Assembly (NCBI GenBank): GCA_024638385.1
Contig: JAHEKJ010000009.1
Coordinates: 1-64,000, forward strand
Reading direction: 5' to 3'
DNA: 64,000 bases
Source: Gammaproteobacteria bacterium
Lineage (GTDB): Bacteria; Pseudomonadota; Gammaproteobacteria; GCA-001735895
Each line of letters starts with the position of its first letter. Position 1 is the first letter of the stretch. A program made the translations under genes and the position numbers. This document shows positions 1 to 64,000 of the stretch, in pieces. The notes beneath the pieces were generated by a model. That model was given only the letters and a program-made list of their open reading frames with translations, was not told the origin of the DNA and did not search any database.

Positions 1-2
1 CC

Positions 3-1439
3 GCCGCGATTGCCGCCGAGTACCCGTTTCGCCTGATCGGCACCGAAAACCAGGGTTTGAGTGCGGCGCGCAACGAAGGCTGGCGCGCGGCCACGGCCGA
101 GATCATCGCCTATATCGACGATGACGCGTACCCCGACCCCGACTGGCTGAGTTTCCTGGCCGCGATCTACAGGGACGGCGATTTCCACGGCGTCGGCGGG
201 CCGAATCTCGCGCCGGACGGCGATGGCTGGAAAGCCGAATGCGTCTACTGCGCGCCGGGCGGCCCGGTGCAGGTGCTGCTGTCCGATGCCGTCGCCGAGC
301 ACATCCCCGGTTGCAACATGTCGTTTCGGCGCAGTGCGCTCGAAGCGGTCGGCGGATTCGACCCGTGCTTTCGAACCGCAGGTGACGACGTCGATATCTG
401 CTGGCGGGTGCAGCGGGAGGTCGGCGAGGTCGGCTTCAGCGCCGCGGCGCTGGTCTGGCACCATCGCCGAAATTCGCTCAAGACCTACTGGCGGCAGCAG
501 TGCGGGTACGGGCACGCGGAGGCCTTGCTCGAGCGCAAATGGCCCGAGAAATACAACAGCGTCGGGCATCTCGACTGGGGCGGCAGGATATACGGCTCGG
601 GCATATCGCTGCCGCTGCCGTGGCGAAGGCAGCGGCTCTATCAGGGCGTCTGGGGCAGCGCGGCGTTTCAGTCCGTCTACCAGCCCGCGTACGGCCTGCT
701 GCAATCGCTGCCGCTGATGCCCGAATGGTACCTGCTGCTAGTCGTGGCCGCGGGGCTCGCGCTGCTCGGGTTCTCGTGGCCGCCGCTGGCGTGGTTCGGC
801 GCGCTCGCGACGGGCATGCTCGGCGTCACCCTGGGGCAGTCGGTATACGGCGCCTGGCGCTCGACCCACTACCGCGGCATCGGTATCGCTTCGCTCAAAT
901 TCTGGACCGTCGTGTGGTTGCATCTGCTGCAACCCCTCGCGCGCCTGAAGGGCCGTCTGGTCAATGGTCTGCATCCGTGGCGCCGGCATCGCCTGAGCCT
1001 GCCGCGCTGGCCTTTCGCGAAACGGGTTTCGATCTGGCGCGAGTCCGGCGAGGACCCGGTTACGACGCTCGAACAGGTTCAACAGTCGCTCGCCGGCGAG
1101 GGCTGGTTCGCGCGCCGCGGCGGCGACTTCGACGACTGGGATTTCGAAATTCAGCCGAATCACATGGTCGGAGTGCGCAGCCGCCTGGCGGTCGAGGAGC
1201 ATGGCGGCGGCCGGCAGTTGCTGCGCTTCGCGCTCGAGCCGCGGCCCGCGTCGATGGCGGCGGTCTCGATTGTGTCGGCCAGCGCGCTGGCGCTGGCTGC
1301 CGGTCTGGCCGGCGCGCCGATCGCGGCGACCGCGCTGGCAGGCGCCGCGGTGCTGGGGCTGTTCGTGGTGGCGAGCGGCAGCGCCCACGGGATCGGCGCC
1401 TTGCGCAGGGTTGTCGAGCGCCTGGGTAGCGCGCCGTGA
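3..1439 (+). CDS. Membrane-anchored family 2 glycosyltransferase (5' partial)
   Basis: The reading frame is open to the left edge (codons from base 3 read AAIAAEYPFRLIGTENQGLSAARN), so the TTG at 57 in the ORF track is not the true start and the N-terminus lies outside the window. A GT-A fold is indicated by the NQGLSAARNEG loop, the acidic YIDDDAYPDPDW motif that would bind the nucleotide-sugar metal, GCNMSFRR and the AGDDVDICWR segment. Hydrophobic stretches follow at about residues 225-270 and 405-445 of the track ORF, which suits an inner-membrane enzyme. The stop overlaps the GTG of the ABC exporter (GTGA), so the two are translationally coupled. It probably transfers a sugar during synthesis of a surface or exported glycoconjugate. 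Donor and acceptor cannot be read from sequence. Confidence 0.85.
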   Translation, partial: AAIAAEYPFRLIGTENQGLSAARNEGWRAATAEIIAYIDDDAYPDPDWLSFLAAIYRDGDFHGVGGPNLAPDGDGWKAECVYCAPGGPVQVLLSDAVAEHIPGCNMSFRRSALEAVGGFDPCFRTAGDDVDICWRVQREVGEVGFSAAALVWHHRRNSLKTYWRQQCGYGHAEALLERKWPEKYNSVGHLDWGGRIYGSGISLPLPWRRQRLYQGVWGSAAFQSVYQPAYGLLQSLPLMPEWYLLLVVAAGLALLGFSWPPLAWFGALATGMLGVTLGQSVYGAWRSTHYRGIGIASLKFWTVVWLHLLQPLARLKGRLVNGLHPWRRHRLSLPRWPFAKRVSIWRESGEDPVTTLEQVQQSLAGEGWFARRGGDFDDWDFEIQPNHMVGVRSRLAVEEHGGGRQLLRFALEPRPASMAAVSIVSASALALAAGLAGAPIAATALAGAAVLGLFVVASGSAHGIGALRRVVERLGSAP

Positions 1440-3229
1440 AGCAGTCGGACCTCACGCTGCTCGGGCGGCTGCTGACGCAGGCGCGGCCGTTCTGGGGACG
1501 TATCGCCTTCATTTACCTGCTCAATTTCGTCGCCATTCCGCTGGCGCTTTTGACGCCGCTACCGCTGATGCTCGCGGTGGACAGCGTGATCGGCGAGAAA
1601 TCCCTGCCCGAATTCCTGCAACCGCTGGTACCGGACAGCGTCGCCCAGGGGCATGGATTGCTGCTCGTTGTAATCGGCATGGCGTTGCTGATCTCGGTGC
1701 TCGGCCAGCTGCAAAGCCTGCTGTTGCTGGCGCTGCAGACGCAGGTCGGCGAGCGCATGGTGTTGCTGTTCCGTGCCCGGCTGTTCCGCCACGCCCAGCA
1801 GCTCTCGCTCAATTACCACGACACGCGCGGCACGGTCGATGCCGTCTACCGCATCCAGTACGACACCCCGGCGATCCAGTGGATCGTGCTCAACGGCATA
1901 ACCCCGTTGCTGACCGCGATCTTCACGCTGATCGGCATGATCTGGATCACCGCCGCGATCGACTGGCAGATGGCACTGGTCGCGCTCAGCGTGACGCCGT
2001 TCGTTTTCGTGTTGACCAACGTCTACCGCCAGCGCCTGCGCAAGCGCTGGAAAAACGTCAAGCGGCTCGAATCCTCGGCGATGTCGGTGGTGCAAGAAGT
2101 GTTCAGTTCGCTGCGGGTGGTCAAGGCGTTCGGGCAGGAATCGCACGAAGACGAGCGCTTCCTGCGCCACGCCCGCAGCAGTCTCGATTCGCGGGTCGCG
2201 GCGATCTGGATCGAGGGCGTCTTCAACCTGCTGCTGGCGCTGGCGATCGCCGGCGGCACCGCGGCCGTGCTCTATCTCGGCGTGCGGCATATCCAGAGCG
2301 GCGTATTGTCGCTCGGCGAGTTCCTGTTGATCATGGGTTACCTCGCCCAACTCTATGGCCCGATCCAAAGCCTCGGCAAGCAGGTGACCTCGCTGCAAAA
2401 CGGCTTCTCCAGCGCCGAGCGCGCCTACCAGTTGCTCGACGAAGCCCCGGAAGTGATCGAGCGCCCGGACGCGCGGCCGCTCGACCGGGCCAGCGGGGAG
2501 ATCGTGTTCGACGAGGTCGGTTTTGCCTATCCGCAGCAGGCGCCGGTGCTGGCGCGGACGAGCGCGCGCTTTCCCGCCGGAAGCGTGATCGGCATCGCGG
2601 GTAAAACCGGCGAGGGCAAGTCGACCCTGGTCTCGCTGATCCTGCGTTTCTACGATGTCGGGCGGGGGCGAATCCTGTTGGACGGCGTGGATATTCGCGA
2701 TTTTACGATTGCCGACCTGCGCAACCAGTTCGCGCTGGTGCTGCAGGACCCGGTTCTGTTTTCCACCAGCATCGGGGAAAACATCGCCTACGCCCGACCG
2801 GAGGCGGAATTCGACGAAATCGTCGCCGCGGCCAAGGCGGCCAGGGCGCATGATTTCATCGAACAGTTGCCGGACGGATACGACACCCAGGTCGGCGAGC
2901 GGGGGTTGTTGCTGTCGGGTGGCCAGCGTCAGCGGGTGTCGATCGCGCGCGCCTTTCTCAAGAATGCGCCAATCCTGATTCTCGACGAGCCCACCAGCTC
3001 GCTCGACGTGCCGACCGAAAACGAAATGCTCAACGAACTGGCGGCGCTGATGCAAAACCGGACCACGATCCTGATCAGCCACCGGCTATCGGCGCTGAGA
3101 AAATGCGACCATATCTTCGTGTTGAAGGCGGGACGGCTCGAGCCGGTTGCGACCGTGGATTCGGTGGTCGCGGAAATGAACACGGAAACGAGTGAAGGCG
3201 AGATGTATGGCCATGAAAAATCCGGTTAG
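1436..3229 (+). CDS. ABC exporter, fused permease-ATPase (MsbA-like)
   Basis: This is a 597-residue half-transporter. An exporter-type transmembrane domain with several hydrophobic spans (about residues 20-320) precedes one ATPase domain with Walker A GKTGEGKST near 390, signature LSGGQRQRVS near 494 and Walker B ILILDEPTSSLD near 513. The length and domain order match MsbA and the lipid- or glycan-exporting homodimers. The GTG start overlaps the upstream glycosyltransferase stop and the stop lies inside the start region of the next gene, so it belongs to the glycan operon. The likely role is to flip or export the glycolipid or glycoside made by neighbouring enzymes. Drug export is possible but less likely given the context. 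Confidence 0.88.
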   Translation: MKQSDLTLLGRLLTQARPFWGRIAFIYLLNFVAIPLALLTPLPLMLAVDSVIGEKSLPEFLQPLVPDSVAQGHGLLLVVIGMALLISVLGQLQSLLLLALQTQVGERMVLLFRARLFRHAQQLSLNYHDTRGTVDAVYRIQYDTPAIQWIVLNGITPLLTAIFTLIGMIWITAAIDWQMALVALSVTPFVFVLTNVYRQRLRKRWKNVKRLESSAMSVVQEVFSSLRVVKAFGQESHEDERFLRHARSSLDSRVAAIWIEGVFNLLLALAIAGGTAAVLYLGVRHIQSGVLSLGEFLLIMGYLAQLYGPIQSLGKQVTSLQNGFSSAERAYQLLDEAPEVIERPDARPLDRASGEIVFDEVGFAYPQQAPVLARTSARFPAGSVIGIAGKTGEGKSTLVSLILRFYDVGRGRILLDGVDIRDFTIADLRNQFALVLQDPVLFSTSIGENIAYARPEAEFDEIVAAAKAARAHDFIEQLPDGYDTQVGERGLLLSGGQRQRVSIARAFLKNAPILILDEPTSSLDVPTENEMLNELAALMQNRTTILISHRLSALRKCDHIFVLKAGRLEPVATVDSVVAEMNTETSEGEMYGHEKSG

Positions 3230-4295
3230 CGTCGTCGCCTTGCGCGAGCACCAGGCGTTGCGATGCTGGCAAAGCCTGGGCAACGATTTGTCGCCAGTCT
3301 CGATCGTAATCGTCCAGGACGAGGTGACTCGCTGCGTCTGCCGGCTGAAATTCGCGAGCGAGCCCGTCATCGACGCGCCTCGCGGACGGCGCGCGGTTGG
3401 CGTCGCGCCGCCCGGCAACGCCGTCATTGCCAAGCGCGCGCTGCGGGCGGACATCGAAAAGGAAGCCTGGTTTTATCGCGACTCGCTGCCGGCATTGTCG
3501 ATGGCCGTCATCCCGTTCCTCGGCGTCGTCGACGACGACGATCCGGAGTTTGCCTGGCTGTTGATCGGCGATGCCGGTGACGCGCATTACGTCGCCGATG
3601 ATCGGGCACATCGAAAACTGGCTGCCGGCTGGCTGGGCCGGTTTCACGTTACCAGCGCGGAAATGTCCCGGTCGCAGGCCGTCGAGGATCGCGGGCCCGC
3701 GCACTATTTACCCTGTATCGGCGAAGCACTGGGACTGCTGGATGACCGAAGCCTGTATCGCTGGGCCGGCCCGGAAGATCGCCGGGTGCTGGACGAGATC
3801 GAGGCATTTTGCGACAAGATATCCTCGAACTGGGGCGAGCTGGTCCGGTTTTGCGATGCGATGCCGCATACGCTCGTGCACGGCGACATCAAGCCCGACA
3901 ATATGCTGGTAGTGGATTCTGACACCGGGCCCGCGCTTGCGGTGATCGACTGGCACGCAGGCGGGCGCGGCGTGCCGGCGCTGGACCTGGCCAAGTTCCT
4001 GGGATACCGGGTCGGGCTGGATTTCGATACCTACCTCGATTACTGGCGCGAAACCTGGCCGCAATGGGGCATCGGCGCGGTGCGTCGTCTCGGCTACGTC
4101 GGCGAGATCTTTCGCTGGATCGCCAGCGTGCGCTGGCAGCTCGAGGATTTCAACCATGGGCGAATCGAGCGTGGGATATCGAGCATGCGCGTCTACCGTG
4201 ACTGGTCGACCGATATCGAGCGGGCGGCGCCGTGGCGGGACAACCCGGAGCTTGCCGAGCCGGGCTGGCGCCCGATGGATAAATACTGGACATAA
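3207..4295 (+). CDS. Aminoglycoside phosphotransferase-like kinase
   Basis: The fold is that of the APH/choline kinase family. The catalytic loop VHGDIKPDNML (about residue 224) and the metal-binding DWHAGG segment (about 248) are both present. The track begins at a GTG (3192) inside the exporter gene. ATG 3207 (MAMKNPVSV) or ATG 3213 fits better because AAGGCGAG lies just upstream; 362 residues result from 3207. Sitting between an exporter and glycosyltransferases, it may phosphorylate a sugar, an alcohol head group or the small-molecule acceptor of the pathway. An antibiotic-resistance role is not supported by context. The substrate is unknown. Confidence 0.75.
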   Translation: MAMKNPVSVVALREHQALRCWQSLGNDLSPVSIVIVQDEVTRCVCRLKFASEPVIDAPRGRRAVGVAPPGNAVIAKRALRADIEKEAWFYRDSLPALSMAVIPFLGVVDDDDPEFAWLLIGDAGDAHYVADDRAHRKLAAGWLGRFHVTSAEMSRSQAVEDRGPAHYLPCIGEALGLLDDRSLYRWAGPEDRRVLDEIEAFCDKISSNWGELVRFCDAMPHTLVHGDIKPDNMLVVDSDTGPALAVIDWHAGGRGVPALDLAKFLGYRVGLDFDTYLDYWRETWPQWGIGAVRRLGYVGEIFRWIASVRWQLEDFNHGRIERGISSMRVYRDWSTDIERAAPWRDNPELAEPGWRPMDKYWT

Positions 4296-4297
4296 AT

Positions 4298-5431
4298 TTG
4301 GATACGCCCGCCAACACCGATCGACGAATCTTCGAATCCGCAGAGGATAGCGGCCGCGCGTTGCGCATCGCCCAGATCGCGCCGCTTTGGACGCGGGTTC
4401 CGCCGGCGACCTACGGCGGCGCCGAACTGATGGTTCACTGGCTCACCGAGACGCTGGTCGCGATGGGGCACGAGGTCACGCTGTTCGCCTCGGGCGATTC
4501 GCAAACCTCCGCCGAACTGGTCTCGGTTTGCGATGAAAACCTGATCGGTCTGATGGAAAAGAAACTCGCCTACAACTACGACTACTACGTCATCGAGAAC
4601 ACGATCGAAGCGCTGCGGCGCGCCGGCGAGTTCGACGTGGTGCATTGCCACGCCGGTGCGGCGATGATTGCGATTACGTCGGGCTGCCCGGTTCCGGTCG
4701 TGCACACGGTCCACGCTGGGCTGGACTCGCCCGACGAACACTGGCTGCTCGACCGCTATCCGCGGGCCACGGTGGCCGCGATCAGTCGTTCCCAGGTCAG
4801 CACGCTAAACCCGGCGCGGCGCGCCAATATCCCGGTGATTTATCACGGCTGCGATCTGCGCGAGTATCGGCCGCGCTTCGAGGCGGGCGAATACCTGGGG
4901 TTCATCGGCCGCATGAGCGATTACAAGAACCCGGTAACCGCGATCGAGGTAGCCGGGAAGCTGGCGCAGCCATTGGTGCTTGCCGGCACCCCGCAGACTT
5001 CTTCGGAGCAGGATTATTTCGACACCCGGGTCGCGCCGTTCATCGACGACCAGCGTATCAGCTATCTCGGTGCGATCGAGCAGGCGCGCAAGATCGATTT
5101 CATGCGCCGCGCGAGCGCGATGCTGTTTCCGATCCAGTGGGAAGAGCATTTCGGCCTGGTGATGATCGAGGCCATGGCCTGCGGCACGCCGGTCGTCGCG
5201 CTGAAACGAGGCTCGGTGCCCGAGGTCATCGATCCCGACGTGACCGGCTATTTCACCGACGATCCGGACGAATTGCCGGAACTGGTGCTGCGTGCGCAAC
5301 GGCTCGATCGCAAGCGCATCCGGCAGCAGGCCGAGGCGCGCTTTTCGCTCGAGCGCATGGCGACCGATTATCTCGAACTGTATCGTGATCTGATTGCTCG
5401 CCAGGCGGACGACCGGCGCCGGGATAGCTGA
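4298..5431 (+). CDS. Family 4 (GT-B) glycosyltransferase
   Basis: Retaining GT-B glycosyltransferase of 377 residues. The N-terminal half opens with LRIAQIAPLWTRVPPATYGGAELMV, the acceptor-binding domain pattern. The C-terminal half has FIGRMSDYKNP and the EX7E segment EHFGLVMIEAMACGTPVVALKRGSVPEV (about 282-305), which binds the nucleotide-sugar donor. The TTG start at 4298 directly follows the previous stop. A TTG at 4361 just before RIAQIAP is an alternative. It is cytoplasmic or peripheral at the membrane and part of the same glycan operon. Confidence 0.85.
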   Translation: MDTPANTDRRIFESAEDSGRALRIAQIAPLWTRVPPATYGGAELMVHWLTETLVAMGHEVTLFASGDSQTSAELVSVCDENLIGLMEKKLAYNYDYYVIENTIEALRRAGEFDVVHCHAGAAMIAITSGCPVPVVHTVHAGLDSPDEHWLLDRYPRATVAAISRSQVSTLNPARRANIPVIYHGCDLREYRPRFEAGEYLGFIGRMSDYKNPVTAIEVAGKLAQPLVLAGTPQTSSEQDYFDTRVAPFIDDQRISYLGAIEQARKIDFMRRASAMLFPIQWEEHFGLVMIEAMACGTPVVALKRGSVPEVIDPDVTGYFTDDPDELPELVLRAQRLDRKRIRQQAEARFSLERMATDYLELYRDLIARQADDRRRDS

Positions 5432-5449
5432 AGACCGGGTCGCGGGTTC

Positions 5450-6643
5450 ATGCCGGTCTCGACAGCACTTCCCGAACCGACGCGCGGCAAGGTCGTCGTC
5501 TGGGGGTTGCTGGGTGCCTATCCGTTCGGCGGGATGACCTGGCAAGTGTTGCATTACGTCGCGGCCTTCCGGCAGCTCGGTTTCGATGTCTGGTACGTCG
5601 AGGAAACCCGGGCCAACTCGTTGAGCGCGGATGATTTTTCGCCGACCCAGGAGCATGACCGCAACCTTGCCCACATCCGGCAATGGATGGGGTGGCTCGG
5701 CCTCGAGGACCGCTGGGTTTACCGTCCGCCATCGAGCCCCGATAGCTGCCTCGGCGCGCTTGACGAAGCGGGGCTCGTCGGGCTCTACGCCGAGGCCGAC
5801 GCGGTATTCAACATTTGCGGCGCCCAGGAGCTCAGGCCGCATCATGTCGACATTCCGTGCCTGGTCTACGTCGAAACCGACCCGGTCCAGAAGCAGGTGC
5901 ACCTGGCCAATGGCAAGCAACACTGGATCGACATGTTCAAGGCCTACGATTATCTGTTTACCTACGCAGAAAATATCAATCAGCCGGATTGCGCGATCCC
6001 GCGAACCGATTTCATCTGGCTGCCGACCCGTCCGCCGGTAATCTTGCCCTGGTGGGAAGCTAACCCGCCCGCGGCCGACGCGAAGATCACCTCGGTTGCG
6101 ACCTGGAAGCACAAGGGCAAGGATATCCACTGGAACGGGCAGGTCTGGCGCTGGAGCAAACATCACGGGTTTCTCGAGTACATCGATATTCCGCGTCGCT
6201 CGAGCCTGCCGATCGAGCTGGCGGTGGGCGGCATCCGGCGCGAGGAAAGGCAATACCTGCGCGACAACCACTGGTTGCTGAAAGACCCGACCGGGCTCGC
6301 GGATCCGGATGCGTATCGGGACTACATCGTCGCGTCGCTGGCCGAGTTTACCGTGGCCAAGGAGCAATACGTCAAACCCGTCAGCGGGTGGTTCAGCGAT
6401 CGCAGCGTCTGTTACCTCGCGGCGGCGCGCCCCGTCATCACGATGGAGACCGGTTTCTCGAAGTACATTCCGTCGGGAGAGGGGTTGTTCGGATTCGGCA
6501 CGAAACAAGAAGTCTGGTCGGCGATCGACGCGATCGGCCGCGATTATCCGAAGCAATCGCGGCGCGCGCGGGAAATCGCGCACGAGTATTTCGATGCGAT
6601 CAAGGTCGTTGGCAAGATGACGCGGGACATGGGGCTGGCATGA
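5450..6643 (+). CDS. Divergent GT-B-like glycosyltransferase, unknown specificity
   Basis: I recognise no named family for this 397-residue protein. The N-terminus (VVVWGLLGAYPFGGMTWQVLHYVAAFRQLGFDVWYVEE) has the glycine-rich loop and helix spacing of a GT-B Rossmann domain. The C-terminus (FSDRSVCYLAAARPVITMETGFSKYIPSGEGLFGF) mirrors the donor-binding half of GT4 enzymes, where a proximal glycine-rich turn precedes a helix. There is no signal peptide. It lies 18 bp after the GT4 gene in the same operon, so a second transferase step is the best guess. A non-catalytic GT-B-fold partner is also possible. Confidence 0.6.
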   Translation: MPVSTALPEPTRGKVVVWGLLGAYPFGGMTWQVLHYVAAFRQLGFDVWYVEETRANSLSADDFSPTQEHDRNLAHIRQWMGWLGLEDRWVYRPPSSPDSCLGALDEAGLVGLYAEADAVFNICGAQELRPHHVDIPCLVYVETDPVQKQVHLANGKQHWIDMFKAYDYLFTYAENINQPDCAIPRTDFIWLPTRPPVILPWWEANPPAADAKITSVATWKHKGKDIHWNGQVWRWSKHHGFLEYIDIPRRSSLPIELAVGGIRREERQYLRDNHWLLKDPTGLADPDAYRDYIVASLAEFTVAKEQYVKPVSGWFSDRSVCYLAAARPVITMETGFSKYIPSGEGLFGFGTKQEVWSAIDAIGRDYPKQSRRAREIAHEYFDAIKVVGKMTRDMGLA

Positions 6644-6650
6644 CGACCGG

Positions 6651-8747
6651 ATGCCCATGCTAGCCGCGGCTCGGTGTTCGGGGCGTTTGCGCCCGGCCCG
6701 GAGTCATCGGCACCGCGCAATCCGGATTGCGCTGTTGCTATTGTCGCTGCTGCCGGTTGCCTCGGCATTCGCGCAATCGCCGCAACCCGGCCCTCTGCGC
6801 GTCATCCAGGCGGCCACGCCGGGCAATCCGCCGATCATCGATGGCACCATCGATCCGCTGGAATGGAAGAATGCCGCGGTCGCCAGTGATTTCTGGCTGT
6901 CCGCCGAGCAGAAAGCGCCGGCGGCGCAGACCGAGGTGCTGGTGCTTGCGGACGAGGGATACCTTTATTTCGCGTTTCGCTGCTTCGATGCCAACCCGGA
7001 GCAAATCGAACGTTCCCGGTTTCGCCGTGACAAGGGGCTGGGTTTCGATGACCAGGTCGTCGTCGAAATCGATCCGTTTCACAACCATCGGGAAATATCC
7101 AAGTTTTCGGTCAACGCGCTCGGCACGCAAAATTATTCGATCGCCGGCGGCAGCCCGAGCAAGATCGAATGGAAAGGCGACTGGCAAGCCGCGGCCCGGG
7201 TCACGCAATGGGGTTGGACGGCCGAGATAGCGATCCCGTTCGAAATCCTGAAATACCGGCAAGAGCAGGGCGAGTTCGGCATCAATTTTCTTCGCTATCA
7301 TCACAAGATGCGCGAGTGGAGCGCCTGGGCGGACACCACCCCGCAAGCGAGGCTCGAGCAGATGGGGCATTTGCAGCTGGATTTGCCCGACACCGACAGC
7401 AAGCGCAACCCGCTGACCTTCATGCCGTTCGTGTTCGCGGCGCGCAACACTTTCGACAAGGAAGGCGAGTTTCAGGATCAATTGACCACCGCGGGCGTGG
7501 ACATTCGCTACGAGCCCAACCGCAACAGCACCGCGCTGGTATCGATCAATCCCGATTTCAGTTCCCTCGAGTCGCAGATCACGGATATCGATTTCAGCGA
7601 CAACGAGAAGCGCACCGACGACATACGCCCTTTTTTCGAGGAAGGGCGAGCATTCATCACCCCGGATTCGGACGATGAGCTGTATTTCTACTCCAACCGC
7701 GTGCCGGATTTCGACCTGGGCGGCAAGTACTTCACCCGCCAGCGAGCCTCGCAGTTCGGCATATTGCTGACCGATGACCCGTTCGCGCGCAAGGACCTGG
7801 CGGCGAGATACCGGTTCGAGATCGACGATACCCATCAGTTCAGTTCCATGCTGGTCGCGACCGACGGCGACGAACTCGACAACGAACTGGTCATGCTCCG
7901 CTTGAAGGGCAAGCAGGAATCGGGCGTCAATTACCTTCTTGAATCGGGCGCCACGGCGACCGACGACGACGCAATCGGCGACGGCAGCAGCTACCTCGGT
8001 GCGCTCGGCTGGAGCGGCGACTACTGGTGGGTCGATGGCCGGGTGGACCGGTTCGATGCCGAGTTTTTCCCGGCCAACGGTCTGCAGGACGAGGATACGA
8101 TCGGCACCGAAGCCGCGATCGTTTCGAGCGGGTATTATCGAAGTTATTCCGATCGAACCATAAGCGAAGTCGAGTTCAGCCTCAGTTACGAGGCGCGGGA
8201 TACGCTGGCCGGCGATACGCAGCGCCGCGTTTATTACATCGGCGGCAGCATCGAGACCGCGCGCCAGATCAGGCTGGGGCTGTTTTACAACCTGGGCGAC
8301 TACCGGCCGGTTGCGGGCACCGGCCGCGGCGAGTACGCGGACGAGCTGAGAGAGGACGATTACTGGACTTACTCGATGGACTTCAATACCCGCAGCAACT
8401 GGCTGGGCTACGGTTTTTCGGTATCCGATGGATTTCTCGGCGGCGACGATTACCGCTATGTTACGGGCTATGCCTGGGTCAAGCCGACGCAGTCGACCTT
8501 GCTCAATGTTTCCGCCGAGCAGCTCGATAACTTCGGTGAAACCGAACAAATCGTGATCAGCGGTAGCTGGGATTATTCCCGCAATAGCAGCCTGCTCTTC
8601 CGCTTCGTCAAGTTCGAGGAATTCGAATTCAACCGTCTCGCCTACCGCAAGTCCGTGAGCGACGGCATGGATGTTTTCCTGGTCTACAACGACGATTCCG
8701 GGGCCGAGACCAACTACTCGATGAAACTGTTGTGGACATTCAACTGA
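6651..8747 (+). CDS. Outer-membrane protein with CBM9-like domain and DUF5916-type barrel
   Basis: A 698-residue exported protein. An Arg-rich N-terminus is followed by IRIALLLLSLLPVASAFAQ, a signal peptide with a cleavage-like AFA-Q. Residues about 45-215 resemble a family 9 carbohydrate-binding module (PIIDGTIDPLEWKNAA, YLYFAFRCFD). The remainder has alternating aromatic beta strands and ends in a hydrophobic strand (MKLLWTFN), typical of DUF5916 proteins that probably form an outer-membrane barrel. It starts 8 bp after the glycosyltransferase-like gene and overlaps the next gene's ORF. It may bind or pass the glycan made by the cluster. Known members are uncharacterised, so the role is inference. 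Confidence 0.75.
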   Translation: MPMLAAARCSGRLRPARSHRHRAIRIALLLLSLLPVASAFAQSPQPGPLRVIQAATPGNPPIIDGTIDPLEWKNAAVASDFWLSAEQKAPAAQTEVLVLADEGYLYFAFRCFDANPEQIERSRFRRDKGLGFDDQVVVEIDPFHNHREISKFSVNALGTQNYSIAGGSPSKIEWKGDWQAAARVTQWGWTAEIAIPFEILKYRQEQGEFGINFLRYHHKMREWSAWADTTPQARLEQMGHLQLDLPDTDSKRNPLTFMPFVFAARNTFDKEGEFQDQLTTAGVDIRYEPNRNSTALVSINPDFSSLESQITDIDFSDNEKRTDDIRPFFEEGRAFITPDSDDELYFYSNRVPDFDLGGKYFTRQRASQFGILLTDDPFARKDLAARYRFEIDDTHQFSSMLVATDGDELDNELVMLRLKGKQESGVNYLLESGATATDDDAIGDGSSYLGALGWSGDYWWVDGRVDRFDAEFFPANGLQDEDTIGTEAAIVSSGYYRSYSDRTISEVEFSLSYEARDTLAGDTQRRVYYIGGSIETARQIRLGLFYNLGDYRPVAGTGRGEYADELREDDYWTYSMDFNTRSNWLGYGFSVSDGFLGGDDYRYVTGYAWVKPTQSTLLNVSAEQLDNFGETEQIVISGSWDYSRNSSLLFRFVKFEEFEFNRLAYRKSVSDGMDVFLVYNDDSGAETNYSMKLLWTFN

Positions 8748-8755
8748 GACGATAT

Positions 8756-10153
8756 ATGCGATATCTGTTGACCATTCTTTATCTTTCGGGTCTGCACGCG
8801 TTTAGTCCCGCGGTCGCCGACGAGAGCGGCACGCTGGATTACGAGTTTGCCATCAGCGTTGAAAAATCGGAGCTCAATGATCTGAGCCTGGGCGACGACC
8901 CGGATCTCGAGCGGCTCGAGGAAGAAGAAATCGAGTTCGAATTCGGTCTCGAATACTGGCCTAACGACCAGCTGCATTTCTTTTTCGTCGGCGCCTTGAA
9001 GGACGAAACCGAGACCGAGAAACCGCGCGGCGATCGCGACAGCCTGTCCGGGCTCGAGCGCAAGGAAATCGGGGTCGGTTACCTGTTCGGTGACGAAATC
9101 GCATCCGATCTGAACGTCGGCCGCATGGAATTCGTCAGCGCCAGCGAGTGGTGGCTCTGGTGGGACGAGGAACTCGACGGGATCAGGCTCGAATCCGCCT
9201 ACGGCAGCATCGATACGATGTTCGGAGTCACCGAGGAGCAGGCGCGCGAGTCGACCGGTCTCGATCGCATCGATCCCGAGATGGAGGACGTTCGCCGCGT
9301 CATGGCCAGCCTGGCATGGGAATTTGCCGACAATCACTCGCTGCTTTTCTACTACCTCGACCAGCAAGACGATTCGAAATCGTATTATTCCGGCTTCGGT
9401 TCGTTCGACGACTGCAACGACGGGCCGCCGGCGCCGGCCTGCGTGAGCGAGGACCGGGACAAGATCGACGACGAGGATGCCGACCTGACCTGGGCCGGGA
9501 TCGGTTATCTCGGCGAGTTCGAAATCGAAGCCGTCGGCGATTTCGAAATCGAACTGCATTATGCGGAAGTCGACGGCGACGAAGTGATCTACGAATTCGA
9601 CGATCCGGACCCGGTGACGAAGTTATCCGAGGTGACCGGTCGGCGGGAAAACAGCGTCGATGGCAGCGCGCGCGGTTATCTCGTCAGCTGGACTCCCGCC
9701 GCGCTCGAAGACTGGTCGTTTACCCTGAGCCGGGCCATCGGTGCGGGTGACGGCAATCCCGATGACGACCGCGACAAATCGTTCCGCCAGACCGGATTGC
9801 AGGGTGACATCGACGCGTTCGGCGAACTCTTTCAACCGGAGCTTTCGAACCTGGAGGTGCGGGCGATTGGCGTGGTATGGGAAGCTTACGATGGCGTCAA
9901 GATCGGTTTGTTGGGGTACGACTACAGGCAGGACAGGTTGGCGGACGAGATGCGCGACGCAGCTCTCGAGATCGACCCGATCGGGCTGGATCGCGATCTC
10001 GGCCGCGAAGTGGACTTGACCCTGACCGTCGAGGCTTACGGCGGCATGGAGTTTACGCTGATTGCAGCCGAGTTCGAGGCCGGCGAGGCCTACGGCGCTA
10101 ATGCGGGAGAAACCAGCCGTTTCGTCAAATTCGAGTTGAGCTACGAATTCTGA
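8756..10153 (+). CDS. Alginate-export-like outer-membrane beta-barrel protein
   Basis: The track start (GTG 8732) lies inside the previous gene; ATG 8756 gives MRYLLTILYLSGLHAFSPAVADES, a clear signal peptide, and a 465-residue protein. The mature part is highly acidic with repeated strand patterns (IEFEFGLEYW, LHFFFVGAL, EIGVGYLFG, SLLFYYLDQQDD) and ends FVKFELSYEF, the terminal aromatic expected for BAM-assembled barrels. The pattern resembles the AlgE-like alginate export family. Placed last in the glycan cluster, it is a plausible outer-membrane pore for the polymer. Specific transport of alginate is not implied. Confidence 0.7.
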   Translation: MRYLLTILYLSGLHAFSPAVADESGTLDYEFAISVEKSELNDLSLGDDPDLERLEEEEIEFEFGLEYWPNDQLHFFFVGALKDETETEKPRGDRDSLSGLERKEIGVGYLFGDEIASDLNVGRMEFVSASEWWLWWDEELDGIRLESAYGSIDTMFGVTEEQARESTGLDRIDPEMEDVRRVMASLAWEFADNHSLLFYYLDQQDDSKSYYSGFGSFDDCNDGPPAPACVSEDRDKIDDEDADLTWAGIGYLGEFEIEAVGDFEIELHYAEVDGDEVIYEFDDPDPVTKLSEVTGRRENSVDGSARGYLVSWTPAALEDWSFTLSRAIGAGDGNPDDDRDKSFRQTGLQGDIDAFGELFQPELSNLEVRAIGVVWEAYDGVKIGLLGYDYRQDRLADEMRDAALEIDPIGLDRDLGREVDLTLTVEAYGGMEFTLIAAEFEAGEAYGANAGETSRFVKFELSYEF

Positions 10154-10158
10154 CGATT

Positions 10159-10177
10159 GGCGGCGAACATCGCCGTC
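10159..10177. terminator. Short hairpin between convergent genes
   Basis: GGCGGCGA and TCGCCGTC form an eight-pair stem (one G-U) around a three-base loop in the 29-bp gap between the barrel gene (+) and the membrane-protein gene (-). The T-run is weak, so it is only a candidate bidirectional terminator. Confidence 0.3.
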
Positions 10178-10182
10178 GGAAT

Positions 10183-10725
10183 TTAAACGATCTCGGTGTT
10201 CGACAGCTCTATGCAAAAACAGTCGTTCACCGTTTTGCCGTCGAGTGCCTCGCTATAGGCGTAGAAACACTGTCCACCGAACATGACTATTGCCACCGCA
10301 AGCCAGATTGCGAACGGCTTGTTTTTGCTGTCGTCGAAACGTTTGTAAAGTGTTTCCGCGAGTACCCACTCCCCCATGCACAGACCCGCAAAACCTTCGG
10401 ACACGATAGTCCAGGTAGAAAACGGGATAGAAAAAATTTGTGCCGCCTCTTCGCCGGTCGACAAATTCAAAATCACCCCGTTGATGTGAAATCGAAAGAG
10501 GTCGAGAATCTTGGCGTCTATGAATACGATGAAAACCAGTAACGAATAAAGTATCGCAGCCGGAACTACGATATTGCGTTTGTCGCTCACCAGTTTCTTC
10601 GTGATTGCGAGCGGTACATAAATTTGCGCGCACAGGTCGGTGATTTCGTGCTCGAGCGCGTCGGCGCGGGCCAGCGAATGGGGATATCGGGCGTTCGCGG
10701 AAAGGTCGGTGGTGGGGGTGCACAT
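10183..10725 (-). CDS. Hypothetical membrane protein, AT-rich
   Basis: A 180-residue protein that I do not recognise. The track begins at TTG 10743. ATG 10725 (MCTPTTDLSANARYP) is preferred because GGAAG lies six bases upstream. Three or four hydrophobic segments are visible: NIVVPAAILYSLLVFIVFIDAKIL, FSTWTIVSEGFAGLCMGEWVL and FAIWLAVAIVMFGGQCFYAY. The N-terminal 45 residues are soluble and contain an Ala/Glu/Asp-rich helix. Base composition is clearly more AT-rich than the flanks, and an IS21 remnant follows immediately. This suggests horizontal acquisition. No function can be assigned. Confidence 0.6.
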   Translation of the reverse strand: MCTPTTDLSANARYPHSLARADALEHEITDLCAQIYVPLAITKKLVSDKRNIVVPAAILYSLLVFIVFIDAKILDLFRFHINGVILNLSTGEEAAQIFSIPFSTWTIVSEGFAGLCMGEWVLAETLYKRFDDSKNKPFAIWLAVAIVMFGGQCFYAYSEALDGKTVNDCFCIELSNTEIV

Positions 10726-10743
10726 GGTCAACTTCCGTGTCAA

Positions 10744-10925
10744 TTATGGTTGCTCTATTTTTTACCAGAATTACGTAGGAAAATCAGGTAGTTAGTATGA
10801 CTACTTGGGGTGAATTCGAGTGCCCGAGCCTATCCGGGTTACAGGTCGCGTTTTCTACAGGATATATGGAGCTGACTACGTTTTTCCTGTTCGTGAAAAT
10901 GCACACGAATTGCTCGGGTTTCCTG
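10744..10925. other. AT-rich intergenic stretch
   Basis: No convincing gene. It holds the upstream region of the membrane-protein gene and leads into the IS21 remnant. The inverted motif GTAG-N9-CTAC near 10790-10806 could be an operator, but nothing else supports it. Confidence 0.3.
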
Positions 10926-11181
10926 GTGTCACCGGACATAGGAAGCTGACCCATATCGGACAAAATTACTCCTCCATCTTTAAATTAGATCGGGTCGTCT
11001 TCACTGGAAGCGGCCCATGCTGGCCGAGGTAGCATGGATGAATACAAAAATATTTTTACGGCGCGGGATGAGCGTCCCGGGGATTGCCCGCGAGTTGGGG
11101 ATAGCGAGGAGGAATACGGTCCGCAGGTATCTGAGGGGCAGTGCGGCCATACGGTTTGTCCCGGATCGCGCGCGACCGGGC
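10926..11181 (+). mobile_element. IS21-family remnant (left end and istA 5' part)
   Basis: The sequence TGTCACCGGACATAGGAAGCTGACCC has the look of an IS21-type terminal repeat. About 90 bp later an istA-like reading frame begins. Homology stops near 11180, where the neighbouring HTH gene ends on the other strand. No right end or istB is present, so the element is dead. Confidence 0.45.
11017..11181 (+). pseudogene. Truncated IS21 transposase (istA fragment)
   Basis: The frame reads WMNTKIFLRRGMSVPGIARELGIARRNTVRRYLRG. This is the N-terminal helix-turn-helix of IstA transposases, whose usual form is GMSIRAIARELG-SRNTVRKYLR. After about 50 residues the similarity ends in unrelated Arg/Pro-rich sequence, and the DDE catalytic domain and istB are missing. 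It is a 5' fragment only. Confidence 0.6.
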
Positions 11182-11186
11182 TGCGA

Positions 11187-11393
11187 TCAGCCGCAGCAGC
11201 CCCCGACCTGGCGGCGCGCGAGCAGGTCGTAGACCTGCGCCCGGGTCAGTCCGAAACGGCGCGCGATCTGCTCGCAGGATTGTCGCTGGTAACTGTGCAG
11301 CATGACCATCAGGTAGACGTCGTCGTGGCTGATGCCGGCTGGCAGGTCGGCGCCGCGGCGGGACTGGACGGATATAGCGGCGCGATCCGCCAT
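11187..11393 (-). CDS. Small helix-turn-helix protein
   Basis: A 68-residue protein that starts four bases after the aminotransferase stop, so it is probably co-transcribed with it. Residues about 40-62 (SCEQIARRFGLTRAQVYDLLARRQ) form a helix-turn-helix of the sigma-70 region 4 or resolvase kind. The C-terminus ends in GGCCG, a Cys pair next to glycines. It could be a small DNA-binding regulator of the aminotransferase operon. The IS21 remnant abuts its 3' end, so its C-terminus could have been altered. Confidence 0.45.
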   Translation of the reverse strand: MADRAAISVQSRRGADLPAGISHDDVYLMVMLHSYQRQSCEQIARRFGLTRAQVYDLLARRQVGGCCG

Positions 11394-11397
11394 CGGA

Positions 11398-12255
11398 TCA
11401 ATAGTCGAACTTCGACGCGGAGTAGAGGCGGGCGGCTTTTTCCCAGACCGGGCCGGGCTTGCCGTCGCCGACCGGCTTGCCGTCGAGCCTGACCACGGGC
11501 ACGACTTCCTTGCTCGAGCTCGAGATCCAGATTTCGTCGGCGTTCCAGACTTCGTCCATCTTGATGATGCGTTCCTCGACGGGAATGCTGCCGTCGGCGT
11601 GCAGGATCTTGAGCAGGATCTGGCGCGTGATGCCCGGCAGGATCTGGTGATCGAGCGGCGGTGTCGCGACGACCCCGTCCTTCACCACGTAGGCGTTGCA
11701 CGCGCCGCATTCGGTCAACTCGTCGTTTTCGTTGTAGAGCAGGATTTCACCGTCGCCCCGGCTGTGGCCGTGCTGGTAGTGCAGCACGTTGCCGAGCAGC
11801 GAGGTCGACTTGATGTTGCAGCGGTGCCAGCGCATGTCGCGTCCGGTCGAGCAGGTAAAAGGCGTAATCCGGTCGCGGTCGGGCACCGGCGGCGGCGGGA
11901 TCTCGAATGCGTAACCGAAAACGGTCGGCTCGACACCCTCCGGATAGGCGTGGTTTCGCCGGGTATCGGCGCCGCGGGTTACGTGCAGGTAAATGCCGAG
12001 GTCGCCGTTGCCGTTTTCCTCCATCAGCCGGGTGCAGACTTCACGCCATCGATCCTGGCTCCAGCCGAGCTTGATTTCGACCGCGTCGAGGCCGTTGGTC
12101 ATGCGTTCGATGTGCGGGCCGAACCCGACCATGCGGCCGCCGTAGGACGGGATGACCTCGTAGATGCCGTCGCCGAACAGGAATCCGCGGTCCATCGGCG
12201 AAATTCGGGCCTCTTCGAGCGGCAAGTACTCTCCGTTCAAGAATGCAATGGTCAT
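11398..12255 (-). CDS. dat: D-amino-acid aminotransferase (class IV PLP enzyme)
   Basis: A 285-residue branched-chain/D-alanine aminotransferase fold protein. Start ATG 12255 (MTIAFLNGEYLPLEEARISPMDRGFLFGDGIYEV) has GGAGA seven bases upstream; the longer track start is not needed. The Schiff-base lysine is K149 in CNIKSTSLLGN, and the phosphate-binding ITRQIL segment follows. D-alanine transaminases convert D-Ala and 2-oxoglutarate to pyruvate and D-Glu reversibly. The neighbouring 5-oxoprolinase and D-glutamate-cyclase-type genes fit a D-glutamate role. Strict D- versus L-specificity is not proven from sequence. Confidence 0.85.
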   Translation of the reverse strand: MTIAFLNGEYLPLEEARISPMDRGFLFGDGIYEVIPSYGGRMVGFGPHIERMTNGLDAVEIKLGWSQDRWREVCTRLMEENGNGDLGIYLHVTRGADTRRNHAYPEGVEPTVFGYAFEIPPPPVPDRDRITPFTCSTGRDMRWHRCNIKSTSLLGNVLHYQHGHSRGDGEILLYNENDELTECGACNAYVVKDGVVATPPLDHQILPGITRQILLKILHADGSIPVEERIIKMDEVWNADEIWISSSSKEVVPVVRLDGKPVGDGKPGPVWEKAARLYSASKFDY

Positions 12256-12371
12256 AACAGTCTCCTGGCCGGCGGTGCGGCCCTGCGGCGCGCAGATTAA
12301 AGCAGAACCCAAGAATATCTCAATCCGATCGATATTGAAATTTTACGATTCCGGGTCTCTAAGTCACTATC

Positions 12372-12632
12372 GTGCACAGACCGTTTTGCGCAGCAAAACG
12401 CCCTGTCAGGTTGCAGTCGACTCGAGGCCGCGGTCGTGCAAGATCGTGCACAGACCGTTTTGCGCAGCAAAACGCCCTGTCCGGTTGCAGTCGACTCGAG
12501 GCCGCGGTCGTGCAAGATCGTGCACAGACCGTTTTGCGCAGCAAAACGCTCTGCCCGGTTGCAGTCCACTCGAGGCCGCGTTCGTTCAAGATCGGGGACA
12601 GTCCGTTTTGCTTAGCAAAACGCCCTGTCCCC
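12372..12632. repeat. Tandem 74-bp palindromic repeat (3.5 copies)
   Basis: Units begin at 12372, 12446, 12520 and 12594, an exact 74-bp period; the fourth is cut after 39 bp. Each carries the hairpin CGTTTTGC-GCA-GCAAAACG. The last copy keeps outer arms GGGGACAG and CTGTCCCC, making a nested palindrome that matches solitary copies elsewhere in the window. Copies 1-3 differ at a few bases only. It occupies the 412-bp gap between the DUF4392 gene and the aminotransferase, and no gene is visible there. Confidence 0.9.
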
Positions 12633-12667
12633 CTCGAAGCCAGCGAAGCAACCCGACCCCGCCCCGA

Positions 12668-13513
12668 TCAAAGAAAACCGCAAACCTCGCGCAATTCCCG
12701 GATCACCGACTCGCCCTCGCTCGGGTCGAGGCCGTCCTCGGTGAGCTGGTTGACCCGGGTCACGCCGTCGACGCTGCCGAGCTCGGAAATGTAGCGCAGC
12801 ACCGCGCGCGGCTCGAATTCGGCGAGGAAATCGCGCCCCCGCCACAGCGACAGCAGCGCGATCAGCCCGTAGGCGCCCCAGTTGGAAACGTCGGCGACGA
12901 TCAGTTCGTCGCAGCTCGTCACCGACGGCACGATGTCGAGCTCGCGCAGCGCCGCCGCGACCTTGCCCATGCCGATCTCGTTGCCGCCGTCGCCGATCGC
13001 GATCGTCGGACAGTCGCCGAGGGTCATGAAGGTGTCGAAGCAGGCCGTGTTGCGGCTGATGTTCTCGCCGCGCATGTTGTAGTAACCGCCGTCGGCGGCC
13101 TGGCCCGGGCGTTCGATCGAGACGATCGCGTCCGGACGGAAGTGCGCGAGCGCCTCGCGCGCTTCCTGCTCGCGCCGGTCGTGATCGCCGACGCGGATTT
13201 CGTGCACGCGGTAGCGCTCGCCGATCGCCGCCGAAATCGGCCGGCCGCAGACGATCGTCGGCGTCGCGCCGATTTGTTCCAGTACTCCGTAGAGCGCGAT
13301 CGAGCCGACCGGGCCGTCGGTCTCGAAGGTCTCGACGACCGGGAAGCCGGTGCCGATCAGCACGCTGTCGCGGCAGCGGTCGAGTATTCGCGCCGCGCGC
13401 AGGCAGTAGCCGGGTTCGAGATGCGGCTGCACCGTTTGCATGCCGCGCAGGTTGCGCGCGACGAGGATGTCCTCGATCCTGCGGCTCAGCGCCTTTTCGT
13501 CGACGGTATTCAT
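12668..13513 (-). CDS. DUF4392 glutamate cyclase-domain protein
   Basis: A 281-residue protein of the DUF4392 type, the domain that forms the C-terminal half of animal D-glutamate cyclase (DGLUCY). That enzyme converts D-glutamate to 5-oxo-D-proline. Visible signatures include LIGTGFPVVETFETDGPVGSIALY, a phosphate- or carboxylate-loop pattern, and CPTIAIGDGGNEIGMGKV. It begins 11 bp after PxpC and is the last gene of the operon. Together with the DUF1445 protein at the other end of the 5-oxoprolinase genes it probably acts in D-glutamate/5-oxoproline interconversion. Activity of the separate domain in bacteria is inference. Confidence 0.75.
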   Translation of the reverse strand: MNTVDEKALSRRIEDILVARNLRGMQTVQPHLEPGYCLRAARILDRCRDSVLIGTGFPVVETFETDGPVGSIALYGVLEQIGATPTIVCGRPISAAIGERYRVHEIRVGDHDRREQEAREALAHFRPDAIVSIERPGQAADGGYYNMRGENISRNTACFDTFMTLGDCPTIAIGDGGNEIGMGKVAAALRELDIVPSVTSCDELIVADVSNWGAYGLIALLSLWRGRDFLAEFEPRAVLRYISELGSVDGVTRVNQLTEDGLDPSEGESVIRELREVCGFL

Positions 13514-13523
13514 CGCGCCGGCG

Positions 13524-14459
13524 TCAGCAGGGGTGGGGCCGGGTGCGCGCGAAGCGCGCCCGATCGAGGCAATGGATGTTGTGCGCCAGCTCGAGTCCGA
13601 TCGCCTCGAAACGCACGCCCGAGCCCGGCGTCAACTGCGCCAGGCGCGCGGTGTCGGCGGGAATCACGGCGCCGATCTTGGGGTAGCCGCCGATCGTCTG
13701 GCGATCGTTGAGCAGCACGATCGGCTGGCCGTCGGCCGGGATCTGGATCGCGCCGTGACAGATGCCTTCGGAAAGCATGCCCTCGAGGTTCGAATGCACG
13801 CTTTCGCCCTCGAGGCGGAAGCCCATGCGGTCGCAGCGCTCGGTGATCCGGTACTCGGTGTTGTAGAAGCGCCACGTGTGGACGTGATCGAAGGCGTCCC
13901 GCTGATAGCCGGGGACGACGCGCAGCAGCGCCTCCTTGCCGTAGGTCGGTCGTTCGGCGTCGTCGAGTCGCTGATGCCGCTCGCGCGGCGCCGAGTCGCA
14001 GGGCAGGGCATCGCCGGCGCGCAGCTTGTCGCCGGCCAGGCCGCCGATTTTCTCCCGCACGACGGTGGCCGTGCTGCCGAACTCGGGCGCGATCGCGAAG
14101 CCGCCGGCGACCGCGAGGTAGCAGCGCGTACCGGCGGTTGCGAAGCCGATCTCGAGCCGCTCGCCGGCATCGATGTTATAGGTTCGCCACTGCTCGATCG
14201 CCTTGCCGTCGAGCCGGCACGGCGCGTTCGCACCGGTGATCGCGAACGCGGTCGCGACCTCGGCCTCGAGTTCGAGGCCGCCGAAGCCGACTTCGAGGGC
14301 GGTCGCGCCGGCCGGGTTGTCGAGCAGCCGGTTGGCCCAGTCGAAAGCGGCAAAGTCGAGCGGTCCGCCGGTCGTGAGCCCGAGTCCGTGCGCGCCGTAA
14401 CGGCCGCGATCCTGCGGCAGGCTCAACAGCCCCGGCTGGCGGACCTTGAAGCCGCTCAC
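13524..14459 (-). CDS. pxpC: 5-oxoprolinase subunit C (KipA/biotin-dependent carboxyltransferase family)
   Basis: A 311-residue AHS2-domain protein. RYGAHGLGLTTGGPLDFAAFDWANRLLDN at the N-terminus, ALEVGFGGLELE and the C-terminal LLNDRQTIGGYPKIGAVI are family hallmarks. With PxpA and PxpB it hydrolyses 5-oxo-L-proline to L-glutamate at the cost of ATP. Its ATG overlaps the pxpB stop (ATGA), so the two are coupled and probably made in equal amounts. Confidence 0.9.
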   Translation of the reverse strand: MSGFKVRQPGLLSLPQDRGRYGAHGLGLTTGGPLDFAAFDWANRLLDNPAGATALEVGFGGLELEAEVATAFAITGANAPCRLDGKAIEQWRTYNIDAGERLEIGFATAGTRCYLAVAGGFAIAPEFGSTATVVREKIGGLAGDKLRAGDALPCDSAPRERHQRLDDAERPTYGKEALLRVVPGYQRDAFDHVHTWRFYNTEYRITERCDRMGFRLEGESVHSNLEGMLSEGICHGAIQIPADGQPIVLLNDRQTIGGYPKIGAVIPADTARLAQLTPGSGVRFEAIGLELAHNIHCLDRARFARTRPHPC

Positions 14460-15133
14460 AAATCGCCCCCGAGGTCGAGATAGCGTTGCCGTTCGACCGC
14501 CTCGAATCGCACGCGGTCGCCGACCTTGACCGGCATGCTCGGGTCGCGCTGCGGATCGAACATGCGCGTCGGGCAGCGACCGATCAGGTTCCAGCCGCCC
14601 GGCGATTCGGCCGGGTAAACGGCAGTCTGGCGATCGGCGATCGCGACCGCGCCGCGCGGCACTTTCTGCCGCGGGGTTTTAAGGCGCGGCGCGGCGATGC
14701 GCTCGTCGACCTCGCCGAGGTAGGCGAATCCCGGCGCGAAGCCGATCGCGTAGACGCGGTACTCCTGGCTTTGATGGATATCGATGACCTCGCGGGTGGT
14801 CAGGTTGGCGCGCGCGGCCAGCGTTTCGAGGTCGGGCCCGACGTCGCTGCCATAGTAGACCGGCAGGGTCACGAGCTCGCCCTCGGCCGCGGCGCCGGCG
14901 TCGAGGTCTGCGAGCGCCGCGCGCAGCCGGCGCCTGACCGCGAAGTGGTCGTCGCCGTCGATGTCGAAGATGACCAGCAGCGACGCGTAGGACGGCACCA
15001 GGTCGACGAGGGTGTCGGACAGGTTCGCGTCGATGCGCGCGACCGCGGCCTGGATTTGCGCCGACACCTCGGCGCTGGTTTGCTCGCCGAAGTAGACGAT
15101 GAACGCGTTCTGCCCGGCGATTTCGATGCGCAT
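14456..15133 (-). CDS. pxpB: 5-oxoprolinase subunit B (KipI family)
   Basis: A 225-residue AHS1-domain protein. ATG 15133 (MRIEIAGQNAFIVYFGE) is chosen over the track start, which lies inside pxpA; a 7-bp gap results. Family motifs VPSYASLLVIFDI, LPVYYGSDVGPDLE and the GFAPGFAYLGEVDERIAAPR loop are present, as is the VYPAESPGGWNLIGRCP stretch. It acts with PxpC, which its stop overlaps, and with PxpA. Confidence 0.9.
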   Translation of the reverse strand: MRIEIAGQNAFIVYFGEQTSAEVSAQIQAAVARIDANLSDTLVDLVPSYASLLVIFDIDGDDHFAVRRRLRAALADLDAGAAAEGELVTLPVYYGSDVGPDLETLAARANLTTREVIDIHQSQEYRVYAIGFAPGFAYLGEVDERIAAPRLKTPRQKVPRGAVAIADRQTAVYPAESPGGWNLIGRCPTRMFDPQRDPSMPVKVGDRVRFEAVERQRYLDLGGDL

Positions 15134-15140
15134 ACGCGGA

Positions 15141-15872
15141 TCAGGCGTGGATGATGGCGCGGATATCGCGAATGGCGGCAATGCCTTCCTCGTTATCGCC
15201 GTGGACACACAGCGTGTCCGGATGCAACTCGATACGGTGGCCGCTGACCGTGGTTACCGTGCCCTTGTGGCATATCTGTTCGACCTGGCCGAGCATCTTG
15301 TCGCGCGGATGCACCGCGCCGGGCTTCGACCGGGCCAGCAGCTTGCCGTCGTCGTCGTAGCAGCGGTCGGCGAAAGCCTCGAACCACAGCTCGATGCCGT
15401 ACTCGGCGGCCTCGCGGCGATGCTGCTCGGCCTCCGGCGTCGCCTGCAGCATCAGGCGCACCGGCTTGTGGAAATCGGCAATGGCCCGCAGGATCGGCCG
15501 CCGCACGTGCTCGTTCTTCATCATGTCGTTGTACAGCGCACCATGCGGTTTGACGTAGGCGAGTTCGAGCCCCTGGATCTTGGCCATGCCCTCGAGCGCG
15601 GCAACCTGGTAATGGATCAGGGCCTTGATCTCGGCCTGCGAGCATTGCATCGAGCGGCGGCCGAAACCGACCAGGTCGGGGTAGGCGGGATGGGCGCCGA
15701 CCATGACCCCGTTGTCCCTGGCCAGCTTCAGGGTTTGTTCGATCACCAGCGGGTCGCCGCCGTGATAACCGCAGGCAATATTGGCCTGGTCGATGTACGG
15801 CATGACGTCGGCGTCGCGGCCCATTTCCCAGGAGCCGTAGCTTTCGCCGAGATCGCAATTGAGCATCAACAT
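15141..15872 (-). CDS. pxpA: 5-oxoprolinase subunit A (LamB/YcsF family)
   Basis: A 243-residue protein with MLNCDLGESYGSWEMGRDADVMPYIDQANIACGYHGGDP, the YcsF family signature, and VKPHGALYNDM. A GGAGG lies six bases before the ATG, the best ribosome site in this operon. It is the ATP-dependent ring-opening component together with PxpBC. It sits 13 bp after the DUF1445 gene. Confidence 0.92.
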   Translation of the reverse strand: MLMLNCDLGESYGSWEMGRDADVMPYIDQANIACGYHGGDPLVIEQTLKLARDNGVMVGAHPAYPDLVGFGRRSMQCSQAEIKALIHYQVAALEGMAKIQGLELAYVKPHGALYNDMMKNEHVRRPILRAIADFHKPVRLMLQATPEAEQHRREAAEYGIELWFEAFADRCYDDDGKLLARSKPGAVHPRDKMLGQVEQICHKGTVTTVSGHRIELHPDTLCVHGDNEEGIAAIRDIRAIIHA

Positions 15873-15885
15873 GATTTACCTCCGC

Positions 15886-16674
15886 TTAGAGCACTGCGAG
15901 ATGACTGTTGGGCAGGTCGGTCACGAGCATGCAGCCGGGCGAATGGGTGATGCAAAACGGCGGCCGCGCCTGCTCGACCGCGACCTGCGGCGTGACGCCG
16001 CAGGCCCAGAATACCGGCACCTCGTCGGCGCGAATCGTCACCGCGTCGCCGAATTCGGGTTTCTTGATGTCGCGGATGCCGATCTTTTTCGGGTCGCCGA
16101 AATGCACCGGCGCGCCGTGCACCGCCGGGAAGCGGCTGCAGATCTGGATCGCGCGGATCGCGTCGCCCGGGATCATCGGCCGCATGCTGACGACCATCTT
16201 GCTGCTGAAACGGCCGGCGGTTTCGCAGTCGATGTCGGTGCGGTACATCGGCACGTTGACGCCCTCGGTGACGTTGCGGACCTCGAGGCCGTCGTCGATC
16301 AGCGCTTCCTCGAACGAGAACGAGCAGCCGAGCACGAAGGCGACGAGGTCGTCGCGCCAGAACTCGCTGACGTCGGGCACTTCACCCACGAGTTCGCCGT
16401 GCTCGAACACCCGGTAGCTCGGCACGTCGCTGCGCAGGTCGAGGTCCAGCCCGAGCCGCGGGATCGTGAAGTCGCCGGGCGACGACGACATGCCGATCAG
16501 CGGGCAGGGTTTCGGATTGAAGGTGCAGAATTGCAGGAATTCGCCGGCGTAGTCGGCCGGCAGGATGCACAGGTTGCCCTGCACGAAACCGCGCGCATAG
16601 CCCGACGTGTTGGTGGTGAATTCGCCGGCGCGAATCAGCTGGCGCAGTTCGAGCGGTGTGATGTGTTGATCCAT
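15886..16674 (-). CDS. DUF1445 (UPF0317) putative D-glutamate cyclase/hydro-lyase
   Basis: The track ORF of 691 residues is a read-through from antisense of the next gene. The real protein starts at ATG 16674 ([19 protein letters not shown]) and has 262 residues, normal for the family. Hallmarks are [49 protein letters not shown] and a C-terminal [14 protein letters not shown]1445 forms the N-terminal half of animal D-glutamate cyclase. The gene precedes pxpA by 13 bp. Databases often call it a putative hydro-lyase; the D-glutamate link rests on the domain partner and context. Confidence 0.85.
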
Positions 16675-16703
16675 GATGACAGCGTGTTGGATTTTGCCTC
16701 GTT

Positions 16704-18335
16704 TTACAATGACTTGGCGCGTTCGCGCAACACGTTTTTCTGGATCTTGCCGGTCGCGGTTTTGGGCAATTCGCCGAAGACGACTTTTTTCGGTCGCTTG
16801 AAGCGCGCCATGTTGGCGGCGCAGAAATCGATCAGTTCCTGCTCGTCCGCATCCTGCCCGGTCTTGAGTTCGACGAACGCGCAGGGCACTTCGCCCCACT
16901 TGTCGTCGGGATAGGCGACCACCGCGGCCTCGCCGACCGCCGGATGCCTGTAGAGCACGCCCTCGACTTCGACCGACGAAATGTTTTCGCCGCCCGAGAT
17001 GATCACGTCCTTGGCGCGGTCGCGCACCTGGATGTAGCCGTCGGGATGAACCACGGCGATGTCGCCGCTCTGGAACCGGCCGTCCCGGAACGCCTTGGCG
17101 GTCGCCTCCGCATCCTTCAAATAACCCTTCATGACCGTGTTGCCGCGAATCACGATTTCGCCCATGGTCTCGGCGTCCCACGGCACCGGTTCGCCGCTCT
17201 CGGGATCGATGACGTCGACCGCCTCGGTCATCGCGAAGCGCACGCCCTGGCGCGCCTTGAGCTCGGCCTGCCGCTCGATCGACTGCGCCGCCCAGTCGGC
17301 CTGCGGCGCCGAGTGCAGGATATGGCCGTAGGTCTCGGTCAGGCCGTAGACGTGCATGACTTCGAAGTTGAAGTCGGCCATGCGCTCGAGCACCTTGGCC
17401 GGCGGCGGCGCGCCGGCGGTCATTGCGTAGACCGGGCGGTCGAAGCGTTTCTGATCCTCTTTCGGTGCGTTGGCGAGCATGTTGAGCACCACCGGCGCGC
17501 CGCCGAAATGGGTCACGTCGTGGCGTTCGATCAGTTCGAAAAACAGCTTCGGCTGGAACGCGCGCAGGCAGACGATCGTGCCGGCCAGCGCGGTCATGGT
17601 CCAGGCATGACCCCAGCCGTTGCAGTGAAACATCGGCACCGTGTAGAGGTACGTCGGATGCGGCGGTAGCGCCCACGACAATACCGTGCCCATCGTCATC
17701 AGGTAAGAGCCGCGATGGTGGTAGACGACACCCTTCGGCAAACCGGTCGTGCCCGATGTGTAATTGAGCGCGAGCGCCTGCCATTCGTCGTCGGGCAGGC
17801 GCCACGAATAGGTATCGTCGCCGCGATCGACGAGGTCCTCGTAAAAGGTGAATTCGTGATCTGTCGGCAGGTCGGGCTTCTCGACCGCGTCGGCGTCGTC
17901 GATGATGATGATTTCCGGGCGCAGCTCGCATTGCCCGAGCGCCGCTTCGAGCACCGGCCATAGCTGGCGGTCGCAGATGAACGCGCGCGACTCGCCGTGA
18001 TCGATGATGTAGGCGACGGTGGCCGCGTCGAGGCGCGTGTTGATCGTGTTCAGCACCGCGCCGGCGAGCGGAATCGAGAAATGGCTCTCGAACATCTCCG
18101 GCGTATTGAACGCGAACACCGACACCGTATCGTTGCGACCGATGCCACGCGCGGCGAGGCTCGACGCGATGCGCGCGCAGCGGTTGCGCGTCTGCGCCCA
18201 GGTATAACGGCGCGCGTTGTAGATCAGCGATTCGCGCTCGGGATAGATGTCGGCGGTGCGTTCGAGAAACGACAGCGGCGACAACGGCACGAAATTGGCC
18301 GCGTTGGCGTCGAGTCGATCGTATTCGGCGGTCAT
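16704..18335 (-). CDS. Acyl-CoA synthetase (AMP-forming)
   Basis: A 543-residue ANL-superfamily ligase that makes acyl-CoA from a carboxylate, ATP and CoA. The P-loop-like [20 protein letters not shown], the adenylate motif [11 protein letters not shown] and the C-terminal hinge and catalytic lysine region ([25 protein letters not shown]) are complete. GAGGTG precedes the ATG. It lies 12 bp after the FadN-type gene, so both may process the same acyl group. Medium- or short-chain substrates are likely. Given the DmdA-like gene upstream, a methylmercaptopropionate ligase (DmdB-like) role is possible but unproven. Confidence 0.85.
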
Positions 18336-18347
18336 GGCATCACCTCG

Positions 18348-20654
18348 TCAATTGCGTACCGGCGCGCCGGCGTCGAGCATGCCGTCGATGCGGGCGCGCG
18401 TCGCGTCGGTCTGCACCAGCGTAAGAAACGCGCGGCGCTCGGCGTCGAACAGATCCTGCTCGCTCCAGCTCGTGCCCGGTTCGATGTCGCCGCCGGTGAC
18501 GATACACGCGATTTCGCTGCCGACGCACACGTCGTGGGCGAAGAACTGGCCGTCGGCGTGCGATTTTTCGAGCCATTTGAGCATGTCCTCGAACAGCGGT
18601 CTACCGGGCATCGCAAGCGGCGGCCGGGCGAAGCGCGTACGGCTCGCCGGATCGTCGATCGCGGCCAGCGCCTCGCCGAGAATGCGGTCGCGGTTGATCA
18701 CGTAGCGATCGTGCGGTCGCAGCATGGCCTGCGCGCGCGCGATGACCGGCGAACTCGCGGTCTTGCCGTAGCCGAGATTCATGAAAGCCTTGCGGCACGC
18801 CTCGCCGATGTCGTCGCCGCAGCCGAGTTTTTCGATCCAGCGGTAGAGCGTCTCCTTGCAGCCGCCGCCGCCCGGCACCACGCCGACCAGCGATTCGACG
18901 AGCCCCATGACCGAATTGGCGTGGCAGATGACCTGTTGCGCGTGCAGCACGACCTCGAAGCCGCCGCCGATCGACAGCCCGACCGGCGCCGCGACCACCG
19001 GGAATTCCGCGGCGGCCATGCGGTGGACGGTCTGCTGGAAGTCGGCGAGAAAGCGGTCGAGCCCGTCGAGATCGTCGCGGCGATAGAAATCGCGCACCAC
19101 GCCGAGGTTGACGCCGCACGAAAAATGCTGCGCGTCGTTGTGCACGACCAGGCCGCGCATGCCCTTTGCGGCAACCGCGTCGAGCGCGTCGGCGAGGATG
19201 CCCATCGAGTCGCCGTCGAGCGCGTTGGCCTTGCTGTGGAACTCGACCAGCGCGACGCCGTCGAGGTCGTACCAGCTCGCGACCGCGCAGCTGTTCTGCG
19301 CCGTCAGCGTGCGCCGTTTTTCGCTAAAGCGAATGACCCCGGCGGGGCGCTCGATCGGTCGCCACTCGCCGCCGTGGCGGCGTGCCTCGAGCTTGTCGCC
19401 GGAGACGCGGTAGAAACTCGAACCGGCCGCCTGGGCAAGAAACTCCGGTACCTCGGCGCCCTCGTCTTCGAGCCGCGCGACGAACGCGTCGACGCCGATT
19501 TCGTCGAGCAGCTCGAACGGCCCCTGGATCCAGTTGTAGCCGAGCTTCATCGCGTCGTCGATGCCGAGCGGGCCGTCGTCGACCTCGGGGATCAGCGAAG
19601 CGGCATAGGCCAGCGTGCGCGACAGCACGCGCCAGGCGTATTCGCCGTAGCGGCCGTCGTCTTCCAGCAACAGCGACACGCCGTCCTGCTCGGCGCGCTC
19701 GGCGAGCGGCAACGCGAGCCGCGGCGGCGCGCTCTCGTATTCGCCGGAAGCGAGGTTCAGCACCTCGCGGCCGCCGTCGCCGACGCGGTAAAAGCCTTGC
19801 CCCTGTTTGTTGCCGGTCTGACCGTTTTCGATCATGCGCGTCATCAGCGGGATCTTCGCCGCTTCGCGGTGGAAGGCGTCGGCGGGCGGCAGAATCTCGA
19901 CCAGGCTTTGCACGACGTCGGACATCAGGTCGATGCCGATCAGGTCGTAGAGGCCGAACACGCCGGTCTTCGGAATGCCCATCGGCCGGCCGAAGATCGC
20001 GTCGGCCTCGAGCGGCGTGAGATCCATGTCGAAAGCCGCGTGCAGCGCGCACTGGATCGCGTAGACGCCGACGCGGTTGCCGAGGAAGCCGGGCGTGTCG
20101 CGGCACGGCACGACGCCCTTGCCGAGCTGCTGTTCGCAGAAATCGGCGAGCAGCTCGATGATTGCCGGATCGGTGTCGTCGCCGCGAACCAGCTCGAGCA
20201 GGCGCATGAAGCGCACCGGGTTGAAGAAGTGCGTGATCGCGAAGCGCCGACGAAACGATTCCGGCATGTCCTCGACCAGCAGGCGGATCGGGATCGTCGA
20301 CGTGTTCGACGAGACGATCGCGTCGGCGTGGCAGGTGTCGTCGAGGCGCCGGTACAGGTCCTGCTTGACGTCGAGACGCTCGACCACGGCCTCGGCAATC
20401 CAGTCGCAGTCGCCGAGCACCGAGAAATCGTCGCGCGTGTTGCCGAGACGGATGTATTGCTCGGCCTCCTTGCTGATCAGCCCCGGCGCGTTCGGGTCGC
20501 GCAGGCGCTCGAGCCCGCGTTCGGCGAGCGCATTCGGATTGTCGTCGGTGGGCAGGTCGAGCAGCCAGACGTCGATGCCGGCATTCGCCACCTGCCCGGC
20601 GATACCTGCACCCATGGTTCCGGCCCCGATAACCGCGACCTTCTCGATCTTCAT
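18348..20654 (-). CDS. 3-hydroxyacyl-CoA dehydrogenase / enoyl-CoA hydratase fusion (FadN-type)
   Basis: A 768-residue beta-oxidation protein. The N-terminal NAD-binding 3-hydroxyacyl-CoA dehydrogenase comes first (VAVIGAGTMGAGIAGQVANAG; SSNTSTIPI; HFFNPVRFMRLLE). The dehydrogenase C-terminal domain follows, and an enoyl-CoA hydratase domain comes last (ALVEFHSKANALDG; oxyanion segment PVGLSIGGGFEVVLHA; VESLVGVVPGGGG). This order is that of FadN rather than FadB/FadJ. GAGG lies eight bases before the ATG. It is the first gene of the seven-gene operon. No acyl-CoA dehydrogenase or thiolase is nearby. Confidence 0.88.
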   Translation of the reverse strand: MKIEKVAVIGAGTMGAGIAGQVANAGIDVWLLDLPTDDNPNALAERGLERLRDPNAPGLISKEAEQYIRLGNTRDDFSVLGDCDWIAEAVVERLDVKQDLYRRLDDTCHADAIVSSNTSTIPIRLLVEDMPESFRRRFAITHFFNPVRFMRLLELVRGDDTDPAIIELLADFCEQQLGKGVVPCRDTPGFLGNRVGVYAIQCALHAAFDMDLTPLEADAIFGRPMGIPKTGVFGLYDLIGIDLMSDVVQSLVEILPPADAFHREAAKIPLMTRMIENGQTGNKQGQGFYRVGDGGREVLNLASGEYESAPPRLALPLAERAEQDGVSLLLEDDGRYGEYAWRVLSRTLAYAASLIPEVDDGPLGIDDAMKLGYNWIQGPFELLDEIGVDAFVARLEDEGAEVPEFLAQAAGSSFYRVSGDKLEARRHGGEWRPIERPAGVIRFSEKRRTLTAQNSCAVASWYDLDGVALVEFHSKANALDGDSMGILADALDAVAAKGMRGLVVHNDAQHFSCGVNLGVVRDFYRRDDLDGLDRFLADFQQTVHRMAAAEFPVVAAPVGLSIGGGFEVVLHAQQVICHANSVMGLVESLVGVVPGGGGCKETLYRWIEKLGCGDDIGEACRKAFMNLGYGKTASSPVIARAQAMLRPHDRYVINRDRILGEALAAIDDPASRTRFARPPLAMPGRPLFEDMLKWLEKSHADGQFFAHDVCVGSEIACIVTGGDIEPGTSWSEQDLFDAERRAFLTLVQTDATRARIDGMLDAGAPVRN

Positions 20655-20677
20655 GTCACCAACCTCGATTTTTGCCT

Positions 20678-20936
20678 GTCATTGCGAGGAGCGCGCGACC
20701 GAAGGTCGTGCGCGACGAAGCAATCTCCCGAAACTTGCCCGATCCCGAAAGATTGCTTCGCTGCGCTCGCAATGACGAGAATTTCTGCGTCATTGCGAGG
20801 AGGGGCGGCCGGAGGCCGACGCGACGAAGCAATCTTGTCGTAGTTAGCCGATCCTCCGGATTGCGTCGTCGCGGAGCCTGCCCCGGCCCCGGCTCGGAGG
20901 CCGGGGTGAACTGCAGCCGGGGCTCCTCGCAATGAC
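20678..20936. repeat. Dispersed CATTGCGAGGAG palindromic repeat cluster, locus 1
   Basis: At least two units, each opening with GTCATTGCGAGGAG and closing with CTCGCAATGAC, with inner arms GACGAAGCAATC and GATTGCTTCG. The second unit carries an inserted GC-rich segment (GGAGCCTGCCCCGGCCCC... GCCGGGGCTC). It fills the 295-bp gap between the hydrolase gene and the FadN-type gene. No gene is visible. Related copies lie near 39.1 kb and 57.1 kb. Confidence 0.88.
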
Positions 20937-20949
20937 GGCTTTGTTTTCG

Positions 20950-21747
20950 TCATGCCGCGTTTTCGAGCGCGCCGATCAGCGCGCGCAATTCGTGCAGCGT
21001 CTGCTTCGGCGCCTCGACCGGCAGCATGTGACCGTAACGTTCGATGACCGTGACCTTCGCGCGCAGCGCGTCGGCGAGCTGCAGGCCGGCCTTCATCGGC
21101 GTCAACCGGTCCTTGCGCGCGAGAATCAGTTGCGCCGGCAGGTCGAGCGCCTGCGCCACCGCGAGGCCGTTGTTGTAATTGCTGCACGCGAGCAGGTCTT
21201 CGTACATCGGGTTCGAGCCCATGATCTGGCGGCCTATCGCGATCGGCTGCATGCCCGGCACCGCGCTGATTCCGTACTGCGCATCGGGGCCGAAGCCCCA
21301 CAGCAGCAGCATTTCGGCGGCCTTGCCCGCGTCGTTTTTGGCTGCGTCGATCAGTGCCGGGTTGACCGGGATCTCGCCGGCGGTGCCGACGCCGGTGATC
21401 GACCTGAGCGCCGCAGGCGCCTGCCGCGCGAGCTCGAGGATGTCGAGAAAACCCTGCGAATGGCCGACCGCGTGGACCGGCGGCGCGCCGACCGCGGCGA
21501 GAAATTCGCCGAGCCACGCGCCCATGTCCTCGATCGTCTCGAGCGGCTTGCCGGCCGACAGGCTGTGGCCGGGCAGGTCGGGCGCGAGCACCGCGTAGCC
21601 GTTGTAGGCGAACCAGCGCGTCTGCAGCGCCCAGCTGCGATGATCGAGTCCGCTGCCGTGCACGAACAGCACGCTCGGCAGCGATGCGTCGTAGTCCTTG
21701 CCGCCGGTCGCGGCGTAAGTTTTCTCGCCCCTGACTTCGCAGTACAT
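20950..21747 (-). CDS. Alpha/beta hydrolase
   Basis: ATG 21747 overlaps the preceding gene's stop (ATGA), giving 265 residues; the 601-residue track ORF is a read-through. The nucleophile elbow GHSQG, the oxyanion segment HGSGLDHRSW, an acid-bearing ARKDRLTP and the terminal YGHMLP histidine form a complete catalytic triad. No signal peptide, so cytoplasmic. It is the third gene after the DmdA-like and sulfhydrylase genes. It may be an esterase or thioesterase serving that pathway. The substrate is unknown. Confidence 0.8.
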   Translation of the reverse strand: MYCEVRGEKTYAATGGKDYDASLPSVLFVHGSGLDHRSWALQTRWFAYNGYAVLAPDLPGHSLSAGKPLETIEDMGAWLGEFLAAVGAPPVHAVGHSQGFLDILELARQAPAALRSITGVGTAGEIPVNPALIDAAKNDAGKAAEMLLLWGFGPDAQYGISAVPGMQPIAIGRQIMGSNPMYEDLLACSNYNNGLAVAQALDLPAQLILARKDRLTPMKAGLQLADALRAKVTVIERYGHMLPVEAPKQTLHELRALIGALENAA

Positions 21748-23051
21748 CAGGACCCCGCGACGCGTCTGGCGGCGCGAAAGCCGCGTTCGAAATCCGCCTT
21801 GATGTCGCCGATGTCCTCGATGCCGACCGACACCCGCACCAGGTCCTCGCTGATGCCGGCGGCCTCCATGTCCTCGCGGGTCAGCCGCGAATGGGTCGTC
21901 GTCGCCGGGTGCAGCACCAGCGTACGCGCGTCGCCGACGTTGGCGAGGTTCGACGCGAGTTCGAGCGAATCGATGAAGGCCGCGCCGCCGGCGCGGCCGC
22001 CGACGACGCCGAAGCACAGCATCGAGCCGGCGCCGTCGGGAAACAGCGTCGCCGCGAGCGCGTGGCTCGGGTTGCTTTCCATGTCGGGGTAATTGGTCCA
22101 GGTCACGGCGTCCTGCCGCTGCAGCCAGTCGAGCAACGCCTTCGCGTTGGCGACGTGCTGCTTCATGCGCAGGTTCAGCGTCTCTATACCCTGCAGGATC
22201 AAAAACGCGTTGTGCGGGCTCATCGCCGCGCCGACGTCGCGCATCGATTCGGCGCGCATCTTCATCGCCAGCGCCGACGGTCCGAACTCTTCCCAGAAGC
22301 GGATGCCGTGGAACGGCGCGTAGGGCTCGGTCAGTTCGGGGAAGCGGCCGCTCGCGCTCCAGTCGAACTGGCCGCCGTCGACGACGACGCCGCCGATCGC
22401 GACGCCGTGGCCGCCCATCCATTTGGTGGTCGAATGGACGACGACGTCGGCGCCGTGCTCGAACGGCCGGCACAGCGTCGGAGTCGCGAAGGTCGCGTCG
22501 ACGACCACGGGAATTCCGGCGTCGTGCGCGATCTCGGCAATGCCCGGGATATTGGCGATCTCGAGTCCCGGGTTGCCGATCGACTCGCAGAACACGAGCT
22601 TGGTATTGGGCCTGATCGCGGCGCGCAGCGCCTTTTCGTCGTTGATCGGAACGAAGTCGCAGTCGATGCCGAGGCGCTTGATCGTGTGCTTGAGCAGGGT
22701 CGCGGTCGAGCCGTAAATCTGGGTCGCCGAGATCAAATGATCGCCGGCCGAGCACAGCGTGATGAACAGCGTAAACAGCGCGCTCATGCCCGACGCGGTG
22801 CAGATCGCGCCGCTGCCGCCCTCGAGCGCGGCGATGCGCTGCTCGAGCACGGCGACGGTCGGGTTGGTGATGCGGCTGTAGATATGTCCACCCTGCTCGA
22901 CGTTGAACAGCGACGAGCCGGCGCTGACGCTTTCGAACACGTAAGATGTCGTCTGGTAGACCGGCACCGCGCGCGCGCCGTGATCGCTCTCCGGCACGTA
23001 GCCGGTGTGCAGCGCGACGGTATCGGGTTTGAGATAGGTGGATCGGCTCAT
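21747..23051 (-). CDS. metY: O-acetylhomoserine aminocarboxypropyltransferase (sulfhydrylase)
   Basis: A 434-residue Cys/Met-metabolism PLP enzyme. The track ORF is longer because of read-through; ATG 23051 (MSRSTYLKPDTVALHTG) overlaps the previous stop. Family marks are YSRITNPTVAVLEQRIAALEGG, VVVDATFATPTLCRPFEHGAD and the PLP lysine in VVHSTTKWMGGHG. These enzymes use sulfide or methanethiol to make homocysteine or methionine from O-acetylhomoserine. Being translationally coupled to a DmdA-like demethylase suggests capture of methanethiol. Ordinary sulfide assimilation is the alternative. Confidence 0.88.
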   Translation of the reverse strand: MSRSTYLKPDTVALHTGYVPESDHGARAVPVYQTTSYVFESVSAGSSLFNVEQGGHIYSRITNPTVAVLEQRIAALEGGSGAICTASGMSALFTLFITLCSAGDHLISATQIYGSTATLLKHTIKRLGIDCDFVPINDEKALRAAIRPNTKLVFCESIGNPGLEIANIPGIAEIAHDAGIPVVVDATFATPTLCRPFEHGADVVVHSTTKWMGGHGVAIGGVVVDGGQFDWSASGRFPELTEPYAPFHGIRFWEEFGPSALAMKMRAESMRDVGAAMSPHNAFLILQGIETLNLRMKQHVANAKALLDWLQRQDAVTWTNYPDMESNPSHALAATLFPDGAGSMLCFGVVGGRAGGAAFIDSLELASNLANVGDARTLVLHPATTTHSRLTREDMEAAGISEDLVRVSVGIEDIGDIKADFERGFRAARRVAGS

Positions 23052-24175
23052 GCGCTTACCTCCGCTCGGCTGATCGCGTCGAAATCGAACGGCAGCGGGA
23101 CGATACGCGCACGCGCGCCGGCGATCTCGACGCTGTCGTGGGCGGCGACGAAATCGCTCTTCATCATTGCCATCGCCAGGTGCAGGCGGTGGCGCGGCGA
23201 CCAGACCTGCGAGCGGATGTCGCCGACGACTCGTCCGCCGGCCTCGAATTCGAAGCGCTCGAAGGTCATCGGCGTCTCGAACACCAGGCCCGTCAAAATG
23301 TGTTCGTGGGTATCCTTGAGCGGGCGCAGCGCCTCGAGGCTCAGCGATTCGATGTCGGCGTCGAGATCGATGAAGGTGTCGAGGCCGCACTCGAACGGGT
23401 TGTGCGCCTGGGTCATATCGTTGCCGTACGACAGCAGCCCGCTCTCGATGCGCTCGATCAGGTTGGGGCCACCGGCGCGGACGTTCAGGTCCTGTCCCTG
23501 CGCAAAAAGTTCGTCCCACAGCGGCTCTGCGAGATCGGCGTCGTTCAGGTAAATCTCGAAACCGTCCTGCTTGCTGTAACCCGAGCGCATGACCATCATT
23601 GCGCGGCCGCGAAACTCGAGCATTTTCGAGCGGAAGAAGCGGATCGACGGCACCGCGTCGCCGAACACGCGGGTCACGAGGGTCTCGGCCTTCGGCCCCT
23701 GAACCGCGAGCGGCCAGATATCGGCCTCGCCGACCTCGACGTCGAGACCGTAACCGAGGGCGAGGCCCTGGGCGAAGAAGCGTACGTCGCTGTCGGCGAT
23801 CGAGATCCACCAGTGATCGTCGGCCAGCTTGATCACGACCGGGTCGTTGAGCAGCGCGCCGGTCTCGTCGCACAGCGGCGCATAGAGGCCCTGGCCAATC
23901 GCGGTGCGGCGAATATCGCGCGGCGTCATGAGCTGGACCAGGCGCTTCGCGTCGGGCCCCCTGACTTCGATCTGGCGTTCGCAGGCGACGTCCCAGACCT
24001 GCACGTGCTCGCACAGGTGCCAGTAATCGGCTTCGTTGCTGTCGAAGAAGGTCGGCAGCAGCATGTGGTTGTAGACGGTGTAGCCGCGCACGCCGGCGGC
24101 CTCGACCCGGCGGGTGAACGGCGTCGCGCGCGTCCGCCGGGAAATACTCAGGATCTTGTCTTTCAAACCAGTCAT
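23048..24175 (-). CDS. DmdA-like tetrahydrofolate-dependent demethylase (GcvT family)
   Basis: A 375-residue aminomethyltransferase-fold protein. The N-terminal RATPFTRRVEAAGVRGYTVYNHMLLPT, EADYWHLCEHVQVWDVACERQIEVRGPDA, VQLMTPRDI and WWISIADSD, and later PNLIERIESGLLSYGNDM, closely follow what I recall of DMSP demethylase DmdA sequences. DmdA transfers a methyl group from dimethylsulfoniopropionate to THF, leaving methylmercaptopropionate. Length matches DmdA (about 365-375). Its stop overlaps metY. Non-DMSP demethylase clades exist, so the substrate is a strong hypothesis rather than proof. Confidence 0.72.
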   Translation of the reverse strand: MTGLKDKILSISRRTRATPFTRRVEAAGVRGYTVYNHMLLPTFFDSNEADYWHLCEHVQVWDVACERQIEVRGPDAKRLVQLMTPRDIRRTAIGQGLYAPLCDETGALLNDPVVIKLADDHWWISIADSDVRFFAQGLALGYGLDVEVGEADIWPLAVQGPKAETLVTRVFGDAVPSIRFFRSKMLEFRGRAMMVMRSGYSKQDGFEIYLNDADLAEPLWDELFAQGQDLNVRAGGPNLIERIESGLLSYGNDMTQAHNPFECGLDTFIDLDADIESLSLEALRPLKDTHEHILTGLVFETPMTFERFEFEAGGRVVGDIRSQVWSPRHRLHLAMAMMKSDFVAAHDSVEIAGARARIVPLPFDFDAISRAEVSA

Positions 24176-24416
24176 CCGGTGATTCCGGCGCCGCTACTCG
24201 CCGCCACGCACAGGGGCTGCCATGCTAGACGTTTTTGATTTTGCTGACAATTCGCGAATTACCTGCGGGCAACAGATTCTTGCTCGCACGCGACATCGGG
24301 CGCCGATATTTTGCCGCGCGCGGGCAATATTCGGCGAATAAATCTGCCATAATTACGCGAGTCAATGCATTTGTCTTGCCCGAATTGCTGCCTGTCCGTC
24401 TACCGGCTCGAAATCG

Positions 24417-24608
24417 ATGAAAACTGATCGATTCTCCCGCGTCGAATCGCCGTGCGTGAGGCTGTGCACGCTCGACGACGAGGACGTCTGCCTGGGCTGC
24501 CACCGGCATATCGACGAAATCTGCGCCTGGGCCGCCTCGAGCGATGACGAGCGCGAGCGAATCCTCGAGCGCGCGGCCGTGCGCGCCGAGCGGATGGCAC
24601 GTGGCTGA
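24417..24608 (+). CDS. DUF1289 small cysteine-rich protein
   Basis: A 63-residue protein with the DUF1289 pattern SPCVRLCTLDDEDVCLGCHRHIDEICAW. Four spaced cysteines suggest a metal or iron-sulfur site. The reading frame overlaps the GTG of the Nudix gene by eight bases, so they are coupled. Function of the family is unknown. It is found in many proteobacteria next to diverse housekeeping genes. Confidence 0.8.
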   Translation: MKTDRFSRVESPCVRLCTLDDEDVCLGCHRHIDEICAWAASSDDERERILERAAVRAERMARG

Positions 24609-25212
24609 TCTCGATTCGCTCACGGTCGACGAAATCCGCGCGCGCCTGCACGCGCAGAACAGCACGACCTTCGACGTACCGCCGGAGCTGCTCGGCGACG
24701 ACGCGCGCGAAGCCGCGGTGCTGGTGCCGTTCGTGCGCGAGGACGACGCCTGGCACCTGCTTTATATTCGCCGTACCGAGCACGACGTTGACCGCCACAG
24801 CGGCCAGGTCGCGTTCGCCGGCGGCAAGCGCGACGACGAGGATGCGTCGCTGCTCGACACCGCGCTGCGCGAAGCCGAGGAGGAGATCGGCATCGCCCGC
24901 CGCGACGTCGAGGTGCTCGGCCACATCAATCACCATCACACGATCAGCGAATTCCAGGTGCGGCCCTACGTCGGCGTCGTGCCGTGGCCGTACGACCTGA
25001 TCCTCGACGAGATCGAGGTCGCGCGCGCGTTCACGCTGCCGCTGGCCTGGCTCGCCGACCCGGCCAATTATCGTACCGAGGCGCGCCGCCACCCGGCGTC
25101 GGAACGGCCCTGGCCGGTGGTCTATTTCGAACGTTACGATGGCGAATTGCTGTGGGGCGCGACCGCGCGCATGACGCTGTCGCTGATCGACGTGCTCAGG
25201 GTGAGAGACTAG
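24601..25212 (+). CDS. nudL: Nudix hydrolase, CoA pyrophosphatase type
   Basis: A 203-residue Nudix protein of the UPF0035 kind. GTG 24601 (VADLDSLTVDEIRARL) is preferred to the longer track start inside the DUF1289 gene. The preceding LLYIRRTEHDVDRHSGQVAFAGGKRDDEDASLLDTALREAEEEIG includes the UPF0035 segment and the Nudix box GX5EX7REUXEEXGU. Members cleave CoA or oxidised CoA to 4'-phosphopantetheine and 3',5'-ADP. Confidence 0.85.
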   Translation: MADLDSLTVDEIRARLHAQNSTTFDVPPELLGDDAREAAVLVPFVREDDAWHLLYIRRTEHDVDRHSGQVAFAGGKRDDEDASLLDTALREAEEEIGIARRDVEVLGHINHHHTISEFQVRPYVGVVPWPYDLILDEIEVARAFTLPLAWLADPANYRTEARRHPASERPWPVVYFERYDGELLWGATARMTLSLIDVLRVRD

Positions 25213-25224
25213 GCGAGAACCGGC

Positions 25225-25968
25225 CTAGTGATATTTTTCGGTCGTATAGTGACCCGGCTCGCGCCGGCGGTGCTTTTGCATGCCGCGCGAGACCAGCTCT
25301 TCGCTGACGTCGCGGATCATGTCCGAGCTGCCGCACATCATCACGTGCGAGTCGTCGCCGTTGATCATGAGCCCGGTGTGCTTTTCGAGGGTGCCGTCGG
25401 CCATCAGCGTGGTGACGCGCGCGCCGAGCGCGCCGGCGTGCGCCTCGCGGGTCACGATCGGCACGTAGACGAACTGCTCGCCGTGGCGGGCCAGCAGTTG
25501 CTGAATCAGGTCCTGGTATGCGAGTTCCCCGGCGAGGCTGACGGAATAGCAGAGGACGATTTTTTCGAAACGCTGCCAGGCCCTGTCGCTCTTCAGGATC
25601 GCGAGAAACGGGCCGATGCCGGTGCCGGTTGCGATCATCCACAGGTGTTTGCAATCCGGGATTTCGCTGACGGTCAGGAATCCCGACGGGTTGTCCGATA
25701 CGAGCACGTCGTCGCCGGACTCGAGCGCGAATAGCTTCGGCGACAGCGGACCCTCCTCGACGATGTTGAAGTAGACCTCGAGATAGGGTTCATCGGGCGT
25801 GTTGACCAGCGAATAGGGCCGCGCGAGCACGCCGTCGCCGTCGGCAACGCCGACTCGCACGAACTGGCCCGCCTCGAACGGCGTGAAGGGTACGTCGATA
25901 ACCAGCGCGGTCAGGTAGTCGTTGTGGCGGCGGTTCTCGACGACCTTGCCATTAAGCCAGTTTGCCAT
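25225..25968 (-). CDS. fpr: Ferredoxin-NADP(+) reductase
   Basis: A 247-residue FAD/NADP oxidoreductase. FAD-binding RPYSLVNTPDE, the GPLSPKLFAL segment, NADP-binding ATGTGIGPFLAIL and the C-terminal MMCGSSDMIRDV are present in order. It ends in HYTTEKYH, a tail typical of the bacterial Fpr subclass. It supplies or drains electrons from ferredoxin/flavodoxin. It is convergent with nudL (12-bp gap) and follows the GST gene by one base. Confidence 0.9.
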   Translation of the reverse strand: MANWLNGKVVENRRHNDYLTALVIDVPFTPFEAGQFVRVGVADGDGVLARPYSLVNTPDEPYLEVYFNIVEEGPLSPKLFALESGDDVLVSDNPSGFLTVSEIPDCKHLWMIATGTGIGPFLAILKSDRAWQRFEKIVLCYSVSLAGELAYQDLIQQLLARHGEQFVYVPIVTREAHAGALGARVTTLMADGTLEKHTGLMINGDDSHVMMCGSSDMIRDVSEELVSRGMQKHRRREPGHYTTEKYH

Positions 25969-25969
25969 C

Positions 25970-26629
25970 TCAGGCCGCCAGCCGGTTGAGACTGTATGAG
26001 CCGTTCTTCTCCATCGCCTGCAGGTACAGGTCCTCGAATTCGGATACGACCGAGTCGCGCACCTCGGGTAATTCGAGCAGGCGTTTGCCCCAGGCCGCGA
26101 CTTTCGGCAGGATCGCGGGGTCGATCACCGACAGTTTGCCGTCGGCCACCGAATCCTGGCGGAACAGCGGCGCGAACGCGGTATCGGCCAGCGTGAACTG
26201 CTCGCCGTTGAACCAGGGCCCGTCGCCGAGATGTTTTTCGACGCGGCGAAACTGGTCTTCGAGTTCGGCGCGGTAGCGCTGGTAGCGCTCCTGGTCCTTG
26301 CTCATCTTCATCTGGTAGAGGTTGCCGAGCATGTCGGAAGCGAACTCGATCCAGGCGCGGTTCCTGGCGCGTGCCAGCGGGTCCTTCGGCTGCAGTTCGC
26401 CGCCGGTGATCTCGTCGAGATACTCGTTGATCACGGCCGATTCGAACAACACCTCGTCGTCGACCTCGAGCACCGGTACCTTCTTCAGCGGCGACAGCTC
26501 GAGAAACCAGTCGGGCGGGTCGGCGAGGTCGATGTAGGTCACGTCGAATTCGATCCCCTTGTGCTTGAGCGTGATCACGGCGCGCTGCACGAACGGGCAA
26601 GTCTTGAAACTGATCAGGTGTAGCGACAT
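25970..26629 (-). CDS. Glutathione S-transferase
   Basis: A 219-residue cytosolic GST. ATG 26629 (MSLHLISFKTCPFVQRAVITLKHKGIEF) has GGAGA seven bases upstream. The thioredoxin-like N-domain carries a CPF active-site motif, like omega or DHAR GSTs that use cysteine. The cis-proline KKVPVLEV and the ESAVINEYLDE glutathione contact follow, then an all-helical C-domain. It probably performs glutathione-dependent thiol transfer or reduction. It is likely co-transcribed with fpr. Confidence 0.85.
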   Translation of the reverse strand: MSLHLISFKTCPFVQRAVITLKHKGIEFDVTYIDLADPPDWFLELSPLKKVPVLEVDDEVLFESAVINEYLDEITGGELQPKDPLARARNRAWIEFASDMLGNLYQMKMSKDQERYQRYRAELEDQFRRVEKHLGDGPWFNGEQFTLADTAFAPLFRQDSVADGKLSVIDPAILPKVAAWGKRLLELPEVRDSVVSEFEDLYLQAMEKNGSYSLNRLAA

Positions 26630-26761
26630 TGAGTTGTCTCCGGGCATGGGTCAGAATGCTCCAATTCACCCAACTTATGTCTCGGGGACGGGAATCTCAA
26701 CCCCAATTTTGGTGAGGGAATGGGGGAGTGCCGGGGCGCGAAGCCAATCACGGAGAACACC

Positions 26762-27430
26762 ATGTCCACCGCATCCATAGGACTCAGCGACAAACTCCAG
26801 AAATATCTGCTCGACGTCTCGCTTCACGAACCCGAGGCCTGCCGCATGTTGCGCGAGCAGACGCTCGAGATGAGCGAAGCCAACATGATCAGTTCGCCCG
26901 AACAGGTGCAGCTGATCCTGCTGCTGGCGAAGATGCTCGGCGCGAAGCGCGGACTCGAAATCGGCACCTTCACCGGCTACACGAGCCTGCGGCTCACGCT
27001 CGGCATGCCGTCGTTGAAACTGACCTGCTGCGACCTGAACAAGGAATTCACCGCGATTGCGCGCCAGCACTGGCAGGCGGCCGGCGTCGATAACCGCATC
27101 GAGCTCGAGCTCGCACCGGCGCAGCAAACGCTCGATCTGCTGCTCGACGAGGGCTTCGAGGGCGCCTACGACTTCGCCTACATCGACGCCGACAAGACCG
27201 GTTATCGCGACTACGTCGAGTCCTGTCTCGCGCTGGTGCGCCCCGGCGGCCTGATCCTGCTCGACAACGTGCTCTGGGGCGGCGCCGTCATCGATTCCGA
27301 CGATACCAGCGACGACACCGTCGCGTTGCGCGAACTCAACGCGTGGATCCACGCCAACGCCAGGGGCCGCTACGACCTGTCGCTCGTGCCGATCGGCGAC
27401 GGCCTCACCGTCATCCGCAAATTCGCCTGA
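26762..27430 (+). CDS. Class I SAM-dependent O-methyltransferase
   Basis: A 222-residue protein of the caffeoyl-CoA O-methyltransferase group (Methyltransf_3). ATG 26762 has GGAGA seven bases upstream; the longer track start is not used. SAM motif EIGTFTGYTSLRLTL, the metal and SAM acidic YIDADKTGYRDYVE and LDNVLWGGAV are all present. These enzymes methylate catechol-type hydroxyls in a divalent-metal-dependent way. The substrate is unknown. Confidence 0.85.
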   Translation: MSTASIGLSDKLQKYLLDVSLHEPEACRMLREQTLEMSEANMISSPEQVQLILLLAKMLGAKRGLEIGTFTGYTSLRLTLGMPSLKLTCCDLNKEFTAIARQHWQAAGVDNRIELELAPAQQTLDLLLDEGFEGAYDFAYIDADKTGYRDYVESCLALVRPGGLILLDNVLWGGAVIDSDDTSDDTVALRELNAWIHANARGRYDLSLVPIGDGLTVIRKFA

Positions 27431-27478
27431 CCCGAAGCCACGATCGTGTACGCCCGGGGACCGATTTTTTTGCAGTAA

Positions 27479-27529
27479 GGGGACAGATCCATTTTTGCCG
27501 CCTGCGGCGTCAAAAAAAGATCTGTCCCC
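27479..27529. repeat. GGGGACAG palindrome, solitary copy
   Basis: GGGGACAGATC at one end and GATCTGTCCCC at the other flank a GC/AT hairpin core (TTTTTGCCGCCTGCGGCGTCAAAAA). A half copy (GGGGACCGATTTTTTTGC) lies just before it at 27456. The same arms occur in the 12.6-, 33.4- and 37.5-kb copies. It lies between convergent genes and could double as a terminator. Confidence 0.85.
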
Positions 27530-27548
27530 GGCAGCGCTCGAACGTGGC

Positions 27549-28127
27549 TTAGTGCTGGACCTTCAACTGCGGCACGACGCCGTCGAACATCGATTCCAGC
27601 TGGACGCCGAGCGCGTCGCCGAACTTCGACACCGCGATGTAGATCGTGATGACGAAGACCGCGTCGACGATCTGCGGCTCGCTCCAGTGAGCATGCAATC
27701 GCTCCCAGAGCTCCTGCGGCACGCGGTTGGCGTCGTCGCCGATTTGTACGGTCAGGTCGAGCAGCGCCTTCTCGCCGTCGCTGAAATGCGGGCTCGTCCT
27801 GTACTTGTCGCCGTCGATGTCGGCGACCTTTTCCGGCGGGATGCCGAGCATGTCGGAGACGCGTTCGTGCTGCACGACGCAGTACTGGCACTGGTTGCGC
27901 TGGGTCGCTTTCAAAATCAACAACTCCTTGGTCTGCCAGTCGAGCACGCCGTCCTTCAGAATCGCCATGATCATGTCGGTGAACACCGTGCCGTATTCGG
28001 GCTGGTGGCCGAAGACCTTGAAGATATTCAGCAACGCCTGGAACCGCTCCTCGGCTTTGTCGTAAAACGCCACGGTTTCGGCGTCGGCCTGATCTCTTTC
28101 CACGTATGAAACACCCATCGTCGTCAT
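27549..28127 (-). CDS. Carboxymuconolactone decarboxylase/AhpD-like protein
   Basis: A 192-residue all-helical protein of the peroxidase-related AhpD superfamily. The redox motif CQYCVVQHERVSDML (CXXC plus downstream His) lies near residue 79. GAGGAGG is eight bases before the ATG. The upstream 50 bp hold a perfect palindrome next to a TetR gene on the same strand, so it is probably the TetR target. A role in peroxide or thiol stress is likely. Decarboxylase activity is not implied by the CXXC subgroup. Confidence 0.8.
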   Translation of the reverse strand: MTTMGVSYVERDQADAETVAFYDKAEERFQALLNIFKVFGHQPEYGTVFTDMIMAILKDGVLDWQTKELLILKATQRNQCQYCVVQHERVSDMLGIPPEKVADIDGDKYRTSPHFSDGEKALLDLTVQIGDDANRVPQELWERLHAHWSEPQIVDAVFVITIYIAVSKFGDALGVQLESMFDGVVPQLKVQH

Positions 28128-28147
28128 CGTGTCATCCTCCTCGTTTT

Positions 28148-28159
28148 GAACGATCGTTC
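28148..28159. promoter_or_regulatory. Palindromic operator, TetR type
   Basis: GAACGATCGTTC is a perfect 12-bp inverted repeat in the 51-bp gap between the TetR gene and the AhpD-like gene. Both genes are on the minus strand. TetR proteins often bind A/T-flanked palindromes with a central CGATCG core. It would sit over the promoter of the AhpD-like gene. Confidence 0.6.
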
Positions 28160-28178
28160 TAAAAAGGCCAAATTTTTT

Positions 28179-28760
28179 TTACTGCAACATCGTCCTGGCC
28201 TGGTTGACGATGCTTTCGATTGCTTGCGGATTGACTCCGGAGCGCGTCAGCACGCGCAGTCCGAGAAACAGACCGAGCAGGGCTTGCGCAGTCTCGCGCG
28301 CATCGATCCCCGGATCGATTTCGCCGGCCTTTTGCGCGGCCTCGATATGCGTCAGAAAGTATCTCTCGACCGCCTGCAGGCTTAGCCGTACGAGTGTACC
28401 GACCTCGGGGTCGTGCGGCGACAGCTCGAGCGCACTGTTGACCAGCAGGCAACCCAACGGTCGGCTCGCGTCGTCGGGTTTGCGCGCGGCGCTGACGAAT
28501 GCAGCGACGATCGCGTCGCGTGGCGGATGCGTTTCGCTGATGCGCCGCAGGTGGTGTTCGCGGTAGATCCGGTCGTAGTGTCGCAGCGTTCGCAGGAACA
28601 ATTCGCGCTTGCTCGTGAACGCTGCATAGATGCTGCCGCGGTTGATGCCGGTCGCGTCGACCAGGTCCTGCATCGACGTGCCCTCGTAGCCGCGCTGCCA
28701 GAACGCCAGCATCGCGCTGTCGAGCACTTCGGATTCGCTAAATTTCTTATCCCGCGGCAT
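28179..28760 (-). CDS. TetR/AcrR family transcriptional regulator
   Basis: A 193-residue repressor. ATG 28760 (MPRDKKFSESEVLDSAMLAFWQRGYEGTSMQDLVDATGINRGSIYAAFTSKRELF) places the helix-turn-helix at about residues 28-47 and follows GGGAA by seven bases. The C-terminal half, with GCLLVNSALELSPHDPEV, resembles the QacR/YcnC-like subgroup that senses toxic electrophiles. It lies directly upstream of the AhpD-like gene with the GAACGATCGTTC site between, so it probably represses that gene. Confidence 0.85.
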   Translation of the reverse strand: MPRDKKFSESEVLDSAMLAFWQRGYEGTSMQDLVDATGINRGSIYAAFTSKRELFLRTLRHYDRIYREHHLRRISETHPPRDAIVAAFVSAARKPDDASRPLGCLLVNSALELSPHDPEVGTLVRLSLQAVERYFLTHIEAAQKAGEIDPGIDARETAQALLGLFLGLRVLTRSGVNPQAIESIVNQARTMLQ

Positions 28761-28809
28761 ACCGATTTCCCGCAATTGGGGACATAGTAGGCAAGTTGAC
28801 AGCAATCGG

Positions 28810-29931
28810 TCAACTCGGATCGGTCGTTCCGACAGTCTCGCTTTCGACCAGATCGGCGAAGCTCGCGCCGAGTTCCGACTCCGTCGCCGCGACCACGGCG
28901 CGCTCGGTGACGAGGCCGCTGACGAGCCGCGCGGGCGTGACGTCGAAGGCGATATTGAACGTCGGGGTCGAGTCGGGCGTCAGTCGAATACGCGTACTTG
29001 CGGCGTTCGCGGTCGCCGGCAGGCTGCTGACCTCGTCGCCGGCGCGCTGTTCTATCGGAATCTCGCCGACGCCGTCGCGGGTCGTCCAGTCGATCGTCGA
29101 ACTCGGCAGGCAGACATAGAAAGGCACGCCGTTGTCGTGCGCGGCGAGCGCCTTGAGGTAAGTCCCGATCTTGTTACAGACGTCGCCGCGGCGCGTCGTG
29201 CGGTCGCTGCCGACGAGGCACAGGTCGACCATGCCGCGTTGCATCAGGTGGCCGCCGACGTTGTCGACGATGTAGGTGTGCGGCACGCCGTGGTGGCCGA
29301 GTTCCCACGCGGTCAGTCCGCCCTGGTTGCGCGGGCGGGTTTCGTCGACCCAGACGTGCACCGGGATGCCTTCGTCGTGGGCGAAGTAGATCGGCGCGGT
29401 CGCGGTGCCCCAGTCGACGGTCGCGAGCCAGCCGGCATTGCAGTGGGTGAGAATATTGACCGGTTCGCCGGCGGGTTTGCGCGCGGCCGCCGCGCGGATC
29501 AGTTCGAGGCCGTGGCGGCCGATCGCCTGGTTGGTCTCGACGTCCTCGTCGGCTATTGCGTTCGCTTCGTCGAGCGCCGCGGCGGCTCGCTCGGCGGGCG
29601 CCAGTTCACCGACGACGGATTGCATCCGGTCGAGCGCCCAGCGCAGGTTGACCGCGGTCGGCCGCGTCGCGAGCAAACTCTCTCGCGCCCCGCGCAGCGC
29701 GTCGTCGCCGGCATCGTCGCGCAAGGCCAGGTATAAACCGTAGGCCGCGGTCGCGCCGATCAGCGGCGCGCCGCGCACGACCATGTCGCGGATCGCGACG
29801 CAGGCGTCGTCGAGCGTGCGGAGCTTGCGGATTTCGAATTCGAACGGCAACCGCGTCTGGTCGATCACGTCGACCGATTCGCCGTCGTCACCGAGCCAGA
29901 TGCTGCGATAGGGAACGCCGTCGACCTTCAC
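28810..29931 (-). CDS. mtnA: S-methyl-5-thioribose-1-phosphate isomerase
   Basis: A 373-residue eIF2B-like isomerase that turns methylthioribose-1-phosphate into methylthioribulose-1-phosphate in methylthioadenosine salvage. The catalytic cysteine is in [12 protein letters not shown] (about 163) and the general acid Asp in [18 protein letters not shown] (about 243-260). [15 protein letters not shown] is the family N-terminal hallmark. It lies three bases after the aldolase gene. No mtnB, mtnC, mtnD or mtnK is in the window. Confidence 0.9.
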
Positions 29932-29934
29932 GCG

Positions 29935-30573
29935 TCAGTCCCGCTGTCCGTAGCCGGCGAATTTTTCCAGCACCGCGTCCATCTGCGCGTCGGAGAGGAT
30001 CACCGGGTCGCCGGCCTGGCGCGCGTGCCAGTACTGCTTGGCCAGCGTTTCGACCTCGATGCCGAGCTTCAGCACGCGCTCGAGGTCGTCGTCGAAGCAG
30101 ATCATGCCGTGGGTGCCGAGCAGGCACGCGCGCCGGCCTTCCAGGGCGGCGAGCATCGCGTCGGACAGTTCCTGCGTGCCGAACAGCGCGTAATCGGCGC
30201 AGCGGATGTCGCGACCGCCGGCGACCGCGACCATGTAGTGGAACGCCGGGATGTCGAGCCGCAGGCACGACAGCGCGGTGGCGAAGGTCGAGTGCGCGTG
30301 CAGCACCGCGCCGGCCTCGGGCCGGCTCGTGTAGATGTCGCGGTGCATGCGCCACTCGCTCGACGGCTTGCGCGCATCGTGCGTATCGCCGTCGAGGTCG
30401 AGCAGCACGATGTCCTGCGCGGTCAACCGTTCGTAAGGCATTCCGGTCGGCGTGATCAGGAATCCCGCGGCGAAGCGCGCGCTGACGTTGCCGGCGCTGC
30501 CCTGGTTGATGCCGGCGGCGTTCATCGCGCGGCAGGTCGCGACGATCTTGGCGGCGAGGTCCTGGCGCGTCAT
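29935..30573 (-). CDS. Class II aldolase (L-fuculose-phosphate aldolase type)
   Basis: A 212-residue class II aldolase/adducin protein. ATG 30573 is used; the longer track form lies inside manC. Metal-binding histidines are in AVLHAHSTFATAL and in the GTHGMICF segment. The substrate-binding GNVSAR and TPTGMPYE motifs, and E in SSEWRMHRDIY, are intact. Directly followed by mtnA, it matches the MtnA-Ald2 pairing of the DHAP shunt. That aldolase splits methylthioribulose-1-phosphate into DHAP and methylthioacetaldehyde. An MtnB dehydratase or fuculose aldolase role is possible. Confidence 0.82.
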   Translation of the reverse strand: MTRQDLAAKIVATCRAMNAAGINQGSAGNVSARFAAGFLITPTGMPYERLTAQDIVLLDLDGDTHDARKPSSEWRMHRDIYTSRPEAGAVLHAHSTFATALSCLRLDIPAFHYMVAVAGGRDIRCADYALFGTQELSDAMLAALEGRRACLLGTHGMICFDDDLERVLKLGIEVETLAKQYWHARQAGDPVILSDAQMDAVLEKFAGYGQRD

Positions 30574-30586
30574 CGTCGCGGTCCGC

Positions 30587-31999
30587 TCAGCCGGGCTCGT
30601 CGCTGCGGCCATAGATATCGTCGAAGCGGACGATGTCGTCTTCGCCGAGATAGGCGCCGGACTGGACCTCGATGATGTCGAGCGGTTGGTCGGTCGGGTT
30701 TTCGAGATAGTGGGTTGCGCCGAGCGGGATGAACGCCGATTCGTTTTCGTGCAGGTCGAAAATCTCGTCGTTACGGAATACCCGCGCGGTGCCCCTGACG
30801 ACGACCCAGTGCTCGGCGCGGTGGTGGTGCATCTGCTTCGACAAACGCGCGCCGGGCTTGACCGTGATGCGCTTGACCTTGTAGCGCTCGCCCTCGTCGA
30901 TCGAGTCGAAGCTGCCCCACGGGCGGTAGACGATGCGGTGGAAATTCTCTTCCTCGCGCGCCTCGGCGGCGAGCCGCGCGACGACCTGCTTGACCTCCTC
31001 GGCCTTGTCGCGGGTCGTCACGAGCACCGCGTCCTCGGTCTCGGCGATGACCAGATCGTCGACGCCGACCGCGGCGACCAGGCGGCTGCCTGCGTGGACG
31101 AGCGTATTGCCGGTATCGGCGACGATCACGTCGCCGCGAGTCGCGTTGCCGTCGGCGTCGCGCTCGCCGACTTCCCACAGCGCCGACCAGCTGCCGATGT
31201 CGCTCCAGCCGGCATCCATCGGCACGACGCAGGCGAGTTCGGTGTGTTCCATCACCGCGTAGTCGATAGAATCCGACTCGCAGGCGGCGAACGCGTCGGC
31301 GTCGAGACGCAGGAAGTCGAGATCGGCGCTGCGGTCGTCGACCGCGCGCCGGCAGTGCGCGAGCATCTCCGGTCGCAGGCGGCCGAGCTCGTCGAGGTAG
31401 GCTTTTGCGCGGAACATGAACATGCCGCTGTTCCAGTAGTAGTCACCCGCAGCGACGTAGCCCTCGGCGGTCGCGAGGTCGGGTTTTTCGACGAATTCGT
31501 CGACGCCGAAGCCGGGACCGTCGGCGGCGCCGCGGCGGATGTAGCCGTAACCGGTCGCGGCCCGCGACGGTACGATTCCGAAGGTTACGAGCTTGCCGGC
31601 GGCGGCGAGCGTTTCGGCCTGGCGCACGGAATCCGCGAAAGCCGCCGGGTCGCCGATTTCGTGATCGGCGGCCAGCACCAGCAGGATCGGATCGTCGGCC
31701 AGCGTCAGCGCGTAGAGCGCCGCCGCCGCGATCGCCGGCGCGGTGTTGCGTCCGGCCGGTTCGAGCATGATCGACAGCTCACCGACGTCGATTTCGCGCG
31801 CCTGTTCGGCGACGATGAAGCGGTGTTCGTCGTTGCAGACGACGATCGGCGCGGCGTGCTCGAGCCCGTCGAGCCGCTGCAGGGTTTTTTGCAGCATCGA
31901 CTCGTCGTGCAGCAGGCTCAGGAACTGTTTCGGGTACATCTTGCGCGAAAGTGGCCACAGGCGGGTGCCAGAGCCTCCGGACAGAATGATCGGGATCAA
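30587..31999 (-). CDS. manC: Mannose-1-phosphate guanylyltransferase / mannose-6-phosphate isomerase
   Basis: A 470-residue bifunctional protein. The N-terminal nucleotidyltransferase opens [26 protein letters not shown] and has FVEKPD near residue 165. A C-terminal cupin isomerase domain carries [16 protein letters not shown] and E in [18 protein letters not shown]. It makes GDP-mannose for exopolysaccharide or LPS. The start is TTG with GAGG six bases upstream. It could feed the glycan cluster at the left edge, but the two are 20 kb apart. Confidence 0.92.
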
Positions 32000-32090
32000 G
32001 CGGGGCCTCGTAGTCGGTGTGAACCGGTCGGTTGTAAATGAAAATGACGAGGTCCATTATAGATCGCCCGGGCAGGCAAAAACAGGCACG

Positions 32091-32312
32091 ATGGCAGACG
32101 AAAAATCCCGCTCCGAGCAGGTGGTCGAAGCCTATAAGCGGCATAAGCTCGCGCGCAGCGCGCTGCGCCGAATTCACGACCTGATCCGCGATTTCGACAG
32201 CGCCCGCGCGGCCGACCGGCGGCTCGCGTGGGTCGGTCTCGCGCTGCTGCTGCTCGCTATCGTTTTAACCTGCTTGTACTACGCGACCGTCGAGCGGGCA
32301 ACGCTGTACTAG
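32091..32312 (+). CDS. Small single-pass membrane protein
   Basis: A 73-residue protein from ATG 32091; the track ORF is extended by antisense of manC. A charged, helical N-terminal half (EQVVEAYKRHKLARSALRRIHDLIRDFD) precedes one transmembrane helix (LAWVGLALLLLAIVLTCLYYA). It is divergent from manC across a 91-bp gap. I recognise no family. The length and charge pattern look coding. Confidence 0.55.
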   Translation: MADEKSRSEQVVEAYKRHKLARSALRRIHDLIRDFDSARAADRRLAWVGLALLLLAIVLTCLYYATVERATLY

Positions 32313-32396
32313 CCGCCCGCCGGCTGCGGGCGTGGATGCAAATGCCGGCGGATTCCATTACCATCGCGGCTCCAGTCAGGCAGCGCGGAGCCTTCG

Positions 32397-33386
32397 ATGA
32401 GCGATACTTTCAGAGCCTACCAGGTCGGCAAGAACGACAGCGGTCAGCGATGCGTCCTGACCGACCTGACCGACGACGACCTGATGGACGGCGACGTCAC
32501 GGTGCGCGTCGAGTACACGACGCTGAACTACAAGGACGGCCTCGCGTTGACCGGCCGCTCGCCGATCATCCGCAAGTTCCCGCTGACTCCCGGAATCGAT
32601 TTTGCCGGCAGCGTGCTCGAATCGAAGCATGCCGACTTCGCGCCCGGCGACGCGGTTATTCTCAACGGCTACGGCGTCGGCGAGTCGCACTCGGGCGGGT
32701 TCGCGCAAAAGGCGCGCGTCAGCGGCGACTGGCTGGTGCCGATGCCCGACGGGCTCGATGCGCGCCGCGCGATGGCGATCGGCACGGCGGGCTATACCTC
32801 GATGCTGTGCGTGATGGCGCTCGAACACCACGGCATCGGCACCGATGCCGGCGACCTGCTCGTCACCGGCGCCGCCGGCGGTGTCGGCAGCATCGCGGTC
32901 GCGATCCTCGGCAAGCTCGGCTACCGCGTCGTCGCGAGCACCGGCCGCCCCGAGGAGAAGGATTTCCTGACCGGTCTCGGCGCGGCCGACATCATCGAGC
33001 GGGCCAAGTTCGCCGAGCCGGCGCGGCCGCTGGCGAAGGAACTCTGGGCCGGCGCGGTCGACGTCGCCGGCGGCAACACGCTCGCCAACGTGCTGAGCCA
33101 GACGAAATACGGCGGCGCGGTGGCGGCCTGCGGTCTCGCCGAGTCGATGAGCCTGCCGACTTCGGTGGCGCCCTTCATCCTGCGCGGGGTCACGCTCTAC
33201 GGCATCGATTCGGTCATGGCGCCACAGGCAAAACGGCGCGAGGCCTGGGCGCGGCTCGCGCGCGATCTCGATTTCGAGTTGCTCGACAGCCTGTCGTTCG
33301 ACGTCGATTTCGAGACCCTGCCGCAGGCGGCAAAGGACATCCTCGACGGCAAGCTGCGGGGCAGGGCGATAATCAAGCTGCCGTAA
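32397..33386 (+). CDS. acuI: Acryloyl-CoA reductase (NADPH), YhdH/AcuI family
   Basis: A 329-residue zinc-free medium-chain dehydrogenase. TLNYKDGLALTGRSPIIRKFPLTPGIDFAG, the NADPH-binding TGAAGGVGSIAVAILGKLGY and the C-terminal KDILDGKLRGRAIIKL are hallmarks of YhdH/AcuI. It reduces toxic acryloyl-CoA to propionyl-CoA, a step used in DMSP and acrylate catabolism. It stands alone, 8 kb from the DmdA-like gene. YhdH is also common in bacteria without DMSP metabolism. Confidence 0.88.
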   Translation: MSDTFRAYQVGKNDSGQRCVLTDLTDDDLMDGDVTVRVEYTTLNYKDGLALTGRSPIIRKFPLTPGIDFAGSVLESKHADFAPGDAVILNGYGVGESHSGGFAQKARVSGDWLVPMPDGLDARRAMAIGTAGYTSMLCVMALEHHGIGTDAGDLLVTGAAGGVGSIAVAILGKLGYRVVASTGRPEEKDFLTGLGAADIIERAKFAEPARPLAKELWAGAVDVAGGNTLANVLSQTKYGGAVAACGLAESMSLPTSVAPFILRGVTLYGIDSVMAPQAKRREAWARLARDLDFELLDSLSFDVDFETLPQAAKDILDGKLRGRAIIKLP

Positions 33387-33410
33387 TCGGCCACTTCCGG
33401 CTCAATCTAC

Positions 33411-33456
33411 GGGGACAGATCCATTTTTCGCCCGCGGCGAAAAATGATCCGTCCCC
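33411..33456. repeat. GGGGACAG palindrome, solitary copy
   Basis: GGGGACAGATCCATTTTTCG and CGAAAAATGATCCGTCCCC pair around CCCGCGG. It lies between acuI and the EamA gene, 24 bp after the stop, and could act as a transcript end. It belongs to the same family as the 12.6-, 27.5- and 37.5-kb copies. Confidence 0.88.
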
Positions 33457-33474
33457 GTCCAGTAAACGACGAAT

Positions 33475-34392
33475 ATGCTGGACAAGACGATTCTCGACAC
33501 GCGTAAATTCGGGCTCGGCGTCACGCTGGTGATCGTCGGCGGCGTGTTCCTGAGCAGCTCGGGCATTTTGCTGCGCAACGTCGAGGCCGCGAACGGCTGG
33601 CAAATCCTGTTCTACCGCGGCTTCGCTTTTTCGATCACGTTGTTCCTGTTGCTGCTGCTGCGGTACCGAAGCGGTATCGGCGCCGCGTTTCGCGCGGTCG
33701 GCGCACCCGGCGTGCTCGCCGGCACGGTGCTCGGGCTCGGCTCGATCTGCTACGTGTTCGCGCTGCTGTTGACGACCGTCGCCAACGCGGTCTTCATCAT
33801 TGGCGCGGCGCCGCTCGCGACCGCGTTCGTCGGCTGGCTCGTGCTCGGCGAGCGCACCTCGCGCTTCGGCGTGATCGCGATGCTGGTATCGCTCGGCGGT
33901 ATCGGCCTGATGTTCGCCGACGGGCTGCTCGAAGGCCGCTGGCTCGGCAACGTCGCCGCGCTCGGCGTGGTCGCGTCGTTCGTCGTGTTCCTGATGATTC
34001 TGCGTGCGCGGCGCAACGTCGACATGCTGCCGGCGACCTGTCTCGGCGGTCTCGTCATGGGCGGCGTATCCGGCCTGGTCGCCGAATCGCTGGCGATATC
34101 GACCCACGACCTGCTGATTTCGATCGCGATGGGCAGCCTGCAGTTCGGCGTGGGTTTCTACTGTTTCACGATCGCGTCGCGTTACATCCTCGCTTCCGAG
34201 GTCGCGTTCTACGCGCTGACCGAGTCGATCCTGAGCCCGATCTGGGTCTGGCTGGGCGTCGGCGAAACGCCGAGCGCGTGGACTCTTGGCGGCAGCCTGC
34301 TGGTGCTGCTGTCGGTCGGCGCCTATTGCGCCCACGGGATTCGCGCCGAGCGGCGGCTGCTGCGCGACGCGCGCCGGTTCAGCGGGGCCTGA
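33475..34392 (+). CDS. EamA/DMT-family transporter
   Basis: A 305-residue inner-membrane protein with ten predicted helices in two EamA repeats. The first repeat runs from LGVTLVIVGGVFLSSSGILLRNV to IAMLVSLGGIGLMFAD, the second from LGNVAALGVVASFVVFLMI to LGGSLLVLLSVGAY. The end of each repeat keeps the VGWLVLGERTSR and IWVWLGVGETPS pattern. Members export or import metabolites and amino acids. The substrate is unknown. Its last 14 bases overlap the convergent phosphatase-like gene. Confidence 0.85.
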   Translation: MLDKTILDTRKFGLGVTLVIVGGVFLSSSGILLRNVEAANGWQILFYRGFAFSITLFLLLLLRYRSGIGAAFRAVGAPGVLAGTVLGLGSICYVFALLLTTVANAVFIIGAAPLATAFVGWLVLGERTSRFGVIAMLVSLGGIGLMFADGLLEGRWLGNVAALGVVASFVVFLMILRARRNVDMLPATCLGGLVMGGVSGLVAESLAISTHDLLISIAMGSLQFGVGFYCFTIASRYILASEVAFYALTESILSPIWVWLGVGETPSAWTLGGSLLVLLSVGAYCAHGIRAERRLLRDARRFSGA

Positions 34393-34846
34393 GGCCGAGC
34401 GCGGCGGCGTCGAGTTCGAGCAAATCCCGCCAGGCGGGCTCCGGCTGCCAGCGGTCGAAGATCGGCGAGCGCGCCCGCGCCGGATCTTCGCCGAGGACGT
34501 GCACCCGGTAAAGGAACATGAACGCCGAAACGCGGTAATTCATGATGCAGTGCACGAACACGCGCCGCTCGCGATGGCATTCGAGCAGATCGCAGAAGCG
34601 ACGAACCTGTTCGGGGCGCGGCGCGTCCCAGGGCACCGGCAGGTGAATGTAGGTCATGCCGAGCGCGGTCACGCGGCGGCCCTCGTCGTCGAGCGAATCG
34701 GCATGCTCCGGCATCGCCAGGTTGATCACGGTATCGTAGCCGGCCGCGGCAATCGCCTCGAACTGGTCCGCGCGGGGCTGGCCGGCGGTGCCGATCGCCG
34801 GCGTCAGCGCGACGAAGTTGCGAATCGAATCAAGCGAATTCGACAT
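34379..34846 (-). CDS. Protein tyrosine phosphatase-like protein
   Basis: A 155-residue dual-specificity phosphatase fold. FVALTPAIGTAGQPRADQFEAIAAAGYDTVINLAMP and the following segment match the DUF442/PTP-like family. The phosphate loop reads VHCIMNYRVSAFMFLYR, with four residues between Cys and Arg instead of five. That spacing is seen in a subfamily and may alter activity. It overlaps the MOSC gene by 17 bases. Confidence 0.75.
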   Translation of the reverse strand: MSNSLDSIRNFVALTPAIGTAGQPRADQFEAIAAAGYDTVINLAMPEHADSLDDEGRRVTALGMTYIHLPVPWDAPRPEQVRRFCDLLECHRERRVFVHCIMNYRVSAFMFLYRVHVLGEDPARARSPIFDRWQPEPAWRDLLELDAAALGLRPR

Positions 34847-35267
34847 CGTCGCCGACGCGGATCGCGCCGGGTTTGACGACGTCGCAGCAGACGCCGCCGC
34901 GCCAGTCCGGGGTCAGCGCTTCGGTGAGCCCCTGGTGCTGCTCGTCCATGCGCGAGCAGGGATCGGTTTCCTCGGTGACGACGAGCTCGACCTCACCGAT
35001 GCGCACGGTCTTGCCGACGAAACTCGGGTCGAAGGCGACGTCGTCGATCAGCAGATTGGCGCGGCGCGTGGTCCACGGCAGTTCGGTGTCGAGCTCCCGG
35101 CACACCTGTTGCCAGGCCGGTTCGCTCAGCAGCGTGACCTGGCGGCCGCGCTGCGGACCGCGAAAGTCGCCGTCGAGGCCGCGCTCGACGCTGATTTCCA
35201 CGTCGTCGACGAGCTGCATCTGCGCGCGCGCCTTGGGTTTTATCGCGATGGCCTTGATGGCGCTCAT
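34830..35267 (-). CDS. MOSC domain protein
   Basis: A 145-residue stand-alone MOSC domain with VSVERGLDGDFRG-type N-terminus (here ISVERGLDGDFRG), RRANLLIDDV and the conserved cysteine in WRGGVCCDVVKPG. MOSC proteins bind or transfer molybdenum-cofactor sulfur, or bind substrate-like N-hydroxylated bases. No molybdoenzyme is nearby. It is translationally coupled to the phosphatase-like gene. Confidence 0.85.
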   Translation of the reverse strand: MSAIKAIAIKPKARAQMQLVDDVEISVERGLDGDFRGPQRGRQVTLLSEPAWQQVCRELDTELPWTTRRANLLIDDVAFDPSFVGKTVRIGEVELVVTEETDPCSRMDEQHQGLTEALTPDWRGGVCCDVVKPGAIRVGDDVEFA

Positions 35268-35304
35268 GATTGCTACTCCCGCAAGTCCAGGGCGGGGCCG
35301 ATTG

Positions 35305-36681
35305 TCACCGTTTCCTCAGGTAATAACAAGGCTCGTAGCGTTTGCCGGGCACCTTCATGCGCTGCTGGCGAACGAAGTCGTGCAGCAGCGCGTCCAGCGC
35401 CTGCATGATCTCGGGAGAGCCGCTGATTTCGAACGGCCCGCGCTCCTCGATCAACTGGATTCCCTCGGCCTTGACGTTACCGCTGACGATTGCCGAGAAC
35501 GCGCACCGCAGGTCGGCCGCGAGCAGGTGTGCCGGCTGGTCGCGGTTCAGGCACAGCGCGGCGACATTGTCGTGGTTCGGCACGAACGGCTGCTGGAACG
35601 GCAGGTCGACGTTCAGCAGCCAGTTGAAGTAATAGGCATCGGAGTGCTCGCGACGGAAATTGCGCACGGTTTCGAGTCCGGCCTCGATCTCGCGCGCGGC
35701 CTTGACCGGGTCGTCGACGATGATCGTGTAGTATTCCTGCGCATGGCGGCCGAGGGCGAGCTCGATGAAATCGTGAATTCGCTCGAAATACTCGCGCGAG
35801 CCGGCCGGCCCGGTCATGATCAGCGGGAACGGGATGCGGTGATTCTCCGGGTTGAGCAGGATGCCGAGCAGGTAGAGGATTTCCTCGGCGGTGCCGACGC
35901 CGCCGGGAAACACGAGAAAACCGTGGCCGAGGCGGACGAAGGCTTCGAGGCGCTTCTCGATGTCCGGCAGGATCACGAGTTCGTTGACGATCGGATTCGG
36001 CGATTCGGCGGCGATGATGCCGGGCTCGGTCAGGCCGACGAAGCGGCCGCGCGCGATGCGCTGCTTGTTGTGGCCGATCGCGGCGCCCTTCATCGGCGCC
36101 TTCATCGCGCCGGGGCCGCAGCCGGTGCAGATATTGATCCCGCGCAGGCCGAGCTGGTAGCCGACTTCCTTGCAGTAGTCGTACTCTTCGCGCCCAATCG
36201 AATGCCCGCCCCAGCAGACGACGAGATTGGGCTCGATCTCGGGCACGAGCACGCGCGCGTTTCGCAGAATATGGAAGACGACGTTGGTAATGCCTTCGCT
36301 GGTATCGACGTTGAAGATCTGGTTCGAGTCGATCTTGTTCTTGACGTAGGAAACGTCCCGCAGAACCGCGAACAGCTGGTCCTGGATGCCCTTGATGACT
36401 TCGCCGTCGACGAAAGCGCTCGCTGGCGCATTCTCGATTTCGAGCTTGATCCCGCGCGCCTGTTGCACGACGCGAATGTCGAAGTCGCGGTACTGCTCGA
36501 GGACTTCTAGCGCGTCGTCGGTATCGCTGTCGACGTTGAGCACGGCAAGCGCGCAGCGGCGAAAGGTCTGGTACAGCCCGTCGGCCTCGCTGCCGCGCTT
36601 GAGCTGGCTGACTTCGAGTTGCGACAGGATGTCCATCTGCCCGCGCGGTGTCAGGCGGGCGTTGCCTTCGGGTTTGTTCAT
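35305..36681 (-). CDS. ppnN: Nucleotide 5'-monophosphate nucleosidase
   Basis: A 458-residue YgdH-type protein; ATG 36681 is used. A unique N-terminal domain precedes the LOG fold with VVCWGGHSIGREEYDY, GCGPGAMKAPMKGA and the PGGVGTAEE phosphate loop (about 265), then a C-terminal domain. It cleaves purine and pyrimidine nucleoside monophosphates to ribose-5-phosphate and base and in E. coli is stimulated by (p)ppGpp. The three-domain length separates it from short LOG proteins. Confidence 0.9.
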   Translation of the reverse strand: MNKPEGNARLTPRGQMDILSQLEVSQLKRGSEADGLYQTFRRCALAVLNVDSDTDDALEVLEQYRDFDIRVVQQARGIKLEIENAPASAFVDGEVIKGIQDQLFAVLRDVSYVKNKIDSNQIFNVDTSEGITNVVFHILRNARVLVPEIEPNLVVCWGGHSIGREEYDYCKEVGYQLGLRGINICTGCGPGAMKAPMKGAAIGHNKQRIARGRFVGLTEPGIIAAESPNPIVNELVILPDIEKRLEAFVRLGHGFLVFPGGVGTAEEILYLLGILLNPENHRIPFPLIMTGPAGSREYFERIHDFIELALGRHAQEYYTIIVDDPVKAAREIEAGLETVRNFRREHSDAYYFNWLLNVDLPFQQPFVPNHDNVAALCLNRDQPAHLLAADLRCAFSAIVSGNVKAEGIQLIEERGPFEISGSPEIMQALDALLHDFVRQQRMKVPGKRYEPCYYLRKR

Positions 36682-36740
36682 GGTTCCGGGAGCCAATTTG
36701 TGGTCTATAGTATAGTGCAGCGCTATGGGGAATTAATCAC

Positions 36741-37328
36741 ATGAGCGATCAATTATTCGAAGTCGCGTTTGCCGGCGAGATCGCCGACGGCGCCGATCTC
36801 GACGACGTCAAGGCGAAGGTCGGCAAGATGTTCAACGCCGACGCCGACAAGCTCGCGGCGCTGTTCTCGGGCAAGCGCATCGTCATCAAGAAAAACATCG
36901 ACCAGGCGACCGCGGCCAAGTACCGGACCGCGCTCAATCGCGCCGGCGCCGTTTGCGAGGTCAAGCCGATGGGCGGCGGCGCGGCGGCAGCGGCCCCGGC
37001 GGCGAATCCGGCCGCGGCCAAGTCCGCGCCGGCGGAAACCGCGCCCGCGCCGGCCGCGCAGCAATACGAGGCCGGCGACTACGGCGACGTGCCGCCACCG
37101 CCGCAAACCGACCCGTTGGGCATCACCCCCGATCAGATCGAGGACCTCGCGGTCGACATCGCGCCGGTCGGCAGCGAGCTGCAATCCGCCTACGATACCG
37201 CCGAGGAACCGCAGATCGACATCTCCGCCCTCGACGTCGCGCCGGTGGGCGCCGACCTGTCCGACGGCAAGAAGCAAGCCGAGCCGCCGCCGCCGGACAC
37301 CTCCGGCATCACCCTCGAAGAATCGTAA
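36741..37328 (+). CDS. Hypothetical protein with small N-terminal domain and Pro/Ala linker
   Basis: A 195-residue protein. The first 75 residues (FEVAFAGEIADGADLDDVKAKVGKMFNADADKLAALFSGKRIVIKKNIDQATAAKYRTALNRAGAVCEV) form a compact alpha/beta domain seen in many gammaproteobacteria. An Ala/Pro-rich linker then leads to two short repeats, VDIAPVGSEL and LDVAPVGADL. There is no signal peptide or membrane span. Function is unknown. It is divergent from ppnN, whose start is 59 bp away. Confidence 0.7.
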   Translation: MSDQLFEVAFAGEIADGADLDDVKAKVGKMFNADADKLAALFSGKRIVIKKNIDQATAAKYRTALNRAGAVCEVKPMGGGAAAAAPAANPAAAKSAPAETAPAPAAQQYEAGDYGDVPPPPQTDPLGITPDQIEDLAVDIAPVGSELQSAYDTAEEPQIDISALDVAPVGADLSDGKKQAEPPPPDTSGITLEES

Positions 37329-37516
37329 TCCCGCTAGTACCTGATCCCGGGCACGGGGGCGAAGCCACGATCGTGCGCCACTCCTTGCCGCAGCGAAGGC
37401 AACCCGGGCGTCGCGTCAGACAGGTTGATGTAATCAAATCCAATCGCCGTAGCCGGGCGAGAATCGGTGCGGATACCGGCATCATGCGAGATTCAGGCTG
37501 CATTCGCTGACTTCGA

Positions 37517-37558
37517 GGGGGACAGACCGATTTTGCTGCGCAAAATCGGTCTATCCCC
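37517..37558. repeat. GGGGACAG palindrome, solitary copy
   Basis: GGGGGACAGACCGATTTTGC and GCAAAATCGGTCTATCCCC pair almost perfectly around TGC. It fills the gap before the phoH stop. A further short segment GAAGCCACGATCGTG near 37363 recurs at 27434, next to another copy of this palindrome, so the repeat unit is longer than the hairpin. Confidence 0.9.
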
Positions 37559-37570
37559 GTAAGGGCACGA

Positions 37571-38989
37571 TCAGAGGTTATCCGACGCGTAGTCGGCTAA
37601 TCGCGAGCGTTCGACGTTCATCAGCGTGACGTGGCCGCTGTGCTGCCAGTGCTTGAAGCGGTCGACGACGTAGGTCAGCCCCGACGTGGTTTCGGTCAGG
37701 TAGGGCGTGTCGATCTGCTTCAGGTTGCCGAGGCAGACGATCTTGGTGCCGCTGCCGCTGCGCGTGACCAGCGTCTTCATCTGTTTCGAGGTCAGGTTCT
37801 GCGCCTCGTCGATGATGATGAACTTGTTCTGGAACGTGCGCCCGCGCATGAAATTCAGCGAGCGGATCTTGATCCGGTTGCGCAGCAGGTCGTTGGTCGC
37901 CGCCTGCTCCCAGTCGTTCTTTTGCTCGTTGCCGGTCAGGACTTCCATGTTGTCCATCAGCGCGCCCATCCACGGGGTCATTTTTTCCTCCTCCGTGCCG
38001 GGCAGAAAGCCGATGTCCTCGCCGATCGGAATCGTGACCCGGGTCATGATGATCTCCTTGTAAAGCCCCTGGTCGAGGGTTTGCGTCAGCCCCGCGGCGA
38101 GCGCGAGCAGCGTCTTGCCGGTGCCGGCGCTGCCGGTCAGCGTGACGAAATCGATGTCCGGATCCATCAGCAGGTTGAGCGCGAAGTTCTGTTCGCGGTT
38201 GCGCGCGGTAACGCCCCAGACCGAGTGGCGGTGGCCGTAGTGGTTGGTACAGACCTCGATCAGGAATCCCGATTCCTGCCGGCGGCGGACGATGGCCTCG
38301 AAATCCGGCTCGATGAAGACGAACTGGTTCGGATGCCATTCCTCGCCTTCGATAGCCTCGATCTCGTAGTAAGCGCGGCCCTCGTCCTGCCAGCTTTCGA
38401 TCTGCTTGCCGTGGCGCTCCCAGAAATCGGGCGCGAGCTGGCGCGAGCCGCTGAACAGCAGGTCGAGGTCCTCGACCACCCGGTCGTTGGCGTAATCCTC
38501 GGCCTGGATGCCGAGAATCGCGGCCTTGATGCGCAGGTTGATGTCCTTCGAGATCAGGATGATTTCGCGGTCGCGAATATCCTGCTTGAGCGCCATGATC
38601 GTGTCGAGGATCGAGTTGTCGTTCTTGTTGCCCGGCAGCGATTCGGGCAGGTTCGAACCGTGCGCCCGGGTCTGGAAGAACAGCCGGCCGCTGCATCGGT
38701 ACGGCTCCTCGGCCGGCTTGAACTGGCTCAGTTCGAGGCCTTCCTCGATCACGACCGACTGCCGCGCGGTCAGCAGTTCGTCGATGAAGCGGTTGGTCTG
38801 GCGCACGTTGCGTGCGACCTCGGAAACGCCGATCTTGGCGTTGTCGAGCTCTTCGAGCACGGTCATAGGCAGGAAAACGTGGTGTTCCTGGAACTTGAAA
38901 AGCGCGGACGGATCGTGCATCAGGACATTGGTGTCGAGCACGAAAATCTTGATCTCGGTGCCGGAATCGGCGAGGACGATGGGTGACAT
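37571..38989 (-). CDS. PhoH family ATPase with N-terminal PIN domain (YlaK/PhoH2 type)
   Basis: A 472-residue fusion. Residues about 12-150 are a PIN nuclease domain (KIFVLDTNVLMHDPSAL; EELDNAK; DNSILDTI; DREIILISKDINLRIKA). A PhoH ATPase follows with Walker A GSAGTGKT (about 281) and Walker B FIIIDEAQNLT (about 392). PhoH2 proteins are RNA helicase-nucleases linked to stress. No antitoxin-like partner is adjacent. Confidence 0.9.
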   Translation of the reverse strand: MSPIVLADSGTEIKIFVLDTNVLMHDPSALFKFQEHHVFLPMTVLEELDNAKIGVSEVARNVRQTNRFIDELLTARQSVVIEEGLELSQFKPAEEPYRCSGRLFFQTRAHGSNLPESLPGNKNDNSILDTIMALKQDIRDREIILISKDINLRIKAAILGIQAEDYANDRVVEDLDLLFSGSRQLAPDFWERHGKQIESWQDEGRAYYEIEAIEGEEWHPNQFVFIEPDFEAIVRRRQESGFLIEVCTNHYGHRHSVWGVTARNREQNFALNLLMDPDIDFVTLTGSAGTGKTLLALAAGLTQTLDQGLYKEIIMTRVTIPIGEDIGFLPGTEEEKMTPWMGALMDNMEVLTGNEQKNDWEQAATNDLLRNRIKIRSLNFMRGRTFQNKFIIIDEAQNLTSKQMKTLVTRSGSGTKIVCLGNLKQIDTPYLTETTSGLTYVVDRFKHWQHSGHVTLMNVERSRLADYASDNL

Positions 38990-39056
38990 GCGGAAAACTC
39001 GCGGGAGACGATTAATGGTAATGGAATCGCCGGTTCGCGGGCAAGGGGAGAAATCC

Positions 39057-39442
39057 GAATGGCACTTACTTTAGCCTGTCATTTTCATCATAGCGCCGCG
39101 TCATTGCGAGGAGGCGCCAGCCGACGAAGCAATCTCCCCGGCTCTGACCAGTCCCGGGAGATTGCTTCGCTGCTTCGCGGCTCGCAATGACGGCAAGCGT
39201 CGGGAGATCCCTTTGCGGAGCCTGCCGCGGCCCCGGCTCGGGGGCCGGGGTAAACTTCAGCCGGGGCTCGGGATGCCTGCGGCGAATTGCTTCGCTGCTT
39301 CGCAGCTCGCAATAACGCCGACTCCCGTATTCGACCACAGCGGGATATGAACGTCATTGCGAGGAGCGATAGCGACGAAGCAACCTCCTGATTCTTGCCC
39401 GATCGCGAGAGATCGCTTCGCTGCTTCGCAGCTCGCAATGAC
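39057..39442. repeat. Dispersed CATTGCGAGGAG palindromic repeat cluster, locus 2
   Basis: Within the 635-bp gap between phoH and the CoA-transferase, two or three units alternate GTCATTGCGAGGAG and CTCGCAATGAC arms. The first 60 bases (GAATGGCACTT...AGCCTGTCAT) also match the start of the 57.1-kb copy. The last 86 bases match 57.2 kb with about two differences. A nested GC-rich insert (GGAGCCTGCCGCGGCCCCGG) also occurs at 20.9 kb. No gene is visible from 38990 to 39624. Confidence 0.88.
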
Positions 39443-39624
39443 GCCGGTTTTCGGATTCAGGGGGCGGATCCGTTTTGCGGCGCCCTCGGGGCTGGCGGCT
39501 ACCCGGAATTCGAACGACTGGCGTCGCCGCGATGCAGCCGGATCGCAGCCGGCGAGGCGGTATCGACCTTGCCCGCACCACGTGACTCGACATAACATCG
39601 AGATTTTAGGTAGCGGAGACGCCT

Positions 39625-40839
39625 ATGACCGCAACCCCGCCGCTCGCCGGCTACCGCGTGATCGAACTGGGCCAGCTGCTGGCCGGCCCGTTTGCCGGCT
39701 GCCTGCTCGGCTACTTCGGCGCCGAGGTCATCAAGGTCGAGCCGCCGGACGGCGGCGACCCGATTCGTCGCTGGCGCGAGATGCGCGGCGACACGTCGTT
39801 GTGGTGGCGCTCGCTCGCGCGCAACAAAAAGTCGGTCACTCTCGATCTCAAGACCGAGCGCGGCGTCGAGCTGGTTCGCGAACTGATCGAGCGAGCCGAC
39901 GTCGTGATCGAAAATTTCCGCCCCGGCGTGGTCGAGCAGTGGGGGCTCGGGCCGGAAGATTTCCGCGCCAGCAATCCGCGCCTGGTCTACGCGCGTATTT
40001 CCGGATATGGACAAGACGGTCCCTACGCCGGCAAGCCGGGATTCGCATCGGTATGCGAGGGCATGAGCGGCTTTCGCTACGTCAACGGTCATCCCGGCGA
40101 GGCGCCGGTGCGCCCCAACCTGTCGCTCGGCGACACGATCTCGGGAATCCACGCGGCGCTCGGCATCGCGCTGGCGCTGCTCGAGAAGGAACGCAGCGGC
40201 GAAGGGCAGGTCGTCGACGTCGCGCTCCTCGAGTCGATGTACAACCTGATGGAGGCTGTCGTGCCCGAGTACGACGGCGCCGGCGTCGTTCGCGAACCGT
40301 CCGGCAGCACCGTCACCGGTATCGTGCCGACCAACACCTACCGCTGCGGCGACGGCAAATATATCGTCATCGGCGGCAACGGCGACTCGATCTTCCGCCG
40401 CCTGATGGCCGCGGCAGAGCGCCCGGACATGGCCGAAGACCCGCGGCTTGCGACCAATCCCGGGCGGGTCGCGCACGAGGCCGAGATCGACGCGACGCTG
40501 GCCGCGTGGTGCGCCTCGCACGACGCCGCCACGCTGCTCGCGAAACTCGACGCCGCGCGGGTGCCGGCGGGGCCGATCTACAACGTCGCCGACATGCTCG
40601 CCGACCCGCATTTCAACGCGCGCGGGCTGTTCGAGACCGTCGAGATCGACGGCGCGCCGTTGAAGATACCGGCGATATTGCCGCGCCTCGGGCGTACGCC
40701 CGGCGCGACGCGCTGGCCGGGCGGCGCGCTCGGCGCGGCCAATGACGAAGTGCTCGGCGGTCTGCTCGGACTCGACTCCGCCGCGCTCGCCGAACTCCGC
40801 GCGGCGGGCGTCATTGCGCCGCTACCGGCGGAACCTTAA
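39625..40839 (+). CDS. CaiB/BaiF (family III) CoA-transferase
   Basis: A 404-residue protein with GYRVIELGQLLAGPFAGCLLGYFGAEVIKVEPP, RNKKSVTLDLKTERG and VIENFRPGVVEQWGLG, the family core. The catalytic aspartate lies in NLSLGDTISG (about 170). It moves CoA between carboxylic acids. A GGAG sits about nine bases before the ATG. No acyl-CoA dehydrogenase or lyase is adjacent, so the acid is unknown. Its stop overlaps the following TPR ORF region. Confidence 0.88.
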   Translation: MTATPPLAGYRVIELGQLLAGPFAGCLLGYFGAEVIKVEPPDGGDPIRRWREMRGDTSLWWRSLARNKKSVTLDLKTERGVELVRELIERADVVIENFRPGVVEQWGLGPEDFRASNPRLVYARISGYGQDGPYAGKPGFASVCEGMSGFRYVNGHPGEAPVRPNLSLGDTISGIHAALGIALALLEKERSGEGQVVDVALLESMYNLMEAVVPEYDGAGVVREPSGSTVTGIVPTNTYRCGDGKYIVIGGNGDSIFRRLMAAAERPDMAEDPRLATNPGRVAHEAEIDATLAAWCASHDAATLLAKLDAARVPAGPIYNVADMLADPHFNARGLFETVEIDGAPLKIPAILPRLGRTPGATRWPGGALGAANDEVLGGLLGLDSAALAELRAAGVIAPLPAEP

Positions 40840-40871
40840 TGCCTGCACAGGCTCCAACCGACGAGGTGAAC

Positions 40872-41330
40872 ATGATGCGTAAATCAATCCTGCTATTGCT
40901 GGCGAGCCTGATCGGCGGCGCCGGCGCGTTACCGGCGTTCGCCGACGGCGGCGGCTCCTACGGTGGCGGCAAGCTGTCGGCCTACACCAAACTGATCGAG
41001 GCGGAGAAGTTCGAACAGGCGATCGGCAAGCTCGGCGAGGCGCTCGAGAAAGATCCGGACGACGCCGACCTGCTGAACCTGATGGCCTTCAGCAACCGCA
41101 AGCTCGGGCGATTCGACACGGCGATGGAGTACTACCAGAAGGCGCTCGCGATCGAGCCCGATCATCGCGGCGCCAACGAGTATCTCGGCGAACTCTACCT
41201 GCAGCTCGGCCAGCTCGACAAGGCCGAGGAAAGGCTCGAAATCCTCGACAAGGAATGCTTTTTCGGTTGTCGGGAATTCGACAAGCTGGAGCAGGCGATC
41301 CGGAAATACCGGCGGCAAAATCCCTCCTGA
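40872..41330 (+). CDS. Secreted TPR protein, copy 1
   Basis: A 152-residue exported protein. ATG 40872 follows GAGG by five bases and yields MMRKSILLLLASLIGGAGALPAFADG, a standard signal peptide ending AFA-D. Three TPR-like repeats follow (AEKFEQAIGKLGEALEKDPDDADLLNLMAF, GRFDTAMEYYQKALAIEPDHRGANEYL, GQLDKAEERLEILDKECFFGCREFD). Two cysteines (FFGC context) near the C-terminus may form a disulfide. It is a paralogue of the next gene. Function unknown. Confidence 0.8.
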   Translation: MMRKSILLLLASLIGGAGALPAFADGGGSYGGGKLSAYTKLIEAEKFEQAIGKLGEALEKDPDDADLLNLMAFSNRKLGRFDTAMEYYQKALAIEPDHRGANEYLGELYLQLGQLDKAEERLEILDKECFFGCREFDKLEQAIRKYRRQNPS

Positions 41331-41431
41331 TGGCGTAAAAATGTCACAGTCGGGGCCGATTCCGGCGCCGTGACGTGGAGATCGGCAGGCCGCGGCCATA
41401 CAATGGCGGCGTTCACAGCAAGGGATTTACG

Positions 41432-41902
41432 ATGATCTCCATGGCCGGTTCCGGTGTCCCGACCGCCGTCATCCTCACGCTCCTGTTCGCGCTTGCCGGC
41501 CCGCTGTTCGCGGCCAGCGGCAACTATTCCGGCAACGCCGACCTGAAGCCGATTCTCGAGCTGATCGATCAGGGACAATACGACGCCGCGATCGATCGCC
41601 TGCACGTCGAGCTCGACTACGATCCCGATAACGCCGATATTCTGTCACTGCTCGGCTTCAGCTATCGCAAGACCCGTCGCTTCGACGATGCGCTGACCTT
41701 TTATCAGTCGGCGCTGCGCGTCGAGCCGAAGCACCGCGGCGCCAACGAGTACCTCGGCGAGCTATACCTCGAGACCAATCAGCTCGACAAGGCGATGCGC
41801 CAGCTCGAGATTCTCGACGACCTCTGCACCTTCAACTGCAAGGAATACTCGCAGCTCAAGCAAGCTATCGATTCGTACCAGGAGTCGGCGAATAATTCCT
41901 GA
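41432..41902 (+). CDS. Secreted TPR protein, copy 2
   Basis: A 156-residue exported protein. ATG 41432 (MISMAGSGVPTAVILTLLFALAGPLFAASG) follows AAGGGA. The repeats GQYDAAIDRLHVELDYDPDNADILSLLGFSYRKTRRFDDALTFYQSALRVEPKHRGANEYLGELYLETNQLDKAMRQLEILDDLCTFNCKEY align throughout with copy 1, including the paired cysteines. The two genes arose by tandem duplication. A periplasmic scaffold or chaperone is likely. Confidence 0.8.
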   Translation: MISMAGSGVPTAVILTLLFALAGPLFAASGNYSGNADLKPILELIDQGQYDAAIDRLHVELDYDPDNADILSLLGFSYRKTRRFDDALTFYQSALRVEPKHRGANEYLGELYLETNQLDKAMRQLEILDDLCTFNCKEYSQLKQAIDSYQESANNS

Positions 41903-41914
41903 TATCATGCGGTC

Positions 41915-42868
41915 GTGATCTACTATCGCGACCTGCGCCTCGACCGCGCGAGCGACAAGCGCAAGGACCGCAGCTGGCTGCGGCGACAATGGACGCGGCG
42001 CCGATGCCGCGTACTCGTTCTGCGCCACGACAAGAGCCTGATGCGCTGGCCGCAGGCAAGCGCGCCGGTTCCCGAGGTATTGCACCTCCCCCAGCCCGAG
42101 GTCGACCGCCTGGTCGACGATCCCGAACACGCCGTATTCCTCGGCCTCGACCGGGCCGGGCCGCTGTTCGCGATCGATGCGTCGAGCCTGTCTGAACGCG
42201 AGCTCGAACCCTATCTGCTCGGCGCCAACGAATTCATCGACCTGCGCGACGTCGGCTGGCTGCTCGACGCCGAGCAGGCCGCGCAGCTCGCCTATGCGCG
42301 CGGCTTGCTGTACTGGAATCGCCACCACCGGTTTTGCGGGGTCTGCGGTCATCAGACCCTGAGCGAACAGGGCGGGCACATGCGCCGCTGCGGCAACGAT
42401 AGCTGCGGGCGAATGCATTTTCCGCGCACCGACCCGGCCGTCATCATGCTGGTCGAGGATCGCTCGGATCCGGCCCGGCGACGCTGCCTGCTGGCGCGCA
42501 ATTCGCGCTTTCCGAGCCGCATGATGTCGACGCTGGCCGGTTTCGTCGACCCGCTCGAGAGTCTCGAGGAGACGGTCGCGCGCGAGGTCTTCGAGGAATG
42601 CGGCATCGAGGTGGGCGACATCGAGTACCAGGCCTCGCAGCCGTGGCCGTTTCCGTCGTCGATCATGCTCGGCTTCCGCGCGCGCGCACTGACGACCGAA
42701 ATCAGGATCGACAACGACGAGATCGAGGAGGCTTACTGGTTCGAGGCCGGGCAGCTGCTCGACTTCGGCGAATGGGGCGATGACGGCGACAGCTTCTGCC
42801 TGCCGCGGCGCGATTCGATCGCGCGATTCCTGGTCGAGTCGTGGAAAGAAGAAGTGTTAAAAAGCTAG
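41915..42868 (+). CDS. nudC: NAD(+) diphosphatase
   Basis: A 317-residue NudC. Zinc ribbon CGVCG...CGNDSCG (about 145-170), Nudix box GFVDPLESLEETVAREVFEECGIEV and the NudC array SQPWPFPSSIM are complete. It hydrolyses NADH to NMNH and AMP and can remove NAD caps from RNA. The start is GTG, 12 bases after the TPR gene. Confidence 0.92.
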   Translation: MIYYRDLRLDRASDKRKDRSWLRRQWTRRRCRVLVLRHDKSLMRWPQASAPVPEVLHLPQPEVDRLVDDPEHAVFLGLDRAGPLFAIDASSLSERELEPYLLGANEFIDLRDVGWLLDAEQAAQLAYARGLLYWNRHHRFCGVCGHQTLSEQGGHMRRCGNDSCGRMHFPRTDPAVIMLVEDRSDPARRRCLLARNSRFPSRMMSTLAGFVDPLESLEETVAREVFEECGIEVGDIEYQASQPWPFPSSIMLGFRARALTTEIRIDNDEIEEAYWFEAGQLLDFGEWGDDGDSFCLPRRDSIARFLVESWKEEVLKS

Positions 42869-42918
42869 CGGAGCCGGCCGGAGGGAGAAGCCGGCCCCGC
42901 CAGACGAGGAGGCCGAGG

Positions 42919-43350
42919 TCACGCGCATCGGGCGACGGCCAGGCGGGTGTCGTCAGCGCCGATTGAAGCGTCGTCGACTCGCGTGATCGATGCTACCTTG
43001 GATACCTGCCGCCGGGCTTCGCGCTCGGCGTTGAGCGCTTCGAGCGTGGTCGCGCCGAGTTCGACCGCGATCAGGTCGCCGCGGTGCAGGCCGATGTCCT
43101 CGAGGTCGTGGTCGCTCAGGCGCAGCAGGTCGCCGAGCGCACGCTTCGCTTCCCGGCGCTCGCGGTATTCGGCGATACCCCGCCTGAGCGAATCGCCGAT
43201 CGCCTGTCCGAGGGCGATGACGGAACGGGCGCGGATTGCGCGGGCCTCGCGCTCGACCGCCGCGGTATCGATGGTGCTGACCTGGCGTGCGTAGTCGCCT
43301 CCGGTATTCGCATCGACCAGCGATGCAACTGCGAAATGGAGTAGTTTCAT
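42919..43350 (-). CDS. DUF1127 domain protein
   Basis: A 143-residue protein. ATG 43350 (MKLLHFAVASLVDANTGGDYARQ) is chosen because AGGA lies eight bases upstream; the track ATG at 43365 has none. The C-terminal 45 residues RRGIAEYRERREAKRALGDLLRLSDHDLEDIGLHRGDL are the DUF1127 (YjiS-like) motif, an Arg-rich RNA- or DNA-binding element. A longer N-terminus than usual precedes it. It is divergent from a LysR regulator that may control it. Confidence 0.75.
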   Translation of the reverse strand: MKLLHFAVASLVDANTGGDYARQVSTIDTAAVEREARAIRARSVIALGQAIGDSLRRGIAEYRERREAKRALGDLLRLSDHDLEDIGLHRGDLIAVELGATTLEALNAEREARRQVSKVASITRVDDASIGADDTRLAVARCA

Positions 43351-43405
43351 GTTAGTATTCCTCATCTGAATGTTGATCGGTAAATCATCGTGTAGGCGTA
43401 ATATA

Positions 43406-43421
43406 GAGCTTGAATAAGCTC
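43406..43421. promoter_or_regulatory. Inverted repeat in divergent promoter region, candidate LysR site
   Basis: GAGCTT-GAAT-AAGCTC is a perfect 6-4-6 palindrome in the 114-bp divergent gap between the DUF1127 and LysR genes. LysR proteins bind T-N11-A type dyads in such gaps. The surrounding sequence is AT-rich (GTAATATAG, ATATATTTT), as for promoters. Confidence 0.45.
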
Positions 43422-43464
43422 CTCACAAACGATATATTTTCCCATTCGATTTAGATTATCTAAC

Positions 43465-44448
43465 ATGAAAAGATTGCCTCCGTTGAAGTCGCTGCAGGCT
43501 TTCGAAGCCGCCGGCCGGCACCTGAGCTTTTCCGCCGCAGCCGACGAACTGAACGTGACGCCAGGCGCGATCAGCCAGCAGATCCGGCAGCTCGAGGAGT
43601 TCCTCGAGGTCAGGCTGTTCAAGCGGCTGAACCGGCAAATCGTCCTGACCGACGCGGGCCAGTTGTTCATGCCGCCGATCGCGAGCGGTTTCGAACAGTT
43701 CGGGCACGCGGTCGAATTGTTGCGGCGCCAGCAAAACGACGGGCCGCTGACGATCACGTCGGCGCCGTCGTTCGTATCGAAATGGCTGATCCCGCGGCTC
43801 GGCGGCTTCAAGCAGATTTGTCCGCAGGTCGACGTACGCATCGACACCTCCGACCGGCTGGTCGACTTCGAGCGCGAGGATATCGACGTCGGCATCCGTT
43901 TCGGCGACGGCGTCTACCCGGAGCTCGAAACGATCTACCTGTTCTCGTTCGACCTGATTCCGGTATGCAGTCCGAAATTGCTCGAACAGGGCGAAGGACT
44001 GCGGCGGATTTCGGACCTGAAAAACCACACGCTACTGCACATCAGCTACAGCCAAATCGATCCCGGCTTTCCCGATTGGTCGATGTGGCTAAAGGCCGTC
44101 GGTGCCGACGATGTCGACGCCAGCCGCGGTATTTTTTTCGATCAGACCGACCTGCTTTACCAGGCCGCGCTCGACGGCCAGGGCGTCGCGCTGCTCGCCA
44201 ACGTCATGGCGGAGCCTGAAATCGAGGCCGGCCGGCTGGTGCAGCCTTTCGCCCAGCGCCTGCCGGTCAAGATGCATTACAACCTCGTGACGACCCCGCA
44301 AAAGGCAAGGGTGCCGAAGGTCGCGGCATTCCGCGAGTGGCTATTGCGCGAGTCGGCCTATTTGCGCGGGGAACCCCCGGACGACGCCGGCGAAGATCTG
44401 CTGGCACTCGAAGCCTGCCAGCCGACGGACGCGCCGGTGCGCGGCTGA
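43465..44448 (+). CDS. LysR-family regulator (GcvA-like)
   Basis: A 327-residue LysR protein. The N-terminal winged helix-turn-helix (LPPLKSLQAFEAAGRHLSFSAAADELNVTPGAISQQIRQLEEFLEVRLFKR) follows the GcvA pattern that begins P-L-LKSLxxFEAA. The remainder is a type 2 periplasmic-binding-like effector domain. GcvA-like members regulate glycine cleavage, amino-acid or beta-lactamase genes. It may control the divergent DUF1127 gene or the RND pump downstream. The effector is unknown. Confidence 0.88.
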   Translation: MKRLPPLKSLQAFEAAGRHLSFSAAADELNVTPGAISQQIRQLEEFLEVRLFKRLNRQIVLTDAGQLFMPPIASGFEQFGHAVELLRRQQNDGPLTITSAPSFVSKWLIPRLGGFKQICPQVDVRIDTSDRLVDFEREDIDVGIRFGDGVYPELETIYLFSFDLIPVCSPKLLEQGEGLRRISDLKNHTLLHISYSQIDPGFPDWSMWLKAVGADDVDASRGIFFDQTDLLYQAALDGQGVALLANVMAEPEIEAGRLVQPFAQRLPVKMHYNLVTTPQKARVPKVAAFREWLLRESAYLRGEPPDDAGEDLLALEACQPTDAPVRG

Positions 44449-44454
44449 CGTTCG

Positions 44455-47400
44455 TCAGACCAGTTGCGCGCCGTGCAGATCGTCGGCCCCGATGTCGTGC
44501 GGGCGGTAGTCGCCGGCGAAGAAGGTATAGACGACCGGCAGCACGAACAGCGTGAACAGCGTGCCGATCGCGAAACCCGACACGATCGTGATACCGATAG
44601 CCTGGCGCGCGGCGGCGCCGGCGCCGCTCGCCAGCACCAGTGGCATGATGCCGAAAATGGTCGAAAACGACGTCATCAGGATCGGCCGCAGGCGGAGCGA
44701 CGCGGCCTTGATCACGGCCTCTACCGGGGCCAGGCCTTCCTGCTTCTGCATCGCGTTGGCGAATTCGACGATCAGGATGCCGTGCTTGCTGACCAGCCCG
44801 ATCAGTGTGATCAGGCCGACCTGGCTGTAGATGTTCATCGACGTCCCGCCGAGGAACATCGGGATCAGCGCGCCGAACATCGCCAGCGGCACCGTCGTCA
44901 GGATGATGAACGGATCTCGCAGGCTTTCGTATTGCGCGGCGAGCACGAGAAAGACGATGATGATCGCGAAACCGAAGGTGATCGCGAGCACCGAACCCTC
45001 CTGCACGAGTTGCCGCGATTGCCCCTGGTAATCGTAGGTGTAGCCGGCCGGCGCGACCTCGTCGGCGATGTCGCGCAGCAATTGCAACGCCTCGCCGAGC
45101 GGAACGCCGGGGACCGCCTCGATCTTGGCCGCGTTCTGCTGCTGGAACTGCACCAGCTCGCGCGGCACCGAGGTGTATTCGATCTCCACCAGCGACGACA
45201 GGCTGACCGGCTTGCCCGAGTCGGTGTAGACGTAATACTGGCTGATGATCTCGGCGTTCTCACGCAGGTCGCGACGCGCCTGCGGGATGATCTTGTAGCT
45301 CCGCCCGGCGAGATTGAAGCGGCTGACGTAACCCTCGGCGAGGATCGCGCCGAGCGTCTGCCCGATCTCGCGCATCGAGATGCCCATCGATTCGGCGCGC
45401 TCGCGGTCGATCGTGACGCGGATCTCGGGTTTGGAGAAATTGAAGTCGCTCTTGATGAACCAGAACTTGCCGCTTTCGCGGGCGCGCTCGAGCACCTGCT
45501 GCACGGTGCCGTAGAGCTGGTCGTAGCCCTGCTGGGTCTTGAGCAGGAACTCGACCGGCGTGTTGCCGCTCGCGCCGGGTAGCGATGGCGGGTTGAAAGC
45601 GAAGCTTTGCAGCCCCGGCTGCTGGTCGAGCGCCTGCTGGATCTGCGGGATCATCTGCATCGAGCTCAGGTGTCGCTCTTCCCAGGGTTTGAGCAGCATG
45701 CCGGCGAAGGAGACCGTCGGCCCGGCGAAACCATTGGCCATGAACGACGATTCGTACTCGCTCTCGTATTCGCGAAAGATGTCGATGTACGGCGCGGTGT
45801 ACTTGTTCAGATAGTCAATGCTGCCGTGGTCGGGCGCCTGCGAAAGAACGAAGATGACGCCCTGGTCTTCTTCCGGCGCGAGTTCGTGATTGATCATCTG
45901 GAACATTGCAACGAGCATCGCGACGACCCCGACGACGAACACGAGCGTGACCGAGCGCGTACGCAGCGACGCGGTCAGCGTCCGCTCGTAGCCCGCCCGC
46001 AGCCGGTCGAATTCCCGGCTGATGAAGCGCGCGTAGGCGTTGTTGCCGACGGTCGGTTTGAGCACGCGCGAACACATCATTGGTGACAGCGTCAGCGCAA
46101 TGATCGTCGAGATGATGACCGTGCCGACCAGCGTGAACGCGAATTCCTGGAACAACACGCCGGTCAGTCCGCCGAGCAGGCCGATCGGTGCGTAGACGAC
46201 GCCGAGTACGACGGTCGTCGCGATCACCGGCTTGGCGATTTCGCGCGCGCCGTAGAGCGCCGCCTGCATCGGCTTCTGGCCCTCGCCGATGTGGCGGTAA
46301 ATGTTTTCGACGACGAGAATCGCGTCGTCGACCAGCAGGCCCACCGCCATGACCATCGCCAGCAGCGTCAGCAGGTTGATCGAATAGCCCATCAGCTGCA
46401 TGTAGAACAGCACGCCGACGATCGACAGCGGGATCGTGACCAGCGGGATCAGCGTCGAGCGAAACGAACCCAGCGACAGGAAGATAACCGTGATCACGAT
46501 CAGCGCGGCCAGCGCCAGCGTCGTGATGACTTCGTTTATCGACGCGCGGATAAACTTGGTCGAGTCGTAGGCGATCGCGGTCTTGAGCCCGGGCGGGAAG
46601 GACTTCTCGAGATTCGCGAGCTCGACGTTGACCAGCTGGATGGTCGTCAGCGGGTTGCCGTCGGTGGTGCCGTTGATGCCGATATAGATGGACGGCACGT
46701 TGTCGAACATGACCAGCGAGTCGTAACTTTCGGCGCCGAGTTCGATTTCGGCGACGTCGCCGAGGCGCACCTTGTTGGGTCCCTCGTCGCGGATCACGAA
46801 ACGGCGGAACACATCCGGATCGGCCGAGTCGGTGATCGCGTTGACGTCGGTTTGCACCAGGTTACCGCGGGTCTGGCCGGCTGCCGACTGGTAGTTTTCG
46901 GCGCCGATCGCGCTGACGATGTCGGCTGCCGAAACGTTCTGCGCCGCCATCCGCACCGGGTCCATCCAGATGCGCATCGAATAGGTTTTGCCGCCGAGAA
47001 TCTCGGCCTCGGCGACGCCCCTGACGGTCGACAGCGCCGGCTGCACCGTGCGCAGCAGGTAATCGGTGATCTCGACGTCCGACAGTGATTCGCTGTAGAA
47101 ACTGTAGTAGGCCAGCGCGAAGCCCTCGGCCGATTCCTTGGCGACGACCGGATCCTCGGAATCGGCCGGCAATTCGCCGCGGATCGACGCGACCTTGGTG
47201 CTGACCTCGGTCAGCGCGACGTCGGCGTCGACCCCGAGCTTCATGTGCACTTCGACCCGCGAGACGCTGTTGCTGCTGCTCGAACGCACGAAATCGATGC
47301 CCTCGGTGCTCGACACGACTTGCTGGATCGGCGTGCTGATGAAGCCCTGGATCAGCTCGGCGCTGGCGCCGGGATAGGCCGTCGTGATCGAAATCACCGA

Positions 47401-47523
47401 GGTTTCGAGCTCGGGATACTGGCGCACCTGGGTATTGAAGAACGCCTGCGCGCCGAGCAATACGATCAGCGTGCTGATCACCAGCGACAGCACCGGGCGC
47501 TTGATGAAATAGTCGGTGAACAT
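44455..47523 (-). CDS. RND efflux pump permease
   Basis: A 1022-residue hydrophobe/amphiphile RND pump. FTDYFIKRPVLSLVISTLIVLLGAQAF starts the first helix. The TM4 proton-relay pair is in VGLLVDDAILVVENIYRH. Two large periplasmic loops and a second helix bundle (FGFAIIIVFLVLAAQYESLRDPFIIL) follow. It is the inner-membrane part of a tripartite multidrug or fatty-acid exporter and works with the membrane-fusion protein encoded six bases upstream. No outer-membrane TolC homologue is adjacent. Confidence 0.93.
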   Translation of the reverse strand: MFTDYFIKRPVLSLVISTLIVLLGAQAFFNTQVRQYPELETSVISITTAYPGASAELIQGFISTPIQQVVSSTEGIDFVRSSSSNSVSRVEVHMKLGVDADVALTEVSTKVASIRGELPADSEDPVVAKESAEGFALAYYSFYSESLSDVEITDYLLRTVQPALSTVRGVAEAEILGGKTYSMRIWMDPVRMAAQNVSAADIVSAIGAENYQSAAGQTRGNLVQTDVNAITDSADPDVFRRFVIRDEGPNKVRLGDVAEIELGAESYDSLVMFDNVPSIYIGINGTTDGNPLTTIQLVNVELANLEKSFPPGLKTAIAYDSTKFIRASINEVITTLALAALIVITVIFLSLGSFRSTLIPLVTIPLSIVGVLFYMQLMGYSINLLTLLAMVMAVGLLVDDAILVVENIYRHIGEGQKPMQAALYGAREIAKPVIATTVVLGVVYAPIGLLGGLTGVLFQEFAFTLVGTVIISTIIALTLSPMMCSRVLKPTVGNNAYARFISREFDRLRAGYERTLTASLRTRSVTLVFVVGVVAMLVAMFQMINHELAPEEDQGVIFVLSQAPDHGSIDYLNKYTAPYIDIFREYESEYESSFMANGFAGPTVSFAGMLLKPWEERHLSSMQMIPQIQQALDQQPGLQSFAFNPPSLPGASGNTPVEFLLKTQQGYDQLYGTVQQVLERARESGKFWFIKSDFNFSKPEIRVTIDRERAESMGISMREIGQTLGAILAEGYVSRFNLAGRSYKIIPQARRDLRENAEIISQYYVYTDSGKPVSLSSLVEIEYTSVPRELVQFQQQNAAKIEAVPGVPLGEALQLLRDIADEVAPAGYTYDYQGQSRQLVQEGSVLAITFGFAIIIVFLVLAAQYESLRDPFIILTTVPLAMFGALIPMFLGGTSMNIYSQVGLITLIGLVSKHGILIVEFANAMQKQEGLAPVEAVIKAASLRLRPILMTSFSTIFGIMPLVLASGAGAAARQAIGITIVSGFAIGTLFTLFVLPVVYTFFAGDYRPHDIGADDLHGAQLV

Positions 47524-47529
47524 CGAGCC

Positions 47530-48681
47530 CTAGTTCGAGCTGCGTGAATACTCGGGCACGTCGTCGACGATCGCGACGCGCAGGCTCGGGAACAGCTTCA
47601 GCTGGCCCGAGGTCACGACCCGGTCGCCGGCCGCGAGACCCTCGACGACGCCGGCGACGCCGTCGTCGCGGTAAGCGACGCGCACCTGGCGCGCCGCCAG
47701 GCGGTAATCGGGCGGCGCTTCGGGATCGGCGTCGGGCGGGGTTTCGAGGATGTAAACCGCCTCGCCGTAAATATTGTAGAAGATCGCGGTCTCGGGAACG
47801 GTCAGTACCGGCAGCGCCCGCCGCGACTCGAGTTCCATGTCGGCGAACATGCCGGGCGCGAGCCGGCGCTCGCGGTTGTCGACCGCCGCGCGCACCAGGA
47901 TGTTGCGCGTATCGGCGTCGAGTTCCGGGTTCCAGGTCTCGACCCGCGCCGAGAAGACGCGGTCGGGATACGAGCGGACGCGAAACTCGATCGACTGGTC
48001 CGGCGCGAGGTCGTTGAAGTTACTCTCCGGCAGCGTGAAATCGAGATAGAGCTTGTCCAGCGACAGCAGCGTGACGATCTTTTGACCCGGGGTGATGAAT
48101 TCGCCGATGTCGACCTGGCTGATGCCGAGCTTGCCCGCGAACGGGGCATAGATGCGTTTCTTTGCCAGCGCCGTCTCGGCGACGGTCACGCGGGCGCGCG
48201 CAATGTCGACCAGCGACGCCTGGGTGTCGATGTCGTTGCCGGTGACGAATGACTGATCCTTGAGCTTCAGCAAACGCTGGTACTGGTTGTTGTCGGAATC
48301 GAACTGCGCGCGCGCCGATTCGAGGTTGGCGCGCTCGGTGCTGTCGTCGAGCGCGACGAGCAGCGAACCGGTCTCGACCTCGTCGCCGGACTCGAAATTG
48401 ATCGACTTGACGATGCCCGAGACCTCGGTCGTGATATCGACGCCCTGGTAGGCGACCAGCGTGCCGATGGCCTTGACCCGGCGCTTCCATTGCGCCGGTT
48501 CGGCGCTCGCCACGGTGACGCTGATCGGCGGCGGCTGCTGGCTGCCCTGCGCGATCTGCGCCTGGATCTGCTGCACCTTGAAGAAGGCGAGGACACCGGC
48601 CGTCGCGGCCAGCAGTAGCAATACCAGCAGTAGGCGCAACCACAGGCGCGGGCGTCGGGGCGTTGTAGTCGTGTCGGACAA
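47530..48681 (-). CDS. RND membrane-fusion (periplasmic adaptor) protein
   Basis: The track start TTG 48738 has no support. TTG 48681 (LSDTTTTPRRPRLWLRLLLVLLLLAATAGVLAFF) gives an N-terminal signal anchor and 383 residues. The HlyD/lipoyl halves (AIGTLVAYQGVDITTEVSGIVKSINFESGDEVETGSLLVALDDS; RIYAPFAGKLGISQVDIGEFITPGQKIVTL) and the beta-barrel domain are standard. It bridges the permease to the outer-membrane channel. Confidence 0.88.
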   Translation of the reverse strand: MSDTTTTPRRPRLWLRLLLVLLLLAATAGVLAFFKVQQIQAQIAQGSQQPPPISVTVASAEPAQWKRRVKAIGTLVAYQGVDITTEVSGIVKSINFESGDEVETGSLLVALDDSTERANLESARAQFDSDNNQYQRLLKLKDQSFVTGNDIDTQASLVDIARARVTVAETALAKKRIYAPFAGKLGISQVDIGEFITPGQKIVTLLSLDKLYLDFTLPESNFNDLAPDQSIEFRVRSYPDRVFSARVETWNPELDADTRNILVRAAVDNRERRLAPGMFADMELESRRALPVLTVPETAIFYNIYGEAVYILETPPDADPEAPPDYRLAARQVRVAYRDDGVAGVVEGLAAGDRVVTSGQLKLFPSLRVAIVDDVPEYSRSSN

Positions 48682-48817
48682 GTCGTTTGTCTCGGGTCGG
48701 TTAAATACCGCAGATGGGGCCGCAGTCTTGCAAGGCAAGACCTATGATAACGATCTGAAATCTTTTTTACAGTGACAGCAAGCTAACAGGGGTGATGGCG
48801 GCGGGCATGATTCGTTC

Positions 48818-49066
48818 TCAAGCCTTGCGGTAGGCCAGTACCCGGTGACGCAGGTGGGCTTCTTGCGCCGAAAACGGGCAGGTCCGGAACAGCCGCGAAC
48901 GATCGAGCAATTGACACGCGCCGGCGGTATCGAGCGCATCGATCCGGTCGCCGAAGCCGTACTCGTCGTGCGCAATCTGCGACAGCGAAAAGACGATGGT
49001 CCCGCCGGGTCTGGTCAGCGCGGGGAGGATTTTCGAGATCGGCCACCGAGATTCCCCTTTGCTTGC
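48818..49066 (-). pseudogene. C-terminal remnant of a SAM methyltransferase
   Basis: The frame holds only RPISKILPALTRPGGTIVFSLSQIAHDEYGFGDRIDALDTAGACQLLDRSRLFRTCPFSAQEAHLRHRVLAYRKA. The PGG-FSL step and the terminal HRVLAYRKA resemble the end of class I methyltransferases, such as those linked to TPR or ubiquinone-like enzymes. The SAM motif and the N-terminus are missing, and upstream bases belong to the SDR gene on the other strand. It is probably a decaying fragment. Confidence 0.4.
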
Positions 49067-49125
49067 TGACGCGAATTGGCCCAAGATTAGGCTTCCGGCA
49101 GCCATGGTTCAAGCGGGAGGCGGCG

Positions 49126-49836
49126 ATGAAGGACGACAAGATTGCACTGGTGAGCGGCGGCAACCGTGGCCTCGGGCTCGAAACCTGCCGGCAGCTGCTC
49201 GAGCATGGATTTCGGGTTTTGCTCGGCAGTCGCGACCTCGACGCCGGAATCGAGGCCGCCAACGCGTTCGGTTCCGAGCACGTCGCCGCGGTGCGGCTCG
49301 ACGTCACCGATTCGGATGATATCGCCGCGCTGGCGCAGCACATCGAAAAGATACACGGCCGGCTCGACGTGCTGATCAACAATGCCGGCATCCTGATCGA
49401 TGCCGATCTCGGCGACCCGGCGAGTATTCGCGATACCGACGCGGAGGTGCTCGAAACCACGTTTCGCACCAACGTCGTCGGGCCGATTTTACTGATCAAC
49501 GCGATGCTGCCGCTGATGGAACGCGTCGACGACGCGCGCATCGTCAATATCTCCTCCGGCATGGGGCAGCTGAGCGGCATGGGAGGGCAGTATCCGGGCT
49601 ATCGTATCTCGAAGACCGCGTTGAACGCGGCGACCTGCATCTATGCGGCCGAACTCGATCCGGCGCGCTTTTCGATCAACGCGGCCAGCCCCGGCTGGGT
49701 ACGAACCGACATGGGCGGCGAGGCCGCGGAGCTGTCGGTCGAGGAGGGGGTCGATACCGTGGTCTGGCTCGCGACCGCACCCGAGGCGCGCGTGACCGGC
49801 GGTTTTTATCGCAGCCGCGAACGCATCGACTGGTAG
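49126..49836 (+). CDS. Short-chain dehydrogenase/reductase
   Basis: A 236-residue classical SDR. ATG 49126 has GGGAGG nine bases upstream; the track start is upstream in the remnant. Cofactor loop LVSGGNRGLGLETC, NNAGILI, and the catalytic S...YRISK (S of NISSGMG, Y-X3-K) are intact. No clear basic residue follows the glycine loop to fix NADP versus NAD. It precedes the aconitase X genes by five bases, so it probably handles an alcohol or ketone of that pathway. Confidence 0.85.
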   Translation: MKDDKIALVSGGNRGLGLETCRQLLEHGFRVLLGSRDLDAGIEAANAFGSEHVAAVRLDVTDSDDIAALAQHIEKIHGRLDVLINNAGILIDADLGDPASIRDTDAEVLETTFRTNVVGPILLINAMLPLMERVDDARIVNISSGMGQLSGMGGQYPGYRISKTALNAATCIYAAELDPARFSINAASPGWVRTDMGGEAAELSVEEGVDTVVWLATAPEARVTGGFYRSRERIDW

Positions 49837-49841
49837 GCCGC

Positions 49842-51107
49842 TTGCTGCACCTCGGCGAACAGGACCGGGCAAGGCTCGACGGCCGCGAGGGGCGCGCGCT
49901 GCAGTTCGCGATGGAGACCGTCGTCGCCGCCGCCGAGATCGATCGCGCCGCGGAATTGATCGATATCGGCTTCGCGCACATCGACGCCTGCTTCTACAAC
50001 GGTCGCGCGCACCTCGATTTCGTCAACTACCTGCTCGACGAGGGCGCGTCGCTGGCGGTGCCGGCCTGGACCAACACCGGTCTCGTGTCGCTCGACGATC
50101 TCGGCCTGCGCGACCCGACCAGAAGCGAGGCGATGCGCGAAGCCCACGAGCTGATGCAGGCTTACGTGCGTCTCGGTTGCCGCCCGGTCTGGACCTGCGC
50201 GCCTTACCAGCTGCCGGGCCGGCCGGAGCTCGGCGCGCACATCGTCGGCTCGGAGTCGAACGCGGTCTGCTTCTACAACTCGGTGATCGGCGCGCGCACC
50301 AACAAGTACGGCGATTACCTCGACGTTTGCGCGGCGATCACCGGGCGCGTGCCGGCGAGCAAGCTGCACCTCGACAGTGGGCGGGTTGCCGAAATCCTGT
50401 TCGACGTACGCGGCATCGATCCGGCGCTGCGCGCCAAAGATCTGTTCTATCACCTGCTCGGGCACGTGATCGGCCGTGAAAGCCGCGCCGCGCTGCCGGC
50501 GATCGTCGGCTTGCCCGCGAGCTGCGGCGAGGACGATCTCAAGGCCATCAGCGCCGCGGCGAGTTCATCGGGCAGCGTGCCGCTGTTTCACGCGATCGGC
50601 ATCACGCCGGAAGCGCCGAGCCTCGACGCCGCCTTCGCCGGCGGCGAGCCCGCGCGCACGCTCGAGATCACCGCGGCCGACCTCGAGCACGCGCGCGACG
50701 AGCTGGGCCGGGACGACCGTGAGCGGCCGCTCGCCGGCGTCGCCCTCGGCACGCCGCATTTCTCGCTGGCGGAATTCGAGCGCCTGGTCGCGCTGCTGGG
50801 CAGCCGCGCGATCGATCCGCGGTTGACGTTTTACCTGACGACCGGCCGCCACGTATTCGCCGAGGCCGCGGCACGTGGCTGGACCGCGACGCTGGAGCGC
50901 GCCGGCATCCGCATCGTCACCGATACCTGTACCTATTTCTCGCCCGCGGTGCGCGGGTTGCGCGGCAAGATCATGACCAACTCGGCGAAGTGGGCCTACT
51001 ACGCGCCGGGCATGCTGCCGGTCGAGGCCGTGCTCGGCAGCCTCGAGGAATGCGTCGAGTCGGCGGTTCGCGGCGAGGTCGCGCTCGACGCCTGGGACAG
51101 CGCGTGA
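49842..51107 (+). CDS. Aconitase X, catalytic (large) subunit
   Basis: A 421-residue AcnX (DUF521) protein starting at TTG (LLHLGEQDRARLDGREGRALQFAMETVV), the expected N-terminal pattern. Iron-sulfur and substrate cysteines appear in WTCAPYQ, SNAVCFYNSV, and the late TDTCTYFSPA. AcnX dehydrates cis-3-hydroxy-L-proline in several bacteria, or mevalonate-5-phosphate in archaea. Its stop overlaps the small-subunit GTG (GTGA). Together with nearby betaine uptake this favours a hydroxyproline or betaine role. Confidence 0.85.
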   Translation: MLHLGEQDRARLDGREGRALQFAMETVVAAAEIDRAAELIDIGFAHIDACFYNGRAHLDFVNYLLDEGASLAVPAWTNTGLVSLDDLGLRDPTRSEAMREAHELMQAYVRLGCRPVWTCAPYQLPGRPELGAHIVGSESNAVCFYNSVIGARTNKYGDYLDVCAAITGRVPASKLHLDSGRVAEILFDVRGIDPALRAKDLFYHLLGHVIGRESRAALPAIVGLPASCGEDDLKAISAAASSSGSVPLFHAIGITPEAPSLDAAFAGGEPARTLEITAADLEHARDELGRDDRERPLAGVALGTPHFSLAEFERLVALLGSRAIDPRLTFYLTTGRHVFAEAAARGWTATLERAGIRIVTDTCTYFSPAVRGLRGKIMTNSAKWAYYAPGMLPVEAVLGSLEECVESAVRGEVALDAWDSA

Positions 51108-51526
51108 CGCGGCGTCGACTCGAAGCGGAGGTGCTGATCGCCGGCGTCGCCAGCGGCCTGGCGTTAGTGCTCGACGAACCCCTGAGTTTCTGGGGCGGGT
51201 TCGACCCGCTGGCCGGTGCGATCATCGACGTGCATCACCCGCAGTATCGCGCCAGCGTCGGCGGCAGCGTGTTGTTCATTCCCGCGAGTCGCGGTTCGGC
51301 CGGCACGCCGGGCGGCATCGCCGAGACGCTGCGCAACGGCAGCGGGCCGCGCGCTTTCGTGCTCGGCGAGCGCGACGTCAACATCGGCATCGGCGTGCTG
51401 GTCGCGAACCGGCTCTATGGGCTCGAAGTGCCGGTCGTGCAAATTCCGGCGGAGCAAATGCGCGCGATTCGCAGCGGCGCGCGGGTATCGATCGAACGCG
51501 GGGGCGGTTTGTCAGTCGGCGCCTAG
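51104..51526 (+). CDS. Aconitase X, swivel (small) subunit
   Basis: A 140-residue DUF126 protein; only its C-terminal part is clear in the track ORF, so the GTG at 51104 is the start. EAEVLIAGVASGLALVLDEPLSFWGGFDPLAGAIIDVHHPQYRASVGGSVLFIPASRGSAGTPGGI contains the swivelling-domain serine motif SRGSAGTPGG. It completes the dehydratase active site. Its last 15 bases overlap the convergent Rieske gene's end. Confidence 0.85.
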   Translation: MTRRRLEAEVLIAGVASGLALVLDEPLSFWGGFDPLAGAIIDVHHPQYRASVGGSVLFIPASRGSAGTPGGIAETLRNGSGPRAFVLGERDVNIGIGVLVANRLYGLEVPVVQIPAEQMRAIRSGARVSIERGGGLSVGA

Positions 51527-52651
51527 CGCGTCGAGCACGAGGCGATGAAAGTGATGCAGCGCGTGTTCGCTCTCGCCGGGGCGCGCCGGGTCGACCATGT
51601 AGGCGCCCTGGTCGTAGCTGCGTGAACGCAGGCCGCGCTGCACCGATTCGCACAGGCCGACGTCCTCGGGGCCCAGCACGTCGTTGAAATAATCGGTTCG
51701 CGGCTGGTACTTCTCGCCGTCGAGCGTCAGCGTGTGGCCTTCGAAATTGCTGCGGCCGATATCGACCGGACGAATCGAGGCGATATTGAGTTCCGCCGGG
51801 CCGGGCATGACGTTGAAGGTCGTGTTGGGCCACAGGTACCAGAAGATCGCGTGCGGAAATGCCGGTTTCGCGGCCAGCGGGTAGGCGCTGTTGTCGGCTC
51901 GGATTCGCGGCCCGTACTGGCGCGACCAGAGGGCGCCGAGATCGACCCGGTATTCGTCCATGTCGATGATCGACGCGAAGTCCGGGTGCGCCGGGCGGCA
52001 ATGGTAACACTCGACGTAGTTGTCGACGACGACCTTCCAGCCGGCGTCGATGTACTGGTCGCTGAGAAATCCCGCCGGCGCCGGCCGCAGATCGTCGACG
52101 AACGGCAGGTGCGCGCGAATGTCGCGCTCGAGATCGGCCGCGAGCTCGCCGAGCGGCGTCGCGTCGTCGTCGAGATTGACGAAAACCGCGCCACAGAATC
52201 GCTCCAGGCGCACGGGTCGCAGGCAGAACTCGCCGGGCTCGAAGCCGGGACGCGCCTCGCTCATCGGCGCGCGCGCGAGCTCGCCGGTGGCGGTGTACGA
52301 CCACGCATGGTAAGGACAGACGATCAGGCTGCGCAGGTTGCCGCTGCCCTCGAGTAGCTCGTGCGCGCGGTGCCGGCAGACATTGTAGAAGGCGCGCAAT
52401 TCGCCGTCCTGCGCGCGGATGACGAAGATGCTCTCGTCGCAGAGGCGCAGCGTGGCGAAATCGCCCGGGGCTTGCAGCGAGCTCTCGTGCGCGACGTATT
52501 GCCAGGTCCGGTAGAAGATCCGGCGCTTTTCGAGGGCGTAGATATCGGGTTCGAGGTAATACCCGGACGACAGCGTGTAAGATCGCTCGGGGCGATCGCC
52601 GAGCGGTTTGCGCAGCGGCGGCAGGCCGGGTGCGGAGCCGCCGGCGCTCAA
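51512..52651 (-). CDS. Rieske non-heme iron oxygenase, quaternary-amine type
   Basis: A 379-residue protein; TTG 52651 overlaps the ATPase gene's stop (TTGA), whereas the longer track start lies inside that gene. The Rieske cluster is CRHRAHELLEGSGNLRSLIVCPYHAW. The iron site in NYVECYHCRPAHPDF has the NYxECYHCxxxHP form of betaine, stachydrine and carnitine monooxygenases. These enzymes remove an N-methyl as formaldehyde or hydroxylate the substrate. A partner reductase is not in the window. Coupling to ProV supports a betaine-type substrate. Confidence 0.85.
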   Translation of the reverse strand: MSAGGSAPGLPPLRKPLGDRPERSYTLSSGYYLEPDIYALEKRRIFYRTWQYVAHESSLQAPGDFATLRLCDESIFVIRAQDGELRAFYNVCRHRAHELLEGSGNLRSLIVCPYHAWSYTATGELARAPMSEARPGFEPGEFCLRPVRLERFCGAVFVNLDDDATPLGELAADLERDIRAHLPFVDDLRPAPAGFLSDQYIDAGWKVVVDNYVECYHCRPAHPDFASIIDMDEYRVDLGALWSRQYGPRIRADNSAYPLAAKPAFPHAIFWYLWPNTTFNVMPGPAELNIASIRPVDIGRSNFEGHTLTLDGEKYQPRTDYFNDVLGPEDVGLCESVQRGLRSRSYDQGAYMVDPARPGESEHALHHFHRLVLDALGAD

Positions 52652-53679
52652 GTGCGGCTGTCCATGGCCTTGAGGATCATCGCCTGGTCGATCTCGCCGA
52701 CCACGCGGCCCTCGCCGTCGAGCACCGCGAGCGGTCCCCGGGTCCGAATCGCGAGATCGATCAGCTTGTCCAGCTTGTCGTCCTCGCGGCAGCACTCGGC
52801 CCCGTTGCGCTGCACCTCGTCCGATGCCTCGCGCATGACCTTGCCGACCGACAGCACCTTGTAACGCGGCACGTCCTCGGTGAACTCGCGCACGTAGTCG
52901 TCGGCCGGATCGGCGACGATCTCCTCGGGCGTGCCGATCTGCACGACTTCGCCGTCCTTCATGATCGCGATGTGGTCGCCCATCTTGATCGCCTCGAGGA
53001 AGTCGTGGGTGATGAAGATCATCGTCTTTTGCACCTCGGCCTGGATATTCAGCAACTCGTCCTGCATTTCGCGTCGAATCAGCGGGTCGAGCGCGCTGAA
53101 AGGCTCGTCGAAGATCAGGATCTCGGGGTCGACGGCCATCGCCCGGGCGAGGCCGACGCGTTGCTGCATTCCGCCCGAGAGCTCGCGCGGGTAGTGCTCG
53201 GCCCAGCCGTGCAGGCCGACCTTCTCGAGCACCTGCATCGCCTTTTCGCGCCGCGCCTGCTTGTCCATGCCGCGGATCTCGAGGCCGAAGGAGATATTGT
53301 CGATGACCTTGCGGTGCGGGAACAGGCCGAAATGCTGGAATACCATGCTCATGCGGAAGCGCCGCAGCTCGGTCAGCTGCGCGTCGCTGTACTGCATGAT
53401 ATCTTCGCCGTCGATCAGCATTTCACCGGCGGTCGGTTCGATGAGGCGCGAAATGCAGCGCACCAGCGTCGACTTGCCGCTGCCGGACAGGCCCATGACG
53501 ACGAAGGTTTCGCCCGTCTTGATCTCGAAAGAAACGTCCTTGACGCCGATGACGTGGCCGGTCTGCTCCTGTACCTCGGCGCGCGACAGCGAATGATCGA
53601 GGTTTTTCAGCGTCCGCTGCGGATAGGTGCCGAAGATTTTCCAGATATTCCGGCAGACGATTTTGGGCGCGTCGGACAT
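52648..53679 (-). CDS. proV: Glycine betaine/quaternary-amine ABC transporter ATPase
   Basis: A 343-residue ProV/OpuAA ATPase. Walker A GLSGSGKST (about 66), signature LSGGMQQRVGLARA, Walker B ILIFDEPFSALDP and the N-terminal segment of the family (NIWKIFG) are present. CBS-like regulatory halves follow after residue 255 (KVLSVGKVMREAS...GPLAVLDGEGRVVGEIDQAMILKAM). It drives uptake through the ProW-like permease transcribed divergently 125 bp away. Confidence 0.92.
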   Translation of the reverse strand: MSDAPKIVCRNIWKIFGTYPQRTLKNLDHSLSRAEVQEQTGHVIGVKDVSFEIKTGETFVVMGLSGSGKSTLVRCISRLIEPTAGEMLIDGEDIMQYSDAQLTELRRFRMSMVFQHFGLFPHRKVIDNISFGLEIRGMDKQARREKAMQVLEKVGLHGWAEHYPRELSGGMQQRVGLARAMAVDPEILIFDEPFSALDPLIRREMQDELLNIQAEVQKTMIFITHDFLEAIKMGDHIAIMKDGEVVQIGTPEEIVADPADDYVREFTEDVPRYKVLSVGKVMREASDEVQRNGAECCREDDKLDKLIDLAIRTRGPLAVLDGEGRVVGEIDQAMILKAMDSRT

Positions 53680-53803
53680 GAGATTCTCGTAATCGCTCGC
53701 GGCGGCGTCTCATCTTAGCCCGAAGCGAATCGGGCTGTAAACCGGCCGTCTTGCAGGGGCCCGGTATCGACGCTAAGCTAACGCGGTTGCAGCGGGAGAG
53801 GTC

Positions 53804-55936
53804 ATGAGCACGGTAGTCGACGAGCGGGCGCGGCCGGGCTTTATCGGGGAGGTCTGGAATGAGCACCGGGGCTGGGTCGTCAGCTTCGCCGTGTTCGGGA
53901 TTTCGTTGTTGATCTGGAAGCTGCACGGCGGCGAAACGGCGTTCCCGCCGGGCTGGATCGAGGCTTTCCCGTTCGCCGAGCAGGTCGATGCCTTCGACAA
54001 GTGGCTGCGCCCCTATATTCAACCGACGACGCGCGCGGCCGCGGCGGGCGCGGTCTGGCTTTACGAAATCCTGGTCGACTTCCTGACCTTTACCCAGTGG
54101 CAGGTCGTGTTCGTGATCCTGGTGCTGCCGGCCTTCGCCTATGGCGGCCTGCGCCTCGGGCTGCTCGCGATCGTCGGCGTCAGCTCCTTCCTGGTGCTCG
54201 ACTTCTGGGACGAGTCGATGGAAACCCTGAGCCTGATGAGCATTTCGATCCTGATCTCGGTCATCATCGGGGTGCTGCTCGGTATCCTGGCGTCGCAAAG
54301 CGATCGTTTCGAGGCGGTAGTCAAGCCGATCCTCGACACGATGCAGACGCTGCCGGCGTTCGTCTACCTGATTCCGGCATTCTACCTGTTCGGCATCGGC
54401 CCACCGGGCGCGATACTCGCGACCGTGATCTACGCCCTGCCGCCGGTCGTGCGCCTGACCAACCTGGGTATTCGCCAGGTGCCGGCCGGTATCGACGAGG
54501 CCGCGACCTCGTTCGGCGCGACCCGGCTGCAGTCGCTGGTCAAGGTCAAGATCCCGCTGGCGATGCCGTCGATAAAGCTGGGCGTCAACCAGACGGTCAT
54601 GATGGCGCTGGCGCTGGTCGTGCTGGCGACCTTCATCGGCTCGCCGGGTCTCGGCGACGTCGTCTACTCCGGACTGGTGCGGCTCAACGTCGGCAAGGCG
54701 CTCGAGGGCGGGCTCGCGATCGTTTTCATGGCGGTCCTGCTCGACCGCGTGACCTACGCGATGGGCCACGTCGAGCACAGGAGCGTGAGCCAGCACGATC
54801 ACGTGTTCCGCCTGTTTCCGCAAAGCTGGGAAAACTTCAAGCCGGTGCTCTATCTCGAATACGGCATCGACTGGATATGGCGCCGGGTAGCCGAGGCCGG
54901 CAATCTCGTCGCGCTGCTGATTGCCACCGCGATTTACAGCGGCGCCGCGCTCGTCGACTCCGGTTTCGCGCAAAAACTGCGCGAATTCCTGGTCGCGCGC
55001 AGTTTCCTGCTGGCCAGCCTCGTGCTGATCGCGATCCTGATGCTGCTCGACGCCTACGGCGACGTTTTCGGCAAATTCCCGCGCGCCTGGGAATACAGCT
55101 TTCGCACACCGGTCAACCAGTACATGGACGAGCTGGTCACCAGCGAAGTGTTCTACGCGATCACGAAGAGTATCCGCGAGGGCCTTTACCTGGGTTTGAT
55201 CAATCCGCTGAACGTTTTTCTCAAGGGATTGCCGTGGTGGTATACGACGGGACTGTTCGTCGCCGCCGCCTACCTGTTCAGCGGCCGCGCGCTCGCGATC
55301 GGCACGCTGATCGGATTTCTGTTCATCGGCGCAACCGACCTGTGGAGCTACGGCATGATCACGCTGTCGACAGTTACGGTGTCGGTGTTGATCTGTTTCC
55401 TGCTCGGCGTGCCGCTCGGCATCATGGCGGCCCATAACAAGGCCGTCGACACGCTGCTCAAGCCGGTGCTCGACACGATGCAGACGCTGCCGGTGTTCGT
55501 CTACCTGGTACCGGTCGTGATGCTGTTCGGCGCGGGCCAGGTGTCGGCCGTTATCGCGACCGTCGTCTACGCGCTGCCGCCGCTGGTGCGCTGCACGACG
55601 CTCGGTATTCGCGAACTGCCCGAGCAGATCGACGAGGTCTCGAACTCGTTCGGCGCGTCGATGCTGCAGACGCTGACCAAGATCAAGATTCCGATGGCGA
55701 TTCCGGCGATCATGGTCGGCGTCAACCAGGGCATTATGATGGCGCTGGCGATGGAGGTCGTCACTCCGTTGATCGGCGGCAAGGGGCTCGGACTGCAGGT
55801 CTTCGACGGCATGAACCGGGCCTCGATCGGCATTTCGCTCGAAGCCGGTATCGGCATCGTGATGCTCGCGATCATCCTCGACCGGCTGTCGCAGGCCTGG
55901 ACCCGGACCCAGCGCCAGGCGATGGGCCTGAGCTGA
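53804..55936 (+). CDS. proW: Duplicated, fused ProW-type betaine ABC permease
   Basis: A 710-residue inner-membrane protein containing two BPD permease cores. Core 1 reads VVKPILDTMQTLPAFVYLIPAFYLFGIGPPGAILATVIYALPPVVRLTNLGIRQVPAGIDEAATSFGAT. Core 2 reads LLKPVLDTMQTLPVFVYLVPVVMLFGAGQVSAVIATVVYALPPLVRCTTLGIRELPEQIDEVSNSFGAS. Each has its own EAA loop. ProW normally has one core of about 300-350 residues, so this is a tandem fusion. A good GGGAGAGG lies before the ATG. It works with ProV and the binding protein. Confidence 0.9.
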   Translation: MSTVVDERARPGFIGEVWNEHRGWVVSFAVFGISLLIWKLHGGETAFPPGWIEAFPFAEQVDAFDKWLRPYIQPTTRAAAAGAVWLYEILVDFLTFTQWQVVFVILVLPAFAYGGLRLGLLAIVGVSSFLVLDFWDESMETLSLMSISILISVIIGVLLGILASQSDRFEAVVKPILDTMQTLPAFVYLIPAFYLFGIGPPGAILATVIYALPPVVRLTNLGIRQVPAGIDEAATSFGATRLQSLVKVKIPLAMPSIKLGVNQTVMMALALVVLATFIGSPGLGDVVYSGLVRLNVGKALEGGLAIVFMAVLLDRVTYAMGHVEHRSVSQHDHVFRLFPQSWENFKPVLYLEYGIDWIWRRVAEAGNLVALLIATAIYSGAALVDSGFAQKLREFLVARSFLLASLVLIAILMLLDAYGDVFGKFPRAWEYSFRTPVNQYMDELVTSEVFYAITKSIREGLYLGLINPLNVFLKGLPWWYTTGLFVAAAYLFSGRALAIGTLIGFLFIGATDLWSYGMITLSTVTVSVLICFLLGVPLGIMAAHNKAVDTLLKPVLDTMQTLPVFVYLVPVVMLFGAGQVSAVIATVVYALPPLVRCTTLGIRELPEQIDEVSNSFGASMLQTLTKIKIPMAIPAIMVGVNQGIMMALAMEVVTPLIGGKGLGLQVFDGMNRASIGISLEAGIGIVMLAIILDRLSQAWTRTQRQAMGLS

Positions 55937-56013
55937 TATTTTTCGCACGAAAATCAATCTCTTGGCGGAAAAGTACCCAAACTCGACAAGGCGATATCGA
56001 GGCAGTATGATCA

Positions 56014-56044
56014 TTGCATTCCGCCGCTCGAGGGCGGTTAATAA
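56014..56044 (+). promoter_or_regulatory. Candidate sigma-70 promoter for betaine-binding gene
   Basis: TTGCAT and TTAATA (or TAATAA) are separated by 18-19 bases, 30 bp before the binding-protein gene. A GAGGAG ribosome site seven bases before the ATG follows. A separate promoter would let the abundant binding protein outrun the permease. The match is moderate. Confidence 0.35.
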
Positions 56045-56071
56045 TGCGATTTCCGAAGAGAGGAGAGTGAA

Positions 56072-57022
56072 ATGCGTTTATCGTTCAAATCGATCCTGGC
56101 CGTAACCACGCTGGCCGTCGGCCTGGGGTCCCTGTCGCCGGCGCAGGCCGCCAAGCGACTGACCGCGCCGGATCCGGACTGGACCGGCGGCCTCGTGACC
56201 TGCCTGGTCGCGCAGTACATCCTGGAAAACGAGCTGGATTACAAGGTCAAGCGCGTGACCATACCGTCGGGTCCGGGCGTGTTCGAGGGCACCCGCTCGG
56301 GCGACCTCGATTTCGCCTGCGAATCCTGGCCTTCGTACAATCCGATCACCAACGAGTACATCAAGGAATTCGGCGGCGACGGTTCGGTTGCCTACCTCGG
56401 TGAAACCGGCATCGTCGGCCGCAGCGGTTACTTCGTGCCGCGCTACGTCGTCGAGGGCGACACGTCGCGCGGTATTCCGGCCTCGGCGCCGGGGCTCAAG
56501 TCTTACCAGGACCTGAATCGCTATAAGCACCTGTTCCGCAGCCTCGAGTCGGGCGATCGCGGTAACCTGATCGGCTGTCCGGTCGCGGCCTGGCTGTGCG
56601 AGGATCAGAAGCGGCTCGACATTCTCGGCGTCGATTTCCACGCGCAGGCGCTCGGTTCGGAAACCGCGCACTGGGCCGAGATTCAGGCCAAGTACAAGCG
56701 CGGCGAGCCGTTCGTGGCTTATGCGTGGGCGCCGCACTGGATTCACGCCGCGCTCGACCTGGTCGAGGTCGAATTGCCGCCCTACGACGAGGCCAATTGG
56801 CCGGCGACCAATTGGGCGCAGGACGTGACCCATTTTCACGGCAACCCCAGCATGCTGAAAGAGCATCCCGACGTGGTCGCGCTGTTGCAGAAGATGAAGC
56901 TGACCAATGAGATGCAGTCCAGCATGATCTACGACATCGACGTCAAGAAGAACGACGCCGAGGACGTCGTCGAGGAATGGATGGAAGCCAACGAAAATGT
57001 CTGGCGCCAGTGGTTGCCCTAG
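56072..57022 (+). CDS. proX: Glycine betaine/quaternary-amine ABC substrate-binding protein
   Basis: A 316-residue OpuAC-type binding protein with signal peptide LSFKSILAVTTLAVGLGSLSPAQAA. It keeps aromatic residues lining the quaternary-ammonium box (DPDWTGG, CESWPSYN, YAWAPHWIHAALDL). A canonical terminator follows 24 bp after the stop. It is the third part of the betaine importer, and its pocket tolerates several N-methylated compounds. Confidence 0.9.
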   Translation: MRLSFKSILAVTTLAVGLGSLSPAQAAKRLTAPDPDWTGGLVTCLVAQYILENELDYKVKRVTIPSGPGVFEGTRSGDLDFACESWPSYNPITNEYIKEFGGDGSVAYLGETGIVGRSGYFVPRYVVEGDTSRGIPASAPGLKSYQDLNRYKHLFRSLESGDRGNLIGCPVAAWLCEDQKRLDILGVDFHAQALGSETAHWAEIQAKYKRGEPFVAYAWAPHWIHAALDLVEVELPPYDEANWPATNWAQDVTHFHGNPSMLKEHPDVVALLQKMKLTNEMQSSMIYDIDVKKNDAEDVVEEWMEANENVWRQWLP

Positions 57023-57044
57023 TCCGCGGCTGACCCGGTCAAGC

Positions 57045-57071
57045 AAAGGCTCCCCCCGGGGAGCCTTTTTT
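57045..57071 (+). terminator. Rho-independent terminator after the betaine operon
   Basis: AAAGGCTCCCC and GGGGAGCCTTT pair in an 11-bp stem with the minimal CC loop, followed by a T-run. It ends the permease-binding-protein transcript. Confidence 0.88.
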
Positions 57072-57099
57072 ATTCTCTCGTAAAATTCAGGTCAGCGCT

Positions 57100-57300
57100 G
57101 AATGGCACTTTCTTGAGCCTGTCATATCCATCAGAGTGCCGCGTCGTTGCGAGGAGGCGCCAGCCGATAACAAGGCGTCATTGCGAGGAGGCGCCAGCCG
57201 ATAAAAAGGCGTCATTGCGAGGAGCGATAGCGACGAAGCAACCTCCTGATTCTTGCCCGATCGCGAGAGATTGCTTCGCTGCTTCGCAGTTCGCAATGAC
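57100..57300. repeat. Dispersed CATTGCGAGGAG palindromic repeat cluster, locus 3
   Basis: Starts GAATGGCACTTTCTTGAGCCTGTCAT, matching the 39.06-kb copy. Two short units CATTGCGAGGAGGCGCCAGCCGATAA are tandem. A final unit CATTGCGAGGAGCGATAGCGACGAAGCAACC...CGCAATGAC is nearly identical to that at 39.36 kb. It lies between the terminator and the serine hydrolase gene. No gene is visible. Confidence 0.88.
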
Positions 57301-57334
57301 GCTGGTTCTGGGGCTTTAGTAAGAATCATTCAGT

Positions 57335-58465
57335 TCAGAGGGATTCGGAGACGATGCCGAGGGTGTTGACGAGCTGCGCCGAGTAGTCGGCGTCGTAGGC
57401 GCTCTTGTTTTGCAGCACCGAGAAGATCACGCAGACGACGCCGGTCTCGAGGTTCACAAGCATGAACTGGCCGCCCCAGCCACCGTGGCCGACCCAGCGC
57501 CGGTTGGTATAGAACTGGTTGCTGTAGTACATGCCCTGGCGCGGCGGCGGATACTCGAGCGACGCGCGCTGGCGCGAATGCTCGATGAATTCGGCGTCGC
57601 CGACGCGACGGTTGGCAACGCCGGCGCCGCGGCGCGCGAACAACAGCCCGTAGCGCGCGAGATCGCGCAGGGTCAGGCAGATGCCGCCGCTCAGCACCGG
57701 CATGCCGCCGCGGTCGGTGCCGCAGTAGAGTGCCTGCTCGAAGCCGGCGGCCTCGGCGATCTCGAGCAGCCAGTCGCGCAGCGGCCGGCCGCCGACTTCC
57801 TCGACGGTCCACCCCAGGACGTCGCTGTTGGCCGACTTGTACTGGGGTTCGCGACTGTGATTGGCGAGATCGTCGCCGGTAATGCCGGCGAGAAAATCGC
57901 GCTGCGAAACGTTCAGGTCGTCGCCCTGCAGGCGCCAGCCCTGCGCGGTTTCGTGGGCGTAGCAGGTCGAATCGGGGTCGGCGTAATCCTCGCTGTAATC
58001 GTTGACGACGTCCATGTCCATGACCTGTTGCAAAGTTGCGTCGGCGTAGCCGCTGCCGATCGCCGGCAGGTAGTCGCGCACCTTGCGCTCGAGGTCGAGT
58101 ACGCCGTCGGCGACCAGGCGGCCGACAATCAGGTTGAGCGTGGTCTTGCTGATCGACATGATCGTGTGCGGCTGGTTCGGGCCGAAGTCGCGGGCGTACT
58201 TCTCGAACAGCAATTCCTGGCCGCGCGCGACGGCCATGCCGCAAAAGGCTTCGCCGCCGGTCAGCGCCTGCACCTCCGGCAGCTGGCCGATGCGATGGTC
58301 GATATTCTTCTCGAGCCCGAGCACCAGGTCGGAGCGCAGCGCAATGGCGTAGCGGTTGATCCGGTGCAGATTGCGAAAGCTTTGGCGCCTGAGCGCGGTC
58401 GTGTTCCAGCGCACGCTGTTGCCGGCGAGCACCTCGAGCTCGGGGTTCAGGTAAAATTCGGTCAT
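57335..58465 (-). CDS. Beta-lactamase-fold serine hydrolase
   Basis: A 376-residue penicillin-binding-protein-like hydrolase (class C/6-aminohexanoate-dimer hydrolase group). ATG 58465 (MTEFYLNPELEVLAG) is used. The SXXK nucleophile is SISKTT, the YXN-like motif YKSANSD follows and a GHGGWGGQ motif lies near the C-terminus. No signal peptide. It may cleave an amide or ester of a small molecule. True beta-lactamase activity is unlikely. It is divergent from the sulfatase across 65 bp. Confidence 0.82.
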   Translation of the reverse strand: MTEFYLNPELEVLAGNSVRWNTTALRRQSFRNLHRINRYAIALRSDLVLGLEKNIDHRIGQLPEVQALTGGEAFCGMAVARGQELLFEKYARDFGPNQPHTIMSISKTTLNLIVGRLVADGVLDLERKVRDYLPAIGSGYADATLQQVMDMDVVNDYSEDYADPDSTCYAHETAQGWRLQGDDLNVSQRDFLAGITGDDLANHSREPQYKSANSDVLGWTVEEVGGRPLRDWLLEIAEAAGFEQALYCGTDRGGMPVLSGGICLTLRDLARYGLLFARRGAGVANRRVGDAEFIEHSRQRASLEYPPPRQGMYYSNQFYTNRRWVGHGGWGGQFMLVNLETGVVCVIFSVLQNKSAYDADYSAQLVNTLGIVSESL

Positions 58466-58530
58466 CGGGGTCGATTGATTGTCGTGGTCGATGCGATAGC
58501 ATAACAATTTCGACGCTGCCGGGAAGCCAG

Positions 58531-59970
58531 ATGCGCGCCAACAACGTCCTGATCCTGATGTCGGACGAGCACACCCGCTCGGTGCTGGGCACCTACGGCA
58601 ACGCGCTCGCGCAGACTCCGACGCTCGACCGGCTCGCCGCCGGCGGCGTGCGCTTCGACAACGCCTACACGCCGTCGCCGATCTGCATCCCGGCGCGCGC
58701 GAGTTTCGCCACCGGCACGCCGGTATTCGAGCACCGCTGCTGGTCGTCGGCCGAGCCCTATTACGGTCGGCAGACGAGCTGGATGCATCGGCTGCGCGAT
58801 CGCGGCCACCGGGTCACATCGATCGGCAAGTTGCACTACCGCCGCGCCGGCGACGACGTCGGCTTCTCCGAGTCGATCCTGCCGATGTATCTCGCCAATG
58901 GCGGTCGCGGCTGGCCGCAGGGGCTGCAGCGCAAGCCGATGGCCGAGTTTCCCGAGGCCGCGGAGATGGCCGCGCTGCTCGGCCCGGGCGAGACGTCGTA
59001 CACGCGATACGACCGCGATATCGCCGCCGCGGCCGTCGCCTGGCTCGAACTCGAGGCGCCGCGCGAAACCAAGCCCTGGGTCCTGTTCGTCTCGTTCGTC
59101 AGCCCGCACTTTCCATTGTCTGCGCCCGAAGCTTTCTTCGAGCTGTATCGCGATGTCGAGCTGCCGGTACCGTTCGACCGCGATCCCCCGGCCCAGGCCG
59201 ACCATCCGGTCGAGTCGCAGATGCGCGCGTTCTGGGACTATGCCGATCACTTCACCGCCGAATCCGAGCCGCTCGGGCTGAAGAACTACTACGGCCTGTG
59301 CAGCTTCCTCGACGACCACCTCGGGCAGGTGCTCGGCGCGCTCGAGCGCGCGGGCCAGCGTGACGACACGCTCGTGCTCTACACCAGCGACCATGGCGAC
59401 CTGATCGGCAATCACGGTATCTGGGGCAAGTCGTTCATGTACGAGGATTCGGTCGGCATTCCGCTGATCGCGAACGGCCCCGGCATCGCGCCCGCAACCA
59501 ATCCGACGCCGGTCACGCTGGCCGACTTTGCGGCGACGGTCGAACTCGCTGTGGGCGCCGAGCCCGCGCGACCGCACGCGGCATGGCGGGGTCGCCCGCT
59601 GCAGGATTTCTTCGAACGGCCGGAGCCGGATCGACCCGCGCTCGCCGAGTATCATGACGGCGGCAGCCCGTGCGGCGTTTTCATGCTGCGCCAGGGCTCG
59701 TGGAAATTGATCGATTACGCCGAGGGTCACCCGCCGCAATTGTTCGACCTCGAATCGGATCCGCGGGAGACGCGCGATCGCGCCGGCGATCCAGCCTGTG
59801 CGGCCAGGCTCGCCGGGATGCGAAACCGGTTGCTGGAGATTCTCGACCCGGAGGCGGTCAACCGCGCGGCTTTCGCCGACCAGGCGAAGATGATCGAGGC
59901 GCTCGGCGGAATCGACGCGATCCGGGCGAGCCCGAGCTTCAATCACACGCCGATCGAGGAGACGGGCTAG
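58531..59970 (+). CDS. Type I sulfatase (cysteine-type)
   Basis: A 479-residue sulfatase/alkaline-phosphatase fold enzyme. The metal ligands appear early in LILMSDEHTRSVLGTYGN. The formylglycine motif is SPICIPARASFATG with C52 (C-X-P-X-R). SIGKLHYRR and TSDHGDLIGNHGIWGK provide the other metal and sulfate contacts. There is no signal peptide, as for cytoplasmic choline-sulfatase-like enzymes. Next to betaine genes, choline-O-sulfate is one plausible substrate; other sulfate esters are equally possible. Confidence 0.85.
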   Translation: MRANNVLILMSDEHTRSVLGTYGNALAQTPTLDRLAAGGVRFDNAYTPSPICIPARASFATGTPVFEHRCWSSAEPYYGRQTSWMHRLRDRGHRVTSIGKLHYRRAGDDVGFSESILPMYLANGGRGWPQGLQRKPMAEFPEAAEMAALLGPGETSYTRYDRDIAAAAVAWLELEAPRETKPWVLFVSFVSPHFPLSAPEAFFELYRDVELPVPFDRDPPAQADHPVESQMRAFWDYADHFTAESEPLGLKNYYGLCSFLDDHLGQVLGALERAGQRDDTLVLYTSDHGDLIGNHGIWGKSFMYEDSVGIPLIANGPGIAPATNPTPVTLADFAATVELAVGAEPARPHAAWRGRPLQDFFERPEPDRPALAEYHDGGSPCGVFMLRQGSWKLIDYAEGHPPQLFDLESDPRETRDRAGDPACAARLAGMRNRLLEILDPEAVNRAAFADQAKMIEALGGIDAIRASPSFNHTPIEETG

Positions 59971-59980
59971 CCCGTGGCGG

Positions 59981-61636
59981 CTATTGGCCGGCCGATTCGG
60001 GCAGGTTTTCGCGCTTGCGTTGTTCGAGCAGGCCGGTCAGCCAGTCGGGGTCCATTTCCGGCACCGACGACAGCAGCAGCCTGGTGTAGTCGGGGAAGGG
60101 CGGCGACAGGATTTCGCTCTTCATGCCCTGTTCGACGACGCGCCCCTGGAACATGACGACGATCTGGTCCGAAATGGCCTTGACCGTCGCGATGTCGTGG
60201 GTGATGAAGATATAGGTCAGGCCGAGTTCCTTCTGCAGACGCAGCAGCAGCTCGAGAATGCCTTTTTGCACGATCTGGTCGAGCGCCGACGTGACCTCGT
60301 CGCAGATGATCAGGTCGGGATTCGCCGCCAGCGCGCGCGCGATACAGATGCGCTGCTTCTGCCCGCCCGACAGTTCCGCCGGCAGCCGGTCGACAAAGGA
60401 TTCGTTGAGCTCGATCATATTCAGCAGCTCGAGCAGCCGATCGTCGCGTTTCTTGCCGCGCAAACCGAGGTAAAACTCCAGCGGCCGGCCGATGATATCG
60501 CGCACGGTGTGACGCGGATTCATCGCCGTGTCGGCCATCTGGTAAATCATCTGGATTTTCTGCAATTGATCGACGCTGCGCTGCTTCAGCGCCGGCGGCA
60601 ACGGCTGGCCGTTGAAGATCACCTGGCCCTTGCTCGGCGGCAGCAACCCGGTAATCACGCGCGCGGTCGTCGATTTTCCCGAGCCGGATTCGCCGACGAT
60701 CGCGACCGTGTGGCCGCGCGGCACGTCGATCGTGACGTCTTCGAGCACCTTGACGCTCCCGCCGTAGCTCGCGTCGACGCCGTCGACGCGCAGAATGTTG
60801 TCTTCCGAATCCTCTTCCGGTTTTTCGATCGAGCGCACCGACCACAGCGACCTGGTATAGGCTTTTTTCGGGCTCGACAACATCGTGCGCGTGTCGGCGT
60901 CCTCGATCGTTTCGCCGTAGCGCAGCACCTTGATCCGGTCGGCCATCTGCGCGACCACGGCGAGGTCGTGGGTGATGTAGATCGCCGCCGTGTTGTATTG
61001 CTCGACGATCGTGCGCATCGCCGCGAGCACTTCGACCTGCGTGGTCACGTCGAGCGCCGTCGTCGGCTCGTCGAAAATGATCAGGTCCGGCCGCGGTGAC
61101 ATTGCCATCGCGGTCATGACGCGCTGCAGCTGGCCGCCCGAAACCTGGTGAGGATAACGCTCGCCGATGTTGTCCGGATCGGGCAATTGCAATACGCGGT
61201 AGAGCCGGCGCGCGTCCTCCATTGCTTCGCTTTCCGACTTGCCGAGGCGGCGCACGGTGGCTTCGACGGTCTGGTCGATCAGCCGGTGCGCCGGGTTGAA
61301 CGACGCCGCCGCGGATTGCGCAACGTAGGCGATGCGCGAGCCGCGCAGCTTGCGCTTCTCCGCCTCCGACGCCTTCATCAGGTCGATGCCGTCGAAGACG
61401 ATCGTGCCGCTGGTGATACGGCAGCCGGGGCGGGCGAAGCCCATCGCGGCGAGGCCGAGCGTCGACTTGCCGGCGCCGGACTCGCCGATCAGGCCCATGA
61501 TCTCGCCGCGGCGCAGCGTCACGTCGACGCCCTTGACGATCTCGTGCCACCGGTCGTCGCTGTAGCCGTCGATGACGATGTCGCGCATCTCCAGCAGGAG
61601 ATCGCCTTTTTGTCCGCGGGTATTGTCGTCAGTCAT
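59981..61636 (-). CDS. Fused dipeptide/oligopeptide ABC ATPase (DppD-DppF)
   Basis: A 551-residue protein with two complete ATPase domains. The first has GESGAGKST, VSGGQLQRV and LIIFDEPTTALDV. The second (after about 270) has GESGSGKST, LSGGQKQRI and LIICDEVTSALDQ. Peptide importers normally use two separate ATPases, so the fusion replaces both. It is the last gene of the operon, nine bases after dppC. Confidence 0.9.
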   Translation of the reverse strand: MTDDNTRGQKGDLLLEMRDIVIDGYSDDRWHEIVKGVDVTLRRGEIMGLIGESGAGKSTLGLAAMGFARPGCRITSGTIVFDGIDLMKASEAEKRKLRGSRIAYVAQSAAASFNPAHRLIDQTVEATVRRLGKSESEAMEDARRLYRVLQLPDPDNIGERYPHQVSGGQLQRVMTAMAMSPRPDLIIFDEPTTALDVTTQVEVLAAMRTIVEQYNTAAIYITHDLAVVAQMADRIKVLRYGETIEDADTRTMLSSPKKAYTRSLWSVRSIEKPEEDSEDNILRVDGVDASYGGSVKVLEDVTIDVPRGHTVAIVGESGSGKSTTARVITGLLPPSKGQVIFNGQPLPPALKQRSVDQLQKIQMIYQMADTAMNPRHTVRDIIGRPLEFYLGLRGKKRDDRLLELLNMIELNESFVDRLPAELSGGQKQRICIARALAANPDLIICDEVTSALDQIVQKGILELLLRLQKELGLTYIFITHDIATVKAISDQIVVMFQGRVVEQGMKSEILSPPFPDYTRLLLSSVPEMDPDWLTGLLEQRKRENLPESAGQ

Positions 61637-61645
61637 GGCTAAGGC

Positions 61646-62629
61646 TCAGTCTTTGAGGCCGCTGGTCTTGTGCAGGAACCAGTCGACGACGAAGTTGACC
61701 GCGACCGTCAGCAACGCGATCGCGGCGGCCGGCAGCATCGGCGTCATCGCCGCGGTGATATCGTACTCGGCGAACTGGATCAGGCCCGCGGTTTCGCGCA
61801 CCATCGAACCCCAGTCGGCGGTCGGCGGCTGGATGCCGACGCCGAGGAACGACAGCGACGCGATCGTCAGGAACACGAAGCAGAAGCGCAGGCCGAACTC
61901 GGCGACCAGCGGCGGCATGATGTTGGGCAGGATTTCGCGGCGCAGGATCCAGCCGAGTTTCTCGCCGCGCAGGCGCGCCGCCTCGACGTAGTCCATGACG
62001 ACGACGTTGAGCGAGGTCGCGCGCGCGATGCGGAACACGCGGGTCGAGTCGAGCACGGCGATGATCAGAATCAGGTTGATCGTGTTGGCGCCGAACATCG
62101 ACAGCAGGATCAGCGCGAATATCAGGCTCGGGATCGCCATCAGCACGTCGACCGAGCGGCTCAGCAGGTTGTCGATCCAGCCGCCGTTCCTGATCGCCGC
62201 GGCAATGCCGAGGCCGCCACCGATGAAAAACGCAAGCATGGTCGTGATGAATGCGATACCGACCGTGTTGCGCGCGCCGTAGATCAGCCGCGAGAGGATG
62301 TCGCGACCGAGTTGATCGGTGCCGAGCAGAAATTCCCCGCCCCACGGGGCATACGACAGGTCGAAGATTTCGGCCTCGCCGTGGGGTGCGAGCAGCGGCG
62401 AGAACACCGCCAGCAGGATGTAAATCGCGATGACCGTGAGGCCGAACAGGGCCGTCGGCGGCGCCGATTTAAGGCCGCGCCAGACGTTCTCGGTGAACGT
62501 CCGTCGCGCGCGAATCTGGCCGACCTCGGCGGTTGCGGAGTAACCGGTTTCGGCGAGGTCGAGATCGTCGTGGTGCTGGCTCGCGATCTCGGCATCGGCG
62601 CTCGGCGTTAGTTCATCGTCGCGACTCAT
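61646..62629 (-). CDS. Peptide-type ABC permease (DppC-like)
   Basis: A 327-residue permease with an N-terminal soluble extension (MSRDDELTPSADAEIASQHHDDLDLAETG), then the OppC N-domain (LTVIAIYILLAVFSPLLAPHGEAE) and BPD core with the EAA loop in VVMDYVEAARLRGEKLGWILRREILPNI. The last bases of dppB overlap its start by four (62626/62629). It forms the channel with DppB. Confidence 0.9.
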   Translation of the reverse strand: MSRDDELTPSADAEIASQHHDDLDLAETGYSATAEVGQIRARRTFTENVWRGLKSAPPTALFGLTVIAIYILLAVFSPLLAPHGEAEIFDLSYAPWGGEFLLGTDQLGRDILSRLIYGARNTVGIAFITTMLAFFIGGGLGIAAAIRNGGWIDNLLSRSVDVLMAIPSLIFALILLSMFGANTINLILIIAVLDSTRVFRIARATSLNVVVMDYVEAARLRGEKLGWILRREILPNIMPPLVAEFGLRFCFVFLTIASLSFLGVGIQPPTADWGSMVRETAGLIQFAEYDITAAMTPMLPAAAIALLTVAVNFVVDWFLHKTSGLKD

Positions 62630-63609
62630 CGTGGATGCAATAGCCTCGGGTTAGTGATGATGGCGATAATGTCGGCGAACAGGTTCAGCAGGATGTAGGT
62701 CGCGGCGAAGATCATTGCGCAGCCCTGCACCACCGGCACGTCGCGGGTCGTCACCGCGTCGACCATCAGCTGGCCGACGCCGGGATAGACGAACACGACC
62801 TCGACCACGACGACGCCGACGACGAGGTAGGCGAGGTTGAAGGCGATTACGGTGACGATCGGCGCCCACGCGTTGGGCAGCGCATGGCGCAAAATGATTT
62901 CGGCGCGCGGCGTGCCCTTCAGTTCGGCCATCTCGATGAACGGGCTCGCCATCAGGTTGATGATCGCGGCGCGGGTCATGCGCATCATGTGCGCGACGAT
63001 GACCAGCGTCAGCGTCAGCGACGGCAGCGCGGTCAGGTAGACCCGTTCCCAGAAGGTCGCGTCGGGACTGATGTTGGCGAGCGACGGAAAAATCTTCGTG
63101 AACGAAGACAGCAACAGGATCAACAGGTAGGCGACGAAGAACTCGGGAAACGAAATCGTCGTCAGCGTCGCCGCGTTGACGGCGCGATCGTAGATCGAGT
63201 TGCGATAGAGCGCCGCGGTGATGCCGAGAAACAGCGCCAGCGGCACCGAGATGATTGCCGTCATCGACGCGAGGAAAAGCGTGTTGGCGAGCCGCGGCGC
63301 GAGCAGTTCGATCACCGGCCGCGAGCGGTCGGCGCCGCCGGACGAGCCCCGCCCGGAGAACGAGTTACCCATGTCGCCGGTCAGGATACCGCCGAGCCAG
63401 TCGAAGTAGCGCTCGTGCAGCGGCAGGTCGAGACCCAGCTCCTTGCGAAAAGCGGCCACGGTCTCGGGCAGCGCGGCCTGGCCGAGCACGGCCTGGCCGA
63501 AATCGCCGGGCAGGAACTCGATCGAGCTGAACAGGATCAGCGACACGACGAAGAGCGTGACCAGGCCCAGGCCGAGTCGCTGCAGAATCGTGCGAATTAC
63601 CGGATGCAC
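62626..63609 (-). CDS. Peptide-type ABC permease (DppB-like)
   Basis: A 327-residue permease with FLPGDFGQAVLGQAALPETVAAFRKELGLDLPLHERYFDWLGGILTGDMGNSF, the DppB N-terminal periplasmic segment, and EAA loop FIEMAELKGTPRAEIILRHALPNA. The GTG start follows GGAGGAG by eight bases. Peptides, nickel or opine-like amino-acid conjugates are typical cargo. Confidence 0.9.
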   Translation of the reverse strand: MHPVIRTILQRLGLGLVTLFVVSLILFSSIEFLPGDFGQAVLGQAALPETVAAFRKELGLDLPLHERYFDWLGGILTGDMGNSFSGRGSSGGADRSRPVIELLAPRLANTLFLASMTAIISVPLALFLGITAALYRNSIYDRAVNAATLTTISFPEFFVAYLLILLLSSFTKIFPSLANISPDATFWERVYLTALPSLTLTLVIVAHMMRMTRAAIINLMASPFIEMAELKGTPRAEIILRHALPNAWAPIVTVIAFNLAYLVVGVVVVEVVFVYPGVGQLMVDAVTTRDVPVVQGCAMIFAATYILLNLFADIIAIITNPRLLHPR

Positions 63610-63638
63610 CCTGAATTCTCCTCCTGCCGGTTTTATTA

Positions 63639-63663
63639 CCGATCGTCGGCAAACGACGATCGG
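63639..63663. other. Intercistronic stem-loop, 10-bp stem
   Basis: CCGATCGTCG and CGACGATCGG pair around GCAAA in the gap between the binding-protein and DppB genes. There is no U-run in the transcribed direction, so it is more likely an mRNA-stability element than a terminator. Confidence 0.5.
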
Positions 63664-63682
63664 GCCGGTTTCCGTGTCAAAG

Positions 63683-63714
63683 CCCGGGTGACGCGCTCGC
63701 GCCCGTCACCCGGG
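63683..63714. other. Intercistronic stem-loop, 11-bp stem
   Basis: CCCGGGTGACG and CGTCACCCGGG form a perfect stem 12 bases after the binding-protein stop. With the next hairpin it could protect the abundant binding-protein mRNA while damping permease expression, a known pattern in peptide transporter operons. Confidence 0.55.
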
Positions 63715-63725
63715 AGATTTTTCGC

Positions 63726-64000
63726 TTAAGCGAACCACCAGCGCTCGGCGTTCTTGTTGCCGTCGAACTCCCAGTTGCCTGCAACTTTTTCGGGATGACC
63801 GATTTTCTTGCTGACCGCGTGGATGTTATTGGCGAACATCGGCACCAGCGCACCGCCGTCGTCGTTGACCAGTTGCTGGCACTCGTAATAGATTTCCCGA
63901 CGCTTGTTGGTGTCGAGTTCCGAGCGCGCCTGTATAACCAGCTTGTTGAACCGGTCGGCCGCGGGCGTGCCTTTCCAGGCCGTGTCGTTCCACTTGCTGT
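63726..64000 (-). CDS. Peptide ABC transporter substrate-binding protein, C-terminal part
   Basis: Not in the ORF track because it runs off the right edge. The minus strand reads SKWNDTAWKGTPAADRFNKLVIQARSELDTNKRREIYYECQQLVNDDGGALVPMFANNIHAVSKKIGHPEKVAGNWEFDGNKNAERWWFA then TAA. The LDTNKRREIYYECQQLVNDDG pattern is the C-terminal region of family 5 (DppA/OppA) binding proteins. It is the first gene of the transporter operon; the start lies outside the window. Confidence 0.85.
   Translation of the reverse strand, partial: SKWNDTAWKGTPAADRFNKLVIQARSELDTNKRREIYYECQQLVNDDGGALVPMFANNIHAVSKKIGHPEKVAGNWEFDGNKNAERWWFA

Follow-up and report, generated by a model that had tools for sequence, protein, structure and literature searches.

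The window that we analyzed is a 64,000-nucleotide stretch of DNA from a Gammaproteobacteria bacterium (contig JAHEKJ010000009.1, positions 1 to 64,000). On its forward strand, at positions 53804 to 55936, it encodes a two-core ProW-type permease of 710 amino acids, assigned on the basis of the open frame, two matches to PF00528 and the alignment of the two cores with each other. Its divergent partner on the reverse strand (52648 to 53679) is a ProV-type ATPase of 343 amino acids (TIGR01186 proV, 377 bits; cut-off, 326.6). A periplasmic substrate-binding protein of the OpuAC/ProX type (316 amino acids; PF04069, 158 bits) is encoded at 56072 to 57022 on the forward strand. Directly downstream of the ProV gene, and on the same strand, is the gene for a CntA-like (Group V) Rieske oxygenase (51512 to 52648; the start is approximate). 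The forward strand also carries genes for an aconitase X family protein (49842 to 51107; PF04412, 390 bits), which is related to cis-3-hydroxy-L-proline dehydratase, and for a choline-sulfatase-like sulfatase (58531 to 59970), whose TIGR03417 score of 255 bits is under the curated cut-off of 433.

The permease consists of an N core (residues ~93 to 328), a linker with extra hydrophobic helices (~329 to 471) and a C core (~472 to 707). The Pfam family BPD_transp_1 (PF00528) matched the chain twice, with 140 bits in all, and the two cores (residues 93 to 328 and 472 to 707) gave a gapless alignment of 236 residues that were 44% identical and 67% similar (E = 2e-70). These results uphold the preliminary description of two complete ProW-type cores in a single chain, and its estimate that the motif segments were about 60 percent alike was a fair one. 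Each core carries an EAA-type loop (GIDEAATSFGA...KIPLAMP in the N core and QIDEVSNSFGA...KIPMAIP in the C core), and the GC content at third codon positions (GC3) is alike in the two halves (0.92 and 0.90). The length and the number of cores fit the two-core ProW-family format (two BPD_transp_1 cores in about 650 to 720 amino acids). Curated NCBIfam models for both ChoW and ProW were matched above their cut-offs (TIGR03416, 454.9 bits against 363; NF008196, 441.1 bits against 439), although these whole-protein scores are sums over two domains, which makes the cut-offs easier to pass. The nearest solved structure was the OpuA transmembrane domain (7ahc, E = 6.6e-52). An AlphaFold model of the whole 710-residue protein, built from 21 orthologs, was unusable (mean pLDDT, 43.9; pTM, 0.30). 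An antisense open frame of 863 residues (53423 to 56014, reverse strand) spans the whole permease; given about 90% G+C at third positions, it is probably a chance shadow frame.

Next, we looked into the binding protein and its likely substrate. Its best solved relative was TmoX (4xz6), with a weak match of 89 bits. The binding pocket of TmoX, with its Trp cage and the residue Glu131, which forms a hydrogen bond to the N-oxide of TMAO, has been described (PMC8918994). The cage residues W37, W86, W174 and W219 of the window protein align with W55, W102, W177 and W222 of TmoX and were invariant in 25 of 25 sequences. At the position of Glu131, in contrast, all 25 binding proteins have Ser or Thr, and the substrate is therefore not fixed by analogy with TmoX. 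Judging from these residues, the substrate is likely to be a small quaternary or tertiary amine, with TMAO itself not favored. In many relatives, the sulfatase gene lies closely downstream of the binding protein gene.

These observations also bear on whether the system could be a true TmoXWV, dedicated to the import of TMAO. Among solved structures, TmoX is, after all, the one closest to the binding protein, and two-core permeases are found in tmo-like operons. In Paracoccus aminophilus JCM 7686 and Ruegeria conchae, a two-core permease adjoins a close TmoX homologue (528 and 584 bits to 4xz6, respectively); because these neighbors are so close to TmoX, the tmo-type operons of the two species can be said to use the two-core format, and we infer that the tmo systems of R. 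pomeroyi and Pelagibacter have two-core permeases as well. However, the match of the window protein to TmoX is weak beside those of its counterparts in P. aminophilus and R. conchae, and the residue that bonds TMAO has been exchanged throughout, so that we consider a dedicated TMAO importer improbable. In P. aminophilus and Gemmobacter fulvus (loci L080 and L083), genes for a TorT-annotated protein, a sensor kinase and a response regulator precede the two-core tmo-type operon, which suggests TMAO-sensing control of the transporter in these two species.

The ProV gene was head-to-head with the permease gene in every related locus that showed both, and the binding protein gene was 3' of the permease gene in nearly all loci reaching far enough, with only a shorter match at that place in L015. 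The module conserved across related loci is thus a divergent ProV together with the permease and the substrate-binding protein. The Rieske gene was found 3' of ProV in six related loci and was missing from that place in other sufficiently long ones (e.g., L008, L010 and L024). ProV had been thought to couple not to the permease but to the Rieske gene; this is not borne out by the related loci, where the permease has ProV as a constant partner and the Rieske gene is an optional neighbor. The Rieske protein aligned with the carnitine monooxygenase CntA (6y8j) with 254 bits over 355 residues, and its Rieske motif, DNYVECYHC, aligned with DNYMECYHC of CntA. It thus keeps the E-C-Y-H-C motif, and the Cys-X-X-Cys pair in this motif is known from some Group V quaternary-ammonium oxygenases (PMC10952381). 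The CntA-like neighbor suggests that some lineages catabolize the amine. Moreover, because a CntA-like quaternary-amine oxygenase is encoded near the transporter in some relatives and a choline-sulfatase-like sulfatase in many, the amine is probably taken up to be catabolized no less than to serve in osmoprotection. No Pfam CBS family matched ProV at an E value of ≤0.001, so that OpuA-type osmotic gating is unsupported. The aconitase X gene stays near the transporter module in several relatives.

Our preferred reading, to which we give a probability of roughly 0.8, is that these genes encode a type I ABC importer of the ProU/OpuA (betaine/choline/proline) family in which a single chain supplies both transmembrane halves as a pseudo-heterodimer. 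The binding protein would trap the amine in its tryptophan cage and then dock on the permease. The single permease chain would provide both transmembrane halves by intramolecular pairing, in place of the homodimer of single-core ProW, and two copies of ProV would engage the EAA coupling loops of the two halves to drive import. The two cores, the two coupling motifs, the conserved gene set, the fixed N/C asymmetry and the cage residues can be read directly from the sequences; from these we infer the intramolecular pairing, the 1:2 stoichiometry of permease to ProV, the direction of transport and the class of substrate.

To place the two halves, we used a tree of 64 cores comprising window-type halves, tmo-type halves and single cores. 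The window-type N halves and C halves of all orthologs tested each formed one clade with 100/100 support, and the tmo-type N and C halves also formed one clade each (support of 100/98 and 100/99, respectively). Since the window-type halves are each monophyletic, the duplication is older than the divergence of the orthologs, and the order of the halves has not changed. The best tree placed the window-type halves among single cores, separate from the tmo-type halves; however, the constraint tests joining window-type with tmo-type were weak (AU P value = 0.044 for the N halves, 0.066 for the C halves and 0.14 for the joint constraint, which was not rejected). Several positions of the permease are invariant inside each half yet unlike between halves. 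The clearest of these half-specific sites is E651, which lies in the C half, close to P655 and past the EAA loop. It was invariant across all aligned orthologs, and valine was found in its place in the N half and in 12 of 12 sampled single-core relatives. The earlier proposal that the fusion fixes asymmetric halves therefore stands as regards fixed order and asymmetry, given the 100/100 clades and the half-specific invariant positions, but not as regards the rarity of the design.

The same asymmetry can be read in more than one way. The 710-residue chain might itself dimerize, so that four cores come together and one of the two in each chain is regulatory or otherwise not engaged in transport, and the C half has indeed diverged at family-constant positions (E651, P655, C597 and V612 in the EAA loop). 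Nonetheless, EAA-type loops and family motifs are kept in both halves, and an importer requires two cores and no more, a number that a single chain already supplies; we therefore regard a four-core assembly as very unlikely. Under the pseudo-heterodimer reading that we prefer, the fusion could have let the halves specialize. Maltose permease is a heterodimer with a one-sided substrate site in MalF, and other betaine-family transporters have symmetric halves. Our analysis would allow, as a tentative and rather doubtful proposal, that E651 is a candidate substrate site present in the C half only, as in maltose permease, and that the fusion arose independently of that in the tmo-type permeases.

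A scan of bacterial genomes gave 27 relatives of the permease, 25 of them full length, and those that were aligned were 69 to 82% identical. They include Candidatus Thioglobus MED-G25, an Acidiferrobacter bin and the Olavius algarvensis gamma-3 symbiont. A search for both domains with hmmsearch confirmed two cores in every complete ortholog. The whole permease frame, free of internal stops, was also present in 14 genus relatives, a set that overlaps in part with the 25 full-length orthologs because some genomes belong to both. Single-core ProW genes are common and the source genome is a draft of 232 contigs, but the suspicion that a frameshift or assembly join had united two adjacent single-core genes is refuted because independent genomes keep the same continuous frame, two-core genes are present in complete plasmids too, and the 143-residue linker has conserved blocks of its own in the ortholog alignment.

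We also searched for other two-core permeases of the ProW family. The source genome holds two more (~688 residues), on contigs C190 and C68. The former adjoins a gene for an OpuAC-type binding protein (locus L065), and the latter is flanked by two genes for ProV-type ATPases (locus L078). With the C190 protein as the query, matches at an E value of ≤1e-75 were found in 13 of 399 evenly drawn Pseudomonadota genomes, its own included, and both cores were present in every matched frame that we read. In the plasmid collection, the same query matched 23 records, 21 of which covered at least 80% of it. The carriers include Shinella, Rhizobium, Sinorhizobium, Ruegeria, Paracoccus and others, with complete plasmids of Rhizobium, Shinella, Ruegeria and Paracoccus among them, and the usual annotation is "ABC transporter permease subunit." Two-piece joined plasmid matches to the window permease were not taken as evidence of fusion, as both halves of the query seem to have matched single-core permeases there. 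A full-text search of mostly open-access literature found no paper that explicitly describes a fused or tandem betaine permease. The two siblings in the genome, the 13 genomes and the plasmid records contradict the view of a two-core ProW as unusual: the window permease is an ordinary case of an existing, little-discussed class, and its fused design is conserved in many relatives.

The original observation is thus correct, and the format itself is already established. Rather than an oddity, the two-core ProW is a format that occurs widely in Pseudomonadota and that tmo-type operons apparently share. The one-sided glutamate E651, as seen in the alignments, is the most interesting remaining point. 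With E651 in the C half only, the fixed asymmetry offers a simple handle on whether the halves of a betaine-type importer differ in their roles, which the homodimeric ProW and OpuA cannot reveal.

Compared with known systems, the window transporter resembles TmoXWV of Ruegeria and Pelagibacter in combining a binding protein, an ATPase and a two-core permease. It differs in that its permease halves fall, in the best tree, into other clades than the tmo-type halves, in that TmoX has Glu131 whereas the window binding protein does not, and in that the ATPase gene is codirectional with the permease gene there and divergent here. ProU/ProW and ChoW (E. coli ProVWX and Sinorhizobium ChoXWV) belong to the same core family, as the two NCBIfam matches indicate, and their gene set is matched here by the genes for a ProV-type ATPase and an OpuAC-type binding protein alongside the permease. 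Each ProW or ChoW chain has a single core and forms a homodimer, in contrast to the two fused cores of the window permease. OpuA of Lactococcus (7ahc to 7ahh), the closest solved transmembrane domain, is a homodimer of one core fused to a binding domain, with an ATPase that carries CBS domains, whereas the window system has two cores, a separate binding protein and a ProV without a CBS match. In the fused two-core importer permeases FbpB/HitB (iron) and ThiP (thiamine), both halves lie in one chain that works with one ATPase in two copies; the window permease is like them in its two-half chain and unlike them in its substrate family.
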